A stretch of DNA of 64,000 nucleotides from Candidatus Nitrospira nitrificans (GCF_001458775.1 NZ_CZPZ01000004.1:62001-126000), one strand, 5' to 3'; positions 1 through 64,000 are shown, counted from the first letter of the stretch. The notes: generated from the sequence alone by a model not told the origin. Numbers and translations are program-made.

Positions 1-560
1 TTCGCGACCCCTTCGTGAATCTCGACTTGTGTCGGGCCGCTGCCACGGAGAAATCTCCGTTCGAGAGGCAACCCTTCGAGTTGCCGACTCTTGGCCTCGT
101 TCCGCAGGTACACACTCGTCAGATTCAATTCTTTCATCAGAATGTCGGCTAAGAGTTCTTTCCGGCTATCCATGCCGAACGATAAGCACTGCATGACCAG
201 CAGTTGATCGTACCGATCCACGATCAACCCCGGTAGTCGATCGCCTTCTGCATAAATCAGCCGATAGGCATTGGACTGCGCGACCACTCGCTGCCGGAGG
301 CGGATCGCCTGCTGAATTCTTCCCCGCCAGAACGTCTCGTCGATGGATTCATCCTCGAATGTCAGGAGCCGGATGCGAATTTTTGACGCAGGATTATAGA
401 GACCACGTCCGTAGAATTGTCCGTCGGGGGTCAGGACATCGACCAAATCCCCGGCTGCGGCTTGACCGGTGACCGGCCCGACATGACCGGCAAAGAGCCA
501 GAGAGGCCGTCCTTCCGGGGCGCGGAGCGACGTAAGGCGGACCTGGGCCATCGTTGTCAT
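1..560 (-). CDS. Class I SAM-dependent 23S rRNA methyltransferase, RlmI-like (N-terminal part)
   Basis: Reading the minus strand from 560 gives an open frame to the window edge, so only the first ~186 residues are present. It begins MTTMAQVRL and has a PUA-like N-terminal region (LWLFAGHVGPV, then GDLVDVLTPDGQFYGRGLYNP). Next comes the conserved RLIYAEGDRLPGLIVDRYD stretch that precedes the Rossmann methyltransferase domain in RlmI/YccW-type enzymes, which methylate a cytosine C5 of 23S rRNA. The catalytic domain lies beyond the edge. GGAG stands 8 nt upstream of the chosen ATG; a second in-frame ATG at 551 is possible. The gene is divergent from the decarboxylase gene at 723. Family assignment is firm; the exact target nucleotide is not. 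Confidence 0.85.
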   Translation of the reverse strand, partial: MTTMAQVRLTSLRAPEGRPLWLFAGHVGPVTGQAAAGDLVDVLTPDGQFYGRGLYNPASKIRIRLLTFEDESIDETFWRGRIQQAIRLRQRVVAQSNAYRLIYAEGDRLPGLIVDRYDQLLVMQCLSFGMDSRKELLADILMKELNLTSVYLRNEAKSRQLEGLPLERRFLRGSGPTQVEIHEGVA

Positions 561-722
561 CGTCTTGTCTCCTGTGACTGGGTGTAGCTGACTGTGTGCG
601 TGAGCGTTCGCCTGCCGGCTGTCGTCAACTCGATCATCACGCGCTCATTGCTTGACGAACCCCGGCCAGTATGTTTTCCTGATGACGAAGCGTTTCAACC
701 GACCATGTGAGGATAAAGAAGA

Positions 723-2384
723 ATGGGCGACAAAGCCACCATTGGTTCCGCGGTACTGGATCGCCTGTATCGCCTGGGCGTTCGCCATATTTTCGGCATT
801 CCCGGGGACTATGTCCTCTCCCTCTATCAACTGATCGAGGCCTCGCCGATCACACACATCGGAACCACGCGAGAAGACTGTGCCGGGTTTGCAGCGGACG
901 CCTATGCCAGGATCAATGGGATAGGCGCGGTCTGTGTCACGTACTGCGTCGGCGGGCTCAATACCGTCAATGCCATCGCCTGTGCCTACGCCGAACGCTC
1001 GCCGGTCGTACTCCTGACCGGATCACCCGGTCTATCTGAACGAACTCGAACTCCCTATTTGCATCATATGGTTCGGGATTTTGCCACCCAACGAGAAGTC
1101 TTTGAGCGAATGACCGTCGCGGCCGTGACACTGGACGACCCGTTGACGGCTGAACGGGAGATGGATCGAGCCTTTGCCGCCCTGCTCCGCTACCGCCGTC
1201 CTATTTATATCGAAATCCCCAGAGACATGGTCCACTGTCCGCTGACAGGAGGCATGAAGCCGTTCTGCATCGAGGATACGCCGAGTGACCCGGCGGCACT
1301 GGAGGAAGCGATCAGCGAGGTGCGAATCATGCTCGCCTCTGCCAAACGGCCGGCCATGCTCGTCGGCGCGGAAGTCGGCCGCTTCGGACTCCAGGACGAT
1401 CTGGCTCGCTTAGTGGAGCGGCTGAATATCCCCATCGCCTCCACCTTGCTCGGGAAATCGATCATTCGAGAAGACCATCCGCTCTATGTCGGCGTGTACG
1501 GCGGACTCATCGGCCGGGAAGAAGTGCAGCAGTTCATCAATGAGTCCGACTGCCTGTTGCTCCTGGGATCCATTCTCTCTGATGTGGAAGATTTGGATGC
1601 CACATCGCCGTTGCTGTCCGAAGGACGAACCATCCATGCCACCGCCGACCGCGTGGCGATCAAACACCATCGGTACGAATCGATTAAATTCCAGGACTTT
1701 GTCCAAGGCCTTGTGAAATCTCCGCTTCCCTCCTTTTCTCATTCCCAGCAGCCGTTCCCCGCTCAAATCCTTCCTGTCCCGGCGACACCGGACCCGGATG
1801 CACCAGTGACGCTCGGCGGACTCTTCCGCCACCTGGATACGGTGCTCACCGAAAAGACAGTTGTCATTGCCGACGTGGGCGAATCACTCTTTGCGGCGGC
1901 CGATTTGCACGTGCGCCACCGGTTTGAGTTTCTATCGCCGGCCTATTACACATCGATGGGGTTTGCCGTTCCCGCGGCATTAGGCGCTTCGTTTGCGGAC
2001 CCGAGCCTGCGGCCCATCGTCCTGGTGGGTGACGGCGCCTTTCAAATGACCGGAACTGAATTGGCCAGCTGCGTGCGCTACGGCCAGGCTCCGATCGTCA
2101 TTATTTTGAATAATCGAGGCTATTCAACTGAGCGTGAGATCTTGGAGGGTCCCTTTAACGATGTGCATGAATGGCAGTATGACAAGGTGTGCGACCTGAT
2201 CGGAGGCGGAAGAGGTTCGCGTGTAAGCACGCAGCGGGAATTTGAACAGAACCTTGCCGCTGCCTTTGCCGATCCAAGCCGGCTTCATGTCCTGAACGTG
2301 CTCCTCAGCCCCAACGATCGATCACCCGGCATGGTGCGATTGGCGAGGCGGCTCGGGAAAAAGCTGTCGACGGATAAGCCATAG
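723..2384 (+). CDS. Thiamine-diphosphate-dependent 2-oxoacid decarboxylase (pyruvate/indolepyruvate decarboxylase family)
   Basis: The 553-residue length matches the PDC/IPDC family. All expected catalytic elements are visible: GDY near residue 28, the ThDP-activating Glu in TREDCAGFAADAYAR, the HH pair in YLHHMVRDF, and the ThDP/Mg motif GDGAFQMTGTEL ending in NNRGYSTE with the active-site Glu. These favour a non-oxidative 2-oxoacid decarboxylase over acetolactate synthase. The substrate (pyruvate, indolepyruvate, phenylpyruvate or a branched 2-oxoacid) cannot be read from the sequence. Biosynthetic neighbours are absent: the compatible-solute genes downstream are 247 nt away and probably have their own promoter. 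The protein looks intact and soluble. Confidence 0.85.
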   Translation: MGDKATIGSAVLDRLYRLGVRHIFGIPGDYVLSLYQLIEASPITHIGTTREDCAGFAADAYARINGIGAVCVTYCVGGLNTVNAIACAYAERSPVVLLTGSPGLSERTRTPYLHHMVRDFATQREVFERMTVAAVTLDDPLTAEREMDRAFAALLRYRRPIYIEIPRDMVHCPLTGGMKPFCIEDTPSDPAALEEAISEVRIMLASAKRPAMLVGAEVGRFGLQDDLARLVERLNIPIASTLLGKSIIREDHPLYVGVYGGLIGREEVQQFINESDCLLLLGSILSDVEDLDATSPLLSEGRTIHATADRVAIKHHRYESIKFQDFVQGLVKSPLPSFSHSQQPFPAQILPVPATPDPDAPVTLGGLFRHLDTVLTEKTVVIADVGESLFAAADLHVRHRFEFLSPAYYTSMGFAVPAALGASFADPSLRPIVLVGDGAFQMTGTELASCVRYGQAPIVIILNNRGYSTEREILEGPFNDVHEWQYDKVCDLIGGGRGSRVSTQREFEQNLAAAFADPSRLHVLNVLLSPNDRSPGMVRLARRLGKKLSTDKP

Positions 2385-2631
2385 GAGAAACCATCCACTC
2401 CTGCCTGCTTTTCCCTACACCCCTGCCGGACATTTCCTCAAAATTCGAGTGATTCTCGGGCATGAAGTGACAAACACTTAGCCGTTGGTCACGCCCATCG
2501 ATGGCATACCCCCTGCATTTTACAGTTGTTTATATTACACTCCAATCGGAGTAACCTAGCTCTTCTCGCCCTGCTGTCTTTACGCGAGACCGGCTTTCAG
2601 TAATAATCATTGATCCGCAGAGAGGCCCACA

Positions 2632-3876
2632 GTGTCTGATTTTTATCAAAATGGAGTCGTGACCGTTCTCCACCGGCTCGGGCAGCCCAACACCGAGCAG
2701 CTGGAGGATGAGCTTGAACGGTATGCGAAAACGACGCCGATCGCGCTGGTCCTCCCGTCGCTGTATGCGGAACTGGAGCGTCCCGCCCTCAAACGCATCG
2801 TCGAGATCCTGAGCGAGGTTCGCTACATCAACGAGATCGTCATTTCTTTGGATCAGGCCTCCGCCTTGGAATTCAGGCTGGCCAAGCAATTCTTTTCTCA
2901 ACTCCCTCAACGGGTCCGCGTCGTCTGGAACGACGGCACCCGGATCCAGGCGCTGTTGAACACCTTGGTTTCGCATGAGATCGACATCGGACATCAGGGC
3001 AAGGGACGCGGGTGCTGGACCGCCTACGGCTATGTCCTGGCCAGGGGGCAAAGCCAAGTCATCGCCCTGCATGACTGCGACATTGTCAGCTATGACCGTC
3101 AGTACCTGGCCCGCCTCTGTTACCCCGTCGCCAATCCGAACCTCGCCTACGAATTTTGTAAGGGGTATTACAGTCGCGTGACGGACCGTATGCATGGACG
3201 GGTCACCCGTCTCTTCATCACTCCGCTGATCCGGAGCTTGCAACTGCTGGTCGGGCCGCATCCGCTCCTCTCCTTTTTGGATAGCTTTCGGTACCCGCTG
3301 GCCGGTGAATTCGCGATGGTGCGGGATCTGGCGTGGATCAACCGTATTCCCGGCGACTGGGGGTTGGAAATCGGCATGCTGGCCGAGGTGTACCGCAATT
3401 GCGCGCTCCGGCGGATCTGCCAGGCGGATATCGCCGATGCCTATGAGCACAAGCATCAAACGCTGTCGACGCACAATCCGGATGCCGGCCTGCTGAAAAT
3501 GTGCGTCGATATCACGAAGTCGCTGTTCCGCAACCTGGCGAGCGAAGGGCTGGTCCTTTCGGAAAGCACCCTCAAAACGTTGCGGGCTACCTATCTCCAG
3601 GCTGCGCAGGAAGCCATCAGCCGGTACGAAAACGACGCGGCGATCAACAGCTTGCGCTTTGACCGCCATGAAGAGCGCCGCGCCGTCGAGGTGTTTCTGC
3701 GCGGCATGACCTTGGCGACGGACAGTTTCCTCGGCGACCCCTTGGGGGTTCCCATGATCTCGAACTGGAGCCGGGTGACCCACGCTGTCCCGGACATTTT
3801 TCATCGGCTCATGGACGCCGTGGAACAGGACCATGCCTGGGATCCTACGGCAGAAACCAGGCAACCCCTCTCATGA
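2632..3876 (+). CDS. gpgS: Glucosyl-3-phosphoglycerate synthase-like glycosyltransferase (GT81-type)
   Basis: A 414-residue protein starting at GTG, with GAGAGG 6 nt upstream. The N-terminus (SDFYQNGVVTVLHRLG) and the DxD-type metal/nucleotide-sugar motif HDCDIVSYD (residues 147-155) match, from memory, the bacterial and archaeal GpgS group. GpgS transfers glucose from an NDP-glucose to 3-phosphoglycerate. The stretch GDWGLEIGMLAEVYR is also typical of that group. The stop overlaps the ATG of the second glycosyltransferase by 4 nt, and a HAD phosphatase follows in the same operon, which fits a two-step synthase/phosphatase route to glucosylglycerate, an osmolyte. Mannosyl-3-phosphoglycerate synthase activity is the main alternative. 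Confidence 0.75.
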   Translation: MSDFYQNGVVTVLHRLGQPNTEQLEDELERYAKTTPIALVLPSLYAELERPALKRIVEILSEVRYINEIVISLDQASALEFRLAKQFFSQLPQRVRVVWNDGTRIQALLNTLVSHEIDIGHQGKGRGCWTAYGYVLARGQSQVIALHDCDIVSYDRQYLARLCYPVANPNLAYEFCKGYYSRVTDRMHGRVTRLFITPLIRSLQLLVGPHPLLSFLDSFRYPLAGEFAMVRDLAWINRIPGDWGLEIGMLAEVYRNCALRRICQADIADAYEHKHQTLSTHNPDAGLLKMCVDITKSLFRNLASEGLVLSESTLKTLRATYLQAAQEAISRYENDAAINSLRFDRHEERRAVEVFLRGMTLATDSFLGDPLGVPMISNWSRVTHAVPDIFHRLMDAVEQDHAWDPTAETRQPLS

Positions 3877-5198
3877 ACAACAGCTTGATTCCGCTCACCG
3901 CTGAAACCGAAGACCTGCTGGAAGCCGTGCGCAGTGCCGACATCTTAGTCGGCATTCCCAGCTTCAACAATGCAGGGACCGTCGGCCACGTCGTCCGCGC
4001 CGTCGGAGCGGGGCTGGCAAAATACTTTCACGGCCATCGTGCCGTCCTGGTCAACGCCGACGGCGGATCCACCGACGACACCTCCACCATCGTCGCCCAT
4101 ACCATGGTCGATCTGGAGCCCCTCTTTATCAGCGATCGGCAGAGCACGCTCCACCGGATTGTCACGCCCTATCACGGAATCCCAGGGAAGGGCAGCGCGT
4201 TTCGAACGATTTTCGAGATCGCTCGACGGCTCAAAGTCAAAGCCTGTGCCGTCGTCGATTCGGACGTCCGCAGCATCACGCCCGAGTGGATGGAACTGCT
4301 CCTTCATCCGATCATCAAAGAAGGCTATGACTATGTGGCCCCCTACTATCGACGCCACAAGTACGACGGAACCATCACCAACAGCATCGCCTATCCTCTG
4401 ACCCGAGCCCTCTACGGACAGGAGGTCCGTCAGCCGATCGGCGGAGATTTCGGCTTCACCGGAGAACTGGCGCAACACTATCTTGAGAAACACGTCTGGG
4501 AATCCGATGTGGCGCGCTTTGGAATCGACATTTGGATGACGACCGAAGCCATTACGAGCGGAGCCAAAGTGTGTCAGAGTTTTCTGGGGGCCAAGATCCA
4601 TGATCCCAAGGACCCAGCCGCCGATCTCTCATCCATGTTGCGGCAGGTGGTGGGCGCGTTGTTCGCCCTGATGGAAGCCCATGCCCCCACCTGGCTCCCC
4701 GTCACAGACTCTCGGAAGGTACCTCTCTTCGGCTTCCAATATGAGGTGGGTGTTGAGCCGGTGAATGTCAATGTCGAACGGATGGTGGACTTGTTTCATC
4801 TCGGGCTGACGGACCTGCGCGATATTTGGGCGCGCATGCTCTCTGAAGACGCCCTGGATGAACTGTCGCGTCTTCGGGATATCCCTCTACGAGATTTCCG
4901 CATTCCCGACTCGCTGTGGGCCAAAATTATTTATGATGCCGCCCTGGCGCATCATCGGAACGTGCTGCCCCAAGAACATCTCCTGAAAGCGCTGACCCCT
5001 CTCTATTTGGGGAAGACCGCGTCATTCGTGCTGGATAGCCAAGGGTTGACATCGGCGGAAGCCGAGCAGCTCATCGAAACACTCTGCCGGACGTTCGAGA
5101 AGCAGAAAGAATATCTTGTCGCACGTTGGCCACAGTCTCACGACGCGCGCGAAGTCATCAGTGCCGCTCGCGCGAGGCCTGAAAGGAGCGAGCCATGA
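3873..5198 (+). CDS. Family 2-like glycosyltransferase of the compatible-solute operon
   Basis: 441 residues with a GT-A fold signature: nucleotide-binding start ILVGIPSFNNAGTVGHVV (residues 24-41), NADGGSTDDT (61-70), and a DxD motif in AVVDSDVRSI (129-131). The acceptor-side GDFGFTGEL follows. Translation is coupled at both ends: the ATG overlaps the GpgS-like stop by 4 nt and its own stop overlaps the next ATG by 4 nt. The role is inferred from context. It may add a second sugar to glucosylglycerate or its phosphate, or be an alternative synthase. No transmembrane segment is obvious, so it is probably cytosolic. Donor and acceptor are unknown. Confidence 0.7.
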   Translation: MNNSLIPLTAETEDLLEAVRSADILVGIPSFNNAGTVGHVVRAVGAGLAKYFHGHRAVLVNADGGSTDDTSTIVAHTMVDLEPLFISDRQSTLHRIVTPYHGIPGKGSAFRTIFEIARRLKVKACAVVDSDVRSITPEWMELLLHPIIKEGYDYVAPYYRRHKYDGTITNSIAYPLTRALYGQEVRQPIGGDFGFTGELAQHYLEKHVWESDVARFGIDIWMTTEAITSGAKVCQSFLGAKIHDPKDPAADLSSMLRQVVGALFALMEAHAPTWLPVTDSRKVPLFGFQYEVGVEPVNVNVERMVDLFHLGLTDLRDIWARMLSEDALDELSRLRDIPLRDFRIPDSLWAKIIYDAALAHHRNVLPQEHLLKALTPLYLGKTASFVLDSQGLTSAEAEQLIETLCRTFEKQKEYLVARWPQSHDAREVISAARARPERSEP

Positions 5199-5902
5199 CC
5201 TCAAGCTGGGAACAGACGTTACTCGGACCAGTCGCAGCGCTCGGCGAACGCGTGCTCGCCATCCTCCCCAATATCCTGGCCATGATGATCCTCTTGCTGG
5301 TCGGTCTGGGCGCAGCCTGGGGCACGGGGCATTTGATGGAACGGTTGCTTCGCGTCATCGGCCTGGATCGCCTCTGCGATCGAATCGGCATCGCCGCGGC
5401 CCTGCTGAGGGGAGGCATCAAAGCCGATCCGTCCTATATCATCGGCCGCATTACCTACTGGCTGATTGTAATCTTCGCCACCACGGCATCGCTGGGCGCG
5501 CTCGATGTGGCTCCGATCAATGAAGCCGCGCACTCGCTCTTGTCGTATATTCCCCATTTGGTCACCGCGGCCGTGATCGGGATCATCGGCTATCTCGTCT
5601 CAAATTTCGTGTCACAGGCCGTCCTCATCGCCGCTGTGAACGCGGGGCTCCCTCCCGCCCGCTGGATCGCAGCCGGGACTCGTTGGGGCATTCAGCTCTT
5701 GACGGTGGCCATGGCGCTCGAACAGTTGGGGATCGCTCAACACATCGTCGTCGTTGGATTCGGCATTACCTGGGGAGGCCTCGTCCTCGCCGCCGCATTG
5801 GCCTTAGGGTTAGGTGGCAAGGATCTTGCTAAAGATTTTCTAGAACGACGTTTGGCCGGACATTCCCGGTCGCAAATCAACGAAGACCTACGACATCTAT
5901 AA
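5195..5902 (+). CDS. Small multi-pass membrane protein with mechanosensitive-channel-type TM helices
   Basis: 235 residues with about five hydrophobic helices: ILPNILAMMILLLVGLGAAW near the N-terminus, then WLIVIFATTASLGAL, LVTAAVIGIIGYLVSNFV, and a Gly/Ala-rich helix ending in LALGLGGKDLAKDFLERR. The GLGGKDLAKDF segment and helix pattern resemble the 'conserved TM helix' half of MscS-related proteins, but the cytoplasmic beta domain is missing. AAGGAG lies 8 nt before the ATG. Its place inside a compatible-solute operon suggests solute release or osmotic response, which is an inference from context. Confidence 0.75.
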   Translation: MTSSWEQTLLGPVAALGERVLAILPNILAMMILLLVGLGAAWGTGHLMERLLRVIGLDRLCDRIGIAAALLRGGIKADPSYIIGRITYWLIVIFATTASLGALDVAPINEAAHSLLSYIPHLVTAAVIGIIGYLVSNFVSQAVLIAAVNAGLPPARWIAAGTRWGIQLLTVAMALEQLGIAQHIVVVGFGITWGGLVLAAALALGLGGKDLAKDFLERRLAGHSRSQINEDLRHL

Positions 5903-5906
5903 ACTT

Positions 5907-6782
5907 ATGTCACGCTATTTACTCTTCACAGACCTGGACGGTTGTCTCTTAGACAACGACACCTATTCCTTTAACGAGGCAAGGCCGGCCCTTCACGCCC
6001 TCCGTTCGGAGAACATTCCGGTCATTATCGTCTCCGGAAAGACCCGCGCGGAGATCGAACCGCTTCGAGAGCGCCTTGACCACCATAGTCCTTTCATTGT
6101 CGAGAACGGTGCGGCGGTGTTTGTGCCCCTCAACACCTTTGATTTCCCCTTGGAACGATCGCGCCGCCGCTTCGGCTATCAAATCATCGAACTCGGCACA
6201 CCCTATGCGCTTCTCCGGGATGTGCTCCGGCAAATTGAAGAGGCGGTGGGCACACCGCTTCGAGGATTCGGTGACCTATCGGTCGATGAAGTCATGGCGA
6301 ATACAGGACTCGCCCGAGAAGATGCGCTACGGGCGATGCTGCGGGAATTCGATGAGCCGTTTTTGGTGAGCGGCCCCCCCAAGCTGATCGAGGAAGTCTG
6401 CCGCCAGATCGTGACGCGAGGGCTGAATTGGACCAGAGGGGGGCGGTTCTTTCATTTGACGGGAAACAACGACAAAGGTCGGGCCGCAGAAATTCTTCTT
6501 CGCTGTTACAAACGACAGGAACGACTGGCCAACCTGCCGGACGACATCGAAACCATCGGCATCGGCGATAGCTTGAACGATCTCCCGCTCTTACTGACGG
6601 TCGATCATCCGGTCTTGGTGCAAAAACCGGACGGCTCGTATGACCCCGACATCAACCTGCCGAATCTCATTCGCGCGCCGGGCATCGGTCCGGCCGGATG
6701 GAATCAGGCCGTCTTGGAATTGCTCAGACAGGCCTCGGAAGAGACATCCCTTGGCCGATCAGCTAATATCCGAGCCACCTGA
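5907..6782 (+). CDS. HAD-superfamily phosphoglycerate-glycoside phosphatase (MPGP/YedP-like)
   Basis: 291 residues of the HAD IIB type. Motif I is FTDLDGCLLD (Asp9/Asp11), motif II is VIIVSGKTRAEIE, and the metal site is GIGDSLNDLPLL near residue 220. The order and the closing GPAGWNQAVLELL match the mannosyl-3-phosphoglycerate phosphatase family. It would remove the phosphate from glucosyl- (or mannosyl-) 3-phosphoglycerate made by the first gene of the operon. It starts 4 nt after the preceding stop. Substrate choice between glucosyl and mannosyl forms is inferred from the GpgS-like neighbour. Confidence 0.8.
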   Translation: MSRYLLFTDLDGCLLDNDTYSFNEARPALHALRSENIPVIIVSGKTRAEIEPLRERLDHHSPFIVENGAAVFVPLNTFDFPLERSRRRFGYQIIELGTPYALLRDVLRQIEEAVGTPLRGFGDLSVDEVMANTGLAREDALRAMLREFDEPFLVSGPPKLIEEVCRQIVTRGLNWTRGGRFFHLTGNNDKGRAAEILLRCYKRQERLANLPDDIETIGIGDSLNDLPLLLTVDHPVLVQKPDGSYDPDINLPNLIRAPGIGPAGWNQAVLELLRQASEETSLGRSANIRAT

Positions 6783-6825
6783 CCGCCCCTCTTCCGAACA
6801 TTTGCGCGCTAGCAGAATGGAGTCC

Positions 6826-6916
6826 GCAGGCTGGTTAAAAAGGCCAACGTTTTCACCCGCCCTCCCCGGCGCGCCCGCTGCGAGAACGCAGCTCGCGAAA
6901 TTTTCCTATAGCCTGC
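6826..6916. repeat. Intergenic repeat copy A (degenerate, inverted ends)
   Basis: Begins GCAGGCTGGTTAAAAAGG and ends TTTTCCTATAGCCTGC, so the outer 7 nt (GCAGGCT/AGCCTGC) form a perfect inverted repeat. The inner part contains CGCTGCGAGAACGCAG. It lies in the convergent gap between the phosphatase gene and the PIN-toxin gene, whose TAG stop reuses the right end. It lacks the central decamer found in the three longer copies, so it is probably a decayed or short relative. Confidence 0.55.
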
Positions 6917-7359
6917 TAGTCCTCGGCCGGATTGATGATGTGCAATCCCGCCGTTTTTGATGCTGCCAGCAGCTGGGGATCCGCGCTGACGACGGTCAAG
7001 CGCAAGGGCTTCAGCTCCAACGCCAGTGCAAGGTGCATCACCTGAGGCGACCGAAGGAACGGATACTCCAGAGCTAATTCCTTCGTTGCCAAATAGGTTC
7101 CCATCTTCGGTTCAATAAATTGATAGAGCCCCTGTTTGGATTCAATCTCGAACTTATACAGAACGGAGTAGCAATCGTCCCGCGTAATCTGCCCTTCGTG
7201 AGCGCGTGCGCACAGCACCGAATAGAAATCCGTCACGCTCCAGGTCGGCACGATCGCGACTTTCCCGCGCTTCACCATCAGCTTGTTCACAATCCTGGTG
7301 CCCCGCTCCATGCTGTAGCGTTTAATGAGCGCGGTTGAGTCAAAATAGTAGTATGGCAT
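6916..7359 (-). CDS. PIN-domain toxin, VapC-like
   Basis: 147 residues. The PIN signature starts MPYYYFDSTALIKRY, with the first catalytic Asp at residue 7. A second acidic residue is in SVTDFYSVL and the last is in SADPQLLAAS. The third acidic site, normally the D of DAxHLA, reads QVMHLALAL here, so Asp appears replaced by Gln. PIN toxins are ribonucleases. This one may be weakened or use another acidic residue. The gene follows its putative antitoxin by 4 nt. Its stop lies in repeat A. Confidence 0.75.
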   Translation of the reverse strand: MPYYYFDSTALIKRYSMERGTRIVNKLMVKRGKVAIVPTWSVTDFYSVLCARAHEGQITRDDCYSVLYKFEIESKQGLYQFIEPKMGTYLATKELALEYPFLRSPQVMHLALALELKPLRLTVVSADPQLLAASKTAGLHIINPAED

Positions 7360-7363
7360 GCCC

Positions 7364-7633
7364 CTACACCCTCCCCTTCAGAATGATTTCCGCAAGCGGA
7401 CCTTGGAGCTTGGAGAGCCGATCTTGCAATTCATCGAGCGGCACCTCTTCATAGCCCTCTTTTCGCAAGGTGTCGGCAAGGTTCCCATTATTGAAGGACG
7501 CCGTGTCTTCCTTCAGTCGGTCGTTCAATCGCCGCTTGGCCACGCGGCTTGAAAGCTTTTGTCCGGATTTGGTCAACCCCCGCCCCCTGCTGCGAGGAGC
7601 TCGGCTGACGGAGAGTTCGTCTGTCTTTTTCAC
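7364..7633 (-). CDS. Putative antitoxin partner of the PIN protein
   Basis: 89 residues from GTG at 7633, chosen because GGAGG lies 8 nt upstream; an in-frame TTG at 7639 is too close to that site. The N-terminal half is very basic (SRAPRSRGRGLTKSGQKLSSRVAKRRL). The C-terminal half is acidic and amphipathic (LRKEGYEEVPLDELQDRLSKLQ). That is the usual DNA-binding plus toxin-binding layout of antitoxins, but no named antitoxin family is recognised. The antitoxin role is inferred from size and from the PIN gene 4 nt downstream. Confidence 0.6.
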   Translation of the reverse strand: MKKTDELSVSRAPRSRGRGLTKSGQKLSSRVAKRRLNDRLKEDTASFNNGNLADTLRKEGYEEVPLDELQDRLSKLQGPLAEIILKGRV

Positions 7634-7658
7634 GATCAATGCCTCCTCATGAAAGGTT

Positions 7659-8798
7659 TTACCGCTTCACCCCCGACTCTTCTCGCGGGCAACTCGCCGG
7701 CATCGTCGCCGTCTCCGGCAATGCGACCTCGCCGAAAATATGCGCCGCAATCGCCTTCGCGACATCCGACGACAGCTCGTGTTGCATCACACGCAGCGTC
7801 TTCGCCGTGGCTTCACGCTCCGTCAGGTGCCCTTCTCTCCCACCACGCGCCGTCGCCCCGACGACCCGCCGCGTCCCCGGCTCCACAACTTCGAAATCAC
7901 TGCACCATCGTACGTATTTGAACTGTGGGTCCCGCACCTCAATGGGGAACAAACGGACAGTGCCTCGGACGATCAATTCCGGGGAACCGGCCTCGTCACC
8001 TTCCGCTCGTGTCGTCACGTGAAGCCCTTCCCGGATCAGCCCTTCCGCCAGCGCGCGTCCGACCGGTTCCGCATGGTCGCCGGACACTTGTACCGCAAGC
8101 ACCAGATTCGTGGCAAGAAATTGCTCCAGCTCGCCCGACAATTCGTTTACCTGATAACGGGATGGAGCGCCGTTCCCACTGAGACGGATCACCCGCAAAT
8201 CCGTGTTGTATACCTCGCGCAGCACGAGATTTCGTCCGGCCCGCCGAAGGGCGCGGACCTTGGCAAGTTTGTCGATCGCTTGCCGTGACTCGGCGACATC
8301 CGCGTCGATCGCGCGATCCAACGCCAAGACCTTCTCCATCAATGCGGCTTCGGCCTGCGCGCGATTCATCACACTCAAGGCGTAGTACACCCGGCTGTCC
8401 CGGTCATACCACACATCGGCGATCCTGACGCTTTCCAGCATTTTGTCGGTGGACACTTTCGTCACGCTGTCGATCGTGAGCCGCCGCTCGGCGTTGGAGA
8501 CACCACGATTCTCGACGAGCAAATACGATTCCCAGTCCTTCGCCTGCGCGGCGACTTCCGCCTTGAAGATGCGAGCCACCGCCGCATAGGCCTGATCCTC
8601 CGCATTGCTTCGAGTCTCTGCTTGACCGACCCCTGTCAGGTATTGCGTCAACGGGTAGTCCGCGCTCCGGCCATCGACCCACGCGGGCTTTCCTTTGCCA
8701 GTGAACCACGCACAGCCAGTCCATGCAGATACCATCCACCCCAGGCACAGGAAGACCGCGACACCTTGTCCGAACCAACACTCGCCGGTCCGCATCAT
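7659..8798 (-). CDS. LPP20/LpoB-like lipoprotein, last gene of a lipoprotein operon
   Basis: 379 residues from ATG 8798, chosen because it overlaps the upstream stop as ATGA. A longer frame upstream lies inside the previous gene. The N-terminal signal region ends WMVSAWTGCAWF, a plausible lipobox. The following domain (KPAWVDGRSADYPLTQYLTGVGQAETRSNAEDQAYAAVARIF) has the pattern of LPP20-type lipoproteins. The second half (LAVQVSGDHAEPVGRALAEGLIREGLHVT) resembles the fold of LpoB/TolB-N-like proteins. It is probably anchored in the outer membrane. The function is unknown; cell-envelope maintenance is inferred from its neighbours. Confidence 0.7.
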   Translation of the reverse strand: MMRTGECWFGQGVAVFLCLGWMVSAWTGCAWFTGKGKPAWVDGRSADYPLTQYLTGVGQAETRSNAEDQAYAAVARIFKAEVAAQAKDWESYLLVENRGVSNAERRLTIDSVTKVSTDKMLESVRIADVWYDRDSRVYYALSVMNRAQAEAALMEKVLALDRAIDADVAESRQAIDKLAKVRALRRAGRNLVLREVYNTDLRVIRLSGNGAPSRYQVNELSGELEQFLATNLVLAVQVSGDHAEPVGRALAEGLIREGLHVTTRAEGDEAGSPELIVRGTVRLFPIEVRDPQFKYVRWCSDFEVVEPGTRRVVGATARGGREGHLTEREATAKTLRVMQHELSSDVAKAIAAHIFGEVALPETATMPASCPREESGVKR

Positions 8799-10282
8799 TG
8801 CATCACGCGCTGGATAATGAACATCGTCTGGCCTTCGGTCAGTGCTATCGTGTGTCCATCTTTCGCTGCCGTCGCCCCTTGTCCCGAGGGTTGAATGAAC
8901 AGGCGGTACTGGCCTGGCGGGACCCACGCTCGGGCCACGTGAATTTCGTCGGGCAAAGTCTGCCAGCTTCGCTTGTCGACTTCTTCGGACGCCACGGCCA
9001 TTCCATGAGCCACGAGCCCGACCAACAGTCCGACCCAGGGAGCGGCATCCCTTCCCGCGGCATGTTGCGCGCCGATCATCGCTCCTTCCGCCGCCGCATA
9101 TTTCGTCGCGGCTCGCGCGAGGGCTTTCACCGTGATCGACGGTAAACGTTCCGACAGGCTTTTCTCGGCCAGTGCGGTGACATTGTGTGCCGCTTCAGAC
9201 CGAACGACGACTGACCGGCCGTTCGAATCCGTCAACGTCATGCTTTCGGATGCGACCTGTGTTTTCTGCGAAACCAGCTGCGGCAGGGCGACGCGGACCA
9301 CCCGCCCATTGAGTCCGTACAGCACACTGTCCGCAACCCGATCTCGCTGATACGGCGACCGGAAGACGCCTCGATTTAGCAAGACTAACTGTGCGGCATC
9401 AAGACTAATAGGCAAGTCCAAGAAAAGATCCTCTTTCCGGGGAGCGCGCCCATTATAGCTGATCAGCACGACTTGAGCGAGTCGCTCTTGGGATGAAAGA
9501 GGCTGCCAGACGGCATCAGGAAATGCCTGTCGATATTCGGCAAACTCGGTTGCGAGGTCAAGCGCCGCCGTCGTCCGCAGAAGATCGGCGCGCAAAGACG
9601 GAGGGGCGGACATTTTCAGCCACCCGCTCATGGCTCCATACGCTTCATAGGCGTTGCGATAGGCGATAAATGCATTATTCAGATCCCCGACCGCCTCGTA
9701 CAAGATACCGGATACATACCGAGCAAATCCGTCATTCCGGTATTTGTTTGTGTCCTTGACTCTGTCACTCAGCACATTCAAGCGATGATCGATTCGTCGA
9801 GCCTCCACGAGCGCGCCTTGGAGCTGCCCTTGAGCCGCATAGTTGATGGCCTTGATCACGTTGATCATGACGTGTTCGTAGGCATCCCCTTCGTACGGCA
9901 GGGCATTATCGTTGGTCAGAAACGCGGCGGTTTCAGAACGGATGGTTCTGGTATAGAGCCGCTCGACCTCCTCTTCCGCCCGCTCCAATGCCGCATTGCT
10001 TTGCTGATAGTCACCTGCCAGCTGTAGCACCATTCCGCGATCCATTTCATACAGCACGCGCCCCTTCGCTCCATACTCTTTTTCGGTCTGCTCGACGATC
10101 GCCACGGCTCGTTGCGGATCACCGGCAACGAGGCTTTGTTCAATGAGGAGGTAGCGATTGACGAAAGGGCCACAGCCGGTCAACAGCACGAGGGCGGCAA
10201 GAAACGGCAGCAATGAGATCGGGGTGACAACGCCCCACCGCACAGAAGCCCCGTGGGCAAAGCGTGGGAGGATTGGGTTCAA
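8795..10282 (-). CDS. COG3014-type lipoprotein with TPR-like helices
   Basis: 495 residues in the longest frame, which begins at TTG. A GTG at 10243 is an alternative start, and neither has a strong ribosome site. The lipobox LVLLTGCGPF is followed by TPR-like helical repeats (LVAGDPQRAVAIVEQTEKEYG, LQLAGDYQQSNAALERAEEEV, VGDLNNAFIAYRNAYEAY). The C-terminal part includes a Gly/Ala-rich segment near the EGAMIGAQHAAG stretch and ends QRVMQ. From memory it matches the uncharacterised COG3014 family, often encoded beside LpoB-like lipoproteins as here. It starts 15 nt after the LpoB-like gene and overlaps the next gene by 4 nt. Confidence 0.75.
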   Translation of the reverse strand: MNPILPRFAHGASVRWGVVTPISLLPFLAALVLLTGCGPFVNRYLLIEQSLVAGDPQRAVAIVEQTEKEYGAKGRVLYEMDRGMVLQLAGDYQQSNAALERAEEEVERLYTRTIRSETAAFLTNDNALPYEGDAYEHVMINVIKAINYAAQGQLQGALVEARRIDHRLNVLSDRVKDTNKYRNDGFARYVSGILYEAVGDLNNAFIAYRNAYEAYGAMSGWLKMSAPPSLRADLLRTTAALDLATEFAEYRQAFPDAVWQPLSSQERLAQVVLISYNGRAPRKEDLFLDLPISLDAAQLVLLNRGVFRSPYQRDRVADSVLYGLNGRVVRVALPQLVSQKTQVASESMTLTDSNGRSVVVRSEAAHNVTALAEKSLSERLPSITVKALARAATKYAAAEGAMIGAQHAAGRDAAPWVGLLVGLVAHGMAVASEEVDKRSWQTLPDEIHVARAWVPPGQYRLFIQPSGQGATAAKDGHTIALTEGQTMFIIQRVMQ

Positions 10283-10297
10283 CAGCGTTCGTGGAAC

Positions 10298-10909
10298 TTA
10301 AAAGACGGTCCGCTTTTTCTCAACCACCTTCTTGATCTTCTTCTGTCCGTACCACACCTTCGCGTTGTTCTCCAGGTCGATCATCTGAAGATCCACTTGG
10401 TAGAAGACCGCTTTGGTCCCATCGGCCTCGTCAAGAATGGTGGCGATCGTCCCCTTCATCATGAAATCGGCGCCGATCTCTTTCCCAGGAGATTTCTGCG
10501 TGTCTTCGCGAGCATACATCGCCTGTTCTTTCCGTTCGGTACGAACCTCGTCACGCTCGCCTTTCCCGGCCACGAACGTGACTTTCTGGGAATTGGTGAG
10601 TTCCCGCTCCAAATCCGTGATGAAGGTTTGCACGCTGATATGTTCATGACTGCTGTTCAGGACCGTCCCCACGACGACGACGGGCTGACGTTGGTTGGCC
10701 TTTTCAAAATTCCCCAGCCATGGATATTGCAGCGCATCCTTGACCATCGCTTCGGCGACCATGCGGGAATCCGTATCGTTCCACCGGCCGCTCAAATCGG
10801 TCACGATTCCGGCATCGACACGAGTCACCTTTGTTTCGTGCCCGCATCCGGGCAACGCGAGGCCGACACACACCGTGGCGACGAGCACAGGACGAAACAT
10901 CCGGATCAC
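10298..10909 (-). CDS. LpoB-like penicillin-binding-protein activator lipoprotein
   Basis: 203 residues from GTG at 10909, preferred because GGAGG lies 6 nt upstream. The frame is open further back to an ATG at 10948 that lacks such a site. The lipobox is LALPGCGH. The body (VVVVGTVLNSSHEHIS, FITDLERELTNSQKVTFV, GKEIGADFMMKGTIATI, KAVFYQVDLQMIDLENNAKVW) is characteristic of LpoB/YcfM. In enterobacteria LpoB crosses the periplasm from the outer membrane to stimulate PBP1b. Whether it activates a PBP in this organism is inferred. It is second in the lipoprotein operon. Confidence 0.8.
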   Translation of the reverse strand: MIRMFRPVLVATVCVGLALPGCGHETKVTRVDAGIVTDLSGRWNDTDSRMVAEAMVKDALQYPWLGNFEKANQRQPVVVVGTVLNSSHEHISVQTFITDLERELTNSQKVTFVAGKGERDEVRTERKEQAMYAREDTQKSPGKEIGADFMMKGTIATILDEADGTKAVFYQVDLQMIDLENNAKVWYGQKKIKKVVEKKRTVF

Positions 10910-10954
10910 CGTGAACCTCCGAGCAGAGATAGACAACGTCCTTTTCATGGAGGT

Positions 10955-11518
10955 CTAGCGAACGCCTCGCTTTTCCTCTTCGTTCTCCAACCGCTCGAAC
11001 AGACGGTCGGCATTCTTCCGGACGAAGTCGCGGACTTGTGAATTCAGCTCTTTGGCCTGCTCCAAGTTGTTCTTCATATCCTCCAAGCTCAACTTGGTCA
11101 ACACGTAATAGGTGTTGGTCTTGGGATCCATATACTGATCGATTTTACGGACTCCGCTGAGTGTGGTCGTCGTGATGGTTTTGATGGCCCGCTCGATATT
11201 CTGCTCTTCCGTATTCCGGGTAAAATCTCCGGCGGTCGTCGAGGCCGCATAGTCTCTCATCAGATACCCGCTGTAGGTCTCGAATGTTTTGGCGATCTCG
11301 GCCCTCCCGCGATTCTCGGCCGTATCCCAGGCAAGCGGCGCATTACGGACACCCGCGACCGCCCCCACCCCGTAAAACGCTTTGCTGTCTTTTTCATTAA
11401 ACGCTCCGGATCCTTTTTCGACCCATTTAGGAGGACCGCCACAAGCCGCCAGTCCCATGATGAGGATGACGAGACCAGGACCGACCAGCTTTGAATGAAG
11501 CGATTGTGACCGGATCAT
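10955..11518 (-). CDS. LPP20-family lipoprotein
   Basis: 187 residues with a strong ribosome site (AAGGAGGAG, 4 nt before ATG 11518). The signal peptide ends IMGLAACGGPPKWVEKGSG, a clear lipobox. The core (FYGVGAVAGV, ENRGRAEIAKTFETY, then THHT-like ITTTTLSGVRKIDQYMDPKTNTYYVLTKL) is typical of LPP20 lipoproteins. A Lys/Glu-rich C-terminus follows (RLENEEEKRG). It is the first gene of the lipoprotein operon running to 7659. It probably sits on the periplasmic face of the outer membrane; the molecular function is unknown. Confidence 0.8.
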   Translation of the reverse strand: MIRSQSLHSKLVGPGLVILIMGLAACGGPPKWVEKGSGAFNEKDSKAFYGVGAVAGVRNAPLAWDTAENRGRAEIAKTFETYSGYLMRDYAASTTAGDFTRNTEEQNIERAIKTITTTTLSGVRKIDQYMDPKTNTYYVLTKLSLEDMKNNLEQAKELNSQVRDFVRKNADRLFERLENEEEKRGVR

Positions 11519-11659
11519 ACACTCCTCCTTGGAGATACGTATAGTTACTGTACGTAGAACATCCCGAGAAAAAACGTTGGAGTCATGCTAACATGGGTTC
11601 TTGGATCAGTCAACGCAACGCCCGCTTCGAGCGGCATTTCCTGGACAAGGAGGAGTTCG

Positions 11660-11830
11660 GTGGCGGATATTCAGATCGACGACGGCATCATTCAAATTCT
11701 GAACCTCGAGATTCAGGATCCCAAGGCGGCGGCGGTACTCTCGGCCTACCCCCAAGCACGTTGGGCGGAAATCACCCGTCGAGCGGTCAAAATCGGGCTT
11801 GGATACCTGAAAGGTGGAGAAACGGGCTAG
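11660..11830 (+). CDS. Small conserved-looking protein of unknown function (56 aa)
   Basis: GTG at 11660 follows AAGGAGGAG by only 4 nt and opens a 56-residue frame. It begins MADIQIDDGIIQILN and ends IGLGYLKGGETG. An ATG further upstream (11585) is less likely because it lacks a ribosome site and adds low-complexity sequence. The protein is soluble with an acidic N-terminal half and a basic helix (WAEITRRAVKIGL). The TAG stop lies in the left end of repeat copy B. No family is recognised. It stands alone between the divergent lipoprotein operon and the convergent caspase-like gene. Confidence 0.6.
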   Translation: MADIQIDDGIIQILNLEIQDPKAAAVLSAYPQARWAEITRRAVKIGLGYLKGGETG

Positions 11831-11959
11831 CTTCCGGCAAGGCTCGCAACGAGCGAAGAGGTGCGACTCAGTCCCGTACGTTGAGTCTCGGAGCCCGCAT
11901 CGACGACTTTGCGAGGCGTGCGGCGTGAGAACGAAGCCGGAGGACTTTTCAACAGCCCG
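11823..11959. repeat. Intergenic repeat copy B
   Basis: Outer ends CGGGCT (11823-11828) and AGCCCG (11954-11959) are inverted. The right end reads ACTTTTCAACAGCCCGC. The centre holds GTACGTTGAG (11877-11886), the reverse complement of the CTCAACGTAC core in copies C and D, and AGCGAAGAGGTGCG near the left end. It fills the convergent gap between a small gene and the caspase-like gene. Orientation is opposite to copies C and D. Confidence 0.7.
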
Positions 11960-13357
11960 CTACGGCGCTGGAGTGCGATCGGCTTGACTGACAGTGGCTC
12001 GGGCGCGAGCATGGGTGCCACCCAGCTCCAAGTATCGGCGAAACGCCTCCACCGACTTCGCCTGGTCATTGAGATGATCGGCATACAGCGTCCCCAATGT
12101 GAAGTAAACATCCTGGTACGCGTTGTTCACTCGCAGGGCTTGTCGGAGAGCCGCTTCAGCTTCCGCAAATTCGCCGCGTTTTTCATGAACCAATCCCAGT
12201 GTATAGAACGAATCGGGGTTTTCCGAAGCGTGTTTCACCGCAAGGAGGCCGGCGGCTAACGCCTCGTCGAGATTCGGCACGATTTCCAATCGAATATAAC
12301 TCTTCAGAACATACGCATTGCCGTAGGCTGGATCGTAGCCGATCGCTCGATCCAGACGTTCCAACGCTTCGTCCGCGGACTTCCCTTCCTGCAGCAGCGC
12401 AAAGGCACGTTCGTATTGAGCCTTCGCCTCCCGTTGCCGTTCGGAAGGAGTCTGTGGACCGGCGCCAAGCGTAAACGCCGACCTCCGCCCCTCGACCAAC
12501 GCGGTGTCTCCGTCGCCGTCGATGCGGAGGCTCACTGGATGTTGCGTCCCATTGGAGACCGCCTCAACCTGTCGAACCACATAGGTCCCCAACTCGGAAG
12601 CCATGAGCCAGCCGTTTCCGTCCAGATCGGCAACACCAGACAGCCCGATCAATAGTGTCTGCACAAAGCGACTGCTCTTCTCAACACGAACGGCGGCCTC
12701 TCCCTTGCCTGCTGCACTGATGACTTGGACCGCGCGTCGTTCCGTATCCGATTCTGGAGCCAGCCGTCCTTCTGCTGAAAAGCCAGGCGGCTCAGTGGTC
12801 TCCCATCCGAACACCGGCGCATCGAGAATCAGAAGCGTGTGTTTGGAAGCCGAACGCCTCGTAAATTCTTTTAAGTGCTCAACCGTGATCGACTTCGTGG
12901 CATTGTTAACCTGTGCGTCAAACGGCACAAGATACCCTCGCTCGTACCCGTCGAGATCCTGCATATACCCCGCATGGCCCGCGTAGAACACAACGAGCCG
13001 GTCCATGCGCCCGACTTTTCTCGGCAACATGTCGTTGAACAACTGGTGGAGACGTCGCAAGCTTGCATCCTTGTCGTAGAACTCGACCACCTCGTCGAAC
13101 CCTAATCGTCGAAATGCCTCGGCCACCTGCTTGGCATCGCTGATCGCTCCCGGGATGGGAGGAGCCAAGACGTAGTTTTCAATCCCGATAATGATCGCCC
13201 AGGACTTGTAGTATAGACCTTCCGGCTTTCCCAATTGAGCCTCAGCAGTCGACAGGGCAACGACCAAGAACAGTCCAAACACATGAACGCCCCGTAAGAG
13301 CAGCCTCAAAAGCCCACGCGCCAGGCTTTTCTTCCTAAAATGTCGTTTGCTGGTCAT
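11960..13357 (-). CDS. Caspase-fold (peptidase C14-like) TPR protein lacking the catalytic cysteine
   Basis: 465 residues: signal/anchor helix (~20-40, ending ALSTAEA), caspase-like domain (~48-270), linker, then TPR repeats (~315-460). The domain opens KSWAIIIGIENY and keeps the catalytic His in VVFYAGHAGY (His128). The strand that normally ends DACxSG reads LLILDAPVFGW, with Pro181 at the nucleophile position. If the alignment is right, it cannot act as a cysteine protease. The TPRs (SADEALERLDRAIGYDPAYGNAYV, GEFAEAEAALRQALRVN) suggest a protein-binding scaffold exported to the periplasm. It is transcribed toward the repeat at 11823 and is not coupled to other genes. Confidence 0.8.
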   Translation of the reverse strand: MTSKRHFRKKSLARGLLRLLLRGVHVFGLFLVVALSTAEAQLGKPEGLYYKSWAIIIGIENYVLAPPIPGAISDAKQVAEAFRRLGFDEVVEFYDKDASLRRLHQLFNDMLPRKVGRMDRLVVFYAGHAGYMQDLDGYERGYLVPFDAQVNNATKSITVEHLKEFTRRSASKHTLLILDAPVFGWETTEPPGFSAEGRLAPESDTERRAVQVISAAGKGEAAVRVEKSSRFVQTLLIGLSGVADLDGNGWLMASELGTYVVRQVEAVSNGTQHPVSLRIDGDGDTALVEGRRSAFTLGAGPQTPSERQREAKAQYERAFALLQEGKSADEALERLDRAIGYDPAYGNAYVLKSYIRLEIVPNLDEALAAGLLAVKHASENPDSFYTLGLVHEKRGEFAEAEAALRQALRVNNAYQDVYFTLGTLYADHLNDQAKSVEAFRRYLELGGTHARARATVSQADRTPAP

Positions 13358-13523
13358 CGAGTCAGCCTATCTCCGGCCTAGACAGGTGTCAAGAAACGGA
13401 GTCGGGAGGCATCTGCGCCCCGACAAGACTGTCTTGGAACAACTGTATGGTTGCAGGCGTCTCCGACTTTCTCCATAATTACGCGCGACGATGGACTGTG
13501 CTAAGGAAGGAGACGCGACCGCC

Positions 13524-15413
13524 ATGAGCGAAAAGATTGAGACCCTGTTGAAGGAGAGTCGGACGTACCAGCCCACCGCCAAGACAATAGCCGCAGCCCG
13601 TATCAAAGACTACGAAACCGAGTACAAGAAATCCATCGCCGACCCTGAAGCGTTTTGGGACCGTGAAGCCAAGGAACTGGAGTGGTTTTCTCCTTGGGGA
13701 AAAGTGCTGGAGTGGAACTATCCATGGGCCAAATGGTTTGTCGGCGCACGATGCAATATCGCCTATAACTGCCTGGACCGGCATGTCAAAACCTGGCGCA
13801 AGAACAAAGTGGCCCTGATCTGGGTGGGGGAAAACGATCAAGAACGCATCTTCACCTATGCCGAACTGTACCGACAGGTGAACCGTTGCGCCAACGCCCT
13901 CAAAAAACTTGGCCTCCGGCAAGGCGATCGTGTCACCATCTATTTGCCGAAAATCCCCGAACAAGTCATCGCCATGCTGGCCTGCGCCAGAATCGGCGTG
14001 ATCCACAGCGTCGTCTATTCAGGATTCAGCGCCCCCGCCCTTGCCAGCCGCATCAACGATGCAGAAGCCAAGCTGGTGATTACGGCTGATGTCGGGTTCG
14101 ACCGCGGCAAGACCATCCAATTAAAAACCGTGGTGGACGAAGCCGTCAAAACCTGCCCGACGATCGACCATGTGGTGGTCGTACGCCGCGAAGTCCAAGG
14201 TCCAGCCCTTTCCGCCCAAAAGGAAATCGACTGGAAGGAGTGGATTGAATGTGAGCGACCGGTGTGTGAAGCGGAACAACTGGATGCCGAAGCCCCGCTG
14301 TATATCCTCTACACGTCCGGAACAACCGGGAAACCCAAGGGGGTCGTCCATGTCCATGGCGGGTACATGGTCGGCACCTATACGACGACGAAGTATGTGT
14401 TCGACCTCAAAGAGGATGACGTGTACTTCTGCGTGGCAGATCCGGGATGGGTCACAGGTCACAGCTATATCGTCTACGGTCCGCTCCTCAATGGCGCCAC
14501 GATTCTGACCGCGGAAGGGAAACCCGACCATCCGAATCCCGGACGCTGGTGGGATCTCATTGAACGGTATGGAGTCTCGATTTTCTATACGACCCCGACC
14601 GCCATACGACTGCTGATGCGCTACGGCGAAGACTGGCCGAAAAAATTCGACCTCTCGACGCTTCGTATTCTCGGGAGCGTCGGAGAACCGATCAACCCGG
14701 AAGCCTGGGAATGGTATCACCGCGTGACGGGCGGGGACAAACCCATCATGGACACCTGGTGGCAAACAGAAACGGGATCGATCTTGATTACCCCGCTTCC
14801 CACCGTGCCGCTGAAACCCGGCTCGGCCACGCGCCCATTCCTTGGCATTGAAGCCGATGTCGTCGATCGCGAGGGTAACAGCCTCCCCGCGAACGCCGGT
14901 GGCTTTGCCGTCATCAAAAAACCATGGCCCTCCATGATGCGGACCATCTACAAGGACCCTGAACGGTACGAAACCTATTGGCATACGATTCCCAACTGCT
15001 ATACAGCCGGGGATGTCTGTCACAAAGACTCGGACGGCTACCTCTGGTTCATGGGTCGGGCGGATGATGTGATCAAGGTCGCGGGTAATCGGCTTGGCAC
15101 GGCCGAAGTGGAAAGCGCATTGGTCAGCCATCCCGCCGTCGCAGAAGCGGCGGTCATCGGAAAACCACACAAAACAGTCGGTGAATCCATCAAGGCCTTC
15201 ATCATCTTGAAACAGGGAGAGGAGGAAAGTCCGGCCTTGATCAAATCGATCAAAGATCAAGTCTTGAAAGAGCTGGGGAAGATCGGCGTCCCCTCTGAAA
15301 TTGACATCGTGTCGTCCCTGCCGAAAACTCGATCCGGGAAAATCATGCGCCGCGTGCTCAAAGCGAAAGAACTTGGACAAGACCCAGGGGATATTTCAAC
15401 CATCGAGGAGTGA
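13524..15413 (+). CDS. acs: Acetyl-CoA synthetase
   Basis: 629 residues from ATG 13524, chosen over the in-frame ATG 33 nt upstream because GGAAGGAG precedes it and the family starts here. AMP-forming ligase motifs are complete: YTSGTTGKPKGVVH (A3), TWWQTETG (A5), YTAGDVCHKDSDGYLWFMGRADDVIK (A7/A8) and SGKIMRR with the catalytic, acetylation-regulated Lys near the C-terminus. It activates acetate to acetyl-CoA in the cytosol. The small membrane-protein gene follows 4 nt after the stop. The last 24 codons and stop are duplicated at 16694-16774. Confidence 0.95.
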   Translation: MSEKIETLLKESRTYQPTAKTIAAARIKDYETEYKKSIADPEAFWDREAKELEWFSPWGKVLEWNYPWAKWFVGARCNIAYNCLDRHVKTWRKNKVALIWVGENDQERIFTYAELYRQVNRCANALKKLGLRQGDRVTIYLPKIPEQVIAMLACARIGVIHSVVYSGFSAPALASRINDAEAKLVITADVGFDRGKTIQLKTVVDEAVKTCPTIDHVVVVRREVQGPALSAQKEIDWKEWIECERPVCEAEQLDAEAPLYILYTSGTTGKPKGVVHVHGGYMVGTYTTTKYVFDLKEDDVYFCVADPGWVTGHSYIVYGPLLNGATILTAEGKPDHPNPGRWWDLIERYGVSIFYTTPTAIRLLMRYGEDWPKKFDLSTLRILGSVGEPINPEAWEWYHRVTGGDKPIMDTWWQTETGSILITPLPTVPLKPGSATRPFLGIEADVVDREGNSLPANAGGFAVIKKPWPSMMRTIYKDPERYETYWHTIPNCYTAGDVCHKDSDGYLWFMGRADDVIKVAGNRLGTAEVESALVSHPAVAEAAVIGKPHKTVGESIKAFIILKQGEEESPALIKSIKDQVLKELGKIGVPSEIDIVSSLPKTRSGKIMRRVLKAKELGQDPGDISTIEE

Positions 15414-15489
15414 CGGATTGGGACGGGGCGGTCGAAAGCCAGGGGAGCCGATCTATTTGCGACGGCATCTCATCGCGCTCTCTCTAGCG
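15332..15489 (+). repeat. Direct repeat, copy 1: acs 3' end plus start of the following gene
   Basis: This ~158-bp segment covers the last codons of acs and the first 24 codons of the 74-aa membrane-protein gene. It recurs at 16694-16852 with only a handful of differences (one substitution near the start, CGG versus CTGC after the stop codon, GCC versus ACC). Homology stops abruptly at both sides. The intact copy of both genes is here. Confidence 0.9.
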
Positions 15490-15642
15490 GTGGGCCTGCC
15501 CGTAGTGCTGTTGCAACTCTACAAGATTTACGTGGGCCCGGTGAGCTTCGGGGCGCAGATGGGATTTGGGATTCTGGTCTCAATCCTGGCCGGCATCATC
15601 CTCTACTTTACCTACCGCTCATCGGCACAGAGTCAGCGGTAA
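15418..15642 (+). CDS. Small two-helix membrane protein downstream of acs (74 aa)
   Basis: TTG start at 15418 with GAGGAG 7 nt upstream, inside the acs stop region. The 74-residue product starts LGRGGRKPGEPIYLRRHL. It has two hydrophobic helices (LIALSLAVGLPVVLLQLY and MGFGILVSILAGIILYFTY) and a short polar tail. No family is recognised. Its 4-nt distance from acs implies cotranscription, so a role near acetate uptake or metabolism is possible but speculative. Its first 24 codons are duplicated at 16780-16852. Confidence 0.7.
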   Translation: MGRGGRKPGEPIYLRRHLIALSLAVGLPVVLLQLYKIYVGPVSFGAQMGFGILVSILAGIILYFTYRSSAQSQR

Positions 15643-15813
15643 CTTCTAAATCGGTCGATCCTGCCGAGCGGCAAAAGAAGGGAAGAGATCTTTCTGGCGT
15701 GTAGTTGCGCGAAGATGCGTGGCGAACGGATACCGGAAACCGTGGCAGCTCAGCGCTTGGCAATCTCGACTTGAGCCGCGAGAAGAGGGGGATGGATCGG
15801 CACAACACAGAAG

Positions 15814-16296
15814 TTATGCAGCCTTCCCTGACGCAGTCTTCGTTCGCACCAGGAGATCTACGTCACAATCCAAGACATGCAGTAAGGACAGCAACTGATC
15901 GATGGACTTGCAGTAGTTTGTCTGATCGAGCAGACGATAGAACTGTGTGGCTGATGTTCCAAGCCGCCTGATCATTTCACGCTTCGATAAAGCACTCGCC
16001 TTGACTCGTTTCTGCAACTCAATGGTCAACTTGTACAGGAGCGCATTCCGTAAGTAGCGTGGATCCTGGTTGTACTCCAACACTTGCTCGCTATGGACAG
16101 TTCCTTCCTTGCCTGATTCCAGCCTATATGTGAACCCTTCTCGTCCCAGCTCCTTGTCGACTTCAAGCTGCACAATCGGATCGTCGAGGGTCGGTTGAGG
16201 ATCAACCTTGGAATAGGGAAAGTAGAACGTCTTCTTCGACGCCTTCACGTGGAACGCTTTTTTTCGGTTATTATGAGTCACGGATTGGATTCTCAT
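15814..16296 (-). CDS. HTH (Xre-type) regulator, likely antitoxin of a DUF4160 pair
   Basis: 160 residues. The N-terminal beta-rich part (KKTFYFPYSKVDPQPTLDD, EGFTYRLESGKEGTVHSEQVLEY) resembles DUF2442-type modules. The C-terminal part is a helix-turn-helix (LSKREMIRRLGTSATQFYRLLDQT) followed by SIDQLLSLLHVLDCDVDLLV. The ATG overlaps the stop of the restored DUF4160 frame as ATGA, which is the usual coupling of such pairs. It lies between the two copies of the acs-derived direct repeat, on the opposite strand. It probably autoregulates the pair. Confidence 0.7.
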   Translation of the reverse strand: MRIQSVTHNNRKKAFHVKASKKTFYFPYSKVDPQPTLDDPIVQLEVDKELGREGFTYRLESGKEGTVHSEQVLEYNQDPRYLRNALLYKLTIELQKRVKASALSKREMIRRLGTSATQFYRLLDQTNYCKSIDQLLSLLHVLDCDVDLLVRTKTASGKAA

Positions 16297-16513
16297 AAAA
16301 GTCTCTCGCGTTCTAACTCGGCGATCAATCCTCGAAGCCTTCGCGTGGCCTTCCCGCCATGGACGTACTATGATCCAAGTCCCATTTCACAACCAACACG
16401 CCATCGTGATACACATGCACATGTCGGGGAGAATGATCGCTTTTCCAGGTGAAAAAAATATAGCCATCCCGGCGAATCTTACCCAGATCAAGTGTTACCC
16501 TTAGCGGTATCAT
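16293..16513 (-). pseudogene. DUF4160-family gene with a one-base deletion
   Basis: The frame from ATG 16513 gives a DUF4160 start (RRDGYIFFTWKSDHSPRHVHVYHDG, then VVKWDLDHSTSM) but ends early at 16325 after an atypical MAGRPREGFED tail. One frame over, the DNA encodes GKATRRLRGLIAELERERLL, the normal ending of this family, and stops at 16293, overlapping the next ATG by 4 nt. The total of 221 nt is one short of 74 codons, so a single-base deletion at about ATGGCGGGAAGG explains both tails. It may be real decay or a sequencing error. Such proteins usually pair with the HTH protein found downstream. Confidence 0.7.
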
Positions 16514-16693
16514 TTGTCAAGACTGCGCCATGGATGCCTCCACAGCGGAAGAAGTCCCCTCGACTGCACAAGCTGCTTCACGAACATCACCGATCGCCTC
16601 TCAAATCCGTCAAGGGTCTGATCAGACAGCAGGTCCAACTCTCCTTCCATGTGTTGCGATGGGGAAAGGCTCCTCGACACGTTTTCTGCTCCA

Positions 16694-16852
16694 ATCCGGG
16701 ACAATCATGCGCCGCGTGCTCAAAGCGAAAGAACTTGGACAAGACCCAGGGGATATTTCAACCATCGAGGAGTGACTGCATTGGGACGGGGCGGTCGAAA
16801 ACCAGGGGAGCCGATCTATTTGCGACGGCATCTCATCGCGCTCTCTCTAGCG
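16694..16852 (+). repeat. Direct repeat, copy 2: orphan acs tail and truncated membrane-protein gene
   Basis: Second copy of 15332-15489, about 97% identical by eye. It carries the acs C-terminus (IMRRVLKAKELGQDPGDISTIEE, stop) with no synthetase in front. The TTG start of the 74-aa gene follows but stops after 25 codons (LALSLAS-type ending, TGA at 16856). Neither is expected to be functional. It abuts the convergent ribE gene. Confidence 0.9.
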
Positions 16853-16876
16853 AGCTGAAGGCTGACTGCTATGAAA

Positions 16877-17530
16877 TCAGATCAACCCCCGCTTCTGCAG
16901 GTACTCTGTATCGATACTGATGGTGGATTTAGGAAGTTGGCCGCGCTCTTGGAGCAGACGCTCGACATACTTGCCGATGAGGTCAGATTCAAGATTGACG
17001 GGATCATTCACCTGCTTGAGGCCAAGGATCGTCACCTTCGCCGTGTGTGGAATGATGGCCACGCTGAACCCCTGCTCGGTCATCGCATTGATTGTGAGGC
17101 TGATGCCATCGACCGTAATGGAGCCCTTTGTGACACAATAGCGCAGGATCTCCGGAGGCGCTCCGATGGTGAACAGGATGGCATTGCTGTCTTGCTGCCG
17201 GTTGCGAATGACACCCACTCCATCCACATGACCAGCCACCAGATGCCCGCCGATGCGCTCATTGAGCTTCATAGCCCTTTCGAGATTGACCGGCATTCCC
17301 ACAGCGAATCCTCCGAGCGTCGTCACCGAGAGTGTTTCAGGCGAGACCTCCACGGAAAAGTCGCGCTCGCTTCTCGAGACGACCGTGAGGCAGATTCCAT
17401 TCACGCTCACGCTGTCACCGATCTTCAGGTCGTCCAGCACTGTCGAGGCCAGAATCGTGAGCCTGGCTCCCGCAAGCGTTTTTCTCAGAACGGTCACGGC
17501 GCCCATTTCTTCGACAATGCCGGAGAACAT
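16877..17530 (-). CDS. ribE: Riboflavin synthase
   Basis: 217 residues with the two tandem lumazine-binding halves. The first half begins MFSGIVEEMGAV, with SVSVNGICLTV and NLERAMKLNERIGGHLVAGHVDGVG. The second repeats these as GSITVDGISLTINAM and NLESDLIGKYVERLL. The enzyme dismutates two 6,7-dimethyl-8-ribityllumazine molecules into riboflavin. It is the last gene of the operon that also carries ribD; its ATG overlaps the stop of a 38-aa membrane protein (TGATG). ribBA and ribH are not in the window. Confidence 0.95.
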   Translation of the reverse strand: MFSGIVEEMGAVTVLRKTLAGARLTILASTVLDDLKIGDSVSVNGICLTVVSRSERDFSVEVSPETLSVTTLGGFAVGMPVNLERAMKLNERIGGHLVAGHVDGVGVIRNRQQDSNAILFTIGAPPEILRYCVTKGSITVDGISLTINAMTEQGFSVAIIPHTAKVTILGLKQVNDPVNLESDLIGKYVERLLQERGQLPKSTISIDTEYLQKRGLI

Positions 17531-17646
17531 CAGTCTTTCCTCAGGATGATTTGTTTCACCACATAGCCAAACAGCACGATCAGTACCACAACGCCCAGAC
17601 CGGCCAGCCCGCCGATCACGAGGTTCTCGACCGCAATCTCCTTCAT
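17530..17646 (-). CDS. 38-residue single-pass membrane protein upstream of ribE
   Basis: Minus-strand ORF from ATG 17646, beginning MKEIAVENLVIGGLAG. One long hydrophobic helix (LGVVVLIVLFGYVV) is followed by the basic tail KQIILRKD. The stop overlaps the ribE ATG by one base (TGATG), and the gene follows the MFS gene by 42 nt, so it belongs to the operon. A TATAAT hexamer lies just upstream (~17651-17656) and might give ribE extra transcription, though no good -35 is seen. No family is recognised. Confidence 0.55.
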   Translation of the reverse strand: MKEIAVENLVIGGLAGLGVVVLIVLFGYVVKQIILRKD

Positions 17647-17688
17647 CACGGGGCCATTATATCGTAGCCGTGATCAAGATAGCAGCGT

Positions 17689-18858
17689 CTACATTCGTTT
17701 CATCGCCACCCAGAATACACCCGCCGCCGTCAGTTGTATCCCCGCGATCACGGCAAAGGCCATCGGATAACTCAGGTTCGCAATCAAGAGTCCGGCCAGC
17801 AACGGTCCACTCGCGTGCCCGATATCCATAATCGTCCCCTGCATCCCCATCCCGGCTCCGAGCGTCTTAAACTCGGAGCTGTCGGCGACCAGCGCCGAGG
17901 AGGACGAGGATACGACCGCTTCACCGAAGCCGAATCCCGCCGACAGCAGGAGCAAGACGGGAAACAGCGCGACATATGGGATGCAGACAAAGGTTCCGGC
18001 GCAAATAAGTAGGCCAAGCATGATCAGCGGCTGGCGACCGACTCGATCTGAAATCCGTCCCATGATCGGTTTGGAAAAGAACGACGTGCAGGCTTGGACG
18101 GAAAACAACAGACCGACTTCGCCGGGATTCAATCCCGCTGAGACCCCGTACAAGGGCAAAAAGGCCATCAGGGCTCCATTCGCAATCATCTTGGCGGCGT
18201 CGGTCATGCTGGTGATCAGGACTTTGTTGTTTTTGGCGACGGCGGCAAATCCCTTCCACATTTCGGACAGCACCACAGCCGTCCCCTGTTCCTTTCTTTG
18301 CGGCACCGAGACATCGAGATGAAGACTATAGAACAACGCCATGCCGATGCAGCCGAAGACACCGGCCGTGACAAACGCCGTGGAGAATCCTGCCGCATGG
18401 ATGAGGTACCCACCGAGAAAGGGGCCCAGGAGAGAGCCGGACTGCGTGCAGGCCGTATAGGTCCCAAGCGCCGCGCCACGCCGTTCCCGATAGAGCTCCG
18501 CCACGGTGGCGAGGGCGCTCGGGGCGAAGATGGCCGTCGCCAACCCATGCATGAACCGTAAGACCGTCAGCGCATCCAGGTTCGTAATGAAGGGGTAGAG
18601 AAACGGCGGCAGCCCGAACGCCACCACGCCGATCCGCAGCAAGACACGCCGTCCGTAGATGTCGGAGAGGGCGCCGGAAGGTAGCTTCAGCAAGACGCCT
18701 GTTAAGGTCGAAACGGATACGATCAGACCGATCCGTTCTGGGCTCGCGCCGAGCGATTCGGCGAACAAAGAGAGTGCGGGCATCCGCACCATGTTGTAGC
18801 TGATGAAGCAAAAGATGCCGACCGTGCAGATCAGCGCGAAACTGCGGGATGTCGTCAT
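17689..18858 (-). CDS. MFS transporter
   Basis: 389 residues with 12 predicted hydrophobic helices. The major-facilitator signature between helices 2 and 3 reads GALSDIYGRRVLLR, and the equivalent loop in the second half reads GRISDRVGRQPLIM. This organisation is typical of drug/metabolite:H+ antiporters. The substrate is not identifiable. The start overlaps the upstream stop by 4 nt, so it is cotranslated with genes for a secreted protein, an esterase and ribD. A riboflavin-related or esterase-product substrate is possible from context only. Confidence 0.85.
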   Translation of the reverse strand: MTTSRSFALICTVGIFCFISYNMVRMPALSLFAESLGASPERIGLIVSVSTLTGVLLKLPSGALSDIYGRRVLLRIGVVAFGLPPFLYPFITNLDALTVLRFMHGLATAIFAPSALATVAELYRERRGAALGTYTACTQSGSLLGPFLGGYLIHAAGFSTAFVTAGVFGCIGMALFYSLHLDVSVPQRKEQGTAVVLSEMWKGFAAVAKNNKVLITSMTDAAKMIANGALMAFLPLYGVSAGLNPGEVGLLFSVQACTSFFSKPIMGRISDRVGRQPLIMLGLLICAGTFVCIPYVALFPVLLLLSAGFGFGEAVVSSSSSALVADSSEFKTLGAGMGMQGTIMDIGHASGPLLAGLLIANLSYPMAFAVIAGIQLTAAGVFWVAMKRM

Positions 18859-19667
18859 GGGAAAGATCTGCTGGGTGGAAGGGCCTTGTCAGTGTCCGGG
18901 TCGGCGCTCAACGCATGTCTCAGGAAGGCCGCCTGGGCTTCGGGTAACGACGGTGGCCTCGCCGCTTCAGATAACACCCGCTGAGGGTCTTGCCTCATCG
19001 CAACACCCAATCGATTCACCGTTTCCACTCCTTTTTGCAACCGACTCGTCACTATCCTCGAAACAAGCGGATGCAGGAGGGACACCAACCCTGAAAGAAC
19101 ACGATTGTCCAACTTGGTGTACGCCACCAACGTATTGTCCGTCGCTTCATTCCCGTTCGCATCTCGCGTCACACCTATCCTGAGAAAGACGACCGCTTTT
19201 CCCGTCACATGGGGAAGCAACCGACTCTCATGCGACCCTTCAAGATAGTACATGCGCGAATCAAGGTCCTCGTAGACCAGTTGAACGATGCCCTTGGTCC
19301 CATCGCCGTCATCTCCCCAAAATATTCCCGGCCCTCTCATCTCCGACTCATAGCGGCCGAGATTGAGCCGCCAGATCAACGAAGCGGTAAATGGAGGGTG
19401 ATCCAGGAGATGCCGATACATCGATTCGGATAGAGCGGTTCGGATTGGCCCTACCTTGCTCTCAGTCGTATGGCTCTGAACAATGGGTTGCAGCCTGCAG
19501 GTCCAGGCCGGATCCACTCGTTCAACAGGAAACGTCAGCCCGGCATGATCACGCGATAAGGAACACGATTCTGTCTTCCCCTGCTCAGGAGAGAGGAGCA
19601 GTCCCGCTCCGAGTCCGGCAATGGCTATTCCAAGTATGTGTCGTTTGACCCGCCCAACGGAGCTCAT
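18855..19667 (-). CDS. Exported protein of unknown function
   Basis: 270 residues. A signal-peptide-like N-terminus (RHILGIAIAGLGAGLLLSPEQGKTE) precedes a mature region with two early cysteines (ESCSLSRD, TCRLQP). The central part (FTASLIWRLNLGRYESEMRGPGIFWGDDGDGTKGIVQLVYEDLDSRMYYLEG) is beta-rich and resembles lipid/START-like shapes, but I cannot assign a family. The C-terminal helix contains LSGLVSLLHPLVSRIVTSRLQKG, possibly membrane-associated. It overlaps the neighbouring genes by 4 nt on both sides, between an esterase and a transporter. Confidence 0.65.
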   Translation of the reverse strand: MSSVGRVKRHILGIAIAGLGAGLLLSPEQGKTESCSLSRDHAGLTFPVERVDPAWTCRLQPIVQSHTTESKVGPIRTALSESMYRHLLDHPPFTASLIWRLNLGRYESEMRGPGIFWGDDGDGTKGIVQLVYEDLDSRMYYLEGSHESRLLPHVTGKAVVFLRIGVTRDANGNEATDNTLVAYTKLDNRVLSGLVSLLHPLVSRIVTSRLQKGVETVNRLGVAMRQDPQRVLSEAARPPSLPEAQAAFLRHALSADPDTDKALPPSRSFP

Positions 19668-20953
19668 GGGGTGAGCTTTTCAACGGCGATGGTGAGATGG
19701 ACGGGAAAAAGCTGTTGGGGATCCTGTCGGAGCCTGGCCTGCCGCAACAACGTTTCCACCGACGGCGATACGGCGCCGCTGAATGAAAGACGTCCATTGG
19801 TGACGATCGTGAGCGGCTTGGAGAAGTCGATGAGTCGATCGTTCAAGAACAGGCTGTACCGTTGAACCCGATCAGCCGTTACCTCAATCCGATTGGCTCC
19901 TACGATCGCTGCATCCACCTTGGCATATTCACGCCGCTGAATTCGTTCATCCCGCTTGTCGACCAAGTCCTGCGAGAATGCCGCGATCGGGTCGGTCGAG
20001 TCGATCCGAAGCCAGGCGAACGATTGAAAGTGGCCGGCATCGCGCACGACGGTCAGCCGCGCAGGCAACGGCTCGCGGCGCCGGCTATTGAACCAGGCGA
20101 GAAGATCGGGCAACTCTTCTTTCGGAAAATAGTGACCTCCTGCGACGGGATGCTCGCGCTGATGTTCGCGGTACACATGCGAATAACCAAGTGTCTCCAA
20201 CTCGTGGACGATCGACCGGCTCAGCCTCACCGGCATGACCTGATCTTTCGCTCCATGAATGATATACACGGGCGTATTGCGAAGATTCCCCAGGAACGGC
20301 AGTAACACATCGTCCAATCCGCCGGCCATGGGCGCGAGACCGGCAAACAATGACGCATGGTGCATCCCGATCAACCACGCACCGATCCCACCATTGGACA
20401 TACCCGTGAGAAAGATCCGATCCGGATCGATATGGTACTGCCGCCGGACCTCTCGGATCGTTTCCAATACCAACTCCTCGGCATGCCTGGTAAACCACGC
20501 GCCGGACGGATAGGTCGGACAGGCCACGAGATAGCCCTCGCCCAACCTCGTTCGCCACCGCTCCAAATACTCTTCACCCGTAAAACCGTATCCATGCAGA
20601 CACACAATGAGGGCGTGACTCTTCGAAGTCTGATACGACGCGGGAATGAACAGAGACAACGGGTAGGAACGCCCACGAACGATGATCTGTTCACGAGGAA
20701 GAATCTCGACGGGTTGACGTTGGTACGCGCCTTCCCTCCCGATGATTTCAGAAACCACTTCGACTGAGGCCTTGTCATCGGACAGAATAGTCTGCAAGAG
20801 ATGTTCGGCTTCATTCGCCTCACCCGTATCGAGAAATCGATAGACGAGTGAAGCAAGCCCCTCGGTCGGTTGAACCGACGATTCTGCAAAGCCGAGCGCG
20901 CCACTGCCTGCCACGAGCACCGACAGGATCACACTCCATAGCCGGAGGATCAC
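19664..20953 (-). CDS. Exported alpha/beta-hydrolase (esterase/PHB-depolymerase-like)
   Basis: 429 residues. It has a signal peptide (~1-24, ending ALGFAES), a helical N-terminal segment, then an alpha/beta-hydrolase core. Visible elements are the oxyanion loop HGYGFTGEE (120-128), the nucleophile elbow GMSNGGIG (Ser186), a following GGLDD, VYIIHGAKDQVMPV carrying the probable acid, and EHPVAGGHYFP carrying the probable His. A C-terminal domain of ~150 residues follows. It likely hydrolyses an ester in the periplasm or outside. The gene overlaps its neighbours by 4 nt in the ppdK-ribD-ribE operon. Confidence 0.8.
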   Translation of the reverse strand: MILRLWSVILSVLVAGSGALGFAESSVQPTEGLASLVYRFLDTGEANEAEHLLQTILSDDKASVEVVSEIIGREGAYQRQPVEILPREQIIVRGRSYPLSLFIPASYQTSKSHALIVCLHGYGFTGEEYLERWRTRLGEGYLVACPTYPSGAWFTRHAEELVLETIREVRRQYHIDPDRIFLTGMSNGGIGAWLIGMHHASLFAGLAPMAGGLDDVLLPFLGNLRNTPVYIIHGAKDQVMPVRLSRSIVHELETLGYSHVYREHQREHPVAGGHYFPKEELPDLLAWFNSRRREPLPARLTVVRDAGHFQSFAWLRIDSTDPIAAFSQDLVDKRDERIQRREYAKVDAAIVGANRIEVTADRVQRYSLFLNDRLIDFSKPLTIVTNGRLSFSGAVSPSVETLLRQARLRQDPQQLFPVHLTIAVEKLTP

Positions 20954-22068
20954 AAATCTCCTTCCACCACAACATCTTGACCGACGGACCGTGTCACGAC
21001 ATGTCGTAATACTATCGCATCGACAAGTCGTGCCGGGCTCTCTCCCCCAATAAGTCCTTTGGCATTCTGCCCGCCGAGCAGTAGCGGCGCCAGATAGAGG
21101 CGAACGTGATCGACCAGCTTTGCCTTCAGCATCGCCGCATTGACCTCACCGCCCCCCTCCACGAGGAGGGACATGATACCGCGCCGACCGAGCTCTCTGA
21201 GCAGAGCGGACAATGAAACACGGCCCTGCAGAGCGGGCAAGGTGAGAATCTCGATGCCTTTCTTTTGCAGGGCCGATCGTCGAGCTGCCGGAGCCGCGGC
21301 CGTTGTGACGATGATCGTCTGAGCCTTGTCCTGTTGTGCCAGAACCTGTGCCTTGAGGGGCGTACGCAAGCGACTATCGACCACAATGCGAAGAGACTGC
21401 TTCGGTGCCGGCTTTTCGAGTCGCGGTCCCGTTCTCGCGGTCAACGAGGGATCATCGGCCAGAACGGTTCCGACTCCGATCAGAACAGCATCCACGTTAC
21501 TGCGAAGTCGATGGACCTCGCGACGGGACGACTCGCTCGTAATCCATCGCGACTCCCCCGTGGCGGTGGCCAGTTTTCCATCGAGCGTCATGCCCGCCTT
21601 GAGCGTCACATAGGGACGGCCCGTTTTCATCCAATGGCAGTAGGCTTTGTTCAGTTTCTCCGCCTCTCGCTGAGCCACTCCGACCGTGACGAAGAGTCCA
21701 GCTCGCCGAAGCGCGGCCACTCCTTTTCCCTTTACGGATGGATTCGGATCTTGCATCGCAATCACCAGACGGCGGACGCCGGAGTGAAGAATTTCAGGGA
21801 CACAAGGCGGAGTTCGTTTTGCGAGATGGCAGCACGGCTCGAGCGTGACATAGAGCGTCGCCCCTTTGGCCCGGCTTCCTGCCTGCCGAAGGGCGAGAAT
21901 TTCTGCGTGAGGAGTCCCGGGTCGGAGATGAAACCCTTGGCCGATGATTCGACCCTGACGAACCACGACGGCTCCGACCATCGGATTCGGACTTGTCGTT
22001 CCCTGGCCCTTCGCCGCAAGACGAAGCGCCAGGGTCATATAACGGAGGTCTCGTGCGCGGTCCGTCAC
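20950..22068 (-). CDS. ribD: Bifunctional riboflavin biosynthesis deaminase/reductase
   Basis: 372 residues. The N-terminal deaminase domain (1-~145) has the zinc motif HAE (54-56) and TLEPCCHLAKRTPPC (75-89). The C-terminal reductase domain (~150-372) shows VTLKAGMTLDGKLAT, SRWITSE, VDAVLIGVGTVLADDPSLTAR and SLLVEGGGEVNAAML. It carries out the second and third steps of riboflavin synthesis from GTP. The start overlaps the ppdK stop and its stop overlaps the esterase start, each by 4 nt. It works with ribE at the far end of the same operon. Confidence 0.95.
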   Translation of the reverse strand: MTDRARDLRYMTLALRLAAKGQGTTSPNPMVGAVVVRQGRIIGQGFHLRPGTPHAEILALRQAGSRAKGATLYVTLEPCCHLAKRTPPCVPEILHSGVRRLVIAMQDPNPSVKGKGVAALRRAGLFVTVGVAQREAEKLNKAYCHWMKTGRPYVTLKAGMTLDGKLATATGESRWITSESSRREVHRLRSNVDAVLIGVGTVLADDPSLTARTGPRLEKPAPKQSLRIVVDSRLRTPLKAQVLAQQDKAQTIIVTTAAAPAARRSALQKKGIEILTLPALQGRVSLSALLRELGRRGIMSLLVEGGGEVNAAMLKAKLVDHVRLYLAPLLLGGQNAKGLIGGESPARLVDAIVLRHVVTRSVGQDVVVEGDL

Positions 22069-24902
22069 CGTTTCTTGCGGTTGCCTGAAGGCGCCTTGGG
22101 CGCCGGCTTGGCCCGCTTTGAAGACTGTGACACCTTCGCGGGTTTCATCTTCATTTTGACGCGCGTCGTCGCGGCTTGCTTAGGCGCCGCCGGTGGCTTG
22201 GCGTCCGCTTCGGCGATCGCGGCCTGTGCCGCCGCCAGCCGCGCAATGGCGACGCGGAAGGGCGAACAGCTCACATAGTCCAACCCGATCTGATGGCAAA
22301 ACTCCACGGAACTTGGATCTCCGCCGTGTTCGCCACAGATGCCGAGCTTGATCCCCGGCCGTGACGCGCGCCCTCCGGCGATGGCCGTCTTCATCAGCGA
22401 ACCCACACCTTCCCGATCGAGCGTGGCGAACGGATCCGCGTCCATGATCTTCACCGTTCGATAGTGGTCGATGAACTTCGCGGCGTCATCGCGGGAGAAT
22501 CCGAACGTCGTCTGGGTCAAGTCGTTCGTCCCGAACGAGAAGAATTCAGCCTCTTCGGCAATCCGTTCGGCCGTCACCGCCGCGCGGGGCAATTCGATCA
22601 TCGTCCCGACAAGGTACGAGAGCTTCACGTTGTAGCGCTTCATGGTCTCTTGCGCGACTTCGCGGATGAGATCCTTCTGCGACTTCATTTCCGTCACCAT
22701 GCCCACCAGCGGAATCATGATCTCCGGAACGATTTTCTTGCCTTCCTTGGCCAACTCGCAGGCCGCCTCGATAATGGCGCGCGCCTGCATCCGCGTGATC
22801 TCGGGCATCGTAATGCCCAGTCGACATCCGCGCAGCCCCAGCATCGGATTGAATTCATGCAACTCTTCGACCCGCGCAAGCAAACGCCGCTGCTCTTCCA
22901 GCTTGACACCGTCCTCGCCGGTCAACTCAAGCTGAGCGATCTCCACCATCAACTCTTCACGCTTCGGCAAAAACTCATGCAACGGCGGATCAAGCAGGCG
23001 AATGGTGACCGGAAACCCCTCCATCTCGCGATACAGTCCGATGAAGTCCTGCTTCTGCAGCGGCAACAACTGCTCCAGATACTTTTCCCGATCCTCTTTC
23101 GTCCTGGCCAGAATCATCTTCTGCATGATCGGAATACGGTCTTCGGCAAAGAACATATGTTCCGTGCGGCAGAGCCCGATGCCTTCGGCGCCGAATCCTC
23201 GGGCGATCTTGGCCTGGTCCGGCACATCGGCATTCGCGCGCACCTTCATCGTCCGCACACTGTCCGCCCATGAGAGGATGGTGGAGAAGAGCTGATATTT
23301 TTGCGACCGCTTCGCATCCAGCTTCCCCTGCACCACCTGAATGATCTCGGATTCCATGACGGGAATGTCGCCGTCATACACATTCCCGGTCGATCCGTTC
23401 ACGGACAGATAGTCGCCTTCCCGGAACACTTTCGACCCGATCCGCACCGATTGGGCATCGATGACTTCGACCGCTTCGCACCCGGCCACGCACACTTTAC
23501 CCATCTGTCGCGCCACCACCGCCGCATGGGACGTCATTCCGCCTCGCGCCGTCACGAACCCGGACGCGGCGTTCATGCCATGAATGTCGTCGGGGCTGGT
23601 TTCGTCGCGCACCAGCACGACCCGCTGCCCGGCTGCCTTCATTTCAACGGCGCGATCCGGCGTCAAGGCGATCTTTCCCGCGGCCGCTCCGGGTCCGGCC
23701 GGCAATCCCTTGCCCAATGGGGTCGAACCCGCTTCGGATTGGGTGTCGAAGATCGGATAGAGATACTGCGCAAGCTGATCCGGACCGACCCGCTGCACCG
23801 CCTCGCGCTTGGTGATCAAGCCTTCATTGACCATCTCGACGGCGATGCGCACGGCGGAAATACCGGTGCGTTTCCCGACCCGCGTCTGCAACATATACAG
23901 CGTGCCTTCCTGGATCGTGAATTCCAGGTCGAGCATGTCGCGGTAATGTTTTTCCAATCGCTTGTAGGTATGCTCGAGCTCTTTATAGGCGGGAGGCACG
24001 GTTCGGGCCAATTCCGTGACCGGCAGCGGCGTCCGAATTCCGGCGACCACGTCCTCGCCTTGCGCATTCATCAAACACTCGCCGAAAAACTTCCGCTCAC
24101 CCGTGTTGGGATCGCGCGTAAACGCCACCCCGGTGCCGCTGGTGTCGCCCATGTTGCCGAACACCATGGCCACGACGTTGATCGCCGTCCCCCAGTGATC
24201 CGGGATGCCGTTCAGCCGGCGGTAGGTGATCGCGCGCGCGCCGTTCCAGGATAAAAACACCGCGTCGATCGCCAGCTTCAACTGCTCATTCGGATCATCC
24301 GGGAAGGCATGGCCCGTTTCTTCCTTGACCAAAGATTTGAACCGCTCCACAAGGTCGCGCAGCGCGCGCGCATCCAGCTGCGTCTCGTGTTTCACGCCCA
24401 TTTCTTCTTTCTTGAGATTCAGAATCGCTTCGAAATGTTCGCGTGGCACACCCATCACGATACTGCCGAACATCGCCACAAATCGTCGATAGCTATCCTG
24501 AGCGAACCGGTCATTTCTGGTCTTGACCGCCAATCCTTCCACCGTCTTCGTGGTGAGACCGACGTTCAGCACCGTGTCCATCATCCCGGGCATCGAGGCG
24601 CGAGCCCCGGATCGGACTGAAACCAGCAGCGGCCGCTCAGGATTCCCAAACCCCATCCCCATTGAGCGTTCGACACGCTTGAGCGCCTGCAATGTGGCAT
24701 CCCACATGCCGGGCGGATACTTCTTGCCGATTTTGTAATATTCGACGCAGGCTTCCGTCGAAATCGTAAACCCGGGTGGGACCGAGATGCCCAAATTGGT
24801 CATCTCCGCCAATCCCGCGCCCTTGCCCCCCAGCAACTCCTTCATATTCGACGTACCCTCGGCCTTGCCGTCGCCGAAATAGTAGACGTATTTCTTTGCC
24901 AC
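22065..24902 (-). CDS. ppdK: Pyruvate, phosphate dikinase with a basic C-terminal tail
   Basis: 945 residues. The ATP-grasp N-terminus shows GGKGAGLAEMTNLGISVPPGF. The phosphorylatable His lies in GGMTSHAAVVARQMGKVC, and the PEP/pyruvate barrel contains GLCRTEHMFF and GICGEHGGDPSSVEFC. The enzyme interconverts pyruvate + ATP + Pi and PEP + AMP + PPi, fitting PEP supply in an autotroph. The last ~50 residues (KPPAAPKQAATTRVKMKMKP onward, ending GNRKKR) are a Lys/Ala/Pro-rich tail beyond the usual end of the family. It leads a seven-gene operon. Confidence 0.95.
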   Translation of the reverse strand: MAKKYVYYFGDGKAEGTSNMKELLGGKGAGLAEMTNLGISVPPGFTISTEACVEYYKIGKKYPPGMWDATLQALKRVERSMGMGFGNPERPLLVSVRSGARASMPGMMDTVLNVGLTTKTVEGLAVKTRNDRFAQDSYRRFVAMFGSIVMGVPREHFEAILNLKKEEMGVKHETQLDARALRDLVERFKSLVKEETGHAFPDDPNEQLKLAIDAVFLSWNGARAITYRRLNGIPDHWGTAINVVAMVFGNMGDTSGTGVAFTRDPNTGERKFFGECLMNAQGEDVVAGIRTPLPVTELARTVPPAYKELEHTYKRLEKHYRDMLDLEFTIQEGTLYMLQTRVGKRTGISAVRIAVEMVNEGLITKREAVQRVGPDQLAQYLYPIFDTQSEAGSTPLGKGLPAGPGAAAGKIALTPDRAVEMKAAGQRVVLVRDETSPDDIHGMNAASGFVTARGGMTSHAAVVARQMGKVCVAGCEAVEVIDAQSVRIGSKVFREGDYLSVNGSTGNVYDGDIPVMESEIIQVVQGKLDAKRSQKYQLFSTILSWADSVRTMKVRANADVPDQAKIARGFGAEGIGLCRTEHMFFAEDRIPIMQKMILARTKEDREKYLEQLLPLQKQDFIGLYREMEGFPVTIRLLDPPLHEFLPKREELMVEIAQLELTGEDGVKLEEQRRLLARVEELHEFNPMLGLRGCRLGITMPEITRMQARAIIEAACELAKEGKKIVPEIMIPLVGMVTEMKSQKDLIREVAQETMKRYNVKLSYLVGTMIELPRAAVTAERIAEEAEFFSFGTNDLTQTTFGFSRDDAAKFIDHYRTVKIMDADPFATLDREGVGSLMKTAIAGGRASRPGIKLGICGEHGGDPSSVEFCHQIGLDYVSCSPFRVAIARLAAAQAAIAEADAKPPAAPKQAATTRVKMKMKPAKVSQSSKRAKPAPKAPSGNRKKR

Positions 24903-24918
24903 GTGCCTTCTCCTTCCC

Positions 24919-25074
24919 GCAGGATACTGAAAACGTCCTCCAGCGGCGTTCCCCGCCTTGCCGAAGCGGCTTCGCGAGGCAGGTCGCCTCGCTCAGCGGC
25001 TCAACGTACCCCAAGCGCACGTCTCGCCGCTTCGCTCGCTGTGGCCTTGCTGGACAGCCTTTTCGAGCATCCTG
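24919..25074. repeat. Intergenic repeat copy C
   Basis: Ends AGGATACTGAAAA and TTTTCGAGCATCCT are inverted. Further in, TCCAGC pairs with GCTGGA. The core CTCAACGTAC is at 25000-25009, followed by CGCCGCTTCGCTCGC. It lies between ppdK and the 163-aa membrane-protein gene. It could fold into a long hairpin and may end transcription entering from either side. Confidence 0.7.
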
Positions 25075-25162
25075 AAGTTATCTGGTGTGAACACCGTACG
25101 GAAACTCCGGCCAAGTTACCGACATCTACCAAGTACTCCGCAGCCCCCTGGGAAAATGCATA

Positions 25163-25654
25163 TCAATGAGCGGGCGACGCGCGACGACCGTCGATTGATT
25201 CCAGACGGATCCGATAGCGGTTCACCAAAAACCACTTCGCCCACACGCCGCCGATGATAACAGCGGCGACAAACAGCATCAGCATCAATAATCGGTAGTC
25301 AGCTTGGATACCTTGATCGACGTAGTATCGGCCGTCAAGCCCCTTCTTGAGCTTCGTGTCGGGCTGAAGAAAATGGGTCGTTCCACTCGGGTCGGAGAGA
25401 TTCAACCATTCCGAACAAAGTCGGACTGGTTCACTCGCTCCAGGCATCGATTGCCACGTGAGTCGAAGACACACGTCCTGCTTCGCGTTGAAGAAATCCG
25501 GCGTCTTCACCAAATCGTCCAGATTAATGCCGCTGAGCGCGACCCCACCGAGAAGAACGGCATTGCAGAGCACCATCAGGGCCAGCGAGACGGCAAGAGA
25601 AAATCGTCGGATCTTGTCCGCCCGACGGCACTCGTCCGTCATCGGCTGATCCAT
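25163..25654 (-). CDS. Two-helix membrane protein of unknown function
   Basis: 163 residues. A first hydrophobic helix (SLAVSLALMVLCNAVLLGGVAL, ~19-40) and a second (YRLLMLMLFVAAVIIGGVWAKWFL, ~120-143) enclose a ~75-residue loop. The loop has two cysteines (DVCLRLTW, VRLCSEWLN) that could form a disulfide. The short basic C-terminus is RIRLESIDGRR. It is probably an inner-membrane protein with a periplasmic loop. It is bracketed by repeat copies C and D and is not coupled to neighbours. No family is recognised. Confidence 0.6.
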   Translation of the reverse strand: MDQPMTDECRRADKIRRFSLAVSLALMVLCNAVLLGGVALSGINLDDLVKTPDFFNAKQDVCLRLTWQSMPGASEPVRLCSEWLNLSDPSGTTHFLQPDTKLKKGLDGRYYVDQGIQADYRLLMLMLFVAAVIIGGVWAKWFLVNRYRIRLESIDGRRASPAH

Positions 25655-25683
25655 GGCGACTCCTGTTTTTCCGATCCTCGCTA

Positions 25684-25806
25684 CCGGGCTGTTGAAAAAG
25701 ACCCTCGCTTTATTCTCACGTCGCTCCCAGGCTCAACGTACGAGAGAATACGCTTCGCCTCTTCGCTCGCCGCGGCCCGCTGGAAGGCCTTTTGAACAGC
25801 CTGCCG
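25684..25806. repeat. Intergenic repeat copy D
   Basis: Ends CCGGGCTGTTGAAAAAG and CTTTTGAACAGCCTGCCGG are near-perfect inverted repeats. The core CTCAACGTAC is at 25732-25741, and TCTTCGCTCGC follows. This copy best shows the family consensus. It lies downstream of glyS and upstream of the 163-aa gene. Confidence 0.75.
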
Positions 25807-25858
25807 GAGCTTGTGAGATCGTTTTTCCCTGCCGAGGCAATTCGTTGTTCGAGTCGAC

Positions 25859-28036
25859 CTATCGCCCTTGTACCACAACCTGGGAAAAGTCGGCGAACGA
25901 CATGAACAACTCATCGACCTCTTTGAGCAACGTCAGCCGATTGCTGCGAATCGCCTTATCGTCCGCGTTGACCATCACCGCTTCGAAAAATGCATCAATG
26001 ATCGGCCTCAGCCCTACCAAGGAGTTCAATGCCTCCTGATCGTCACCCATCGACAGGGCGAACCTCATCTTCGCTCCTTCTTCGGCGACTGCCTTGTGAA
26101 GCGCCGATTCCGACGGATGCTGAAACTTCGTCGCATCGACCGGCCGGCGTTCCCACTGCTCTTTTTCCACCAACCGATGCGCCCGCTTGAAACCGACGAT
26201 CAACGGATCGAACTCCGGCTTTCTCGTCACGGCTTCAAGCGCCTTCATCTTCTGCACAAGATCGCCGAGATCCACCGATGTATCATAGGCTGACTTCAGC
26301 ACCGAGTCGATGACGTCGTCGCGCAGACCATGCGCGATCCGGACATAGTGCCGAACCCGTTCAAAGACAAACTCCATGATTTGCCGGAGGCCCTCCCGCT
26401 CGGATCCGGACACGTTCGTGAACCCGTCCTCCGATACACGGTTCATGGCCTGACTGATGTATGTCCCCAGATTGACTCGAAGCTTCCCTTCCAGGAGAAG
26501 CCGGACAATCGCGGTCGCATGCCGCCGCAGCGCAAACGGATCTTCCGAGCCGGTCGGCACCATGCCGACGTGGAAAAACGCGGCGACGGTATCGAGGCGG
26601 TCGGCCAAAGACAGGACTTGCCCCGCAACCGTTTTTGGCAACTCCCCTTCAATCGCGCGCGGAAGATACTGTTCTCGAACCGCCTGGCTCACGGCCTCGG
26701 ACTCGCCGTCATGCTTCGCGTACTCGCCGCCCATGACACCCTGCAGTTCAGGAAACTCACCGACAATCCCGGTCAGCAGGTCCGCCTTTGCAAGCGATGC
26801 CGCGCGAACGCAGGTCCGACGGAATTCCTCATCTTGCGGGCATAGATGGGCTGCAAGCGCTTCTGCGAGTTTCTTGACCCGCTCCTGCTTCTGCGCCATC
26901 GTCCCGAGCTTGTGATGGAAGGTAACGCCCGTGAGTTTCCGTCCCCGTTCCTCCAGGGTGACTTTCCGGTCTTCGTCGAAAAAGAATTTCGCATCCGCCA
27001 ACCGCGCCGCCAACACCCGCTCATTCCCCGCCCGAATGAGCGACATGTTTTTGGGTTCATTGTTGGCGATCGCAATAAAATGCGGCACCAGTTTGCCGGA
27101 CTTCTTATCCCTGGCCGAGAAGAACCCCTGATGTTCTTTCATCGACGTAATGAGGATTTCCGAAGGCACCGCTAAGTATTCTGTCTTGAAGCTGCCAAGA
27201 ACGGCACAGGGCCACTCCGTGGTATACACCGCCTCATCGAGCAAGGTGTCATCCGGATTCAATCCGACACCCGCCTTGACACAGAGCCGATCGACTTGCT
27301 GCTGAATCGACGCTCGACGGCGTTCGGGATCAAGCATCACCCCTAGCTTTTCAAGACCCTTGCTGTAGGTCTTGAAATCCCGCACAGTGATGGGCTTTCC
27401 ACCGCCCATCACGCGATGGCCGGACGTCCGATTACCGGCTTTGATACCGGCCACTTGTACCGGCACCACCTTGCCGCCATACAATGCAACGACCCAGCGC
27501 ACGGGCCGGGCGAAACGCAACCCCGTCTCGTTCCACTTCATGGCCTTCGGGAAAGCCAGCGTTTCAAAAAGGTGCGGAAGCAATTCCGGAAGCAGGGTTA
27601 CGGTCTTGCGTCCGGCATCGCGCTTGACGGCGAACAGATACTCGCCCTTCGGCGTGCTCCGAATCTCCAGGCCTTCGACCGTGGCGCCCTGTCCGGCCGC
27701 AAATCCCATCGCCGCCTTTGTGGGTCGGCCGGCCTGATCGAATGCCACTATTTTCGATGGCCCCATCGTTTCTTTGACCACCGCGGCTTGGTGCGCAAGC
27801 AACTCGTCCACGACCAAGACAAGCCGCCGAGGGGTCCCGTAGGTCTTGATGGACCCGAACGACAATCGGGCATCCTGAAAGAGGCGGGTGGCTGATTCTC
27901 GAAGAGCCGTCAGGGCCGGCGCGACAAATTCAAACGGCAGCTCCTCCACGCCGATTTCGAACAACAGCTCGGCGGTAGGGTTGGAGCGGCGAGTCGTGTG
28001 TTGACGGGGTTTCTTTTTCACGGGCGGGCGCTTCAT
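25859..28036 (-). CDS. glyS: Glycine-tRNA ligase beta subunit
   Basis: 725 residues from ATG 28036, which overlaps the glyQ stop as ATGA; a longer frame runs into glyQ. After a basic N-terminal extension ([11 protein letters not shown]), family motifs follow: [68 protein letters not shown] and a C-terminal anticodon-binding/DALR-like region. The alpha2beta2 bacterial-type GlyRS charges tRNA-Gly; the beta subunit binds tRNA. No usual segment is missing. Confidence 0.95.
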
Positions 28037-28926
28037 CGATGTGCGACCTGCGTCTTCATCAGTGGATATCCCAACGCGTCTCGCTCGTCCAGATAGCGCT
28101 CGGCGCATTGCCTGGCCAATGCCCGCACCCGCGCGATGTACCCCGTCCGTTCCGCCACACTGATCGCCCCGCGGGCATCGAGGAGGTTGAAGAGATGGGA
28201 TGATTTGATGCAGTAGTCATAGGCCGGCAGCGTCAGGCGCTTGTCGGTCTGCGCGAGCAATCGCTTGCATTCCGCTTCGTTTGCCTGAAAACCTTGCATC
28301 AGCATCGTGACGTCCGCTTCCTCGAAATTGTAGCGCGACCCCTGCACCTCGGTTTCGTGATGAATGTCCCGATACGACACCTGGTCGGTCCACGCGAGAT
28401 CAAAGACGTTGTCCACCCCCTGTAGATACATCGCGATGCGCTCCGTCCCGTAGGTGATCTCGCCGGTGATCGGGCTGAGTTCAATCCCGCCGATCTCTTG
28501 AAAATACGTAAACTGGGTGATCTCCATCCCGTCCAGTCTCACTTCCCATCCGAGTCCCCATGCCCCCAGCGTCGGAGACTCCCAATCGTCCTGGATGAAA
28601 CGAATGTCATGCTCCTTGGGATTGATCCCCAGCCGGGCCAGACTTTCCAGATACAGTTCTTGAAAATTGTCCGGTGAAGGCTTCAGCACGACCTGATACT
28701 GATAGTAATGTTGAAGACGGTTGGGGTTTTCGCCATAGCGGCCGTCCGTCGGACGGCGGCATGGCTGCACATAGGCCGCCCGCCACGGCTCCGGTCCAAG
28801 TGATCGCAGAAATGTGGCGGGATGAAATGTCCCCGCGCCCATTTCCATGTCATAGGGTTGATGAATCACACAACCGTGATCGGCCCAGAAGCGATGGAGA
28901 GTCAGAATAAGTTCTTGGAACGTCAC
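28033..28926 (-). CDS. glyQ: Glycine-tRNA ligase alpha subunit
   Basis: 297 residues, the normal length. Class II catalytic-subunit motifs are clear: [62 protein letters not shown] and [17 protein letters not shown]. It binds glycine and ATP. It is first in the glyQS pair, with a 4-nt overlap to glyS. About 300 nt upstream (28927-29231) contain nothing I can assign. Confidence 0.97.
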
Positions 28927-29231
28927 AGAACCTACAGCCTGGTCGGGAGAGACGATTCGATGTTATCTTCGAAATACCACGCCAAGCTAGCAAGAATGCT
29001 TTTCTCCTGTCAAGGAACAGGCCCTCTAGATCAATCACTTATGGATAAAGCGCGCAGCAAACATCTGATCGCCGCGGAGTATCCTCACGGCTGCGGTAAA
29101 TTCCTCACCGGGCTAAGTCACCTCGGCAAAAGCCATCCGGTGAGAGACTCGGAGAATGCACAAACACAAGGCCTTATGTAGGGTCTTATCTACGAATGGC
29201 CACCCCCGCCGATAAGCGGAACCCCTGTCGC

Positions 29232-29399
29232 TTAACAGACCCTCGCGCTTCGAGTAAGTCCGTCCTTCATCGTCGAAAACTTCCGCAGCAGATCCGTATA
29301 CAGAAGTTTGAGCAGACCGTTCTCATGCTCCAATTCCCTCAGGCGCTTCATCGTGGGCGCCTTTCGATTCTGCGTTTCCAAGAATGTTGCTTTGCGCAT
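29232..29399 (-). pseudogene. IS3-family transposase OrfA remnant with the HTH deleted
   Basis: ATG 29399 keeps a strong ribosome site (AGGAGG, 8 nt upstream). The 55-residue product starts MRKATFLETQ, the typical OrfA beginning. It then jumps to MKRLRELEHENGLLKLLYTDL, the OrfA C-terminal leucine-zipper segment, and ends with an unrelated-looking tail. The helix-turn-helix between them, ~45 residues in intact members, is missing. No OrfB (DDE domain) follows. This is an internal-deletion relic of an IS3-type element, and no inverted repeats were recognised. Confidence 0.6.
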
Positions 29400-29755
29400 G
29401 ATGCCCCTCCTGGTTAGACGACATGGTTCTTGCGTGAACACTTTGCCAAAGACTGATCGATGATAACCCCGTGACAATGTAGACTCGTTGCCGGCTCTTG
29501 GGTTTCTATGCAACCTGAGACAGGCAACGACTGAGCAAACTTGATACCACGCAGTGCCACACATAAGGAGTGAGTGAAAATTACCGCAACGCAGGTAGTT
29601 CCGCGACTCAATAACGCGGGATGAGTCTGGAACGGATTGATGGCTGAATCAGATGTGGTATCGAGTTGGATACTGCGGTGGATCAAAAACTATACAGGCG
29701 AGCATCAAAAATATTTCAAAGAATGCCACTCTGCGACATGACATAAGCCCACCCA

Positions 29756-32173
29756 TCACCCTAACTTCGCCACCGTCACCCCATCCCCCCCTTCGGCTCG
29801 ATCGCCGGGGCGAAATTCGGCGACATAGGGCGAGGCTTTCAGATACTCACGCAGGACGGATTTGAGTCGACCAGTCCCGTGGCCGTGAATGATGCGGAGG
29901 AAGGGCGCTCCATCTAACGTCGCCCGATCCAAGGCCGCCACGACCTGATCGAGTGCCTCATCCGCGGCTTGGCCCCGCACATCCACCACGGTCTGTTCAT
30001 CAAGCCCCAGTCCACCGCCCGTTGAAAACCGGCGGGAGTCGGACGGCGAGGGTGTCTGCGGTGGTGCTCCGGAACCGGTTTCACGTGCCAAACCCACCAG
30101 ATTCGAGACGGTCGCCAGCAACTCGCCCTCGCCGACTTTGACCCGAACCCGTTTTTTCCCCTGTGGCGGTTCAAGCAAACTCCCCGTCATGCCCAGTCCG
30201 ACGATCTCAACGACATCGCCGACCGTCAGTTGTTCAACCGGAACCGGTTCACTCGCGGGAGCCAGCTCCTGTCGCGTTTTCACTTCCAGCTCACTGAGTC
30301 GCTGCTTGGTCTCTTTCGCTTTGATGAGTTTCTGCTCTCGCTTCAACGAATCGACGGTGGCCTGAACCTCGGCCCGTGCCCGTTGAAATTGTTCGCCCAG
30401 TTTCTTCTTGAGCCCACGTCGAGCCTCCTGCTCGGCTTCTTCCAGTTGCGCGCGAAGCGCCTGCGCCTCCCGAGCCGCTTGTTCGGCTTCTAGTCTAGCC
30501 CGTTGAGCCCTCTCGCCGTCTTCAGTCAGTTGACGTTGCTTGCGCTGCAAATCAGCCATCAACTCGTCAAGCCGGTGATCCTCATGATGTAACCGCCTCC
30601 GCGCATCGTTCAGAATGTTTGAATCCATACCCAGGCGGCCGGCAATCTCAAAGGCGGATGAACCGCCGGGAATCCCGATGAACAATCGATAGGTCGGCGC
30701 CAATCGTTCCACGTCGAACTCCACGCTGGCATTCATAAAACCGGAGGTCGTCTGCGCCAGCTCTTTGAGCGCGCCGTAATGCGTCGTCACCACCACCTTC
30801 ATGTTCAGCTCAGCCAAGCGGCACAGCAGCGCCTCGGCCAACGCCGCGCCTTCTTGCGGATCGGTGGAAGTCACAGGCTCGTCCAAGAGAACCAGCGAGC
30901 GAGGCGTGGAACGTTCGCTCGACATCGGTTGGGCGGCGCTCTCGGAGAGGAGTCGGATCAGGCTCGTCATATGGGCGGAATAGCTGGACAGATCGCGGGT
31001 CAGATCCTGCGCGTCGCCGATATCGGCGTAGAGATCGGTAAACAGCGCCATCTCCGATTCCGGAGCGCAGGGGAGATGCAGTCCGGCCCGTGCCATAAGG
31101 GCAAACAGCCCGACGATTTTCAGTGTGACGGTCTTTCCTCCCGTGTTCGGCCCGGAAATCACAAGGACACGGACCTTCTCATCCATCGACACGTCGTTCG
31201 CGACGACATGATCTTTCGCGATAAGCAACAGCGGGTGCCGTGCCTGCTTGAGCATCACGCGACCATCCCCATTCAAGACGACGGGGCGACACTTCAGTCG
31301 ACGACTCATCTCGGCCTTTGCTCGAATGACATCACAGTCAGCCAGTACCGCCATGCCTTGGCCGATATCCCCCGCTCTTGAGGCCACGAGAGCGGTGAGT
31401 TCCCGCAAGATGCGCTGGACCTCCCGTTCAATCTCCAAATCCGCCACTTTGATGGAATTGTTCAGCTCAACCAATTCCCGCGGCTCCAGAAAGACGGTGG
31501 CCCCGCTGGACGACACATCGTGGACGATCCCGGGAATTCTCCCTCGCATGTCCGCCTTCACCGGCACGACGTAACGCCCCTCTCGCTGAGCGAAATACGA
31601 CTCTTGGAGCACATCCGCATAGCGCTTGGAGTGGAGGAGCTGCTCAAGCTGCTGCCGCATCTCTTGCTTCAACCCCTGAGCCTGGTGAGTCAGACGCCGT
31701 AGCTCCGGCGAGGCCGTATCTTTCATGGAACCGTCCGACTGGATTGCGCCCTCGATGGCCCTCAGGACACCCTTCAAGGTTTGTGTGATATGCAGTGGCT
31801 CCAAGACTCGCGCCAAAGCCTGCAGCGCGCCTTGGTGAGCCTCGGCGTACCGCGCTACGTCCGCCATCAGGGCCAGCACCACCGCACAGTCCCGCAACTC
31901 GACGGCCTCAAGCGCGCCTCCCTTTCCGGATCGGATCAGTTGCTCACGAATATCGGGGAAGGTGAGCGCCGGCATCGGATCACTCCCCTCCAGCACGCTC
32001 ACCATCTCAGTCGTCTCTTGTTGGCGCCGGCGCGCTTCCGCGAGGTCGCACGATAAGACGCACGCCCGGCATTGAGCCGCTCCCATCGCCGATTGCGCAT
32101 GCGCTGCCAGAAATTCAAGGACACGAGCCCACTGCAATACCTCCATCGCGTGATCTGATAATGATTTATTCAT
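29756..32173 (-). CDS. mutS2: MutS2 family ATPase/endonuclease
   Basis: 805 residues from ATG 32173 (MNKSLSDHAMEVLQWARVLEFL); an upstream TTG in frame is less likely. The core and clamp regions are followed by the MutS ATPase with Walker A VISGPNTGGKTVTLK and the signature DLSSYSAHM, then LVLLDEPVTSTDP and VVTTHYGALK. A long coiled coil (~510-640) precedes a KOW-like segment and a C-terminal Smr domain (VDVRGQAADEALDQ, FLRIIHGHGTGRL). MutS2 proteins act on branched DNA or collided ribosomes rather than in mismatch repair. The gene stands alone. Confidence 0.93.
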   Translation of the reverse strand: MNKSLSDHAMEVLQWARVLEFLAAHAQSAMGAAQCRACVLSCDLAEARRRQQETTEMVSVLEGSDPMPALTFPDIREQLIRSGKGGALEAVELRDCAVVLALMADVARYAEAHQGALQALARVLEPLHITQTLKGVLRAIEGAIQSDGSMKDTASPELRRLTHQAQGLKQEMRQQLEQLLHSKRYADVLQESYFAQREGRYVVPVKADMRGRIPGIVHDVSSSGATVFLEPRELVELNNSIKVADLEIEREVQRILRELTALVASRAGDIGQGMAVLADCDVIRAKAEMSRRLKCRPVVLNGDGRVMLKQARHPLLLIAKDHVVANDVSMDEKVRVLVISGPNTGGKTVTLKIVGLFALMARAGLHLPCAPESEMALFTDLYADIGDAQDLTRDLSSYSAHMTSLIRLLSESAAQPMSSERSTPRSLVLLDEPVTSTDPQEGAALAEALLCRLAELNMKVVVTTHYGALKELAQTTSGFMNASVEFDVERLAPTYRLFIGIPGGSSAFEIAGRLGMDSNILNDARRRLHHEDHRLDELMADLQRKQRQLTEDGERAQRARLEAEQAAREAQALRAQLEEAEQEARRGLKKKLGEQFQRARAEVQATVDSLKREQKLIKAKETKQRLSELEVKTRQELAPASEPVPVEQLTVGDVVEIVGLGMTGSLLEPPQGKKRVRVKVGEGELLATVSNLVGLARETGSGAPPQTPSPSDSRRFSTGGGLGLDEQTVVDVRGQAADEALDQVVAALDRATLDGAPFLRIIHGHGTGRLKSVLREYLKASPYVAEFRPGDRAEGGDGVTVAKLG

Positions 32174-32303
32174 ATCGAATGTGCGGTCCACCGGACTGAC
32201 GGTCAAACTCTAGCCAAGATCTCGATCGACAGGCAAGATGGGCGAGGCTCGGAACCCACGGAATCGTATTCTCCCCCTTTCCACTGAGCCCGCGTCTCAA
32301 ACC

Positions 32304-32333
32304 TTGACAAGAAGGAGAAGGCATCGATACTAT
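32304..32333 (+). promoter_or_regulatory. Sigma70-type promoter for gap
   Basis: TTGACA at 32304-32309 and TACTAT at 32328-32333 are separated by 18 nt, 63 nt before the gap ATG. It lies in the divergent gap between mutS2 and gap and reads toward gap-pgk-tpiA-secG. Confidence 0.6.
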
Positions 32334-32366
32334 CATTTGTTCCGGCGAAACACCTGGTTATACTGA

Positions 32367-33410
<1,044 letters not shown>

Positions 33411-33501
33411 ATGTGGCACCAGGGATGACGGGGCACGTTTCACACGAATCCATCCCTCTGACCAATTTATCAGTTCACAGCACCTACGAGAGGAGCGCTC
33501 G

Positions 33502-34701
33502 ATGAACTTGCACAAGAAGACCATCGACGATGTGCAACTTCGCGGCAAGCGCGTCATCATCCGCGCCGACTTCAATGTGCCGCTCGATGAATCGCTGCAA
33601 ATTACCGACGACACCCGCATCCGGTCCACTCTGCCGACGATCAATCGCGTCGTCGATGAAGGCGCCAAAGTCATTCTTTGCTCTCACCTCGGTCGGCCGA
33701 AAGGCGCTTTCGAACCGAAGTACAGCCTCGCCGCTGTCTCAAAGCGTTTGGGACGACTGCTCGGGAAAGAAGTGGTCTTCGCGCCGGACTGTATCGGCCC
33801 GGCCGTTGAAAAGCTGGTCGCCAAGATGAAGGACGGAGATGTGCTGTTACTGGAAAATCTCCGTTTTCATACCGGAGAGGAAAAAAACGACGATGGCTTC
33901 GCCAAAGCCCTGGCCTCGCTGGGCGATGTCTTCATCAACGACGCCTTCGGGGCAGCCCACCGAGCCCATGCATCGACCGTCGGAATCACGAAGTACATTA
34001 AGGACGCAGCGGCTGGAGCGCTGCTCAAGAAGGAAATTGAGTATCTCGAAGGCGCCATCGCCAATCCCGTGCGCCCGTTTGCCGCCGTCCTGGGAGGCGC
34101 GAAGGTGTCCGGAAAGATCGGCGTGATTGAAAACCTGGGCAAGAAGGTCGACAAGGTCATCATCGGCGGCGGCATGGCGTTTACGTTCCTGAAGGCCAAA
34201 GGCATGGAGATCGGCAACTCCCTCGTTGAAATGGATATGCTGGATTTCGCGCGAGGAATCGAAGAGCATGCGCTCTCGCGAGGAGTCAAATTTTACCTGC
34301 CCGTCGATTGCGTTGTCGCAACCAGCCGAGAGGTCGGCGCTGAAACGAAAATCGTCCCGGTGCAAGAGATCCCCAAAGGATGGTATGCCCTCGATATCGG
34401 GCCGGCCTCGGTCAAACTCTTCAATGAGGCGGTCCAAAACGCGAAAACCATCCTGTGGAACGGACCGATGGGAGTCTTTGAAATCGACGCCTACGCCAGA
34501 GGCACCATGGCGATGGCTCACGCAATCGCCGATGCCTATGCGCTCACCATCGTCGGCGGCGGCGAAACGGCGTTGGCCGTTCATCGGTCCGGCGAATCGG
34601 AGAATATGTCATTCATCTCGACCGGAGGGGGCGCGGCCCTGGAATTACTCGAAGGCAAAACACTTCCAGGCCTGGCGGCCCTGCCTGACCGCGCGGACTG
34701 A
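33502..34701 (+). CDS. pgk: Phosphoglycerate kinase
   Basis: 399 residues, monomeric bacterial length. N-terminal substrate motif RVIIRADFNVPLDE and basic-patch SHLGRPKG precede LLENLRFHTGEEKND. The C-terminal nucleotide domain shows AVLGGAKVSGKIGVIENL, GGGMAFTFLKAKG and STGGGAALELLEG. It converts 1,3-bisphosphoglycerate and ADP to 3-phosphoglycerate and ATP, or the reverse in carbon fixation. GAGGAG precedes the ATG. It is 91 nt after gap and 43 nt before tpiA. Confidence 0.97.
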   Translation: MNLHKKTIDDVQLRGKRVIIRADFNVPLDESLQITDDTRIRSTLPTINRVVDEGAKVILCSHLGRPKGAFEPKYSLAAVSKRLGRLLGKEVVFAPDCIGPAVEKLVAKMKDGDVLLLENLRFHTGEEKNDDGFAKALASLGDVFINDAFGAAHRAHASTVGITKYIKDAAAGALLKKEIEYLEGAIANPVRPFAAVLGGAKVSGKIGVIENLGKKVDKVIIGGGMAFTFLKAKGMEIGNSLVEMDMLDFARGIEEHALSRGVKFYLPVDCVVATSREVGAETKIVPVQEIPKGWYALDIGPASVKLFNEAVQNAKTILWNGPMGVFEIDAYARGTMAMAHAIADAYALTIVGGGETALAVHRSGESENMSFISTGGGAALELLEGKTLPGLAALPDRAD

Positions 34702-34744
34702 TTCACACGCCCGACAACTGTAACGGAAATCCTTGGAAATCGCC

Positions 34745-35527
34745 GTGCGCACTGTCCTGATCGTCGGCAATTGGAAAATGAATAAGACCGCGTCTGAAGC
34801 GACCATCTTCATTCGCGATCTGAACGCGCGTGTTTCTGCTCAGCTGCCGAACCTTGAGCTCGTCGTGGCTCCCCCGTTTACGGCGCTCGAATCGGTCCGC
34901 ACGGCGCTGGGCGCTTCGTCTCCGATTCAACTCGGAGCGCAGGATCTGTTCTGGGAAGATCAGGGTGCCTACACGGGAGAAGTCTCCGCGCCGATGCTCA
35001 AGGATCTCGGTTGTCGCTACGTCATTGTCGGGCATTCAGAGCGGCGAACCATCTTCGGCGAACAGGGCGATCGGATCCAGAAGAAGATCCGAGCGGCGCT
35101 CAACCACGAGTTGCGCCCCATTCTCTGCATCGGCGAGACGATGACGGAACGAGACAACGGCACGACCGACGACGTACTGACGCAACAATTGCGCGACGGC
35201 CTGTCCGGCCTTGCCGCGGAGGCGCTGGCCACCGTCACCATCGCGTATGAACCGGTCTGGGCCATTGGGACCGGTAAGTCGGCCACGACCGAGCAAGCCG
35301 TCGAGGCCCACCGGGCTATTCGGCGAGTCCTTGCCGCCACAGCCTCTCCCGCGATCGCCGACCGCGCGAGAATTCTCTATGGAGGAAGCGTCACGCCCCA
35401 CAATATCGAATCGTTACTGGCCTCGGACCAGATCGACGGCGCGCTTATCGGTGGCGCTTGTCTCCAAGTCGAGTCCTTTGCTACAATCGCGACGGTTGCG
35501 TCCGTCGCTCGATCAATCGGAGTCTGA
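34745..35527 (+). CDS. tpiA: Triosephosphate isomerase
   Basis: 260 residues from GTG 34745, chosen because the family begins MRTVLIVGNWKMNK; an in-frame TTG 12 nt upstream is the alternative. Active-site elements are complete: Lys in NWKMNK, His in IVGHSERRTIFGE, the Glu loop AYEPVWAIGTGKSAT, and the phosphate-binding ILYGGSVTPHN. It interconverts dihydroxyacetone phosphate and glyceraldehyde-3-phosphate. It lies between pgk and secG, an arrangement common in bacteria. Confidence 0.96.
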   Translation: MRTVLIVGNWKMNKTASEATIFIRDLNARVSAQLPNLELVVAPPFTALESVRTALGASSPIQLGAQDLFWEDQGAYTGEVSAPMLKDLGCRYVIVGHSERRTIFGEQGDRIQKKIRAALNHELRPILCIGETMTERDNGTTDDVLTQQLRDGLSGLAAEALATVTIAYEPVWAIGTGKSATTEQAVEAHRAIRRVLAATASPAIADRARILYGGSVTPHNIESLLASDQIDGALIGGACLQVESFATIATVASVARSIGV

Positions 35528-35533
35528 GATCTC

Positions 35534-35890
35534 ATGCTGTATACGTTGATTGTTATTGTCCATGTCTTTATCTGCTTCCTGATGATCGGGGCGATTCTTC
35601 TCCAATCGGGGAAGGGGGCTGAAATCGGCGCCGCGTTCGGAGGATCCAGTCAGACGGTGTTCGGCAGCCGTGGCCCGGCAAATTTTCTGAGCAAGCTGAC
35701 GGTCGTTGTGGCGGCCGTGTTCATGGTGACATCGTTCAGTCTGGCCATTTTAGCCAAGCAACGAAACTTCTCTTCGACCGTCATCGACATGCAGCCCAAG
35801 AGCGAACCCACGGCTCCCCCGGCTGCTCCACCCGCTCAGCCTTCAGGGGATTCGCATCCTTCTGGAGAGACTCCCGCGGCAGGCCACTGA
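35534..35890 (+). CDS. secG: SecG, preprotein translocase subunit
   Basis: 118 residues. Two transmembrane helices (LIVIVHVFICFLMIGAILLQ and LTVVVAAVFMVTSFSLAIL) flank the conserved cytoplasmic loop SGKGAEIGAAFGGSSQTVFGSRGPANFLSK. A Pro/Ala-rich C-terminal tail (EPTAPPAAPPAQPSGD) is longer than in E. coli. It joins SecYE in the inner membrane and assists SecA-driven export. It is 6 nt after tpiA and ends the operon, converging on ilvE. Confidence 0.93.
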   Translation: MLYTLIVIVHVFICFLMIGAILLQSGKGAEIGAAFGGSSQTVFGSRGPANFLSKLTVVVAAVFMVTSFSLAILAKQRNFSSTVIDMQPKSEPTAPPAAPPAQPSGDSHPSGETPAAGH

Positions 35891-35985
35891 CCTGTTCTTC
35901 GCCGGTCGTCATTCGGCAATCGAGAGAGAGTCCCGGTCTATTTCACTCTCGATCGACGGTTGACGTTTTTGGGCTTGTAAGGGTA

Positions 35986-36900
35986 TCAGATACGAGTCAG
36001 CCAGGACTCGTGCGCGAGGTCTTCACCGCGCACGATTGAGAAGAAAGTGTCTTGGAGGGCGCGTGTCATCGGTCCTGGGGTGCCGGCTCCGATGCGCCGG
36101 TTGTCGATTTCTCGAACCGGGGTCAACTCCGCCGCGGTTCCCGTCACAAAAACTTCGTCGGCAATATACATTTCATCGCGCGTGAATCGTTCCTCCACCA
36201 CGGTGATGTTTCGCTCTTGAGCCAATTGGATGACGGAGTTTCGCGTAATCCCTTCAAGCACCGACGTCAACGGCGTTGTCTTGAGAACGCCCCGCCGAAC
36301 GATGAATACATTCTCTCCCGTTCCCTCGGCAACATACCCTTCCGGATCGAGAAGAATCGCCTCATCATATCCATCGGCCTTCGCCTGCCGCTTGGCCATG
36401 ATGGAGTTCACATAGTACCCGGATATTTTCCCCCGCGTCATGGACACATTCACGTGGTGCCTCGTAAAGGACGAGATGCAGGCGCGCATCCCATTGGCCA
36501 ATGCATCATCCCCCAAATAGGCGCCCCACCGCCAAGCGGCAATGCCCACCCGAATCGGATTGTCCCCTGGATGGACGCCCATCGCTCCATACCCGATATA
36601 GACCAGCGGACGAATGTAACAGGCCTCGAGACGATTCACGCGAACGGTTTCGATGATGGCGTCGGTGATCTGCTTTTTGTCATACGGCATGGCCATCATG
36701 CCGATATGGGCCGAATCAAACAGTCGATCGACATGTTCCTGAAGCCGGAAGATTGCGGATCCTGATTTGCCTTTATAGCACCGAATACCTTCAAACGCGG
36801 CAAGGCCATAGTGCAGTGAATGAGTGAGAATGTGGACGTTGGCCTCCCCCCACCCGACAAACTTCCCGTCCATCCAGATTTTATCAACCGGTTCCAACAT
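35986..36900 (-). CDS. ilvE: Branched-chain-amino-acid aminotransferase
   Basis: 304 residues from ATG 36900 (MLEPVDKIWMDGKFV), chosen because it gives the normal IlvE length; two further in-frame ATGs lie 24-33 nt upstream. Fold type IV PLP motifs are present: HSLHYGLAAFEGIRCYKG, RPLVYIGYGAMGV, a Lys in MTRGKISGYYVNSIMAK and EGTGENVFIVRRG. It interconverts Leu, Ile and Val with their 2-oxoacids. It is convergent with secG and read away from the PilZ gene upstream. Confidence 0.93.
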   Translation of the reverse strand: MLEPVDKIWMDGKFVGWGEANVHILTHSLHYGLAAFEGIRCYKGKSGSAIFRLQEHVDRLFDSAHIGMMAMPYDKKQITDAIIETVRVNRLEACYIRPLVYIGYGAMGVHPGDNPIRVGIAAWRWGAYLGDDALANGMRACISSFTRHHVNVSMTRGKISGYYVNSIMAKRQAKADGYDEAILLDPEGYVAEGTGENVFIVRRGVLKTTPLTSVLEGITRNSVIQLAQERNITVVEERFTRDEMYIADEVFVTGTAAELTPVREIDNRRIGAGTPGPMTRALQDTFFSIVRGEDLAHESWLTRI

Positions 36901-37039
36901 TGACGGCGATCTCCATCGAGCCATCGTACTCATTCCGCCCGTGAGGAGCGGGCGTGACGAACTATAGCGTGAGGCTGAACGTGGGTCAAGCAAACAGGCC
37001 GGCGAGCCTCCGAACCGACTCGCCTGATGATGGACGCGC

Positions 37040-37384
37040 TTACGTAGAGGCGCAATAAGCGCGCAGGCGGGCACTCAGAAACGTTCCGACTCGCTCTTCT
37101 CCCTCCGGACTCATGGTCACGACCTTGCCGCCGAACAACAGGCCGCGCACCCATCGAACAACGACGCGCTGGATTTCGACCGGCTCATCTTTGTCGGGAA
37201 GGGTGAGCCGGACGACCAGTTCCATTCCAGGGACTACTTGATGATCGCCCAAGACACGAAACCCGTTACGACACAGGTTTATCGCCGTTCCTTTTCCGAG
37301 GAAATCTCCGCCCAGATAGTACACGACACAGCGAACGGGAATCCGATGATAGGTGCGGATCACAAACTTGTTGGTGTAAGCCAT
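37040..37384 (-). CDS. PilZ-domain protein
   Basis: 114 residues from ATG 37384; a longer open frame upstream lacks domain similarity. The start MAYTNKFVIRTYHRIPVRCVVYYLGG has the RxxxR arrangement, and TAINLCRNGFRVLGD corresponds to the (D/N)xSxxG strand but with Cys-Arg-Asn in place of the canonical residues. Binding of cyclic-di-GMP is therefore likely but may be weakened. The later VVRLTLPDKDEPVEIQRVVVRWV is the usual PilZ beta-barrel end. It is a single-domain protein, so it would act by partner binding. It is upstream of ilvE and divergent from rplU. Confidence 0.7.
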   Translation of the reverse strand: MAYTNKFVIRTYHRIPVRCVVYYLGGDFLGKGTAINLCRNGFRVLGDHQVVPGMELVVRLTLPDKDEPVEIQRVVVRWVRGLLFGGKVVTMSPEGEERVGTFLSARLRAYCAST

Positions 37385-37542
37385 GATCTTGTTGCCGTCT
37401 CCCGATTGGTATCGCGGAAACACTGAAAACGCCCCCTCGCGACAGTGTGCCCAGCATACGTGTCGGCACGATCGCTCTCCTAGCCCTCCGAAGAGGGGGG
37501 CATGCGTGCGATCGCATACGCTCCCGATGCTCCTAGTTTGTC

Positions 37543-37571
37543 TTGACACCTCTCATATCTCCATGTTAAAT
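37543..37571 (+). promoter_or_regulatory. Sigma70-type promoter for rplU
   Basis: TTGACA (37543-37548), 17-nt spacer, TTAAAT (37566-37571), 31 nt before the rplU ATG. The short leader contains GGAGAGG as ribosome site. No attenuator-like hairpin is obvious. Confidence 0.6.
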
Positions 37572-37602
37572 GAACCCTTCTTTAAGCTCGGAGAGGGAAA
37601 AA

Positions 37603-37917
37603 ATGTACGCGATCGTTGAGACAGGCGGTAAACAGTATCGAGTCGAAACCGGATCGACGATTCAGGTCGAACGGCTGCCAGGAGACGTCGGGGCTGAGAT
37701 AGAACTCGGCCAGGTCCGTCTCGTCCATGGTGACGCTGGTGTTCTGGTTGGACAGCCACTCCTTAACGGGGCCAAGGTCACGGCTGAAATCGTGCGGCAA
37801 GGACGAACCCGATCGATTACCGTTTTCAAGAAGAAGCGCCGCAAGAACTATCGCCGCACCCGCGGACACCGACAAGGATTCACCAAACTGTTGATTACGA
37901 ATATCGCAACGGCCTAA
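37603..37917 (+). CDS. rplU: 50S ribosomal protein L21
   Basis: 104 residues from ATG 37603 (MYAIVETGGKQYRVE), with GGAGAGG upstream; an earlier in-frame ATG at 37570 would overlap the promoter -10. The L21 signature KKKRRKNYRRTRGHRQGFTKL is present near the C-terminus. It begins the rplU-rpmA-obg run conserved in bacteria. It binds 23S rRNA in the large subunit. Confidence 0.97.
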   Translation: MYAIVETGGKQYRVETGSTIQVERLPGDVGAEIELGQVRLVHGDAGVLVGQPLLNGAKVTAEIVRQGRTRSITVFKKKRRKNYRRTRGHRQGFTKLLITNIATA

Positions 37918-37937
37918 AGACACAATAAGGACTTACC

Positions 37938-38201
37938 ATGGCAACAAATAAAGGCGGCGGATCATCACGTAACGGTCGTGACAGCAATCCTCAATATTTG
38001 GGGGTCAAGGCCTATGGTGGTCAGACCGTAACAGCCGGCAGCATCATCGTCCGCCAGCGCGGCACCAAATTTTTCCCCGGATTCAATGTAGACCTTGGAA
38101 GAGACCACACTCTCTTCGCTACAATGACCGGTGTGGTCAAGTTTGAAGGTGGGCGCGGCAGACGAAAAGTCAGTGTATATCCTGTTCCGGCCAAATCCTG
38201 A
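37938..38201 (+). CDS. rpmA: 50S ribosomal protein L27
   Basis: 87 residues. It starts [28 protein letters not shown]; the [15 protein letters not shown] and [17 protein letters not shown] segments are L27 hallmarks. The basic N-terminus reaches the peptidyl-transferase centre. No Firmicutes-type cleavable extension is present. It follows rplU by 20 nt. Confidence 0.97.
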
Positions 38202-38323
38202 TTCTCTTTCCTGCTTCCCTCCGTTACGATCACGCTGCCTAACTTCTCGCTCCCTCTCCAGGCAGGGTCGGGGTATACTTTCCTATCGTCGTTAACCGGC
38301 AGGCTACGGAACGTTGACAGATT

Positions 38324-39349
38324 ATGTTTGTCGATGAAGCACATATCGCGGTACGAGCCGGTCGTGGCGGAAACGGCATCTGCAGTTTCCGCAGGGAGAT
38401 GTTTGTCCCGCGTGGAGGCCCGGACGGCGGAGATGGAGGCAACGGCGGCGACATCGTCATGACCGCATCTCATCGCTTGACGACCCTGCTCGACCTCCGC
38501 TACCAAAACCATTATGAGGCTGAGGACGGGCGACACGGCGGCGGATCCAATTGCACGGGTCGTTCCGGAGAAGATCTGACGATCACTGTTCCAGTCGGCA
38601 CCATTGTCTCCGATGACCAGACGGAAGAAATACTCGTGGATTTCATCGAAGACGGCCAAACGGCCGTCATCGCCCACGGCGGGCGAGGCGGGAAAGGCAA
38701 CAGCAACTTTGCCACCTCCGTCAATCGAGTGCCGACGAAGTGCACTCCCGGAACTCCGGGCGAAGCCCGAACATTGCGGCTTGAGCTGAAGTTGCTCGCC
38801 GACGTCGGGCTGGTCGGTTTTCCCAACGCCGGCAAGTCGACCCTGATTGCCGCTATCTCGGCCGCCCGTCCCAAAATCGCTGACTACCCCTTCACCACAC
38901 TGATCCCCAACCTCGGCGTTGTCCGAGTGGGGTCCGATGGAAGCTTCGTCGTGGCCGATATTCCAGGCCTGATCGAAGGCGCCCACGAGGGGAAAGGCCT
39001 GGGTGTGCAGTTTCTCCGCCATATCGAACGCACCGCGTTCTTGCTCCACTTGATCGATGTCTCGGAATGGGCCCCTGATGATCCCGTGATCGGATTTGAG
39101 ACCTTGCGACGGGAACTTGCCGCCTATGACGAAGGGCTCGCGACGCGCCCATTCGCCGTCGTACCGACCAAGATCGATGTGATCGGCACCAGCGACCGGT
39201 TTGCCCTGCTGCAGACCTATTGCCGCCTCAACGGCTATCCTTGCTTGCCGATTTCCGCCGCCACGAATCAAGGACTCGCTGACTTGATCGCGTACATCGG
39301 GAAACAGGTCGTGCGCGCACGAAAGACACCATGCGAGACAAGCTCTTAG
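38324..39349 (+). CDS. obg: Obg-family GTPase
   Basis: 341 residues. The glycine-rich Obg fold (1-~155) includes [30 protein letters not shown] and [14 protein letters not shown]. The G domain has G1 [11 protein letters not shown]2/switch YPFTTL, G3 [19 protein letters not shown]4 VPTKID and a closing SAAT. The C-terminal OCT domain of some Obg proteins is absent. It is a ribosome-assembly/stress GTPase. Its 3' end overlaps proB by 19 nt, so the two are translationally linked. Confidence 0.95.
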
Positions 39350-40452
39350 GACAAGCGAGGCGGATCGTCATCAAGATCGGCAGCAGCCTGATCGCTTCGC
39401 GCGCGGAAGGTCTGCGCCCTCAGCACATTGAGCGATTGGCTGATGATATCGCGACACTCCGAGCCCAGGGTCGGGAAATCCTGGTGGTCTCTTCCGGCGC
39501 TATCGTCTCCGGTATCCGAAAGTTACAGCTGAAGGAGTATCCCAAGAGTCTCCCGGTCAAACAAGCGGCGGCGGCCGTGGGACAGAGCCGGCTCATGTGG
39601 GCCTATGAAAAAGCGTTTGAACGCCTCAATATTCAAGTGGCCCAGATTCTGCTGACCCACCAGGATCTCGCGGATCGCCGCCGATTTCTGAATGCTCGCC
39701 ATACCCTCGCGGCACTCATCGGTTTCGGCATCGTGCCCATCATCAATGAAAACGATACCGTCGCGGTCGATGAAATCAGGGTCGGCGACAACGACACCCT
39801 CGCGAGCGAAGTGGCTCATCTGGCCGATGCGGACTTGCTGGTGATTCTTTCCGACGTCGATGGGCTGCACACGGAAGATCCGCGGAAAAACCCGTCGGCC
39901 ACATTGATTCCGCTGATTACCGAGATGACTCACGATATCGAGCGTCTGGCAGGGGTGTCCAGCACATTTGAAGGGACCGGCGGAATGGCGACGAAACTTC
40001 GAGCCGCCAAAAAAGTCGGCGAGTATGGGATTCCGACGTTGGTGCTCAATGGCCAGCAAGCCGGACTCCTCCCCGCGGTCCTTGGCGGCGGACCCGGAGG
40101 CAGTCTCTTCCTCGCCAGGGAACGTCGGCTGACCAGCCGTAAACATTGGATCGCCTTTACGCTTCGCCCTCGCGGCCAGGTCCATCTCGATCAGGGGGCG
40201 GTGGACGCCTTGACCAAGCGAGGGAAAAGCCTCCTGGCATCCGGCATCCACAAGGTGACGGGATCATTTGAAGCCGGCGATCCGGTCAGTTGTCTCGATA
40301 CGGACGGAAAGGAATTCGCCAAAGGCCTGGTGAACGTATCATCCGACTTATTAGGCCGGATGAAAGGCTTCAAGACTGCGGATATTCATGAACAGTTCGG
40401 ACCCCAAGAGTATGAGGAAGTCATTCACCGAGACAACTTGGTTATCCTGTAA
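39331..40452 (+). CDS. proB: Glutamate 5-kinase
   Basis: 373 residues. The amino-acid kinase domain (1-~260) shows [52 protein letters not shown] and [17 protein letters not shown]-terminal PUA domain follows (~275-360, [21 protein letters not shown]). It phosphorylates glutamate, the first step of proline synthesis. The partner proA is at 54338 on the other strand. The start is inside the obg 3' end. Confidence 0.95.
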
Positions 40453-40472
40453 TAGGACATGGTCGATGGTTC

Positions 40473-40546
40473 ATGTTGAATGAATGACATCAAGATCCGC
40501 TGAACCGCATTCATACCTTGAACATTAACCATTAAACATTCAACAT
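40473..40546. repeat. Inverted repeat between proB and nadD
   Basis: ATGTTGAATG (40473-40482) and CATTCAACAT (40537-40546) are a perfect 10-bp inverted repeat with a 54-nt spacer. The right half sits in an AT-rich run of short echoes (AACATTAACCATTAAACATTC) ending 6 nt before the nadD ATG, where no ribosome site is visible. Confidence 0.5.
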
Positions 40547-40552
40547 TGTTCC

Positions 40553-41239
40553 ATGCGTCTCGGCTTATTGGGTGGAAGCTTCAATCCTATTCATCATGGT
40601 CATCTGGCCATTGCCCGGCACGTGCAGGAGCGGCTGCGGCTCTCCCAGGTCCTCTTCATCCCGACCGGCGACCCACCCCATAAGCGGGACGGCGCGCTGG
40701 CTTCGGCGAATGTTCGGCTTGAAATGGTCCGGCTGGCGATCGCGGACGACCCGCTGTTCACGGTGTCGGACATCGAGATGCAACGAAAAGGAAAGTCCTA
40801 TTCGATCGATACCATCCGCGCAGTGCGACAGCAGTATGGCCCCTCCACGGAGCTGTTCTTCATCATCGGTCTCGACGCCTTTCTCGACTTCCCGACATGG
40901 AGAGAACCACAAGAGCTCTTACGGATCTGCCGTTTCGTGGTCGTTCCCAGGCCGGGGCAATCTTTTCGGGCATTGGCTGAAATGTCACTGCTCCCCCCAC
41001 TCGATCCTGAGAGCCTGACAGAGCTGGACACCGGTGCCCTCAACAGGCTCGACATTGCCGTCCCCTCTGCTTCGGGAGTCACGTGTCTGGCCGTTCCGCC
41101 CTGTTCAACCTCGGCCTCAGAGATCAGACGGAGAGTTCGGAACGGACTCCCCTTGGTAAATATGTTGCCCCCCCTAGTAGAATCTTATATACTTCGCCAT
41201 AGCCTTTATCTGGAGGACAGCGATCACACGCGCATCTAA
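40553..41239 (+). CDS. nadD: Nicotinate-nucleotide adenylyltransferase
   Basis: 228 residues. The nucleotidyltransferase motif is GLLGGSFNPIHHGHLAIAR. PTGDPPHKRD and the later FFIIGLDAFLDFPTWREPQELL are NadD signatures; the second phosphate motif reads SASEIRRRVRNGLPL. It makes deamido-NAD from nicotinate mononucleotide and ATP. It is followed by rsfS with overlap if the latter starts upstream, a common NadD-RsfS pairing. No clear Shine-Dalgarno sequence precedes the ATG. Confidence 0.95.
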   Translation: MRLGLLGGSFNPIHHGHLAIARHVQERLRLSQVLFIPTGDPPHKRDGALASANVRLEMVRLAIADDPLFTVSDIEMQRKGKSYSIDTIRAVRQQYGPSTELFFIIGLDAFLDFPTWREPQELLRICRFVVVPRPGQSFRALAEMSLLPPLDPESLTELDTGALNRLDIAVPSASGVTCLAVPPCSTSASEIRRRVRNGLPLVNMLPPLVESYILRHSLYLEDSDHTRI

Positions 41240-41267
41240 GGCCACCGCCCTAGCCGTAGCCAGGGCC

Positions 41268-41642
41268 ATGCTCGACAAAAAGGCCATCGATGTCCAAGTC
41301 CTCCATGTCGCCCCGCTGACGTCAATCGCTGATTACTTGGTCATTGGGTCGGCTGAATCCGACCGACAAACACGCGCGATCGCTGATTCCGTCGCCGATG
41401 TCCTCTCGCGCGCGGGTCAACGACCACTGAGTCTCGAAGGCACCACATCGGGCCAATGGGTCTTGATCGATTTCGGCGATGTGGTCGCCCACGTCTTCAG
41501 GCAAGACACGCGCTCGCATTATGCCCTTGAGCGTCTGTGGAGCGACGCGCAGCAGATTCCCGTTCCGGACGAAACATCGGCTCCGATAGCCGCCGCAAAG
41601 GGGCGGATGATCCAGAAGGCGACTTCACAGAAGATGGTCTAG
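41268..41642 (+). CDS. rsfS: Ribosomal silencing factor RsfS
   Basis: 124 residues from ATG 41268. The core (DVQVLHVAPLTSIADYLVIGSAESDRQTRAIADSVADVL) and VLIDFGDVVAHVFRQDTRSHYALERLW identify RsfS/Iojap, which binds L14 and blocks subunit joining. The listed ATG has no usable ribosome site and cuts into the first helix. In-frame codons upstream (SKATALAVARA) look coding, and GGAGG stands 6 nt before an ATC at 41223, which may be the true or ancestral start. Usual neighbour nadD precedes it. Confidence 0.9.
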   Translation: MLDKKAIDVQVLHVAPLTSIADYLVIGSAESDRQTRAIADSVADVLSRAGQRPLSLEGTTSGQWVLIDFGDVVAHVFRQDTRSHYALERLWSDAQQIPVPDETSAPIAAAKGRMIQKATSQKMV

Positions 41643-41645
41643 GCC

Positions 41646-43046
41646 ATGTTCAAGCTGCTGATCACTATTTTCCTCATCAGCGCCGGCGTATTCATTTACA
41701 GTTATTTCCGCGAACTGAATCCAGGGACCATCCTCATCCATACCGCGCCCGGCGCGGAGTTTGAGCTCAGCCCCGTCACGCTTGTCGTGATTTCCATGGC
41801 CTGTGGGGCGGTGATTGCGACGTTCGTCGTCGGGCTCCAGCAAACGGCGCACTTAATCCTGAATTGGCGAAGCAACCGCCTGATGCGCCGGAGAGAGAAG
41901 GTCGACACCCTCCACCGAGACGGAACCCATGCGTTCATGTCCAAACGCACCTTGGACGCGATCACGCTTTTGGAGAAGGCCCTGGCGATCGACCCCAATC
42001 GAGTCGATTCCCTTCTATGGCTGGGGAATATCTACCGATCAGAGCGCAACTTCCCGGAAGCGATCCGGCTCCATCAACATGCGCAACGAGTGGACGAACG
42101 AAACATCGAGGTGTTGTTGGAATTGGGCAAGGATCTGGAGGACGCCAAACGTTACGAGGAGGCGCTTCAGGCACTTCAGCAAATCCTCAAGATCGAACCC
42201 GACAATCTGACCGCGCTCATCAGGAAACGGAATCTCAATATCCGCATGGAGCGGTGGAGCGATGCGCTGGAGATCCAACATCGTTTGCTCAAAGCCAATC
42301 TTCCCGCCCCTGAAAAACAAGCTGAAGCGGCTCTGCTCATCGGATGCATGTATGAAGTCGGGCGTCAACTGCTCGAACGCGGACATCCCGATAAAGCTCG
42401 GCGATATTTCCGGGGAGCGATTAAGAAGGATCGGAGTTTTCTGCCGGCCTATATCGGAATCGGTGAAATTCTGATCCATGAAGGCAAGACGAAAGATGCC
42501 GTCGAAATCTTGAAAAAAGTCTACTCGCGGACGCGCAGCGTGATCATCCTCCACCGGTTGGAGGAGTTGTTTCTGGATCAAGGCGAGCCCAGCGAAATCA
42601 TTCGGGTCTATCAGGAGGCCTTGCAGCAGGACCCGCAGAATCCCGTGCTCCAGTTCTACCTCGGCAAGCTCTACTATCGGTTGGAAATGGTCGATGAGGC
42701 GTTCGATCAGCTGTCGACGATTGAAGGCCCCCAAGATCACCTCTTGGACTATCATAAGATCATGGCCAACCTGTACTTGCGGAAGCAGCATTTTGAAGAA
42801 GCCATCGTGGAATTGAAGAAAGCCCTCAGTTTCAAGAAACGCGTGGTCGTCCCCTATATCTGTACCCAGTGCCAGCAGGAATCCGTCGAATGGTCGGGCC
42901 GCTGCCGGCGCTGCGCCAAGTGGAATACCCTCACCGCCCTCCCCTGGCTCGAAGCCAGCCAAAGCGCCGTCAGCTCCGCCGGAGAGCCCTCTTCTGTTCC
43001 CTCCGTGCCCTACCAAGGCATTGCTTCTCCGTTTGAAACCGTGTAG
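41646..43046 (+). CDS. LapA-LapB-type fusion: membrane anchor, TPR repeats and rubredoxin-like zinc site
   Basis: 466 residues. The N-terminal part has two transmembrane helices (LLITIFLISAGVFIYSYF and LVVISMACGAVIATFVVGL) with the LapA/YciS-type layout. About nine TPR units follow (~85-390, for example LDAITLLEKALAIDPNRVDSLLWLGNIY). The C-terminus carries the four-Cys knuckle site YICTQCQQESVEWSGRCRRCAKWNTL of LapB/YciM. In E. coli LapA and LapB are separate adjacent proteins controlling LpxC turnover and LPS assembly. Here they appear fused. The tail after the zinc site is low-complexity. It starts 3 nt after rsfS. Confidence 0.8.
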   Translation: MFKLLITIFLISAGVFIYSYFRELNPGTILIHTAPGAEFELSPVTLVVISMACGAVIATFVVGLQQTAHLILNWRSNRLMRRREKVDTLHRDGTHAFMSKRTLDAITLLEKALAIDPNRVDSLLWLGNIYRSERNFPEAIRLHQHAQRVDERNIEVLLELGKDLEDAKRYEEALQALQQILKIEPDNLTALIRKRNLNIRMERWSDALEIQHRLLKANLPAPEKQAEAALLIGCMYEVGRQLLERGHPDKARRYFRGAIKKDRSFLPAYIGIGEILIHEGKTKDAVEILKKVYSRTRSVIILHRLEELFLDQGEPSEIIRVYQEALQQDPQNPVLQFYLGKLYYRLEMVDEAFDQLSTIEGPQDHLLDYHKIMANLYLRKQHFEEAIVELKKALSFKKRVVVPYICTQCQQESVEWSGRCRRCAKWNTLTALPWLEASQSAVSSAGEPSSVPSVPYQGIASPFETV

Positions 43047-43165
43047 GTTTCCCGCCAGCGTCTGCCGATCATTTGACCTGGTCGCGTTGTGCAACCTCTC
43101 TCTTCGCTTCTAGATATCGGCGGCACGGCAGAGCACCATCGACATCGCCACTTTTTGAGGATCCC

Positions 43166-44158
43166 ATGAACTATTTGACCTTGGCTGACAAAGCCCTCAA
43201 TGACGAACCCCTGACGAGAGACGAGTGCCGTTCCGTGTTGAATGCGCCGGATGATGAGCTGCTTGCGCTGTTGCACGCAGCTTTCCAAGTCCGATCCAAA
43301 TATTTCAGCCGTACCGTCCGGCTGCAGATGTTGCAGAATGCCAAGAGCGGAGCCTGCCAGGAAGACTGTCATTACTGTTCGCAGTCCTCCATCTCGACCG
43401 CCCCGATCGAGCGGTATAACCTGCTTCCGCAGAAGCAGATGATGGAGGGCGCACGGCAAGCCGCCGCCTCCAAAGCTCAGCGCTATTGCATCGTCATCAG
43501 CGGGCGCAGCCCCTTGGATCGGGAAATCGACGAAATTGCCGGAGCGGTCCGCTCGATCAAACAGGAAGTTCCGATTCAGATCTGCTGCTCACTCGGCCTG
43601 ATGAGTGAATCTCAAGCCAAGCGCCTCAAAGCCGCCGGCGTCGATCGTGTGAACCACAATTTGAACACCAGCGAAGCCTTCCACGCATCGATCTGCACGA
43701 CCCACACCTTCCAAGACCGGCTGGCGACGATCAAGAACGCGCGCGCGGCGGGTTTGGAAATCTGCTCCGGCGGCATTGTCGGCATGGGCGAAACCGACGA
43801 AGACCTCGTCGAACTGGCGACGGCATTGCGTGATGTGAAGCCGGATTCCATTCCCTTGAACATGCTCACCCCGGTTGCTGGCACACCGTTAGAACAGGCC
43901 GACAACCTCACGCCGCAGCGTTGCTTAAAAGTGCTCTGCCTCTTCCGGTTCCTCCATCCTCGTACAGAAATTCGCATCGCCGGCGGGCGGGAACATAATC
44001 TGCGCAGCTTACAACCCCTTGCCCTCTATCCAGCCGACTCCGTCTTTGTGAACGGGTACCTCACGACTCCAGGCGCACCAGCTCCTGAAGTCTGGGGCAT
44101 GATCAAAGACTTGGGCTTCACCATCGAAGTGGATTATCAGCAACCAGTCGCTGGCTGA
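43166..44158 (+). CDS. bioB: Biotin synthase
   Basis: 330 residues from ATG 43166, with GAGG 6 nt upstream; the longer open frame from 43073 lacks similarity. The radical-SAM cluster motif is SGACQEDCHYCSQSS (CxxxCxxC). The [2Fe-2S] ligand cysteines and Arg fit the CSLG, NHNLNTS and EIRIAGGRE segments. It inserts sulfur into dethiobiotin. Other bio genes are not adjacent. It is the last clear core gene before the accessory island. Confidence 0.95.
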   Translation: MNYLTLADKALNDEPLTRDECRSVLNAPDDELLALLHAAFQVRSKYFSRTVRLQMLQNAKSGACQEDCHYCSQSSISTAPIERYNLLPQKQMMEGARQAAASKAQRYCIVISGRSPLDREIDEIAGAVRSIKQEVPIQICCSLGLMSESQAKRLKAAGVDRVNHNLNTSEAFHASICTTHTFQDRLATIKNARAAGLEICSGGIVGMGETDEDLVELATALRDVKPDSIPLNMLTPVAGTPLEQADNLTPQRCLKVLCLFRFLHPRTEIRIAGGREHNLRSLQPLALYPADSVFVNGYLTTPGAPAPEVWGMIKDLGFTIEVDYQQPVAG

Positions 44159-44262
44159 TTGACTTCGTTGTTGCCGTATAAGCAGCCTGTTTGCATCCAA
44201 GTATCCGTGAGCACCAAGAACTTCTATTGTCACTCGATAAGCACCCGAAGCTGGAGTATTAA

Positions 44263-44544
44263 TTGAGTCGCATCGTTTTCCGCATCCATGCCATCAAGCG
44301 TATGTTCCAACGACGGATTTCTGAGGAGAACGTCAAGCAGGTCGTGGCAGCCGGAGAAATCATCGAGAGCTATCCCAAGGACACTCCGTATCCCAGCAAA
44401 TTATTGCTGGGCTGGCAAGGAAGTCGCCCATTGCACGTCGTCGCAGCAGATAATGTGGAGAGCGATGAAACGATTGTCATCACGGCATATGAACCCGATC
44501 CTCAAGAATGGGAAACCGGGTTTGCACGGAGGAAACCCCAATGA
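44263..44544 (+). CDS. DUF4258-type putative toxin
   Basis: 93 residues from TTG 44263, with GGAG 8 nt upstream. The pattern IVFRIHAIKRMFQRRISEENVKQVVAAGEIIESYPKDTPYPSKLLLGWQGSRPLHVVAADN matches DUF4258 proteins, which share a RelE/MqsR-like small fold and usually sit beside YgiT-type zinc-finger antitoxins. That partner follows here with a 4-nt overlap. Ribonuclease activity is inferred, not shown. Confidence 0.7.
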   Translation: MSRIVFRIHAIKRMFQRRISEENVKQVVAAGEIIESYPKDTPYPSKLLLGWQGSRPLHVVAADNVESDETIVITAYEPDPQEWETGFARRKPQ

Positions 44545-44768
44545 AATGCGTCATCTGCAAAAACGGTGAAACCAAACCAGGGAGAGCAACGGTTACGCTA
44601 GAACGCCAGGAAACGACACTCGTGATAAAGAACGTCCCAGCAGAGGTGTGTGCGAATTGTGGAGAAGAGTACGTGGACGAGAAGGCGGCATCGCGGTTAT
44701 TGAAAACCGCAGAAGAGGTCGCCCAAAGAGGTGTTCAGGTGGATGTTCGATCGTACGAAGCGGCATGA
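44541..44768 (+). CDS. YgiT/MqsA-type zinc-finger antitoxin
   Basis: 75 residues from ATG 44541, which overlaps the toxin stop (ATGA). Two CxxC pairs, MKCVICKNGET and EVCANCGEEYV, form the zinc finger seen in YgiT/MqsA N-termini. A short helix (AASRLLKTAEEVAQRG) follows. The C-terminal HTH domain of full MqsA is missing, so it probably binds the toxin but not DNA by itself. Confidence 0.75.
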   Translation: MKCVICKNGETKPGRATVTLERQETTLVIKNVPAEVCANCGEEYVDEKAASRLLKTAEEVAQRGVQVDVRSYEAA

Positions 44769-44930
44769 TTTAGAAGCATACAAAGCAACAGATACACATC
44801 GGAGTGAATTTCTTTCGCTATTTTCACTCAAAACTTGCGTTGCAAGGCACCCCTGTCAGACTCGAAACGGAGCGGCCACAACGTTCCACGGCCTGACATC
44901 ATCGGCTCCTCATCTGATGGAGAGAGTCTC

Positions 44931-45087
44931 ATGAAAAAAGCCGAGAGACAGAGAACATCCGATTTGTACAGAGGCGGTCGGACGCGCACTCCGCCGCGCC
45001 GCCAAGGCGGCTCGAAAAACCGCCAAGATGTATGGCACGCCGATCTACGTATGGGAAAACGGCAAGGTGGTGGCCAAGAAACCCTGA
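44931..45087 (+). pseudogene. Small gene frameshifted in an A6 run
   Basis: ATG 44931 has GGAGAG upstream. The first frame (MKKAERQRTSDLYRGG) runs on without looking natural. One frame over, from the A6 tract onward, the DNA encodes KPRDREHPICTEAVGRALRR, then AAKAARKTAKMYGTPIYVWENGKVVAKKP and a stop at 45087. Removing one A gives a clean 51-residue protein. The C-terminal TPIYVWENGKVV pattern resembles small proteins found beside toxins. It could be a pseudogene, a slippage-dependent gene or a sequencing error. Confidence 0.55.
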
Positions 45088-45200
45088 GATCTCCAAGCCG
45101 CATACCAGATCTTCTTCGCGCCTTTGAGAGCTTATATGAATCCATGCCCGTGCAAGCCTCAATCTCATCTATATAGTCCTCGAGTGCTACTCCAAGAAAG

Positions 45201-45229
45201 TTGACACAGTTAGCCCCAAGAAGTAGCCT
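45201..45229 (+). promoter_or_regulatory. Possible promoter of the ParB-nuclease-methylase cassette
   Basis: TTGACA at 45201-45206 is followed after 17 nt by TAGCCT (45224-45229), a weak -10. It lies in the 243-nt non-coding stretch upstream of the ParB-like gene, in which nothing else was recognised. Confidence 0.3.
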
Positions 45230-45330
45230 AGCGCGATATTGTTAGCGGTTTTTAACTCCTGTACTAGAGCTTTGCTTGTCTTGTGGCACATGCCATGCTA
45301 GCGTTCGATCGGAGGGAGGGTCTTAAGCCC

Positions 45331-46428
45331 ATGGCGGTGAAATCCAACGTGCAAGATGTTCAAGATATTAATGTGCCGTTGAAAGATCTGCAGTTTGATA
45401 GTGAGAACCCTCGATTTACAGATCAAACTTTTCAGAACGATGAAGACCTTATTCGATATCTCTATGATGAGATGGACGTGGCCGAAATAATTCAATCGAT
45501 TCTCTCAAGTGGTTACCTCAATTATGAGCCACTAATAGTTTTGAAAGAGGGAACCTCATACACGGTGCTAGAGGGAAACCGTCGTCTGGCTGCTCTACGT
45601 ATACTGGCTAACAAAGAGTTGAGGAACAAGCTTGGGATTCAGCTATCTAGCGAACCTACGGCTAAAGCACTTCCAGGAGAAATAAAAGTTCGCTGTGTCG
45701 ATGCAAGGAAGGATGCACGGGCCTACATCGGATTCAAGCATATCAATGGCCCAATGAAATGGGATGCGCTTGCTAAGGCAAAGTATGCAGCCCGATGGTT
45801 TGAAGAAGGGGCAGATATTGCGACTATTAGTAAGACTCTTGGTGACAACCATAACACCGTCAGGCGATTGGTAAATGGCTGGCTTGCTTTAGAGCAAGCA
45901 AAAGCCTCGGGGTTCGATATCGAAGACATATCTAGGAAAAGGCTAGCGTTCTCTCACCTCTACACGGCCCTTACTAGAAATGGCTATCGGGATTTTATTG
46001 GATTAGGAGATGAGGATCTTTCGTCACCCCCCAAGAAGAATCCGATCCCTGCTACGAAGACGAAGGACTTCCTTGCTGTCATGTCATGGCTATACGGGCA
46101 GGAGAAGCAGAAGCAGCCTGCGCTAATAAGATCCCAAAATCCCGATCTAAACAAGTTGAACCAGGTACTTTTACATCCAGAAGCAAAGAAACTCTTAGTT
46201 GCTGAACGCAACCTAGATTCTGCATTCGAAAGAGTCGAGCCTGCCAGTAAACGCTTTGAGGATGCCTTACTCAAGGCAAGTCGCCAATGTGAAGATGCCA
46301 ATAAGTTGTCAGGTCACTACGATGGTGATGGTACTCTTCTCCAAGTAGCAGATGGGATGCAAAAGACTGTGAAGAGTCTTGTTCTTGTGATGAAGGACAA
46401 AGTCAGGGCTGAGACCGATGGGGAATAG
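45331..46428 (+). CDS. ParB/Srx-like N-terminal domain protein with HTH
   Basis: 365 residues from ATG 45331, with GGAGGGAGGG ~10 nt upstream; the frame is open to a GTG at 45283 without a ribosome site. The N-terminal ParB-like domain has LQFDSENPRF (box I) and PLIVLKEGTSYTVLEGNRRLAALRIL (box II, EGNRR at 81-85). A predicted helix-turn-helix lies at ~162-190 (IATISKTLGDNHNTVRRLVNGWL). The C-terminal half is helical without a known domain. No ParA is nearby, so chromosome partitioning is unlikely. The stop is 2 nt from the next gene. Codon use is visibly AT-richer than the core genes. Confidence 0.75.
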   Translation: MAVKSNVQDVQDINVPLKDLQFDSENPRFTDQTFQNDEDLIRYLYDEMDVAEIIQSILSSGYLNYEPLIVLKEGTSYTVLEGNRRLAALRILANKELRNKLGIQLSSEPTAKALPGEIKVRCVDARKDARAYIGFKHINGPMKWDALAKAKYAARWFEEGADIATISKTLGDNHNTVRRLVNGWLALEQAKASGFDIEDISRKRLAFSHLYTALTRNGYRDFIGLGDEDLSSPPKKNPIPATKTKDFLAVMSWLYGQEKQKQPALIRSQNPDLNKLNQVLLHPEAKKLLVAERNLDSAFERVEPASKRFEDALLKASRQCEDANKLSGHYDGDGTLLQVADGMQKTVKSLVLVMKDKVRAETDGE

Positions 46429-46430
46429 TT

Positions 46431-47492
46431 TTGCCTGTACGGGTTGTTGAGCCAATTCCAAAGAATTCCACTCGTAGCGCTCTTGCCGATTGGCTTGAGC
46501 TCAGTGCGCTCTCATCTGACAGAAAGCAAGTGAGTGAAGCTGATCTAATTGGGCTACACGAGCTATATGGCGGAGACAGTGTTGCCACATTACGGTCTGA
46601 ACCAGAGACCGGAGAAGTTCTTGATGAATCAATTCTTGAGACGATGCAGGAACAATCCCTACAGGCTGTTGTGGAAGAAATCATGTACCGGGCAGAAGTT
46701 CTACAGGGGTGCTACCCTTTCAAGGTAAAGCCGCGGGGCATTCTCCTTGCTGAGTCAACGGGGGAAGAGCAGTTAACTATCGGAGAATGGGTATACCTAT
46801 TCTGTCTGTTATCCTCGGCTATTAGAGAAGGGGGTCTGCAAACAACGGATGAGAGTATAGAAACTCGCATAGCTTCTCTGTTTCAAGTATGTGCGTGTCT
46901 GGCTGCTGTTGGGTATCTTTCTGGAACTGCATCTTCTTTTGGGTTTCCTCGAGCCCAAGGGAATGCCTTCCTACCCGCCCTACAACTTGCCTACAAGGAG
47001 TTTGGTGAGGGCACTGTCAGAAGTGATGACAATGTTCCTCCTGGATTCCCATCTGATCTTAAAGATGGAGGAATTGATGTAATTGCATGGCGGGATTTTC
47101 CTGATAAGTTGCCAGGTAAACTTTATCTGCTGGGGCAATGCGCATCTGGGAAGAATTGGAAATCCAAACCTGTACGGACATACATAAAGTCCTTTCACGG
47201 GAATTGGTTCACTGGGACCCCTGCTAGCGAACCGATCGAGGCACTTTTTATCCCATTCACATTCCATCATGAGTTACAAGATAGTGATGAGGAGGATTTT
47301 TCTACCCGTCGCCGAAATGCCTTTCATTATGAGACGAGGACATTTGGTGTCATTCACGATCGATTTCGCCTTGCATACTTTGCTGGTCTAGGAAGCTCTT
47401 TGCCTCCGCAGAACCAGGGTGCTTTCAATGAGAACATTGACAAAGTGAAGGCGTGGGTAGGGGACGTGCTTGCCTTAATGCGCGGCAACTAG
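46431..47492 (+). CDS. Putative PD-(D/E)XK-type nuclease of the ParB-methylase cassette
   Basis: 353 residues from TTG 46431, with GGGGA 7 nt upstream and 2 nt after the ParB-like stop. The N-terminal half is helical (VYLFCLLSSAIREGG, FQVCACLAAVGYLSG). Then GFPRAQGNAFLPAL leads to GGIDVIAWRDFPD (Asp216) and LYLLGQCASGKNWKSK (Gln236, Lys241). An Asp in a beta-hairpin, followed ~20 residues later by (E/Q)xx..K on the next strand, is the arrangement of restriction-endonuclease-like folds. The canonical Lys two after Gln is Ala here, so Lys241 would have to serve. The nuclease call is inferred from motif and context. Confidence 0.55.
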   Translation: MPVRVVEPIPKNSTRSALADWLELSALSSDRKQVSEADLIGLHELYGGDSVATLRSEPETGEVLDESILETMQEQSLQAVVEEIMYRAEVLQGCYPFKVKPRGILLAESTGEEQLTIGEWVYLFCLLSSAIREGGLQTTDESIETRIASLFQVCACLAAVGYLSGTASSFGFPRAQGNAFLPALQLAYKEFGEGTVRSDDNVPPGFPSDLKDGGIDVIAWRDFPDKLPGKLYLLGQCASGKNWKSKPVRTYIKSFHGNWFTGTPASEPIEALFIPFTFHHELQDSDEEDFSTRRRNAFHYETRTFGVIHDRFRLAYFAGLGSSLPPQNQGAFNENIDKVKAWVGDVLALMRGN

Positions 47493-47543
47493 TGCGATAG
47501 GCATTGAAAGGTTCAGGACTTTCGACACAAGCACGAAGATAGT

Positions 47544-48422
47544 ATGAAACAAGATGCCTATGTTGGGAGAAACTCTCGTCGATCTGGGCAAATGATTAGG
47601 CATCTCAGTCCTTTCCGTTATCCAGGCGGGAAAAGCTGGCTCGCGGATCATGTTCGTCTATGGTTAAAAGCTCAGACTAATCGACCTAAAATATTGGTCG
47701 AACCATTTGGGGGAGGAGCGGGTACATCATTAATTGCCGTAAATGAGGGGCTAGTTGAAGAGGCTGTGTTCGCTGAGATCGATCCAGATGTTGCTGCTAC
47801 TTGGGAAACAGTATTGAACGGGCATGCAAGATGGCTAGCCAACACAATTAGCGCATTTCGAGTTACTAGAAAAAATGTTGAACGCGCTTTGAGCGAGATT
47901 CCCCAAAGTACCCATGAACGAGCTTTTCAATGCATACTTAGGAATCGGACGGCTCGTGGTGGTGTTTTGTCTGATGGTGCCGGCCTAATTCGCCGTGGTG
48001 AAAATGATAGAGGCCTGAAGTCTCGATGGTATCCTGAGACTCTTTCGAAGCGAATAGAGGTTATCTCGGGTTTGAAGAGTCAGTTGTGCTTTCTTCAAAG
48101 AGATGGCTTCAATGTTATTAATGAGTATTTGGATCGACCCGATACGGTGTTCTTTGTTGATCCCCCATATACTCAGGCCGCACGTCGTCTCTATCGATAT
48201 TGGGACATAGATCACGAAAACCTGTTTAGGTTATTGGGCGATGCTAAGGGTAAAGTGCTTATGACCTATGACGATACAAAGGAGGTTCGAGTGTGGGCTA
48301 GTCGTTGTAAGTTTAAGGTGCGAAGAATATCTATGCATACCACGCACCATCAGTATAAACGCGAATTGATGATTTCTCGTGATTTCAATTGGTTAAAAAT
48401 GAACCCCAGGCATAAAATCTGA
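47544..48422 (+). CDS. D12-class (Dam-like) N6-adenine DNA methyltransferase
   Basis: 292 residues; an in-frame ATG at 47592 (MIRHLSPFRYPGGK) is an alternative start. Motif X is FRYPGGKSWLADHV, motif I is LVEPFGGGAGTSL, and catalytic motif IV is FFVDPPYTQAARRLY. NRTARGG and KSRWYPETL fit target-recognition segments of this class. It should methylate adenine N6 in a specific sequence. The specificity is not predictable by eye. It is third in the AT-rich cassette, 51 nt after the putative nuclease gene, consistent with protection of self DNA. Confidence 0.9.
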   Translation: MKQDAYVGRNSRRSGQMIRHLSPFRYPGGKSWLADHVRLWLKAQTNRPKILVEPFGGGAGTSLIAVNEGLVEEAVFAEIDPDVAATWETVLNGHARWLANTISAFRVTRKNVERALSEIPQSTHERAFQCILRNRTARGGVLSDGAGLIRRGENDRGLKSRWYPETLSKRIEVISGLKSQLCFLQRDGFNVINEYLDRPDTVFFVDPPYTQAARRLYRYWDIDHENLFRLLGDAKGKVLMTYDDTKEVRVWASRCKFKVRRISMHTTHHQYKRELMISRDFNWLKMNPRHKI

Positions 48423-48840
48423 CACCCGCAGCTCACAACTTTACCTGAGAAGCTTTAAGAGATCGGACCCCGTTTCTATCATCCTGCTCAGTGATTGCAA
48501 GGCTCAAGTCTCTGCATATAATCAACTCTCACGCTGCCTTGTTGGGATGGCAGATGCACCAAGCAAGAAGTCGATCCACATCCCAGACGCTATTCTCTAG
48601 TAATGCTAATGAGCCGCACAAACCGATGAAATTGGCGAGCGCAGCTCGTAGCCTGCCGATGGCTGGGGAAGTAGTGCCGCTCGATGTACCCTGAATGGCA
48701 GACCTGTAGTGGTGTTGGTAGACTTGACAACTGCATCGAGATCACCAAAACTCGCCTGGCGTCCTAGAGAATGAGCTGCTTGGATACACTGATCGGTCTA
48801 ATCAATCGCGTTAGGTAGACAGCCGAAAAGAGGATACGCC

Positions 48841-49152
48841 ATGAAACAATGTCACCAACTTCTCGCAATCGCCTATATGGTTGCCAATGTCGTATCCATA
48901 ACAAATGCCTATGCTGGTCCTGAAATTACCGGCATTCCAAGGGGACCGGTTGACAAAGGCAAGGTCGCAATGGCAGAAAAGGCGAAATTATCTGCACAAT
49001 TATGCGGCCCGGGATGGACCCTGTCCGACGATCGTGAACATACCCAAGCGAGTTTCTTGTGCGTACCTGTAAAGCCAAAAGTACAATGCCCGCCGGATGC
49101 GCAGGTACTTGAAACGGACTATTCAATCGGCTGCGTCCCTAGGCCAAAGTAG
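48841..49152 (+). CDS. Small secreted cysteine-containing protein
   Basis: 103 residues. A signal peptide (~1-25, LLAIAYMVANVVSITNAYAG) precedes a short mature chain with four cysteines (AQLCGPGW, FLCVPV, VQCPPD, IGCVPR), able to form two disulfides. AAGAGGA precedes the ATG. No family is recognised. It stands alone at the right side of the accessory island. The 418 nt between the methylase and this gene show nothing I can support. Confidence 0.55.
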   Translation: MKQCHQLLAIAYMVANVVSITNAYAGPEITGIPRGPVDKGKVAMAEKAKLSAQLCGPGWTLSDDREHTQASFLCVPVKPKVQCPPDAQVLETDYSIGCVPRPK

Positions 49153-49220
49153 ATAAGCACCTGTTCAATGGATGATGCTGGTGGCATCAAGGCCGGGCAC
49201 GCGAGCCAAGGGAAGCGATA

Positions 49221-49451
49221 TTATGAATTCAGTTGCTGCATCCGTTTGATCGAGCAGTAGAGCGCATAGCCTTGGGCCACCATCCCGGTCACGAGTAACC
49301 CCAGCGCGGTCTGCAGCCAATGTGAAGCAGGATGGTCGAGTCCGTACATGCCGATGACGAACCCGAGAGCGATGGCGAGGATTCCGACGGATCGCGCGAT
49401 GACACCCCTCAGCCACCAATTGTCTGTCGAAGGGGTTTTGAGAGGCATCAT
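49221..49451 (-). CDS. Small two-helix membrane protein
   Basis: 76 residues with hydrophobic helices SVGILAIALGFVIGMYGL and WLQTALGLLVTGMVAQGYALY. The short N-terminus is polar (PLKTPSTDNWWLRG) and the tail is IKRMQQLNS. No family is recognised, and the ribosome site is weak. The helix pattern and absence of a better frame support it as a gene. Confidence 0.5.
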   Translation of the reverse strand: MMPLKTPSTDNWWLRGVIARSVGILAIALGFVIGMYGLDHPASHWLQTALGLLVTGMVAQGYALYCSIKRMQQLNS

Positions 49452-49539
49452 TGTTTCAGTCTACATACTTATAGACAGAGAGTCCAATCACACCTAGGGG
49501 ACAGCCCCGTTCCGATCATGAGCCCGAACAGTGGTGGGC

Positions 49540-49680
49540 TCAACGATCCGGCGGCCCCGACCCATCATCAGCAGCGGCACAGAGACCGGCCATCAGACCC
49601 AGCGTAAACGCGCTCATCACAAGCACGACGCCGGCACAGGGTCGTGCTCGATCAACAGAGTCTTGCCTATCAGACGGCAT
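49540..49680 (-). CDS. Possible small single-pass membrane protein (46 aa)
   Basis: ATG 49680 follows GGAAAG by 6 nt. The product starts MPSDRQDSVDRARPC, has one hydrophobic helix (AGVVLVMSAFTLGLMAGLCA) and ends AADDGSGPPDR. The frame is open further upstream. No family is recognised; support is limited to the helix and ribosome site. Confidence 0.35.
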   Translation of the reverse strand: MPSDRQDSVDRARPCAGVVLVMSAFTLGLMAGLCAAADDGSGPPDR

Positions 49681-49881
49681 GGTCATCTTTCCATTTTGCA
49701 CTCGCTGCGCTTGGAACCAACTATACCAAGAAGCAGGAAGAAGATAGCAGCCAGGGCTCAAGCAAACCTGCCTCGCACAAATCATTCTTGCAGTTTCATC
49801 CCCTCGCTTGACCAACTCTCATGATCCCGCTACTCTGGCCTCAGACGAAATCCTGGAAGAGAGTTCTACTGGAGATGACGC

Positions 49882-50916
49882 GTGATTCTGGTCACCGGTG
49901 GCGCCGGATATATTGGGTCTCACACCTGTGTCGAACTGCTCCAGGCGGGACACGACATTACCGCCTTCGATAATTTCTGCAACAGCCATCCTGAATCGCT
50001 GGAACGTGTACGACGTCTTACAGGGAAACAGCTCCGCCTCATCCGCGGCGACATCCGCGACCGAGCGGCGCTGGTGACGGCGCTGCGAGAAAGCGGGGCG
50101 CAATCGGTGATTCACTTTGCCGGCCTGAAGGCGGTCGGCCAGTCGGTCCAGCAACCACTGTCCTACTACGACAACAATGTCGTCGGCTCTTTGCGTTTAT
50201 TGGAGGCAATGGCAGTCTGTGGGGTCAAGACGCTGGTATTCAGTTCCTCCGCCACGGTGTACGGCGATCCGCAGCGGCTGCCGCTGACAGAAGATCATCC
50301 GCTCTCCGCCACCAATCCCTATGGACAAACGAAACTGACGGTGGAACACATGCTGCGGGATCTGCAGCGAAGCGATACTTCGTGGCGCATCGGGATTCTC
50401 CGCTACTTTAATCCGGTGGGCGCGCATGCGAGCGGGTTGATCGGCGAAGATCCACAGGGTACGCCGAACAACCTCATGCCCTTCGTAGCGCAGGTGGCGG
50501 TCGGCCTCCGCCCGCATCTGAACGTGTTCGGGAATGATTACACAACTCCGGACGGCACGGGTGTGCGCGACTATATCCATGTCGTGGATCTGGCCAGAGG
50601 ACATCTCAAAGCCCTGGACGCGCTCGGACAATCCACGCGCCAGGCGGAATGTCTCACGGTCAATCTTGGAACCGGAACCGGTTACAGCGTACTGGAGATC
50701 GTGCGGGCCTTCGAGCAGGCCAGCGGCCGACGGGTGGCGTACAAAGCTGCGCCTCGTCGGCCCGGCGACGTCGCAGCCTGTTACGCCGATCCCGGCAAGG
50801 CGGCTGCCCTCCTCGGCTGGCGGACTGAGCGAGGCCTCGCCGACATGTGCGCCGACACGTGGCGATGGCAGCGCCTCAATCCTCACGGGTACAATCTTCC
50901 TCACCCAGCGGCCTAA
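49882..50916 (+). CDS. galE: UDP-glucose 4-epimerase
   Basis: 344 residues from GTG 49882, with GGAG 7 nt upstream. Extended-SDR motifs are complete: NAD site VTGGAGYIGSHTCVELL, SSSATVYGDP carrying the catalytic Ser, YGQTK (YxxxK), and RYFNPVGAH, plus DYIHVVDLARGH. It interconverts UDP-glucose and UDP-galactose for surface polysaccharides. The first core gene after the accessory island. Confidence 0.95.
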   Translation: MILVTGGAGYIGSHTCVELLQAGHDITAFDNFCNSHPESLERVRRLTGKQLRLIRGDIRDRAALVTALRESGAQSVIHFAGLKAVGQSVQQPLSYYDNNVVGSLRLLEAMAVCGVKTLVFSSSATVYGDPQRLPLTEDHPLSATNPYGQTKLTVEHMLRDLQRSDTSWRIGILRYFNPVGAHASGLIGEDPQGTPNNLMPFVAQVAVGLRPHLNVFGNDYTTPDGTGVRDYIHVVDLARGHLKALDALGQSTRQAECLTVNLGTGTGYSVLEIVRAFEQASGRRVAYKAAPRRPGDVAACYADPGKAAALLGWRTERGLADMCADTWRWQRLNPHGYNLPHPAA

Positions 50917-50991
50917 GCCGTACCTATGGCGCTTCGCCGCGCCACAGGGTCATCGTGCAGCGAGCGGGTGTCATGATACACTGCCCTTCAG

Positions 50992-51456
50992 ATGTTCGAT
51001 GTCATCCTCTACCAACCGGAAATCCCCCCGAATACCGGCAATATTATCCGTCTTTGCGCCAATACCGGCGTCCGGCTTCACCTCGTGAGGCCGCTTGGTT
51101 TTGCCATGGATGATAAACAACTCGTGCGGGCCGGGCTGGACTATCATGAGTTCGCGGCGATCCGCACCTACGACGACTGGGCCGAATGTGCGGAGCGCTT
51201 CAAGGATCGCCGTCTATTCGCTATCTCCACAAAAGGAACCAGACGCTATGACCAGATCGACTATGCCAAAGACAACGTGTTTCTGTTCGGTCCGGAGACA
51301 CGCGGGCTCCCATCCACACTCCTTGAATCGTTTTCAGCGGAACGGCGCATCCGTGTCCCGATGCGCCCAGAGAGTCGCAGCCTCAATCTCTCAAACGCCG
51401 TCGCGGTAGTGGTCTACGAAGCCTGGCGGCAGATTGGGTTTGAGCAGGGGATCTGA
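50992..51456 (+). CDS. trmL: tRNA (cytidine/uridine-34 2'-O)-methyltransferase
   Basis: 154 residues of the minimal SPOUT (TrmL/YibK) type. It starts MFDVILYQPEIPPNTGNIIRLCANTG; the knot region shows FLFGPETRGLP and RIRVPMRPESRSLNLSNAVAVVVYEAWRQ. It methylates the wobble ribose of tRNA-Leu isoacceptors. It lies 75 nt after galE and 29 nt before the YdjM-like gene. Confidence 0.95.
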   Translation: MFDVILYQPEIPPNTGNIIRLCANTGVRLHLVRPLGFAMDDKQLVRAGLDYHEFAAIRTYDDWAECAERFKDRRLFAISTKGTRRYDQIDYAKDNVFLFGPETRGLPSTLLESFSAERRIRVPMRPESRSLNLSNAVAVVVYEAWRQIGFEQGI

Positions 51457-51485
51457 CGTTCGTCCGTTTCGAAAAAGGCAGCTGC

Positions 51486-52052
51486 ATGGCCTCGGCATTC
51501 TCCCACGCGTTCGTTGCCCTCGCACTCGGCAAGGCCCCTCGACATCCTCTCTTCACCTGGCCGGTCTTGTTCCTGGGCATGGCCTGTTCAATTGTGCCGG
51601 ATCTGGATGTCATCGGCTTTTCCTTCGGGATTCAATACGGTGATCTGTGGGGCCATCGTGGCCTGACCCATTCGCTCTTCTTCGCCGGCCTCCTGAGTGC
51701 CGTTCTCACGGGTATCTGGCACCGACAGCAGTCGACGGCTGCACGGATGAGCCTTTTCGTCTATTTCTTCCTCTGCACCGCGTCACATGGTGTGCTCGAT
51801 GCATTGACCGACGGCGGGCTCGGTGTGGCGTTCCTTTCCCCGTTCGATACCAGCCGATATTTTTTCGCGGCCCGACCGGTTGCCGTTTCTCCGATCGGCA
51901 TCCACGCATTTTTCAGCGAGAAGGCTTTCCACGTGCTCGCCAGCGAGGTGCAATGGATCTGGCTCCCAACCATGGCGGGGCTCTTGATCGTTCGCCTGCT
52001 ACAATCTGTGCGGTCGGTTCAACGAACGGTACCGCAAGCACCGAAAGAATGA
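51486..52052 (+). CDS. YdjM-like membrane-bound metal-dependent hydrolase family protein
   Basis: 188 residues. It starts MASAFSHAFVALALG; the HAF, PDLDVI, WGHRGLTHSLFFA and ASHGVLDALTDGG motifs supply the His/Asp metal-site pattern of the LexA-regulated YdjM/DUF457 family. Four to five hydrophobic helices place it in the inner membrane. The family has no well-defined biochemical role. It follows trmL, probably in one transcript with galE. Confidence 0.8.
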   Translation: MASAFSHAFVALALGKAPRHPLFTWPVLFLGMACSIVPDLDVIGFSFGIQYGDLWGHRGLTHSLFFAGLLSAVLTGIWHRQQSTAARMSLFVYFFLCTASHGVLDALTDGGLGVAFLSPFDTSRYFFAARPVAVSPIGIHAFFSEKAFHVLASEVQWIWLPTMAGLLIVRLLQSVRSVQRTVPQAPKE

Positions 52053-52204
52053 TCGGCATCTTGGAGAAATCGACCGGCTATGGCACGAATGTGCCGTTCC
52101 GGATAATTGGTTGGCTGCGTGCCTGCCAAGATGGAGATTCCGCCCAATCCATCGATCCCATTTGCCGCATCCCCTAGCTCGACAAGCGAATAGGGCTAGA
52201 GCGG

Positions 52205-52381
52205 TTATCTGAGATATCGACCATACAAGAAGGCGACAAACTGCTTGGCTCCGCGCATTCTATTCCTGATGTTGTCTTCCGTGACACTGCCTTGTCGCAG
52301 TTGTTTTTCAAACCTGATCAATGCATCCTTCAATTCTCTTCTTAATTCTTTCTCGATTACTCGATCCAACACGCTTGGCAT
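52205..52381 (-). CDS. Small basic protein of unknown function (58 aa)
   Basis: A 59-codon frame from ATG 52381 with the excellent ribosome site GGGAGGA (7 nt upstream). The product starts MPSVLDRVIEKELRRELKDA, is highly charged and helical, and ends AKQFVAFLYGRYLR. Its DNA is AT-richer than the flanking genes. It is alone in the ~490-nt space between the YdjM-like gene and the 596-aa gene. No family is recognised. Confidence 0.55.
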   Translation of the reverse strand: MPSVLDRVIEKELRRELKDALIRFEKQLRQGSVTEDNIRNRMRGAKQFVAFLYGRYLR

Positions 52382-52546
52382 AATATTCCTCCCTGATTAA
52401 TTTCCTCGGATCCACTCCGATCAGGACTCGATCTGAACGGTGGCGCACGGAGACCAATTTGTAAATTCTACCGAACTCATCAGAGACAAGCCAGTTCTTA
52501 CACCAGGAAGCACCAGCTCAACAAAAGACTCCTCCTTCGGGCAAGT

Positions 52547-54337
52547 CTAGAGCCGCCTGACATGGAACAACGTAAGCCCTGTTTTTACCCTGGCCTTGGG
52601 TAGAATCGTCTTATGCATGAGAAACGTTGGAAGTGAGGCTACCGATTCATCCCAATGGACCAGCAACCGCGACGGTTCCTGCCTCAGCAGCTCCCCTAGT
52701 CGAACCGGGCCAACAACAAAGGCCTCACCACCCCGTCGTAACATGTGACTCAATCTCGCAATGATCGCGCTCATGGTCGTCGAAGAATCAAAGGAGCCAT
52801 ACGGCAACCACTGATAAATCAGGTCGTACAGTTCGCGGCTCTCCGGGGACTTCTCGCTCCTATCAACGGCTACCATTCGGATTCGTTGCAACCAATCCCA
52901 TCGTTGCACTTCGGCACACTGAGTCCAAAGCTGCTGGGCTTGACGCTGCGCATAGGCCACGTGGTGAACATGCACGGTATAGTCACGTGGCCGGTCAAAG
53001 AGAATGCACGTGGCAATGACCGCATCCCCGTTGGCAATAAGCACACGCTCTGCCCGTGATCGCAACCTTCCGATCTCGCGATCCTGCTCGCCAAGATCGT
53101 CGAGGTAGTCGGCAACAAACGATTGAGCAGCGAGTTCGCCGATCTCCTGGTCGTCTTCTGGAAATAAGGGGACCGCCTCGAAGGCTTCGACGGGAGCGAC
53201 TCTCGGAACGTTTGGCGCGAATACCCTGCGCCAATCGACCGGACTGATTGGACATTCGTCGGGCGGCGATGTCCTCACCGGAAGATCGGAAGGTAACGGC
53301 ACGGTTAATTCCCTTTCGCGATCTTTGAGAATCAACGAACGCCCTTCGACGCGGAGGCTGCGATCCAGCGGAAGCACACGACGCCCGATCGAACTGACGT
53401 AGGGAAGACCCACCGGATCTTCAGCGAGGGTAGCCTTTTGAACAATCCCGTTTTTCACGGTGACACACAGCCCCTGGCTTTCCTCAAGATACCGAACGGG
53501 AGGATGCGGGACCGGCAGCCATTCAATACGATGCGACTTCGAAGGATTCATGAACGCCGTAAGCGGATCCTCAGCACCTACCGGCTGGGGCGTAAACACC
53601 CCACTGAACAAGCGAAAGGCCGCCTCGGACGGATAGGTTGGAATCCCGCGATACCGCAAGGGCCTCGGAGCGGAGCGTCCCTTGTTCTGATCGTCGTAGA
53701 GTCCACGAATCAGCTCGAACACGGCAGAGCCCGTCCCAGGCAACAACGATTTGAACAGTTCGACCACCGGAAGAAAGTCAATCTGGTCCCAGTGCATCGC
53801 TCCCATGCAAGCCATGAAGCGTGCCGTTTCAAATCCCCCACCATCCAAAACATACAAGGCATCTTTTCGCTGTCGAATCGTCGCCAGGCCTTTGGAGTCG
53901 ATCGCAAAATCCTCATCGCGATAAAACCACCGCACCTCCTCGATCGGGACTCGTAACGCCCCGGCCGCCAGAGCACGCAGATCATCCGGAGTGATCCGTT
54001 GCCAATCGGACCTCGAGGCGAGATTCAGCCTGATTTCATTCACGAGCCCATCGGGCTTAATTCCGACCCACCGTCCCCAATCCAGTCGGACTCGCGCTCG
54101 CCGCAGCAAGACTGTCCCGGGATCGGTCGAATCCCAGTCGCACTCATGCAAGGGATGGCCTGCCGGGTCTGTTTCGAGAAAACGTCGTCCATCAGGCCGA
54201 TAAAAAACGTGATGCCCGTTTGGACGCGTTTCAACCCGTGCGCCGATCTTGTCGAAGGACTCAGCGAGTGTACGTGTGGAAGGAAACCGGAGATGGCCTG
54301 GCGTGTGCAGGGCAAATGCAATGGCGTCCGAGGGCAT
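52547..54337 (-). CDS. Large protein of unknown function, possible C-terminal methyltransferase-like fold
   Basis: 596 residues; the ATG directly abuts the proA stop, so it is cotranscribed with proA. No named domain is recognised in the first ~420 residues, which contain scattered motifs such as DGGGFETARFMACMGAMHWDQ. Near ~430-560, DRPRDYTVHVHHVAYAQ, RELYDLIYQWLPYGSFDSS and LSHMLRRGGEAFVVGP resemble the late strands of a Rossmann methyltransferase, but the SAM-binding glycine motif is not seen. Probably soluble. No link to proline synthesis beyond position. Confidence 0.65.
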   Translation of the reverse strand: MPSDAIAFALHTPGHLRFPSTRTLAESFDKIGARVETRPNGHHVFYRPDGRRFLETDPAGHPLHECDWDSTDPGTVLLRRARVRLDWGRWVGIKPDGLVNEIRLNLASRSDWQRITPDDLRALAAGALRVPIEEVRWFYRDEDFAIDSKGLATIRQRKDALYVLDGGGFETARFMACMGAMHWDQIDFLPVVELFKSLLPGTGSAVFELIRGLYDDQNKGRSAPRPLRYRGIPTYPSEAAFRLFSGVFTPQPVGAEDPLTAFMNPSKSHRIEWLPVPHPPVRYLEESQGLCVTVKNGIVQKATLAEDPVGLPYVSSIGRRVLPLDRSLRVEGRSLILKDRERELTVPLPSDLPVRTSPPDECPISPVDWRRVFAPNVPRVAPVEAFEAVPLFPEDDQEIGELAAQSFVADYLDDLGEQDREIGRLRSRAERVLIANGDAVIATCILFDRPRDYTVHVHHVAYAQRQAQQLWTQCAEVQRWDWLQRIRMVAVDRSEKSPESRELYDLIYQWLPYGSFDSSTTMSAIIARLSHMLRRGGEAFVVGPVRLGELLRQEPSRLLVHWDESVASLPTFLMHKTILPKARVKTGLTLFHVRRL

Positions 54338-55660
54338 TCACTCGCGGAGTTGGCCGCTCCCCAAGACAATGAATTTCGAGCAGGTTAACTCTTCCAACCC
54401 CATGGGACCCCGCGCATGAATGCGCGAGGTGCTGATGCCGATTTCGGCTCCCAGACCGAACTGGTACCCGTCGTTGAGCCGGGTAGAGGCATTCACCAGG
54501 ACAGCGCTGGCATCGACTTCCTTGAGAAACCGCATTGCATGTCCGTAATCCGACGTCACGATCGCTTCCGTATGCCGCGATCCGTACTGTGCGATGTGTT
54601 CCATCGCATCATCCATGTTCTTCACGATTTTCACGGCAAGAATCAGGTCGAGAAACTCTTTGCCGTAATCCTGTTCGCTTGCCGGCTTGGCCTCGGGAAT
54701 CAACTGGCAGGTCTTCGCGCAGCCACGAATTTCGACATCGGCAGCCCCGAGACTTCTGGCAAGCTTGGGCAGCAGAGTCCGCGCGGCCGACTGGTGGACC
54801 AGCAGGGTTTCCATGGCGTTGCACGTGGACGGCCGCTGCGCTTTGGCATTGACGCAAATGGCCTCCGCCATCGCCGAATCCGCGTCGGCATCGACATAGA
54901 TATGGCACACGCCTGCATCATGCTTCACGACCGGAATCGTCGAATGTTCCGCGATAAGTTTCATCAATGACTCGCCGCCCCGAGGAATGATCAAGTCGAT
55001 GAACCGATCCTGCTTGAGCAACACAGGAACCACTTCACGATCCGCGCGGTCGACAAACGTGATCGCGCCGGATGGAACACCGGCTTTTTCCGATGCCTCC
55101 GACAGAATGGCGGCAATGGCCGTATTGGAATGAATCGCTTCGCTGCCCCCTCGCAACACGCAGACGTTGCCCGATTTAAGACAGAGGGCGGCTGAATCCG
55201 CCGTCACATTGGGACGAGACTCGTAAATGATTCCGATCACCCCCAGAGGCACACGTACCCGCCCGACCTGCATTCCATTGGGCCTCGTCCACATCGAGGA
55301 CATCATTCCGACGGGGTCGGGCAACTTCGCCACTTCACGAATACCGGCGGCCATCTCTCTGATGCGCTTCTCGGTCAATCTCAAGCGATCCGCCATCGCC
55401 TTCTTTGCGGGCATCGTTCCAAACGCCCTCAAATCTTGCTCATTCGCAGCGAGGAGCTCGTCCGTCTGAGCCTCTAGCGCCTCCGCCATGGCGAAGAGTG
55501 CCTGATCCTTGGTCGCGGTCGGTAGAGACGCCAATCTCCTCGATGCCTGTTTGGCCTTAGAGACCAACTCCAACACATACTCCAACACCGGCAACGGCTT
55601 GGACTCGTCGATTTTCTGATCTGAGGCGGTCTTGTCTAGAGCTTCCACGCTTCGCACCAA
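54338..55660 (-). CDS. proA: Glutamate-5-semialdehyde dehydrogenase (gamma-glutamyl phosphate reductase)
   Basis: 440 residues. Aldehyde-dehydrogenase-fold motifs: GVIGIIYESRPNVTADSAALCLKSGNVCVLRGG, IIPRGGESLMKLI and the catalytic Cys in QRPSTCNAMETLLVH. C-terminal RLNDGYQFGLGAEIGISTSRIHARGPMGLEEL is typical. It reduces gamma-glutamyl phosphate in proline synthesis; proB is 14 kb away. It leads a pair with the 596-aa gene. The first ~20 residues are non-conserved, so the start could be slightly downstream. The 312 nt upstream contain nothing I can support. Confidence 0.95.
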   Translation of the reverse strand: MVRSVEALDKTASDQKIDESKPLPVLEYVLELVSKAKQASRRLASLPTATKDQALFAMAEALEAQTDELLAANEQDLRAFGTMPAKKAMADRLRLTEKRIREMAAGIREVAKLPDPVGMMSSMWTRPNGMQVGRVRVPLGVIGIIYESRPNVTADSAALCLKSGNVCVLRGGSEAIHSNTAIAAILSEASEKAGVPSGAITFVDRADREVVPVLLKQDRFIDLIIPRGGESLMKLIAEHSTIPVVKHDAGVCHIYVDADADSAMAEAICVNAKAQRPSTCNAMETLLVHQSAARTLLPKLARSLGAADVEIRGCAKTCQLIPEAKPASEQDYGKEFLDLILAVKIVKNMDDAMEHIAQYGSRHTEAIVTSDYGHAMRFLKEVDASAVLVNASTRLNDGYQFGLGAEIGISTSRIHARGPMGLEELTCSKFIVLGSGQLRE

Positions 55661-55972
55661 TGATTCAATCTCGAGACGAGTGCTGACAATACCGTGTGGA
55701 TAAGAGACGGGTCAAGGGTCCCGATACGGCGCGATGGGAGGAATTCACGGGAGCGGGCTACCAAAGACTGTCGGTCAGTACTGGACGGTCTCTGAGGTGC
55801 GGCTTCGCGAAGGCCATACCCGATTGCCTGACTGTGGTAGGCTTCGACGAGCACTGGATGGCGGATCATTACACTTGATGAATGAGCCGACGAAGTATCA
55901 TGGCGACGGGATACCGCACACACTCCGCAGCAGTGCGAGGCGTGGATACAAACGAAGACGGATCAGTCATAT

Positions 55973-56593
55973 TCATTGCGTTGCTGAAGCCTCCGCCTCT
56001 CCCGGGACCATCGATTCATCAGGTGAACTCGGTTCCTCAGGCACGATCGGCTGCTCGCGTAGGGGCGGCTGTGCAGGAATCGCAGACGGCCTAGAGACTG
56101 GCCAAGCCTCTACCACCATGGATGGATTCGGATATTGAAATACCCAATCGTAGTGGGTCGGCTTTCCATCAAAATGACGCACTGCGAGCGGGAAATTCCC
56201 CTGCTTGATCGGTTTTTCCCGGCTCTTGCTTCGAACTCCCATGATGCCTCCCGTGGGAGCCCTCAGCAATTCCCACTCACCACGTCCCAGCGGATCGAGG
56301 TAGACTTTCCGGAGAAATGGTTTAGGCGGCCTCGCAAGTTCGGCAAGTGTTTGCGGATACACTTCACCGGGGAAGACTCTTCCCACCTTTGTATTGGCCG
56401 AATACAGTGCCAGGGCCGTTTGAATTTCGATCCCCTTGGCTAGCAAATCCATCTCGAGCTCTCGTTGCACCATCGTCTTCCACTGCCGGGCAGCCCCCGT
56501 CATGGCAAGTCCCATAAGAGTAATGGCAATCATCACCATGAGGTACGAGAACCCTGTTTCTTGCCGTCTCAGCGATGCCGGAAGCCTCCTCAT
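55973..56593 (-). CDS. Minor prepilin-like protein
   Basis: 206 residues. A short basic leader (RRLPASLRRQETG) precedes FSYLMVMIAITLMGLAMTGAAR, a class III prepilin site cut after Gly. Position 5 is Met rather than Glu, as in the GspK class of tip pseudopilins. The soluble part has a pseudopilin-like segment (YPQTLAELARPPKPFLRKVYLDPLGRGEWEL) and a Pro/Glu-rich tail. It is the last gene of the secretion/pilus operon, 6 nt after the GspC/PilP-like gene. Confidence 0.7.
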   Translation of the reverse strand: MRRLPASLRRQETGFSYLMVMIAITLMGLAMTGAARQWKTMVQRELEMDLLAKGIEIQTALALYSANTKVGRVFPGEVYPQTLAELARPPKPFLRKVYLDPLGRGEWELLRAPTGGIMGVRSKSREKPIKQGNFPLAVRHFDGKPTHYDWVFQYPNPSMVVEAWPVSRPSAIPAQPPLREQPIVPEEPSSPDESMVPGEAEASATQ

Positions 56594-56599
56594 TCTCCA

Positions 56600-57199
56600 T
56601 CACTCCTGACCTATCGATTCTTCCGTTGATTTTTCCGACAGCAAGACCGTTTGATCCATACGGGTTCCGGTATCTCGGATCGTCACGCTTTCTGAATTGA
56701 TCGCCTTGAGGATGAGGTGATGGTCGACATGATCACCGATCTTGAGCACCAACACCTCATCGTCTTTCTTGAGGACCGCAATATCTTTATTTTCCCGCCG
56801 CCCCTCGCCCACGCGAAGAAAACCCAGGTAATGATACTGCTCCAAGCCCGATGTATCCTCTTGGTGCGTCGCAGTCTCGGCTGAAGCCGACCCAGGCTGA
56901 TTCATGGAAGCCGGCACATTCCCGGCCATGAATGTGCCATCGGATCGAGGCACGGCAAAAATGTTTCGATGCACGGTAAAGGTTGTCTGACTTTGAAGCC
57001 CCCTTGATGTCAGCCAATCCAGGTGCACGCGTAGGCCTGTTCTTCCTATTGCCGCCTGTTGGCCCACGGAAGGGCGACCCCCGACATTCGTGAGCGGAAC
57101 GCGAGCCGGCTCCTGCATCGACCGCCACTGCCATACCGCCAGCCCTGCCCATAGAACGAGAAGTGAGGCCGCAAGAATCATCTTCTTTTTTGTATCCAT
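56600..57199 (-). CDS. GspC/PilP-like inner-membrane protein
   Basis: 199 residues. One N-terminal helix (MILAASLLVLWAGLAVWQW) anchors a periplasmic region. The C-terminal part (LEQYHYLGFLRVGEGRRENKDIAVLKKDDEVLVLKIGDHV, then LKAINSESVTIRDTGT) has the homology-region fold pattern of PilP/GspC, which links the inner-membrane platform to the secretin. It starts 2 nt after pilO. Identity is inferred from position and pattern. Confidence 0.6.
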   Translation of the reverse strand: MDTKKKMILAASLLVLWAGLAVWQWRSMQEPARVPLTNVGGRPSVGQQAAIGRTGLRVHLDWLTSRGLQSQTTFTVHRNIFAVPRSDGTFMAGNVPASMNQPGSASAETATHQEDTSGLEQYHYLGFLRVGEGRRENKDIAVLKKDDEVLVLKIGDHVDHHLILKAINSESVTIRDTGTRMDQTVLLSEKSTEESIGQE

Positions 57200-57201
57200 G
57201 A

Positions 57202-57777
57202 TTATTGCACTGATCCCGACGGACCAGACTCTCCCGTATTGCCGCGAAGGTACGTCGCAATCTTTATGTTGAACGTCAGCAGCGTGTCCTGCGCGCCTCC
57301 AGACCGGGTCAGTTCAAGATCCTCGATAAATACCAACTCTTCCGCCGTCTCGAGACCGTAGATGAATCGGCGGAGATCCTCGTATTGCCCGGTCATCGGC
57401 CCCTGTAACAGCCCTTTGCTCATATTCGCGATGAGAGTGGGCTCCGTCTTATAGGACAATCCCGGCAAACTGACTCGGTCGCGCTTCGCTTCGTCCGAGA
57501 TCCCCAGCGCGAGCGGAGTAAAGTCACGCTCGGCGGGAAGCCCCGCCCATACTCGGCTCAAGTCCTTTTTCGCTTTTCTGGCCTCGCGGTGATACATCAA
57601 TGTCTGTCGGGTCGCAGTCCATTCATTCTCTAACCGCTCTCGGCTCGCTTGGGCGCCCGCCACACCGAAATCATGGACGAGGAACAGTATAAAAAGAAGA
57701 CTCAGCGCGACTCCCACCAATGGGAACAAGGGTGCGAAGGGATGCTGCCAGAGAAAGAGCAGGCGATCTTTCATCAC
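57202..57777 (-). CDS. pilO: PilO-like assembly protein
   Basis: 191 residues. One N-terminal helix (LFPLVGVALSLLFILFLVHDF) is followed by a coiled coil (RERLENEWTATRQTLMYHREARKAKKDLS) and a ferredoxin-like periplasmic domain (LLQGPMTGQYEDLRRFIYGLETAEELVFIEDLEL). This is the PilO/GspM organisation. It pairs with PilN in the inner membrane and abuts pilN exactly. Sequence similarity to well-studied PilO proteins is low. Confidence 0.7.
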   Translation of the reverse strand: MMKDRLLFLWQHPFAPLFPLVGVALSLLFILFLVHDFGVAGAQASRERLENEWTATRQTLMYHREARKAKKDLSRVWAGLPAERDFTPLALGISDEAKRDRVSLPGLSYKTEPTLIANMSKGLLQGPMTGQYEDLRRFIYGLETAEELVFIEDLELTRSGGAQDTLLTFNIKIATYLRGNTGESGPSGSVQ

Positions 57778-58407
57778 TCAAGTTCTTTCACGCCGGTATT
57801 GCACCGTGACGTCGAACTCCACCAACCCGTTCTGCCCAACACGATGTTGCGCCAAAATCGGGTCCTTAAATGTCGCGTGATCTTGAAGTCCAACGGTGAA
57901 GGCGGTGATGTCTTCAAGGGCTGCGGCAGTTCCCGTGAGCCGAACCGTCGTACCGGATTGATCAAGGCGAACACTGCTGAGCGCAAGGCGTGGAGGGATC
58001 GCCTGCTCCAATTCGGTCAGAAACTGCGTCCACGAAAACGATCTTTTCCCAACCAGCTGGTTGGCCAACTCAACCTCGGAGGGCAGTCTCTTTAACGCCT
58101 CTTCGGACAAATCAATGCCTTCATGTCTGGCCTCTGCAATCAAATCAAAATCCTGTTGCCGTACTCGATCCAGTTCTCCTTGGATGGTTAAAGATTCTTG
58201 ATAAGCGAGGATCGCCTGCCGGATGTTCCAGCCGATCCCCATCACAAGCACGATGCAGATGCTGATCAGGGCCGCGCGGAGCGGAACGACCGCCGGACGA
58301 TAACGGCGGCTTAGGTTGATCCTGAACTGATCATCGGCACCGCGCAACAACGGCATTGACTTGAGCGGCTCGAGGAACCGAGCAACTGAGGAACTCATGA
58401 TCGCCAT
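57778..58407 (-). CDS. pilN: PilN-like assembly protein
   Basis: 209 residues. A cytoplasmic segment with INLSRRYRP (the INL(L) motif that docks on PilM) precedes one helix (ALISICIVLVMGIGWNI). A coiled coil and a ferredoxin-like domain (FSWTQFLTELEQAIPPRLALSSVRLDQSGTTVRLTGTA) follow, as in PilN/GspL-C. An ATG nine bases downstream (58398) is another start. It sits 1-2 nt from pilM and next to pilO. Confidence 0.75.
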   Translation of the reverse strand: MAIMSSSVARFLEPLKSMPLLRGADDQFRINLSRRYRPAVVPLRAALISICIVLVMGIGWNIRQAILAYQESLTIQGELDRVRQQDFDLIAEARHEGIDLSEEALKRLPSEVELANQLVGKRSFSWTQFLTELEQAIPPRLALSSVRLDQSGTTVRLTGTAAALEDITAFTVGLQDHATFKDPILAQHRVGQNGLVEFDVTVQYRRERT

Positions 58408-58408
58408 A

Positions 58409-59407
58409 CTAGAGCACTCCAGCCATCGCGGCCAACGATGTCATCCCTCGATCGCTCCCTGAGGCCACCCGACCAAGGGCCTCGATCGAGTCCCAAGCCA
58501 GCTGTTCGACTGATAGGCGTAGCTCGGTCTCAACCAATTCCTGAAAGGCCGAAATATCTCCGTCCGCACAAATCACGGCTTCCGTCACAACCTCCGAGGG
58601 ATGTTGCTGTTGACAGATCTCCAACGATGCGCCGCATTCTTCAAGAATCTTATTCAGCATGTCTGGCTTCGTCAGCGCGTCAGTCGTCTCAGCCCCCAGA
58701 AGCTTGCACCGGTAGAGCAGCAGACGGCCGTGGTGGCAAATCATGGTCGTCAAGGCTCGATCCGCCACGCTGACCCACAGACAGTCTCGACTTCGCCAAT
58801 GCGATGCACTCGACGCCCTTCTCCATAGATCAAAGACCCATAGGCTCGTGACCCCCACCTCCTGGGGAATCAACCCGACAGACTCACACAGAGATTCATA
58901 CTGCTTCAGCACCGACTCCTGAACCGCCACCGTCAGCACCGTATGGGATGGCCCTTTACCTCCCGATCGATCATGAAAAACCTGAGACGACACCTTCGCG
59001 CCGCTCAATGGGAACAGCTGCTCTTGACCAAACCGCCAACGAATCAAGGCCTCTCTTTCCTCGCGCCTGACAGGGAGCTTTTCAAAGTGCAGGATGGTCG
59101 TCCTGACTACCGTGTCAGGCAGCAACAGGGCAATGCGTTGTGGAAGATCAGAACGGATTGCTCCCCCGACGGACTGGCGAACCGAGTCCGGACCGGTCAG
59201 GGCGCGAATACGATCGGCCAATGCTGAAGGATCCTGGACGTTCTCCTCAGTCGGAGAGGGTTTGATCATGCCATCGGCAAGCAGAGACATGACGCACGTG
59301 TGTCGACGCTGTCCACGCCAGCTTCGCTCAGTTTCGGCCCACGCGATCGAATCGGGTCCAAACTTCAAGCACCGTTGTGGTCGACTACTGGCCCATTCCC
59401 ACATCAC
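58409..59407 (-). CDS. pilM: PilM/GspL-N-like actin-fold protein
   Basis: 332 residues from GTG 59407; an ATG follows directly. It has the two-lobed actin-like pattern (LKFGPDSIAWAE, RIALLLPDTVVRTTILHFEKLPVRREEREALIRWRF, then HTVLTVAVQESVLKQYESLCESVGL). The second half has DCLWVSVADRALTTMICHHGRLLLYR. It binds PilN and GspE in the cytoplasm. ATP-binding residues are hard to confirm by eye. It begins at the gspE stop. Confidence 0.7.
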   Translation of the reverse strand: MMWEWASSRPQRCLKFGPDSIAWAETERSWRGQRRHTCVMSLLADGMIKPSPTEENVQDPSALADRIRALTGPDSVRQSVGGAIRSDLPQRIALLLPDTVVRTTILHFEKLPVRREEREALIRWRFGQEQLFPLSGAKVSSQVFHDRSGGKGPSHTVLTVAVQESVLKQYESLCESVGLIPQEVGVTSLWVFDLWRRASSASHWRSRDCLWVSVADRALTTMICHHGRLLLYRCKLLGAETTDALTKPDMLNKILEECGASLEICQQQHPSEVVTEAVICADGDISAFQELVETELRLSVEQLAWDSIEALGRVASGSDRGMTSLAAMAGVL

Positions 59408-59408
59408 A

Positions 59409-61136
59409 TTACCCTTCCTCGGTGAAGGTTACACGATTGATCTCTCGCAACGACGTCTCGCCGTTCAACACTTTTTTCAACGCCGACTGTCGCAGCGTAA
59501 GCATTCCATCGGTCACGGCCCGATATCGAATTTCCGCGAGCGGCCGCTCGGCATGAATCATTTCTTTGATTTCATCCGTCAGATTGAGAAACTCCGTGAT
59601 GCATTTTCTTCCGCGGTACCCGGTCCCATGGCATTGCGGGCACCCCTTGCCTTCATAGAAGAGCGTCTCCCTGTATTGCTCATAATCCAAGCCTGATTCC
59701 TCAATGAGGGTCTGCTGTGCTTTGACGGGAGTCCGGCAGGACGGACACAGAATTCGGACAAGCCGCTGCGCCAACACGCAGTTGAGAGCAGCCAGAAAAT
59801 TGTAGGCGTCGATCCCCATCGACGCGAACCGCCCGATGACGTCGAACACATTGTTCGCATGCACCGTCGTCAGAACAAGATGACCGGTCAGGGCCGATTG
59901 GATCGCGATCTGCGCCGTCTCGGCATCACGAATTTCGCCGACCATGATCTTATCGGGATCATGACGAAGTATGGACCGAAGACCACGCGCGAACGTGACG
60001 CCTTTTTTTTCATTGACGGGAATCTGCACCACTCCCGAGAGTTGGTATTCGACGGGATCTTCGATCGTAATCAGCTTGTCTTCGAGCGTGTTCATCTCCG
60101 ATATGGCGGCGTACAGTGTCGTCGTCTTTCCGCTTCCCGTTGGCCCGGTTACCAATACCATGCCGTGGGGGCGAGTAATCGCTTTCCGAAATCGCTTCAG
60201 ATCTTCGGGATTAAACCCGATCCGTTCGAGCTTCAGGGCCGACACTCCGGTCGCAATGGAGTCCCGATCCAATATTCGAATCACGACCGACTCGCCGAAG
60301 ACGCTGGGCAGAATGGAGACACGAAAATCCACCGTCTTTCGATCCAGTCTCATGCGGAAGCTTCCGTCCTGGGGGACCCGACGTTCGGCAATATCAAGCT
60401 CCGACATGACCTTCAAACGGGACACTAACGGGGCGTGCAATCGAATATCCAGCGGCTCCATGGCCGGAATCAGGATGCCGTCGACACGAAGTTTGACTTT
60501 GGTCGCGCGATCCGCGGCTTCAATGTGGATGTCGCTGGCGCGGCGCTGCATCGCACTCAACAAGATGGAGTCCAGCAGCTTCACGGCCGGGCTTTGCTCT
60601 TCCCCTGCATGATCGAGAGTGGGAACTTCTTCTCCTCGATCATCTTCTTTTACCAAGATCGAGCGATATTCCGCTTCCAGCTCCCGCAGCGCTTGACTCG
60701 ATCCTTCACTGCGTTCCAGTGCCGCCAGAATTGCGCTCTTGGAGCTGACGACTCGATCCAGCGGCTTTCCGATGAGGAGTTCCAATTCGTCGAATCCAAG
60801 CCGGTTTTGCGGGTCGGCAACGGCAATCGTGAGGGTTCCCGAACACCCAGCCATCGGCACAAAGGGGAATCGCTGCATCAACTTGATCGAGATGGTCTCG
60901 TAGTATCGCGGATCCACCCGAAAATCGGTCAGCGGATTATAGGGAAGACCGTATTGGACAGCCACGGCTTGAGCCAATTGATCTTCCGAGAGGAGGCCTT
61001 CGCTGATCAGCGTTTGCCCTAAGGCGGCAGCCGCTCCCTTTACACGACCCAGGGCATCCTCAACCGTGTGTCTTGAGAGGATTCCCTGTTCGACCAAGAC
61101 ATCGGAAAGAGATGGCCTCGTCAGGCTACGTAACAT
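59409..61136 (-). CDS. gspE: GspE/PilB-type assembly ATPase
   Basis: 575 residues. The N-terminal MshEN-like domain (LSDVLVEQGILSRHTVEDAL, LGQTLISEGLLSEDQLAQAVAVQYGLP) precedes the AAA-type ATPase. Walker A is GPTGSGKTTTLY, the Asp box TIEDPVEY, Walker B PDKIMVGEIRD, and the His box GHLVLTTVHAN. A zinc site is formed by CPSC and CPQC. It powers assembly of the pseudopilus or pilus. Since MshEN domains can bind c-di-GMP, regulation by that messenger is possible. The Zn site and its partner genes place it in the extension-ATPase group. Confidence 0.93.
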   Translation of the reverse strand: MLRSLTRPSLSDVLVEQGILSRHTVEDALGRVKGAAAALGQTLISEGLLSEDQLAQAVAVQYGLPYNPLTDFRVDPRYYETISIKLMQRFPFVPMAGCSGTLTIAVADPQNRLGFDELELLIGKPLDRVVSSKSAILAALERSEGSSQALRELEAEYRSILVKEDDRGEEVPTLDHAGEEQSPAVKLLDSILLSAMQRRASDIHIEAADRATKVKLRVDGILIPAMEPLDIRLHAPLVSRLKVMSELDIAERRVPQDGSFRMRLDRKTVDFRVSILPSVFGESVVIRILDRDSIATGVSALKLERIGFNPEDLKRFRKAITRPHGMVLVTGPTGSGKTTTLYAAISEMNTLEDKLITIEDPVEYQLSGVVQIPVNEKKGVTFARGLRSILRHDPDKIMVGEIRDAETAQIAIQSALTGHLVLTTVHANNVFDVIGRFASMGIDAYNFLAALNCVLAQRLVRILCPSCRTPVKAQQTLIEESGLDYEQYRETLFYEGKGCPQCHGTGYRGRKCITEFLNLTDEIKEMIHAERPLAEIRYRAVTDGMLTLRQSALKKVLNGETSLREINRVTFTEEG

Positions 61137-61193
61137 GCGCGACCTCTCTCATCGTGTATCCTCGTCGCTTTCAGATCCCAACTTCTCTCCTCT

Positions 61194-62408
61194 CTAGCCG
61201 CCGACGGTCCCAGCCATCTGAAATACCGGCAGATACATCACAATGACGATTCCACCGACCAATATTCCCATCACAAGCAGCAACGCCGGCTCGATCCATG
61301 TCGTAAGCTGTATCAGTCTCGTATCAAGATCAGCCTCATAAAACTCCGAGACGTCCCGCAACATCGTATCAAGCGAACCAGTTTCCTCTCCTACCGATAA
61401 CATTTCGATGGCGAGCCTCGGGAGCACTCCGGGACGATCCAGCGCAGCAGCTAATGTGGCTCCCTCTCGAATCTCGTTAACAGCTCCAATCATTTCTTGT
61501 GAAATCCATCGGTTTGCAATGGCTCCCCGTGCGCCTTGCAAGGCATCGACGAGCGGCGTTCCTCCGGCAAGGATAGTTCCGAGCGTTCGCGTCAGCTGAA
61601 CCGTATTGTGCTTGACTGCAATCTGCCCCACGAGGGGAAGCTTCAGCACAAGACGATCGATCGTCAGTTGTCCCGCCGAGGTGGCATAGTAGGTATGCAT
61701 TCCAAGCATGAGGCCAATGAGGACGACCGCTGCGGGCAATAGCCATGACTCAGCATGTGTGACCACATCGAGCAAGACCTGAGTCGCCCAGGGCAAGGTC
61801 TGCACTGAGTCTCCATAGACCGACACGAAAGTCGGCATGACATAGGTCAATAGAAAACCCACCACGGCGAGGCCGATACAGATGAGAACGATAGGATAAG
61901 AGATTGCTTTTTTCACTTTCTGACGCAGCCCCACCATCAGCTTCAGATACGCAACATACCGCTGTAGTACCTCTGGAAGATTGCCCGATTGCTCCCCTGC
62001 TTTCACCGTGGCGACATAGAGATCCGGGAAATAGCGTGGATGTTTAGCCAATGCTTCCGAGGCGGAGGCCCCACCTCGAATGTCTTCTCGTACGTCACGG
62101 AGAGTCCGTTGAAATCCAGCATGCCCGGCTCGTTCGATGAGAAGATCCCAGATGCGCAAAATGGGCAGTCCGGACTTGACCAGCGCCATCAATTCTTGAT
62201 TGAAGACCAAGAACTGCTCCAGCGGAAGCTTTCCCCATGACCACGGCAGCTCCGTTTTGACTGAAGTGATTCCGCGAGCGTGAAGATTGAAGACCAGCAA
62301 TCCTTGTGACTCAAGTCTGGCACGAACCGCTGATTCATTATCTCCTTCTACATGCCCATGGAGGGTGGACCCATCAGAGCGCGCGACTCGATACGCAAAT
62401 ACTGCCAT
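61194..62408 (-). CDS. gspF: GspF/PilC-type inner-membrane platform protein
   Basis: 404 residues with two T2SSF domains. It starts MAVFAYRVARSDGSTLHGHVEGDNESAVRARLESQGLLVFNL. Cytoplasmic domain 1 (FNQELMALVKSGLPILRIWDLLIERAGH) and its repeat (QLTRTLGTILAGGTPLVDALQGARG) flank three hydrophobic helices (YPIVLICIGLAVVGFLLTYVMP, LLPAAVVLIGLMLGM and the C-terminal LVMGILVGGIVIVMYLPVFQ). It is the rotor/platform partner of GspE. It lies 57 nt upstream of gspE and 42 nt after the LysM gene. Confidence 0.93.
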   Translation of the reverse strand: MAVFAYRVARSDGSTLHGHVEGDNESAVRARLESQGLLVFNLHARGITSVKTELPWSWGKLPLEQFLVFNQELMALVKSGLPILRIWDLLIERAGHAGFQRTLRDVREDIRGGASASEALAKHPRYFPDLYVATVKAGEQSGNLPEVLQRYVAYLKLMVGLRQKVKKAISYPIVLICIGLAVVGFLLTYVMPTFVSVYGDSVQTLPWATQVLLDVVTHAESWLLPAAVVLIGLMLGMHTYYATSAGQLTIDRLVLKLPLVGQIAVKHNTVQLTRTLGTILAGGTPLVDALQGARGAIANRWISQEMIGAVNEIREGATLAAALDRPGVLPRLAIEMLSVGEETGSLDTMLRDVSEFYEADLDTRLIQLTTWIEPALLLVMGILVGGIVIVMYLPVFQMAGTVGG

Positions 62409-62449
62409 AGATGTAGACCTTCACCACTTGCCGCACCCATCGTGCGCCA

Positions 62450-63238
62450 CTACATTCGTTCGTGCTCGATCATATCGGCAGAAGACTCAGTCAACCAAAG
62501 CACCTGATCAGCTTGAATACGGTCGCTGGAGAGCGCGTTGAGAGTCATGAGGCGGCTCACAGAGGTGTGATACCGGCGTGCGATGCGCCATAACGTGTCT
62601 CCAGATTTGACTAATACGTATAGACGCGGAGGCCCGGTTGTCGACTGAGAAACCACCGGTATCTCCCCGACTGAAGAGGCTGCCGACACCTGGATCGCCG
62701 CCTCCGCGACAACCTGAGCGCCCTCATGCGGAGTAGCCAATAGGGCACCCTGCTGATGGACGATCGGCACCATTTCCGGTTGCCCGTCTCCTGGAGAAAC
62801 CATCGCGGCGGGAGAGAGTTCTTCCTTCGCTTGTTTCTCGACTTTCGAGAGCTGCTTGTGAAGCTGCTTCAGCTGATGCTGCAGTGCGGCTCTGGTCCGC
62901 CCCATCTGTTCCCGTTCGGAACGCGAGCTGGCCAGTTCCTCCCGCTGGAGATCAATCACATGTCGAGCTTCACCCAATCGACGCTCTGCCTCTCGAATAC
63001 GTCCTTCAAACTGCGCCCGGACGATTTGCACATCGGCCAATTCTTGGCGCCGTGCGTCGACTTCTGCTCTCAACTCGTCAATCATTCGCTGGGCATCTCG
63101 CAATGAGGTTTTGAGGGTATCCACCGTGAGCTGGAGATCCGACATCTCCGGTTCGATGATGAAGTCTTCGAGCGAACTACAGGCCGACATTCCAAGCAGA
63201 AGAATTCCGACGGATGTCTGCTTCCATTTCCCATTCAT
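62450..63238 (-). CDS. LysM-domain lipoprotein with coiled coil
   Basis: 262 residues from ATG 63238, chosen for AGGGG 6 nt upstream and a proper lipobox (LLLGMSACSS). A longer frame overlaps the upstream prepilin. A long coiled coil (~45-155) is followed by a Ser/Thr/Pro-rich linker and a C-terminal LysM (YVLVKSGDTLWRIARRYHTSVSRLMTLNALSSDRIQADQVLWL). It probably bridges a membrane and peptidoglycan, akin to FimV/GspA-type anchors, assisting the secretion apparatus. Confidence 0.8.
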   Translation of the reverse strand: MNGKWKQTSVGILLLGMSACSSLEDFIIEPEMSDLQLTVDTLKTSLRDAQRMIDELRAEVDARRQELADVQIVRAQFEGRIREAERRLGEARHVIDLQREELASSRSEREQMGRTRAALQHQLKQLHKQLSKVEKQAKEELSPAAMVSPGDGQPEMVPIVHQQGALLATPHEGAQVVAEAAIQVSAASSVGEIPVVSQSTTGPPRLYVLVKSGDTLWRIARRYHTSVSRLMTLNALSSDRIQADQVLWLTESSADMIEHERM

Positions 63239-63294
63239 TCGAACCCCTGTGCGCCCAGAGCAGAATCTACTCCAAGCCGATTTCACGAGTCTGT

Positions 63295-63669
63295 TCACCA
63301 TTGATTATACGGAGTCCCGTTTGTTCCGATAAGATCCGACCCGGAATACACATCAAAGATACCACCCTCTGTCGGTTCAAGGATCTGTTGCCAAGAGCTC
63401 GGCGAGTTCGTAAAGGGGTCTTTAGGAAGAGTCCGCAGATATCCAGCCGTTACCAAACCATCCAAGGATGGAGGATACTTTCCTTTGTCAGCGCGGTGAT
63501 GATCCAACAACTCGCGCAGCGTGAACAGGTCTTGCCGCAATACCGTCTCTCTGGCTTTGATCAATGATGACTGATAGGACGGAACGGCAATCGTGGCCAA
63601 AATACCGACAATGGACACGACGATCATGAGTTCAATCAGCGTAAACCCTTTCACATTCCAACCATTCAC
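63295..63669 (-). CDS. GspG/PilA-type prepilin
   Basis: 124 residues from GTG 63669, which gives the usual short leader (MNGWNVKG) and avoids overlap with the preceding stop at 63671; ATGs at 63696 and 63705 are alternatives. The class III cleavage site is G/FTLIELMIVVSIVGILATIAVPSY with Glu5. The rest (ETVLRQDLFTLRELLDHHRADKGKYPPSLDGLVTAGYLRTLPKDPFT) matches major pseudopilin GspG. A second related prepilin lies directly upstream. Confidence 0.88.
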   Translation of the reverse strand: MNGWNVKGFTLIELMIVVSIVGILATIAVPSYQSSLIKARETVLRQDLFTLRELLDHHRADKGKYPPSLDGLVTAGYLRTLPKDPFTNSPSSWQQILEPTEGGIFDVYSGSDLIGTNGTPYNQW

Positions 63670-63670
63670 C

Positions 63671-64000
63671 TTACCAATCCTGATACTTGGTCCCATCGAG
63701 CGCAAACTCCTCGCTTTGCGTCATCACATCATAAACATCCTCACCGCACCAGCTAGACGGCTTTGGACGATCCTTATAACAACGCAGTGCCCAATCGGAT
63801 TTTCCCGTTAGCGGGTCATTCGGCATCGTCCGCAAATAGCGCCTCACCGTGGCGCCTCGAACCGTCGCTTCCTGTCCCGTCAGTTTTACACCCAACAGCA
63901 CATCGAGAGACTTCGGATAGCCGTATGGCCCGGTCACTTCCTTACACGTCAAACGATTCTTTACGCAGACCACTCCGAGCAAAACGTCCCCATCACGATT
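63671..64000 (-). CDS. GspG-like prepilin, C-terminal part
   Basis: Open from the window edge (NRDGDVLLGVVCVKN) to the stop at 63671, ~109 residues. The motif RRYLRTMPNDPLTGKSDWALR parallels YLRTLPKDPFTNSPSSWQQI in the next prepilin, and GEDVYDVMTQSEEFALDGTKYQDW is the matching C-terminus. Four cysteines (VVCVKN, LTCKEV, LRCYKD, SWCGED) are a difference. The leader and hydrophobic helix are expected beyond the edge. Confidence 0.75.
   Translation of the reverse strand, partial: NRDGDVLLGVVCVKNRLTCKEVTGPYGYPKSLDVLLGVKLTGQEATVRGATVRRYLRTMPNDPLTGKSDWALRCYKDRPKPSSWCGEDVYDVMTQSEEFALDGTKYQDW

Follow-up and report, generated by a model that had tools for sequence, protein, structure and literature searches.

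The closest characterised relative of the locus analysed here is PD-lambda-5 (PMC9519451), a prophage-borne system composed of a methylase, PD-lambda-5_B, and PD-lambda-5_A, a protein of about 450-500 aa with a ParB-like N-terminus and a distinct C-terminal half. ParB-superfamily domains are also associated with nucleases in the defence systems GmrSD and SspE, and a 2025 survey of ParB folds (PMC12704722) lists, in the passages searched, fusions to methyltransferases and to HNH nucleases. ParB, Noc and KorB are CTP-dependent clamps with an N-domain and a helix-turn-helix (HTH) domain; in KorB the glutamate of the phosphate-binding motif is absent (GARR) and CTP is still hydrolysed, R117 being required for CTP binding (PMC11790492). 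Type II restriction-modification (R-M) systems combine a nuclease and a DNA methyltransferase, and MspJI/Mrr-type enzymes carry a D-x(n)-Q nuclease site.

We analysed a window of 64,000 nucleotides from Candidatus Nitrospira nitrificans (GCF_001458775.1, NZ_CZPZ01000004.1:62001-126000; source assembly, a 4.1-Mb genome), which contains three consecutive genes encoding a ParB-like protein (P0001), a predicted PD-(D/E)XK nuclease (P0002) and a DNA methyltransferase (P0003). The trio probably serves defence (or selfish exclusion) in the manner of a restriction-modification system, its restriction arm consisting of two proteins and its methylase being exchangeable. The reading is based on the folds of the proteins, their intact motifs, the fixed pairing of the ParB-like and nuclease genes, the exchangeable adjacent methyltransferase, and a location in mobile elements or defence hotspots. 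The initial annotation, which had proposed a restriction-modification-like or modification-dependent system, recognised no named system in the trio; likewise, no described system matched across all three genes in PADLOC or the literature. The trio is not described in the searched passages of the 2025 survey (PMC12704722), and no paper on it was found in the open-access literature.

The three open reading frames lie on one strand (+) with spacings of 2 and 51 nt, and the start codon of P0002 is TTG, with relatives beginning at the equivalent position (Table 1). The G+C content is 46-48% over 45-49 kb, compared with mostly 55-62% in the flanking core, which agrees with the AT-richer DNA reported initially, and the reported location between bioB and galE was corroborated by reading both flanking genes. 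Scans for promoters, terminators and repeats in the locus gave results at chance level only. In two genomes of the same genus (G027 and G149), bioB is followed by a short remnant, which matches the window at approximately 44.9-45.04 kb, and then by the sequence from 49.17 kb onward, with collinear flanks. In a third genome of the genus (G199) the slot of the trio is filled by a 1228-aa TIR-WD40 protein, and in G036 a different gene occupies it. Since the slot is empty or otherwise filled in these relatives, its content varies within the genus, and the approximately 4.1 kb with the trio were acquired by insertion. The protein in the G199 slot (L189 2545-6228) combines a TIR domain with WD40 propellers and an Lcl_C domain, which suggests that accessory or defence genes gather between bioB and galE in this genus, as in a hotspot. 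Furthermore, next to the trio at 44263-44768 the window has a DUF4258 gene and, after it, a gene resembling MqsA-type antitoxins (Pfam, 1e-23 and 7.9e-8). The two make up a putative toxin-antitoxin pair, which is independent of the trio because it is also found in G199.

Table 1. Features of the trio and its surroundings; positions are counted from the first nucleotide of the window.
Feature	Position	Strand	Basis
bioB	43073..44158		ORF reading
DNA missing from the empty sites of G027 and G149 (approximate)	45036..49167		trio and low-G+C flanks
P0001, ParB-clamp-like protein, 365 aa	45331..46428	+	phrog_3694; pLDDT 94.5; KorB Z 10.5
P0001 parts: ParB/Srx N-domain, residues ~11-140; HTH DNA-binding domain, ~141-235; C-terminal part helical			
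P0001 EGNRR (residues 81-85), phosphate-binding motif corresponding to ParB GERR	45571..45585	+	alignment to M. xanthus ParB
P0001 helix-turn-helix, residues ~163-182	45817..45876	+	weak HTH_23 match and model helices
P0002, predicted PD-(D/E)XK nuclease, 353 aa	46431..47492	+	model pLDDT 91.3; phrog_14650
P0002 parts: N-terminal portion winged-helix-like; nuclease core, residues ~115-328			
P0002 D216 codon, predicted catalytic Asp	47076..47078	+	invariant, 111/111
P0002 Q236 codon, predicted catalytic Gln of D-x(n)-Q-x-K type site	47136..47138	+	invariant, 111/111
P0002 K246 codon, predicted relocated catalytic Lys	47166..47168	+	K246 in 94/111
P0003, D12-class N6-adenine DNA methyltransferase, 292 aa	47544..48422	+	MethyltransfD12, 2.2e-7; PD-Lambda-5_B, 1.2e-41
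P0003 DPPY catalytic motif	48159..48170	+	sequence
galE	49882..50916		ORF reading

P0001 matches phrog_3694 over its full length (8.5e-71), a family to which PHROGs assigns no function. No Pfam model reached threshold, and HTH_23 matched residues 153-185 weakly. The AlphaFold model places helices at residues 163-170 and 174-192, and a Foldseek search with it retrieved ParB, Noc and KorB, with 30 chains at E <= 0.001. The best structural alignment, with KorB, covers 196 residues (model residues 11-285) and spans both the N-domain and the HTH domain; ParB and Noc gave Z of 8-9, and SspE was found at rank 49 (Z 4.0). P0001 thus models as a ParB/KorB/Noc-type clamp fold with an HTH domain and not as a ParB domain of the GmrSD/SspE type. 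The comparison with GmrSD and SspE drawn in the initial annotation is not supported: none of the three proteins has a Pfam match to a GmrSD-type (DUF262) domain or to an HNH nuclease, and the partner nuclease is predicted to be PD-(D/E)XK.

The EGNRR sequence, noted initially together with the HTH and the lack of a ParA partner, was found again, and no ParA gene was seen next to the trio within the window. It aligns to the GERR motif of Myxococcus xanthus ParB with the glutamate replaced by asparagine and the two arginines retained; all 85 relatives compared share E81, G82, N83 and R85, and R85 is by motif equivalent to KorB R117. H137, also invariant in the 85 relatives, belongs to a [K/R]H[I/V][N/T]G (KHING-like) motif, which in our reading of the alignment stands about where ParB has ENxQR. 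CTP hydrolysis by P0001 is not assured, because the catalytic glutamate is an asparagine and the ENxQR region is KHING-like; however, KorB hydrolyses CTP without that glutamate, so that by analogy clamp behaviour of P0001 is plausible. P0001 further differs from the known clamps in lacking a ParA partner and in having a nuclease as its partner.

P0002 matches phrog_14650 (1.4e-40), which also has no function assigned in PHROGs. Comparison of its profile with PDB sequences gave MspJI as the sole match, a weak one (E 0.55), with DGGVDF...GQAK aligned to D216...Q236. The tertiary structure was modelled with high confidence and its top structural matches included FokI, BspD6I, MspJI, EcoT38I, the Shedu nuclease domain and Card1 (Z 4.7-6.0). 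These matches are middling (Z about 6, best Foldseek E 3e-3) and such Z values can reflect a common arrangement; nevertheless, the PD-(D/E)XK assignment is upheld, because this superfamily accounts for nearly all of the approximately 20 best structural matches and agrees with the MspJI sequence match. According to the model and the conserved residues, P0002 is a predicted PD-(D/E)XK nuclease with a D...Q...K catalytic constellation, as the initial annotation had supposed for the 353-aa protein.

All 111 nuclease relatives have D20, E23, R87, P96, Y122, D212, D216, Q236 and R311 in common. Of the D...QCASGK pattern recognised initially, D216 and Q236 were thus retained, but K241 is not conserved and the conserved lysine is K246. 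A lysine is present at position 246 in 94 relatives and at position 238 (canonical QxK) in 18, with both in one and neither in none. The exchange maps to a single change on the nuclease tree, so its Fisher value (4e-19) is not independent evidence; the pattern is nevertheless the one expected if the catalytic lysine had moved. P0002 shares with MspJI/Mrr-type enzymes the D-x(n)-Q site and the fold, and differs from them in a winged-helix-like N-terminal part, a separate DNA-binding partner and, in most relatives, the lysine at 246. No modification-reading SRA-like domain was found in P0002, and Pfam, NCBIfam and PADLOC searches over the 111 nuclease members showed no consistent family. Single-sequence scans with P0002 over genome contigs and viral contigs gave no matches.

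P0003 contains the motifs YPGGK, EPFGGGAG and DPPY and matches the Pfam D12 methyltransferase model. It had been described as a clear Dam-type methylase: the D12 class holds (2.2e-7), but the Dam subfamily model scores only 32.6 against a cut-off of 114.85. PADLOC PD-Lambda-5_B matches residues 17-280 of P0003, and the ParB-like N-terminal part of PD-Lambda-5_A is matched by residues 14-155 of P0001 (3e-21). Prophages carry both systems. However, the C-terminal half of PD-lambda-5_A is missing from P0001, the PADLOC models of PD-lambda-5 include no counterpart of P0002, and the constant partner in the trio is a separate PD-(D/E)XK nuclease, with a varying class of methyltransferase. With a methylase match, a match to just the N-terminus of PD-lambda-5_A and no nuclease model, the trio is a relative of PD-lambda-5 and not a member. 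The possibility that the nuclease is fused within PD-lambda-5_A was rejected (hhalign probability 0.2). P0001 residues 47-333 also match positions 58-343 of the 715 of PDC-M38A (2.2e-16), a component of the PADLOC candidate PDC-M38; the remaining approximately 370 positions of this model are unmatched, P0002 matches no PADLOC model, and PDC-M38A is unspecific, since it matches 8 of 14 control genomes.

The relationship with PD-lambda-5, termed a compacted RM+Abi system by its authors (PMC9519451), bears on an abortive-infection or toxin-antitoxin-like mode of action, in which phage replication or a loss of methyl marks, sensed by the ParB-like protein, would turn the nuclease against the host chromosome, with the methyltransferase serving as a licence. 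DNA and nucleotide binding by ParB-type proteins would fit such a sensor. We consider this mode improbable, as P0001 lacks the C-terminal part of PD-lambda-5_A, to which P0002 showed no relationship when profiles were compared, and nothing in the analysis points to cell death.

Scans with the ParB alignment retrieved 160 loci, and reduction of redundancy left 141 pairs. For 169 of 193 ParB-family ORFs the nuclease gene is directly downstream on the same strand, with most gaps between -20 and +13 nt, and the exceptions are mostly loci cut by contig ends or a separate group of about 500-aa PD-lambda-5_A-like proteins. A search of viral contigs starting from the nuclease found the ParB-like gene on 27 of 28, the remaining contig being cut at its start, and among 295 genomes of the phylum of the window the nuclease was present in four, all of them with the pair. 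The ParB-like and nuclease genes are therefore an obligate tandem pair. Pairs were found in twelve named phyla and in that of the window (at least 13 bacterial phyla).

An alternative reading as a partition or plasmid/prophage maintenance ParB, followed by an unrelated gene and a phage anti-restriction methylase, would account for the ParB fold and HTH of P0001 and for relatives annotated as ParB in phages and plasmids, and about a fourth of P2-like phages were reported by Rousset et al. to have a 'putative plasmid partitioning system' (PMC9122126). Nevertheless, it is very improbable: whereas ParABS systems have a ParA partner gene, a ParA-like P-loop (KGGxGKT-type) neighbour was found at just one of the 141 pairs, the obligate partner is a nuclease, and the copy in the window is chromosomal.

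A methyltransferase gene neighbours 123 of the 141 pairs: 59 D12, 34 C5, 27 N4/N6 and three other, with classes checked on representatives. Methyltransferases make up 116 of 239 neighbours within 500 bp versus 14 of 921 at greater distance. Several of the 18 pairs without a methyltransferase are cut loci, and about ten with adequate flanks have no recognised adjacent one. The co-occurrence of the three genes, which the initial annotation had put forward as a check, was thus borne out. Along the nuclease tree the methyltransferase switches class about 14 times, and well-supported branches force at least seven class changes for D12 and for N4/N6; the window copy, with its D12 enzyme, is closest to relatives with N4/N6 enzymes. 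The trio resembles type II R-M systems in combining a nuclease with a DNA methyltransferase, drawn in its family from three classes, and differs in that the nuclease has a ParB-type clamp as its constant partner and that one nuclease family pairs with D12, C5 or N4/N6 methylases. Partial Mantel tests identified no consistent specificity domain tracking the methyltransferase, and the methyltransferase classes disagreed.

These neighbourhoods also weigh on a modification-dependent (type IV-like) activity, by which the ParB-nuclease pair would attack foreign-modified DNA and the methyltransferase would be a separate passenger or regulator. The nearest relative of the nuclease core, MspJI, is a modification-dependent enzyme, one member of the nuclease family matches the PADLOC methyl-directed REase model (1.2e-4), and the approximately ten adequately flanked loci without a recognised methyltransferase would agree with it. 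However, methyltransferases nearly always adjoin the pair, and an own methyltransferase would endanger a modification-dependent nuclease; moreover, MspJI-like catalytic cores are known in other restriction enzymes too. This activity is therefore unlikely. The observations of the initial annotation were confirmed, and its interpretation was partly supported. Strict co-occurrence, the PD-(D/E)XK fold and a conserved but exchangeable methyltransferase give good support to its restriction-modification-like system in which the nuclease is a separate protein; the presence of a cognate methylase gene in the cassette makes its modification-dependent alternative less likely.

In the restriction-modification-like reading that we favour, the methyltransferase would mark host DNA at a site, and the ParB-like protein and the nuclease would form a single restriction arm, which we infer to be blocked by methylation. 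The ParB-like protein would contact DNA through its HTH, probably closing as a nucleotide-dependent clamp that uses CTP or another NTP, and would direct the nuclease by recruiting or activating it on unmarked DNA. Recruitment or licensing of the nuclease by the ParB-like protein, as proposed in the initial annotation, thus stays a hypothesis. More tentatively, the trio may represent a class of restriction in which a ParB-type nucleotide-gated clamp loads at unmethylated sites, slides away from them and brings in or switches on a PD-(D/E)XK nuclease encoded by its own gene, with no ATP-driven translocase, the arm being exchanged among chemically unrelated methylases. A restriction-modification-like role of the family would add a widespread R-M-like architecture that current defence catalogues miss (the nuclease model is absent from PADLOC and NCBIfam, and Pfam recognises the methylase only), would account for a group of prophage ParB genes that stand as orphans, and would carry the ParB clamp fold beyond segregation and gene regulation into DNA restriction. 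The family also lends itself, as a natural experiment, to the question of how methylase partners are exchanged by a restriction arm.

Wphi and 12474III, two phages of E. coli, carry the trio, as does Pseudomonas phage D14A; in Wphi, known from the lysogen E. coli W, the genes are gp98, gp96 and mth. In 12474III it lies between the portal gene Q and the replication gene A, the P2 A-Q hotspot, which carries defence systems (Rousset et al., PMC9122126; Vassallo et al., PMC9519451). Comparison of the P2-like E. coli phage loci (L005 96-3266; L006 3980-7016) showed that the C5 methyltransferases of Wphi and 12474III are 98% identical, while identity is 32% for the ParB-like protein, 25% for the nuclease and 28% for the HTH region. 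The restriction arm has thus been replaced under a constant methylase, and the divergence of the HTH region under a nearly identical methyltransferase does not favour the ParB HTH as the reader of the methylase site. Among 5,426 E. coli genomes, 103 contain one of these two variants and 36 the other. Identification of the trio with the partitioning system of Rousset et al. is unsupported: the two variants account for 139 genomes versus 1,648 with a P2-type portal match, about 8%, an estimate that covers these two E. coli variants and that divergent variants would escape.

In five actinobacterial loci (L021, L022, L027, L028 and L037), a gene for a PD-lambda-5_A-like protein of about 500 aa precedes the pair by approximately 0.7-0.9 kb in the same orientation, and the two may cooperate or share islands. 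The genome of the window also contains a second ParB-like gene, of the PD-lambda-5_A-like kind, close to a contig end (G000:C11:125-1006, L191). Finally, a gut phage contig (L003 272-8675) shows two antiparallel ParB-nuclease pairs together with a C5 methylase and a Z1-domain protein.
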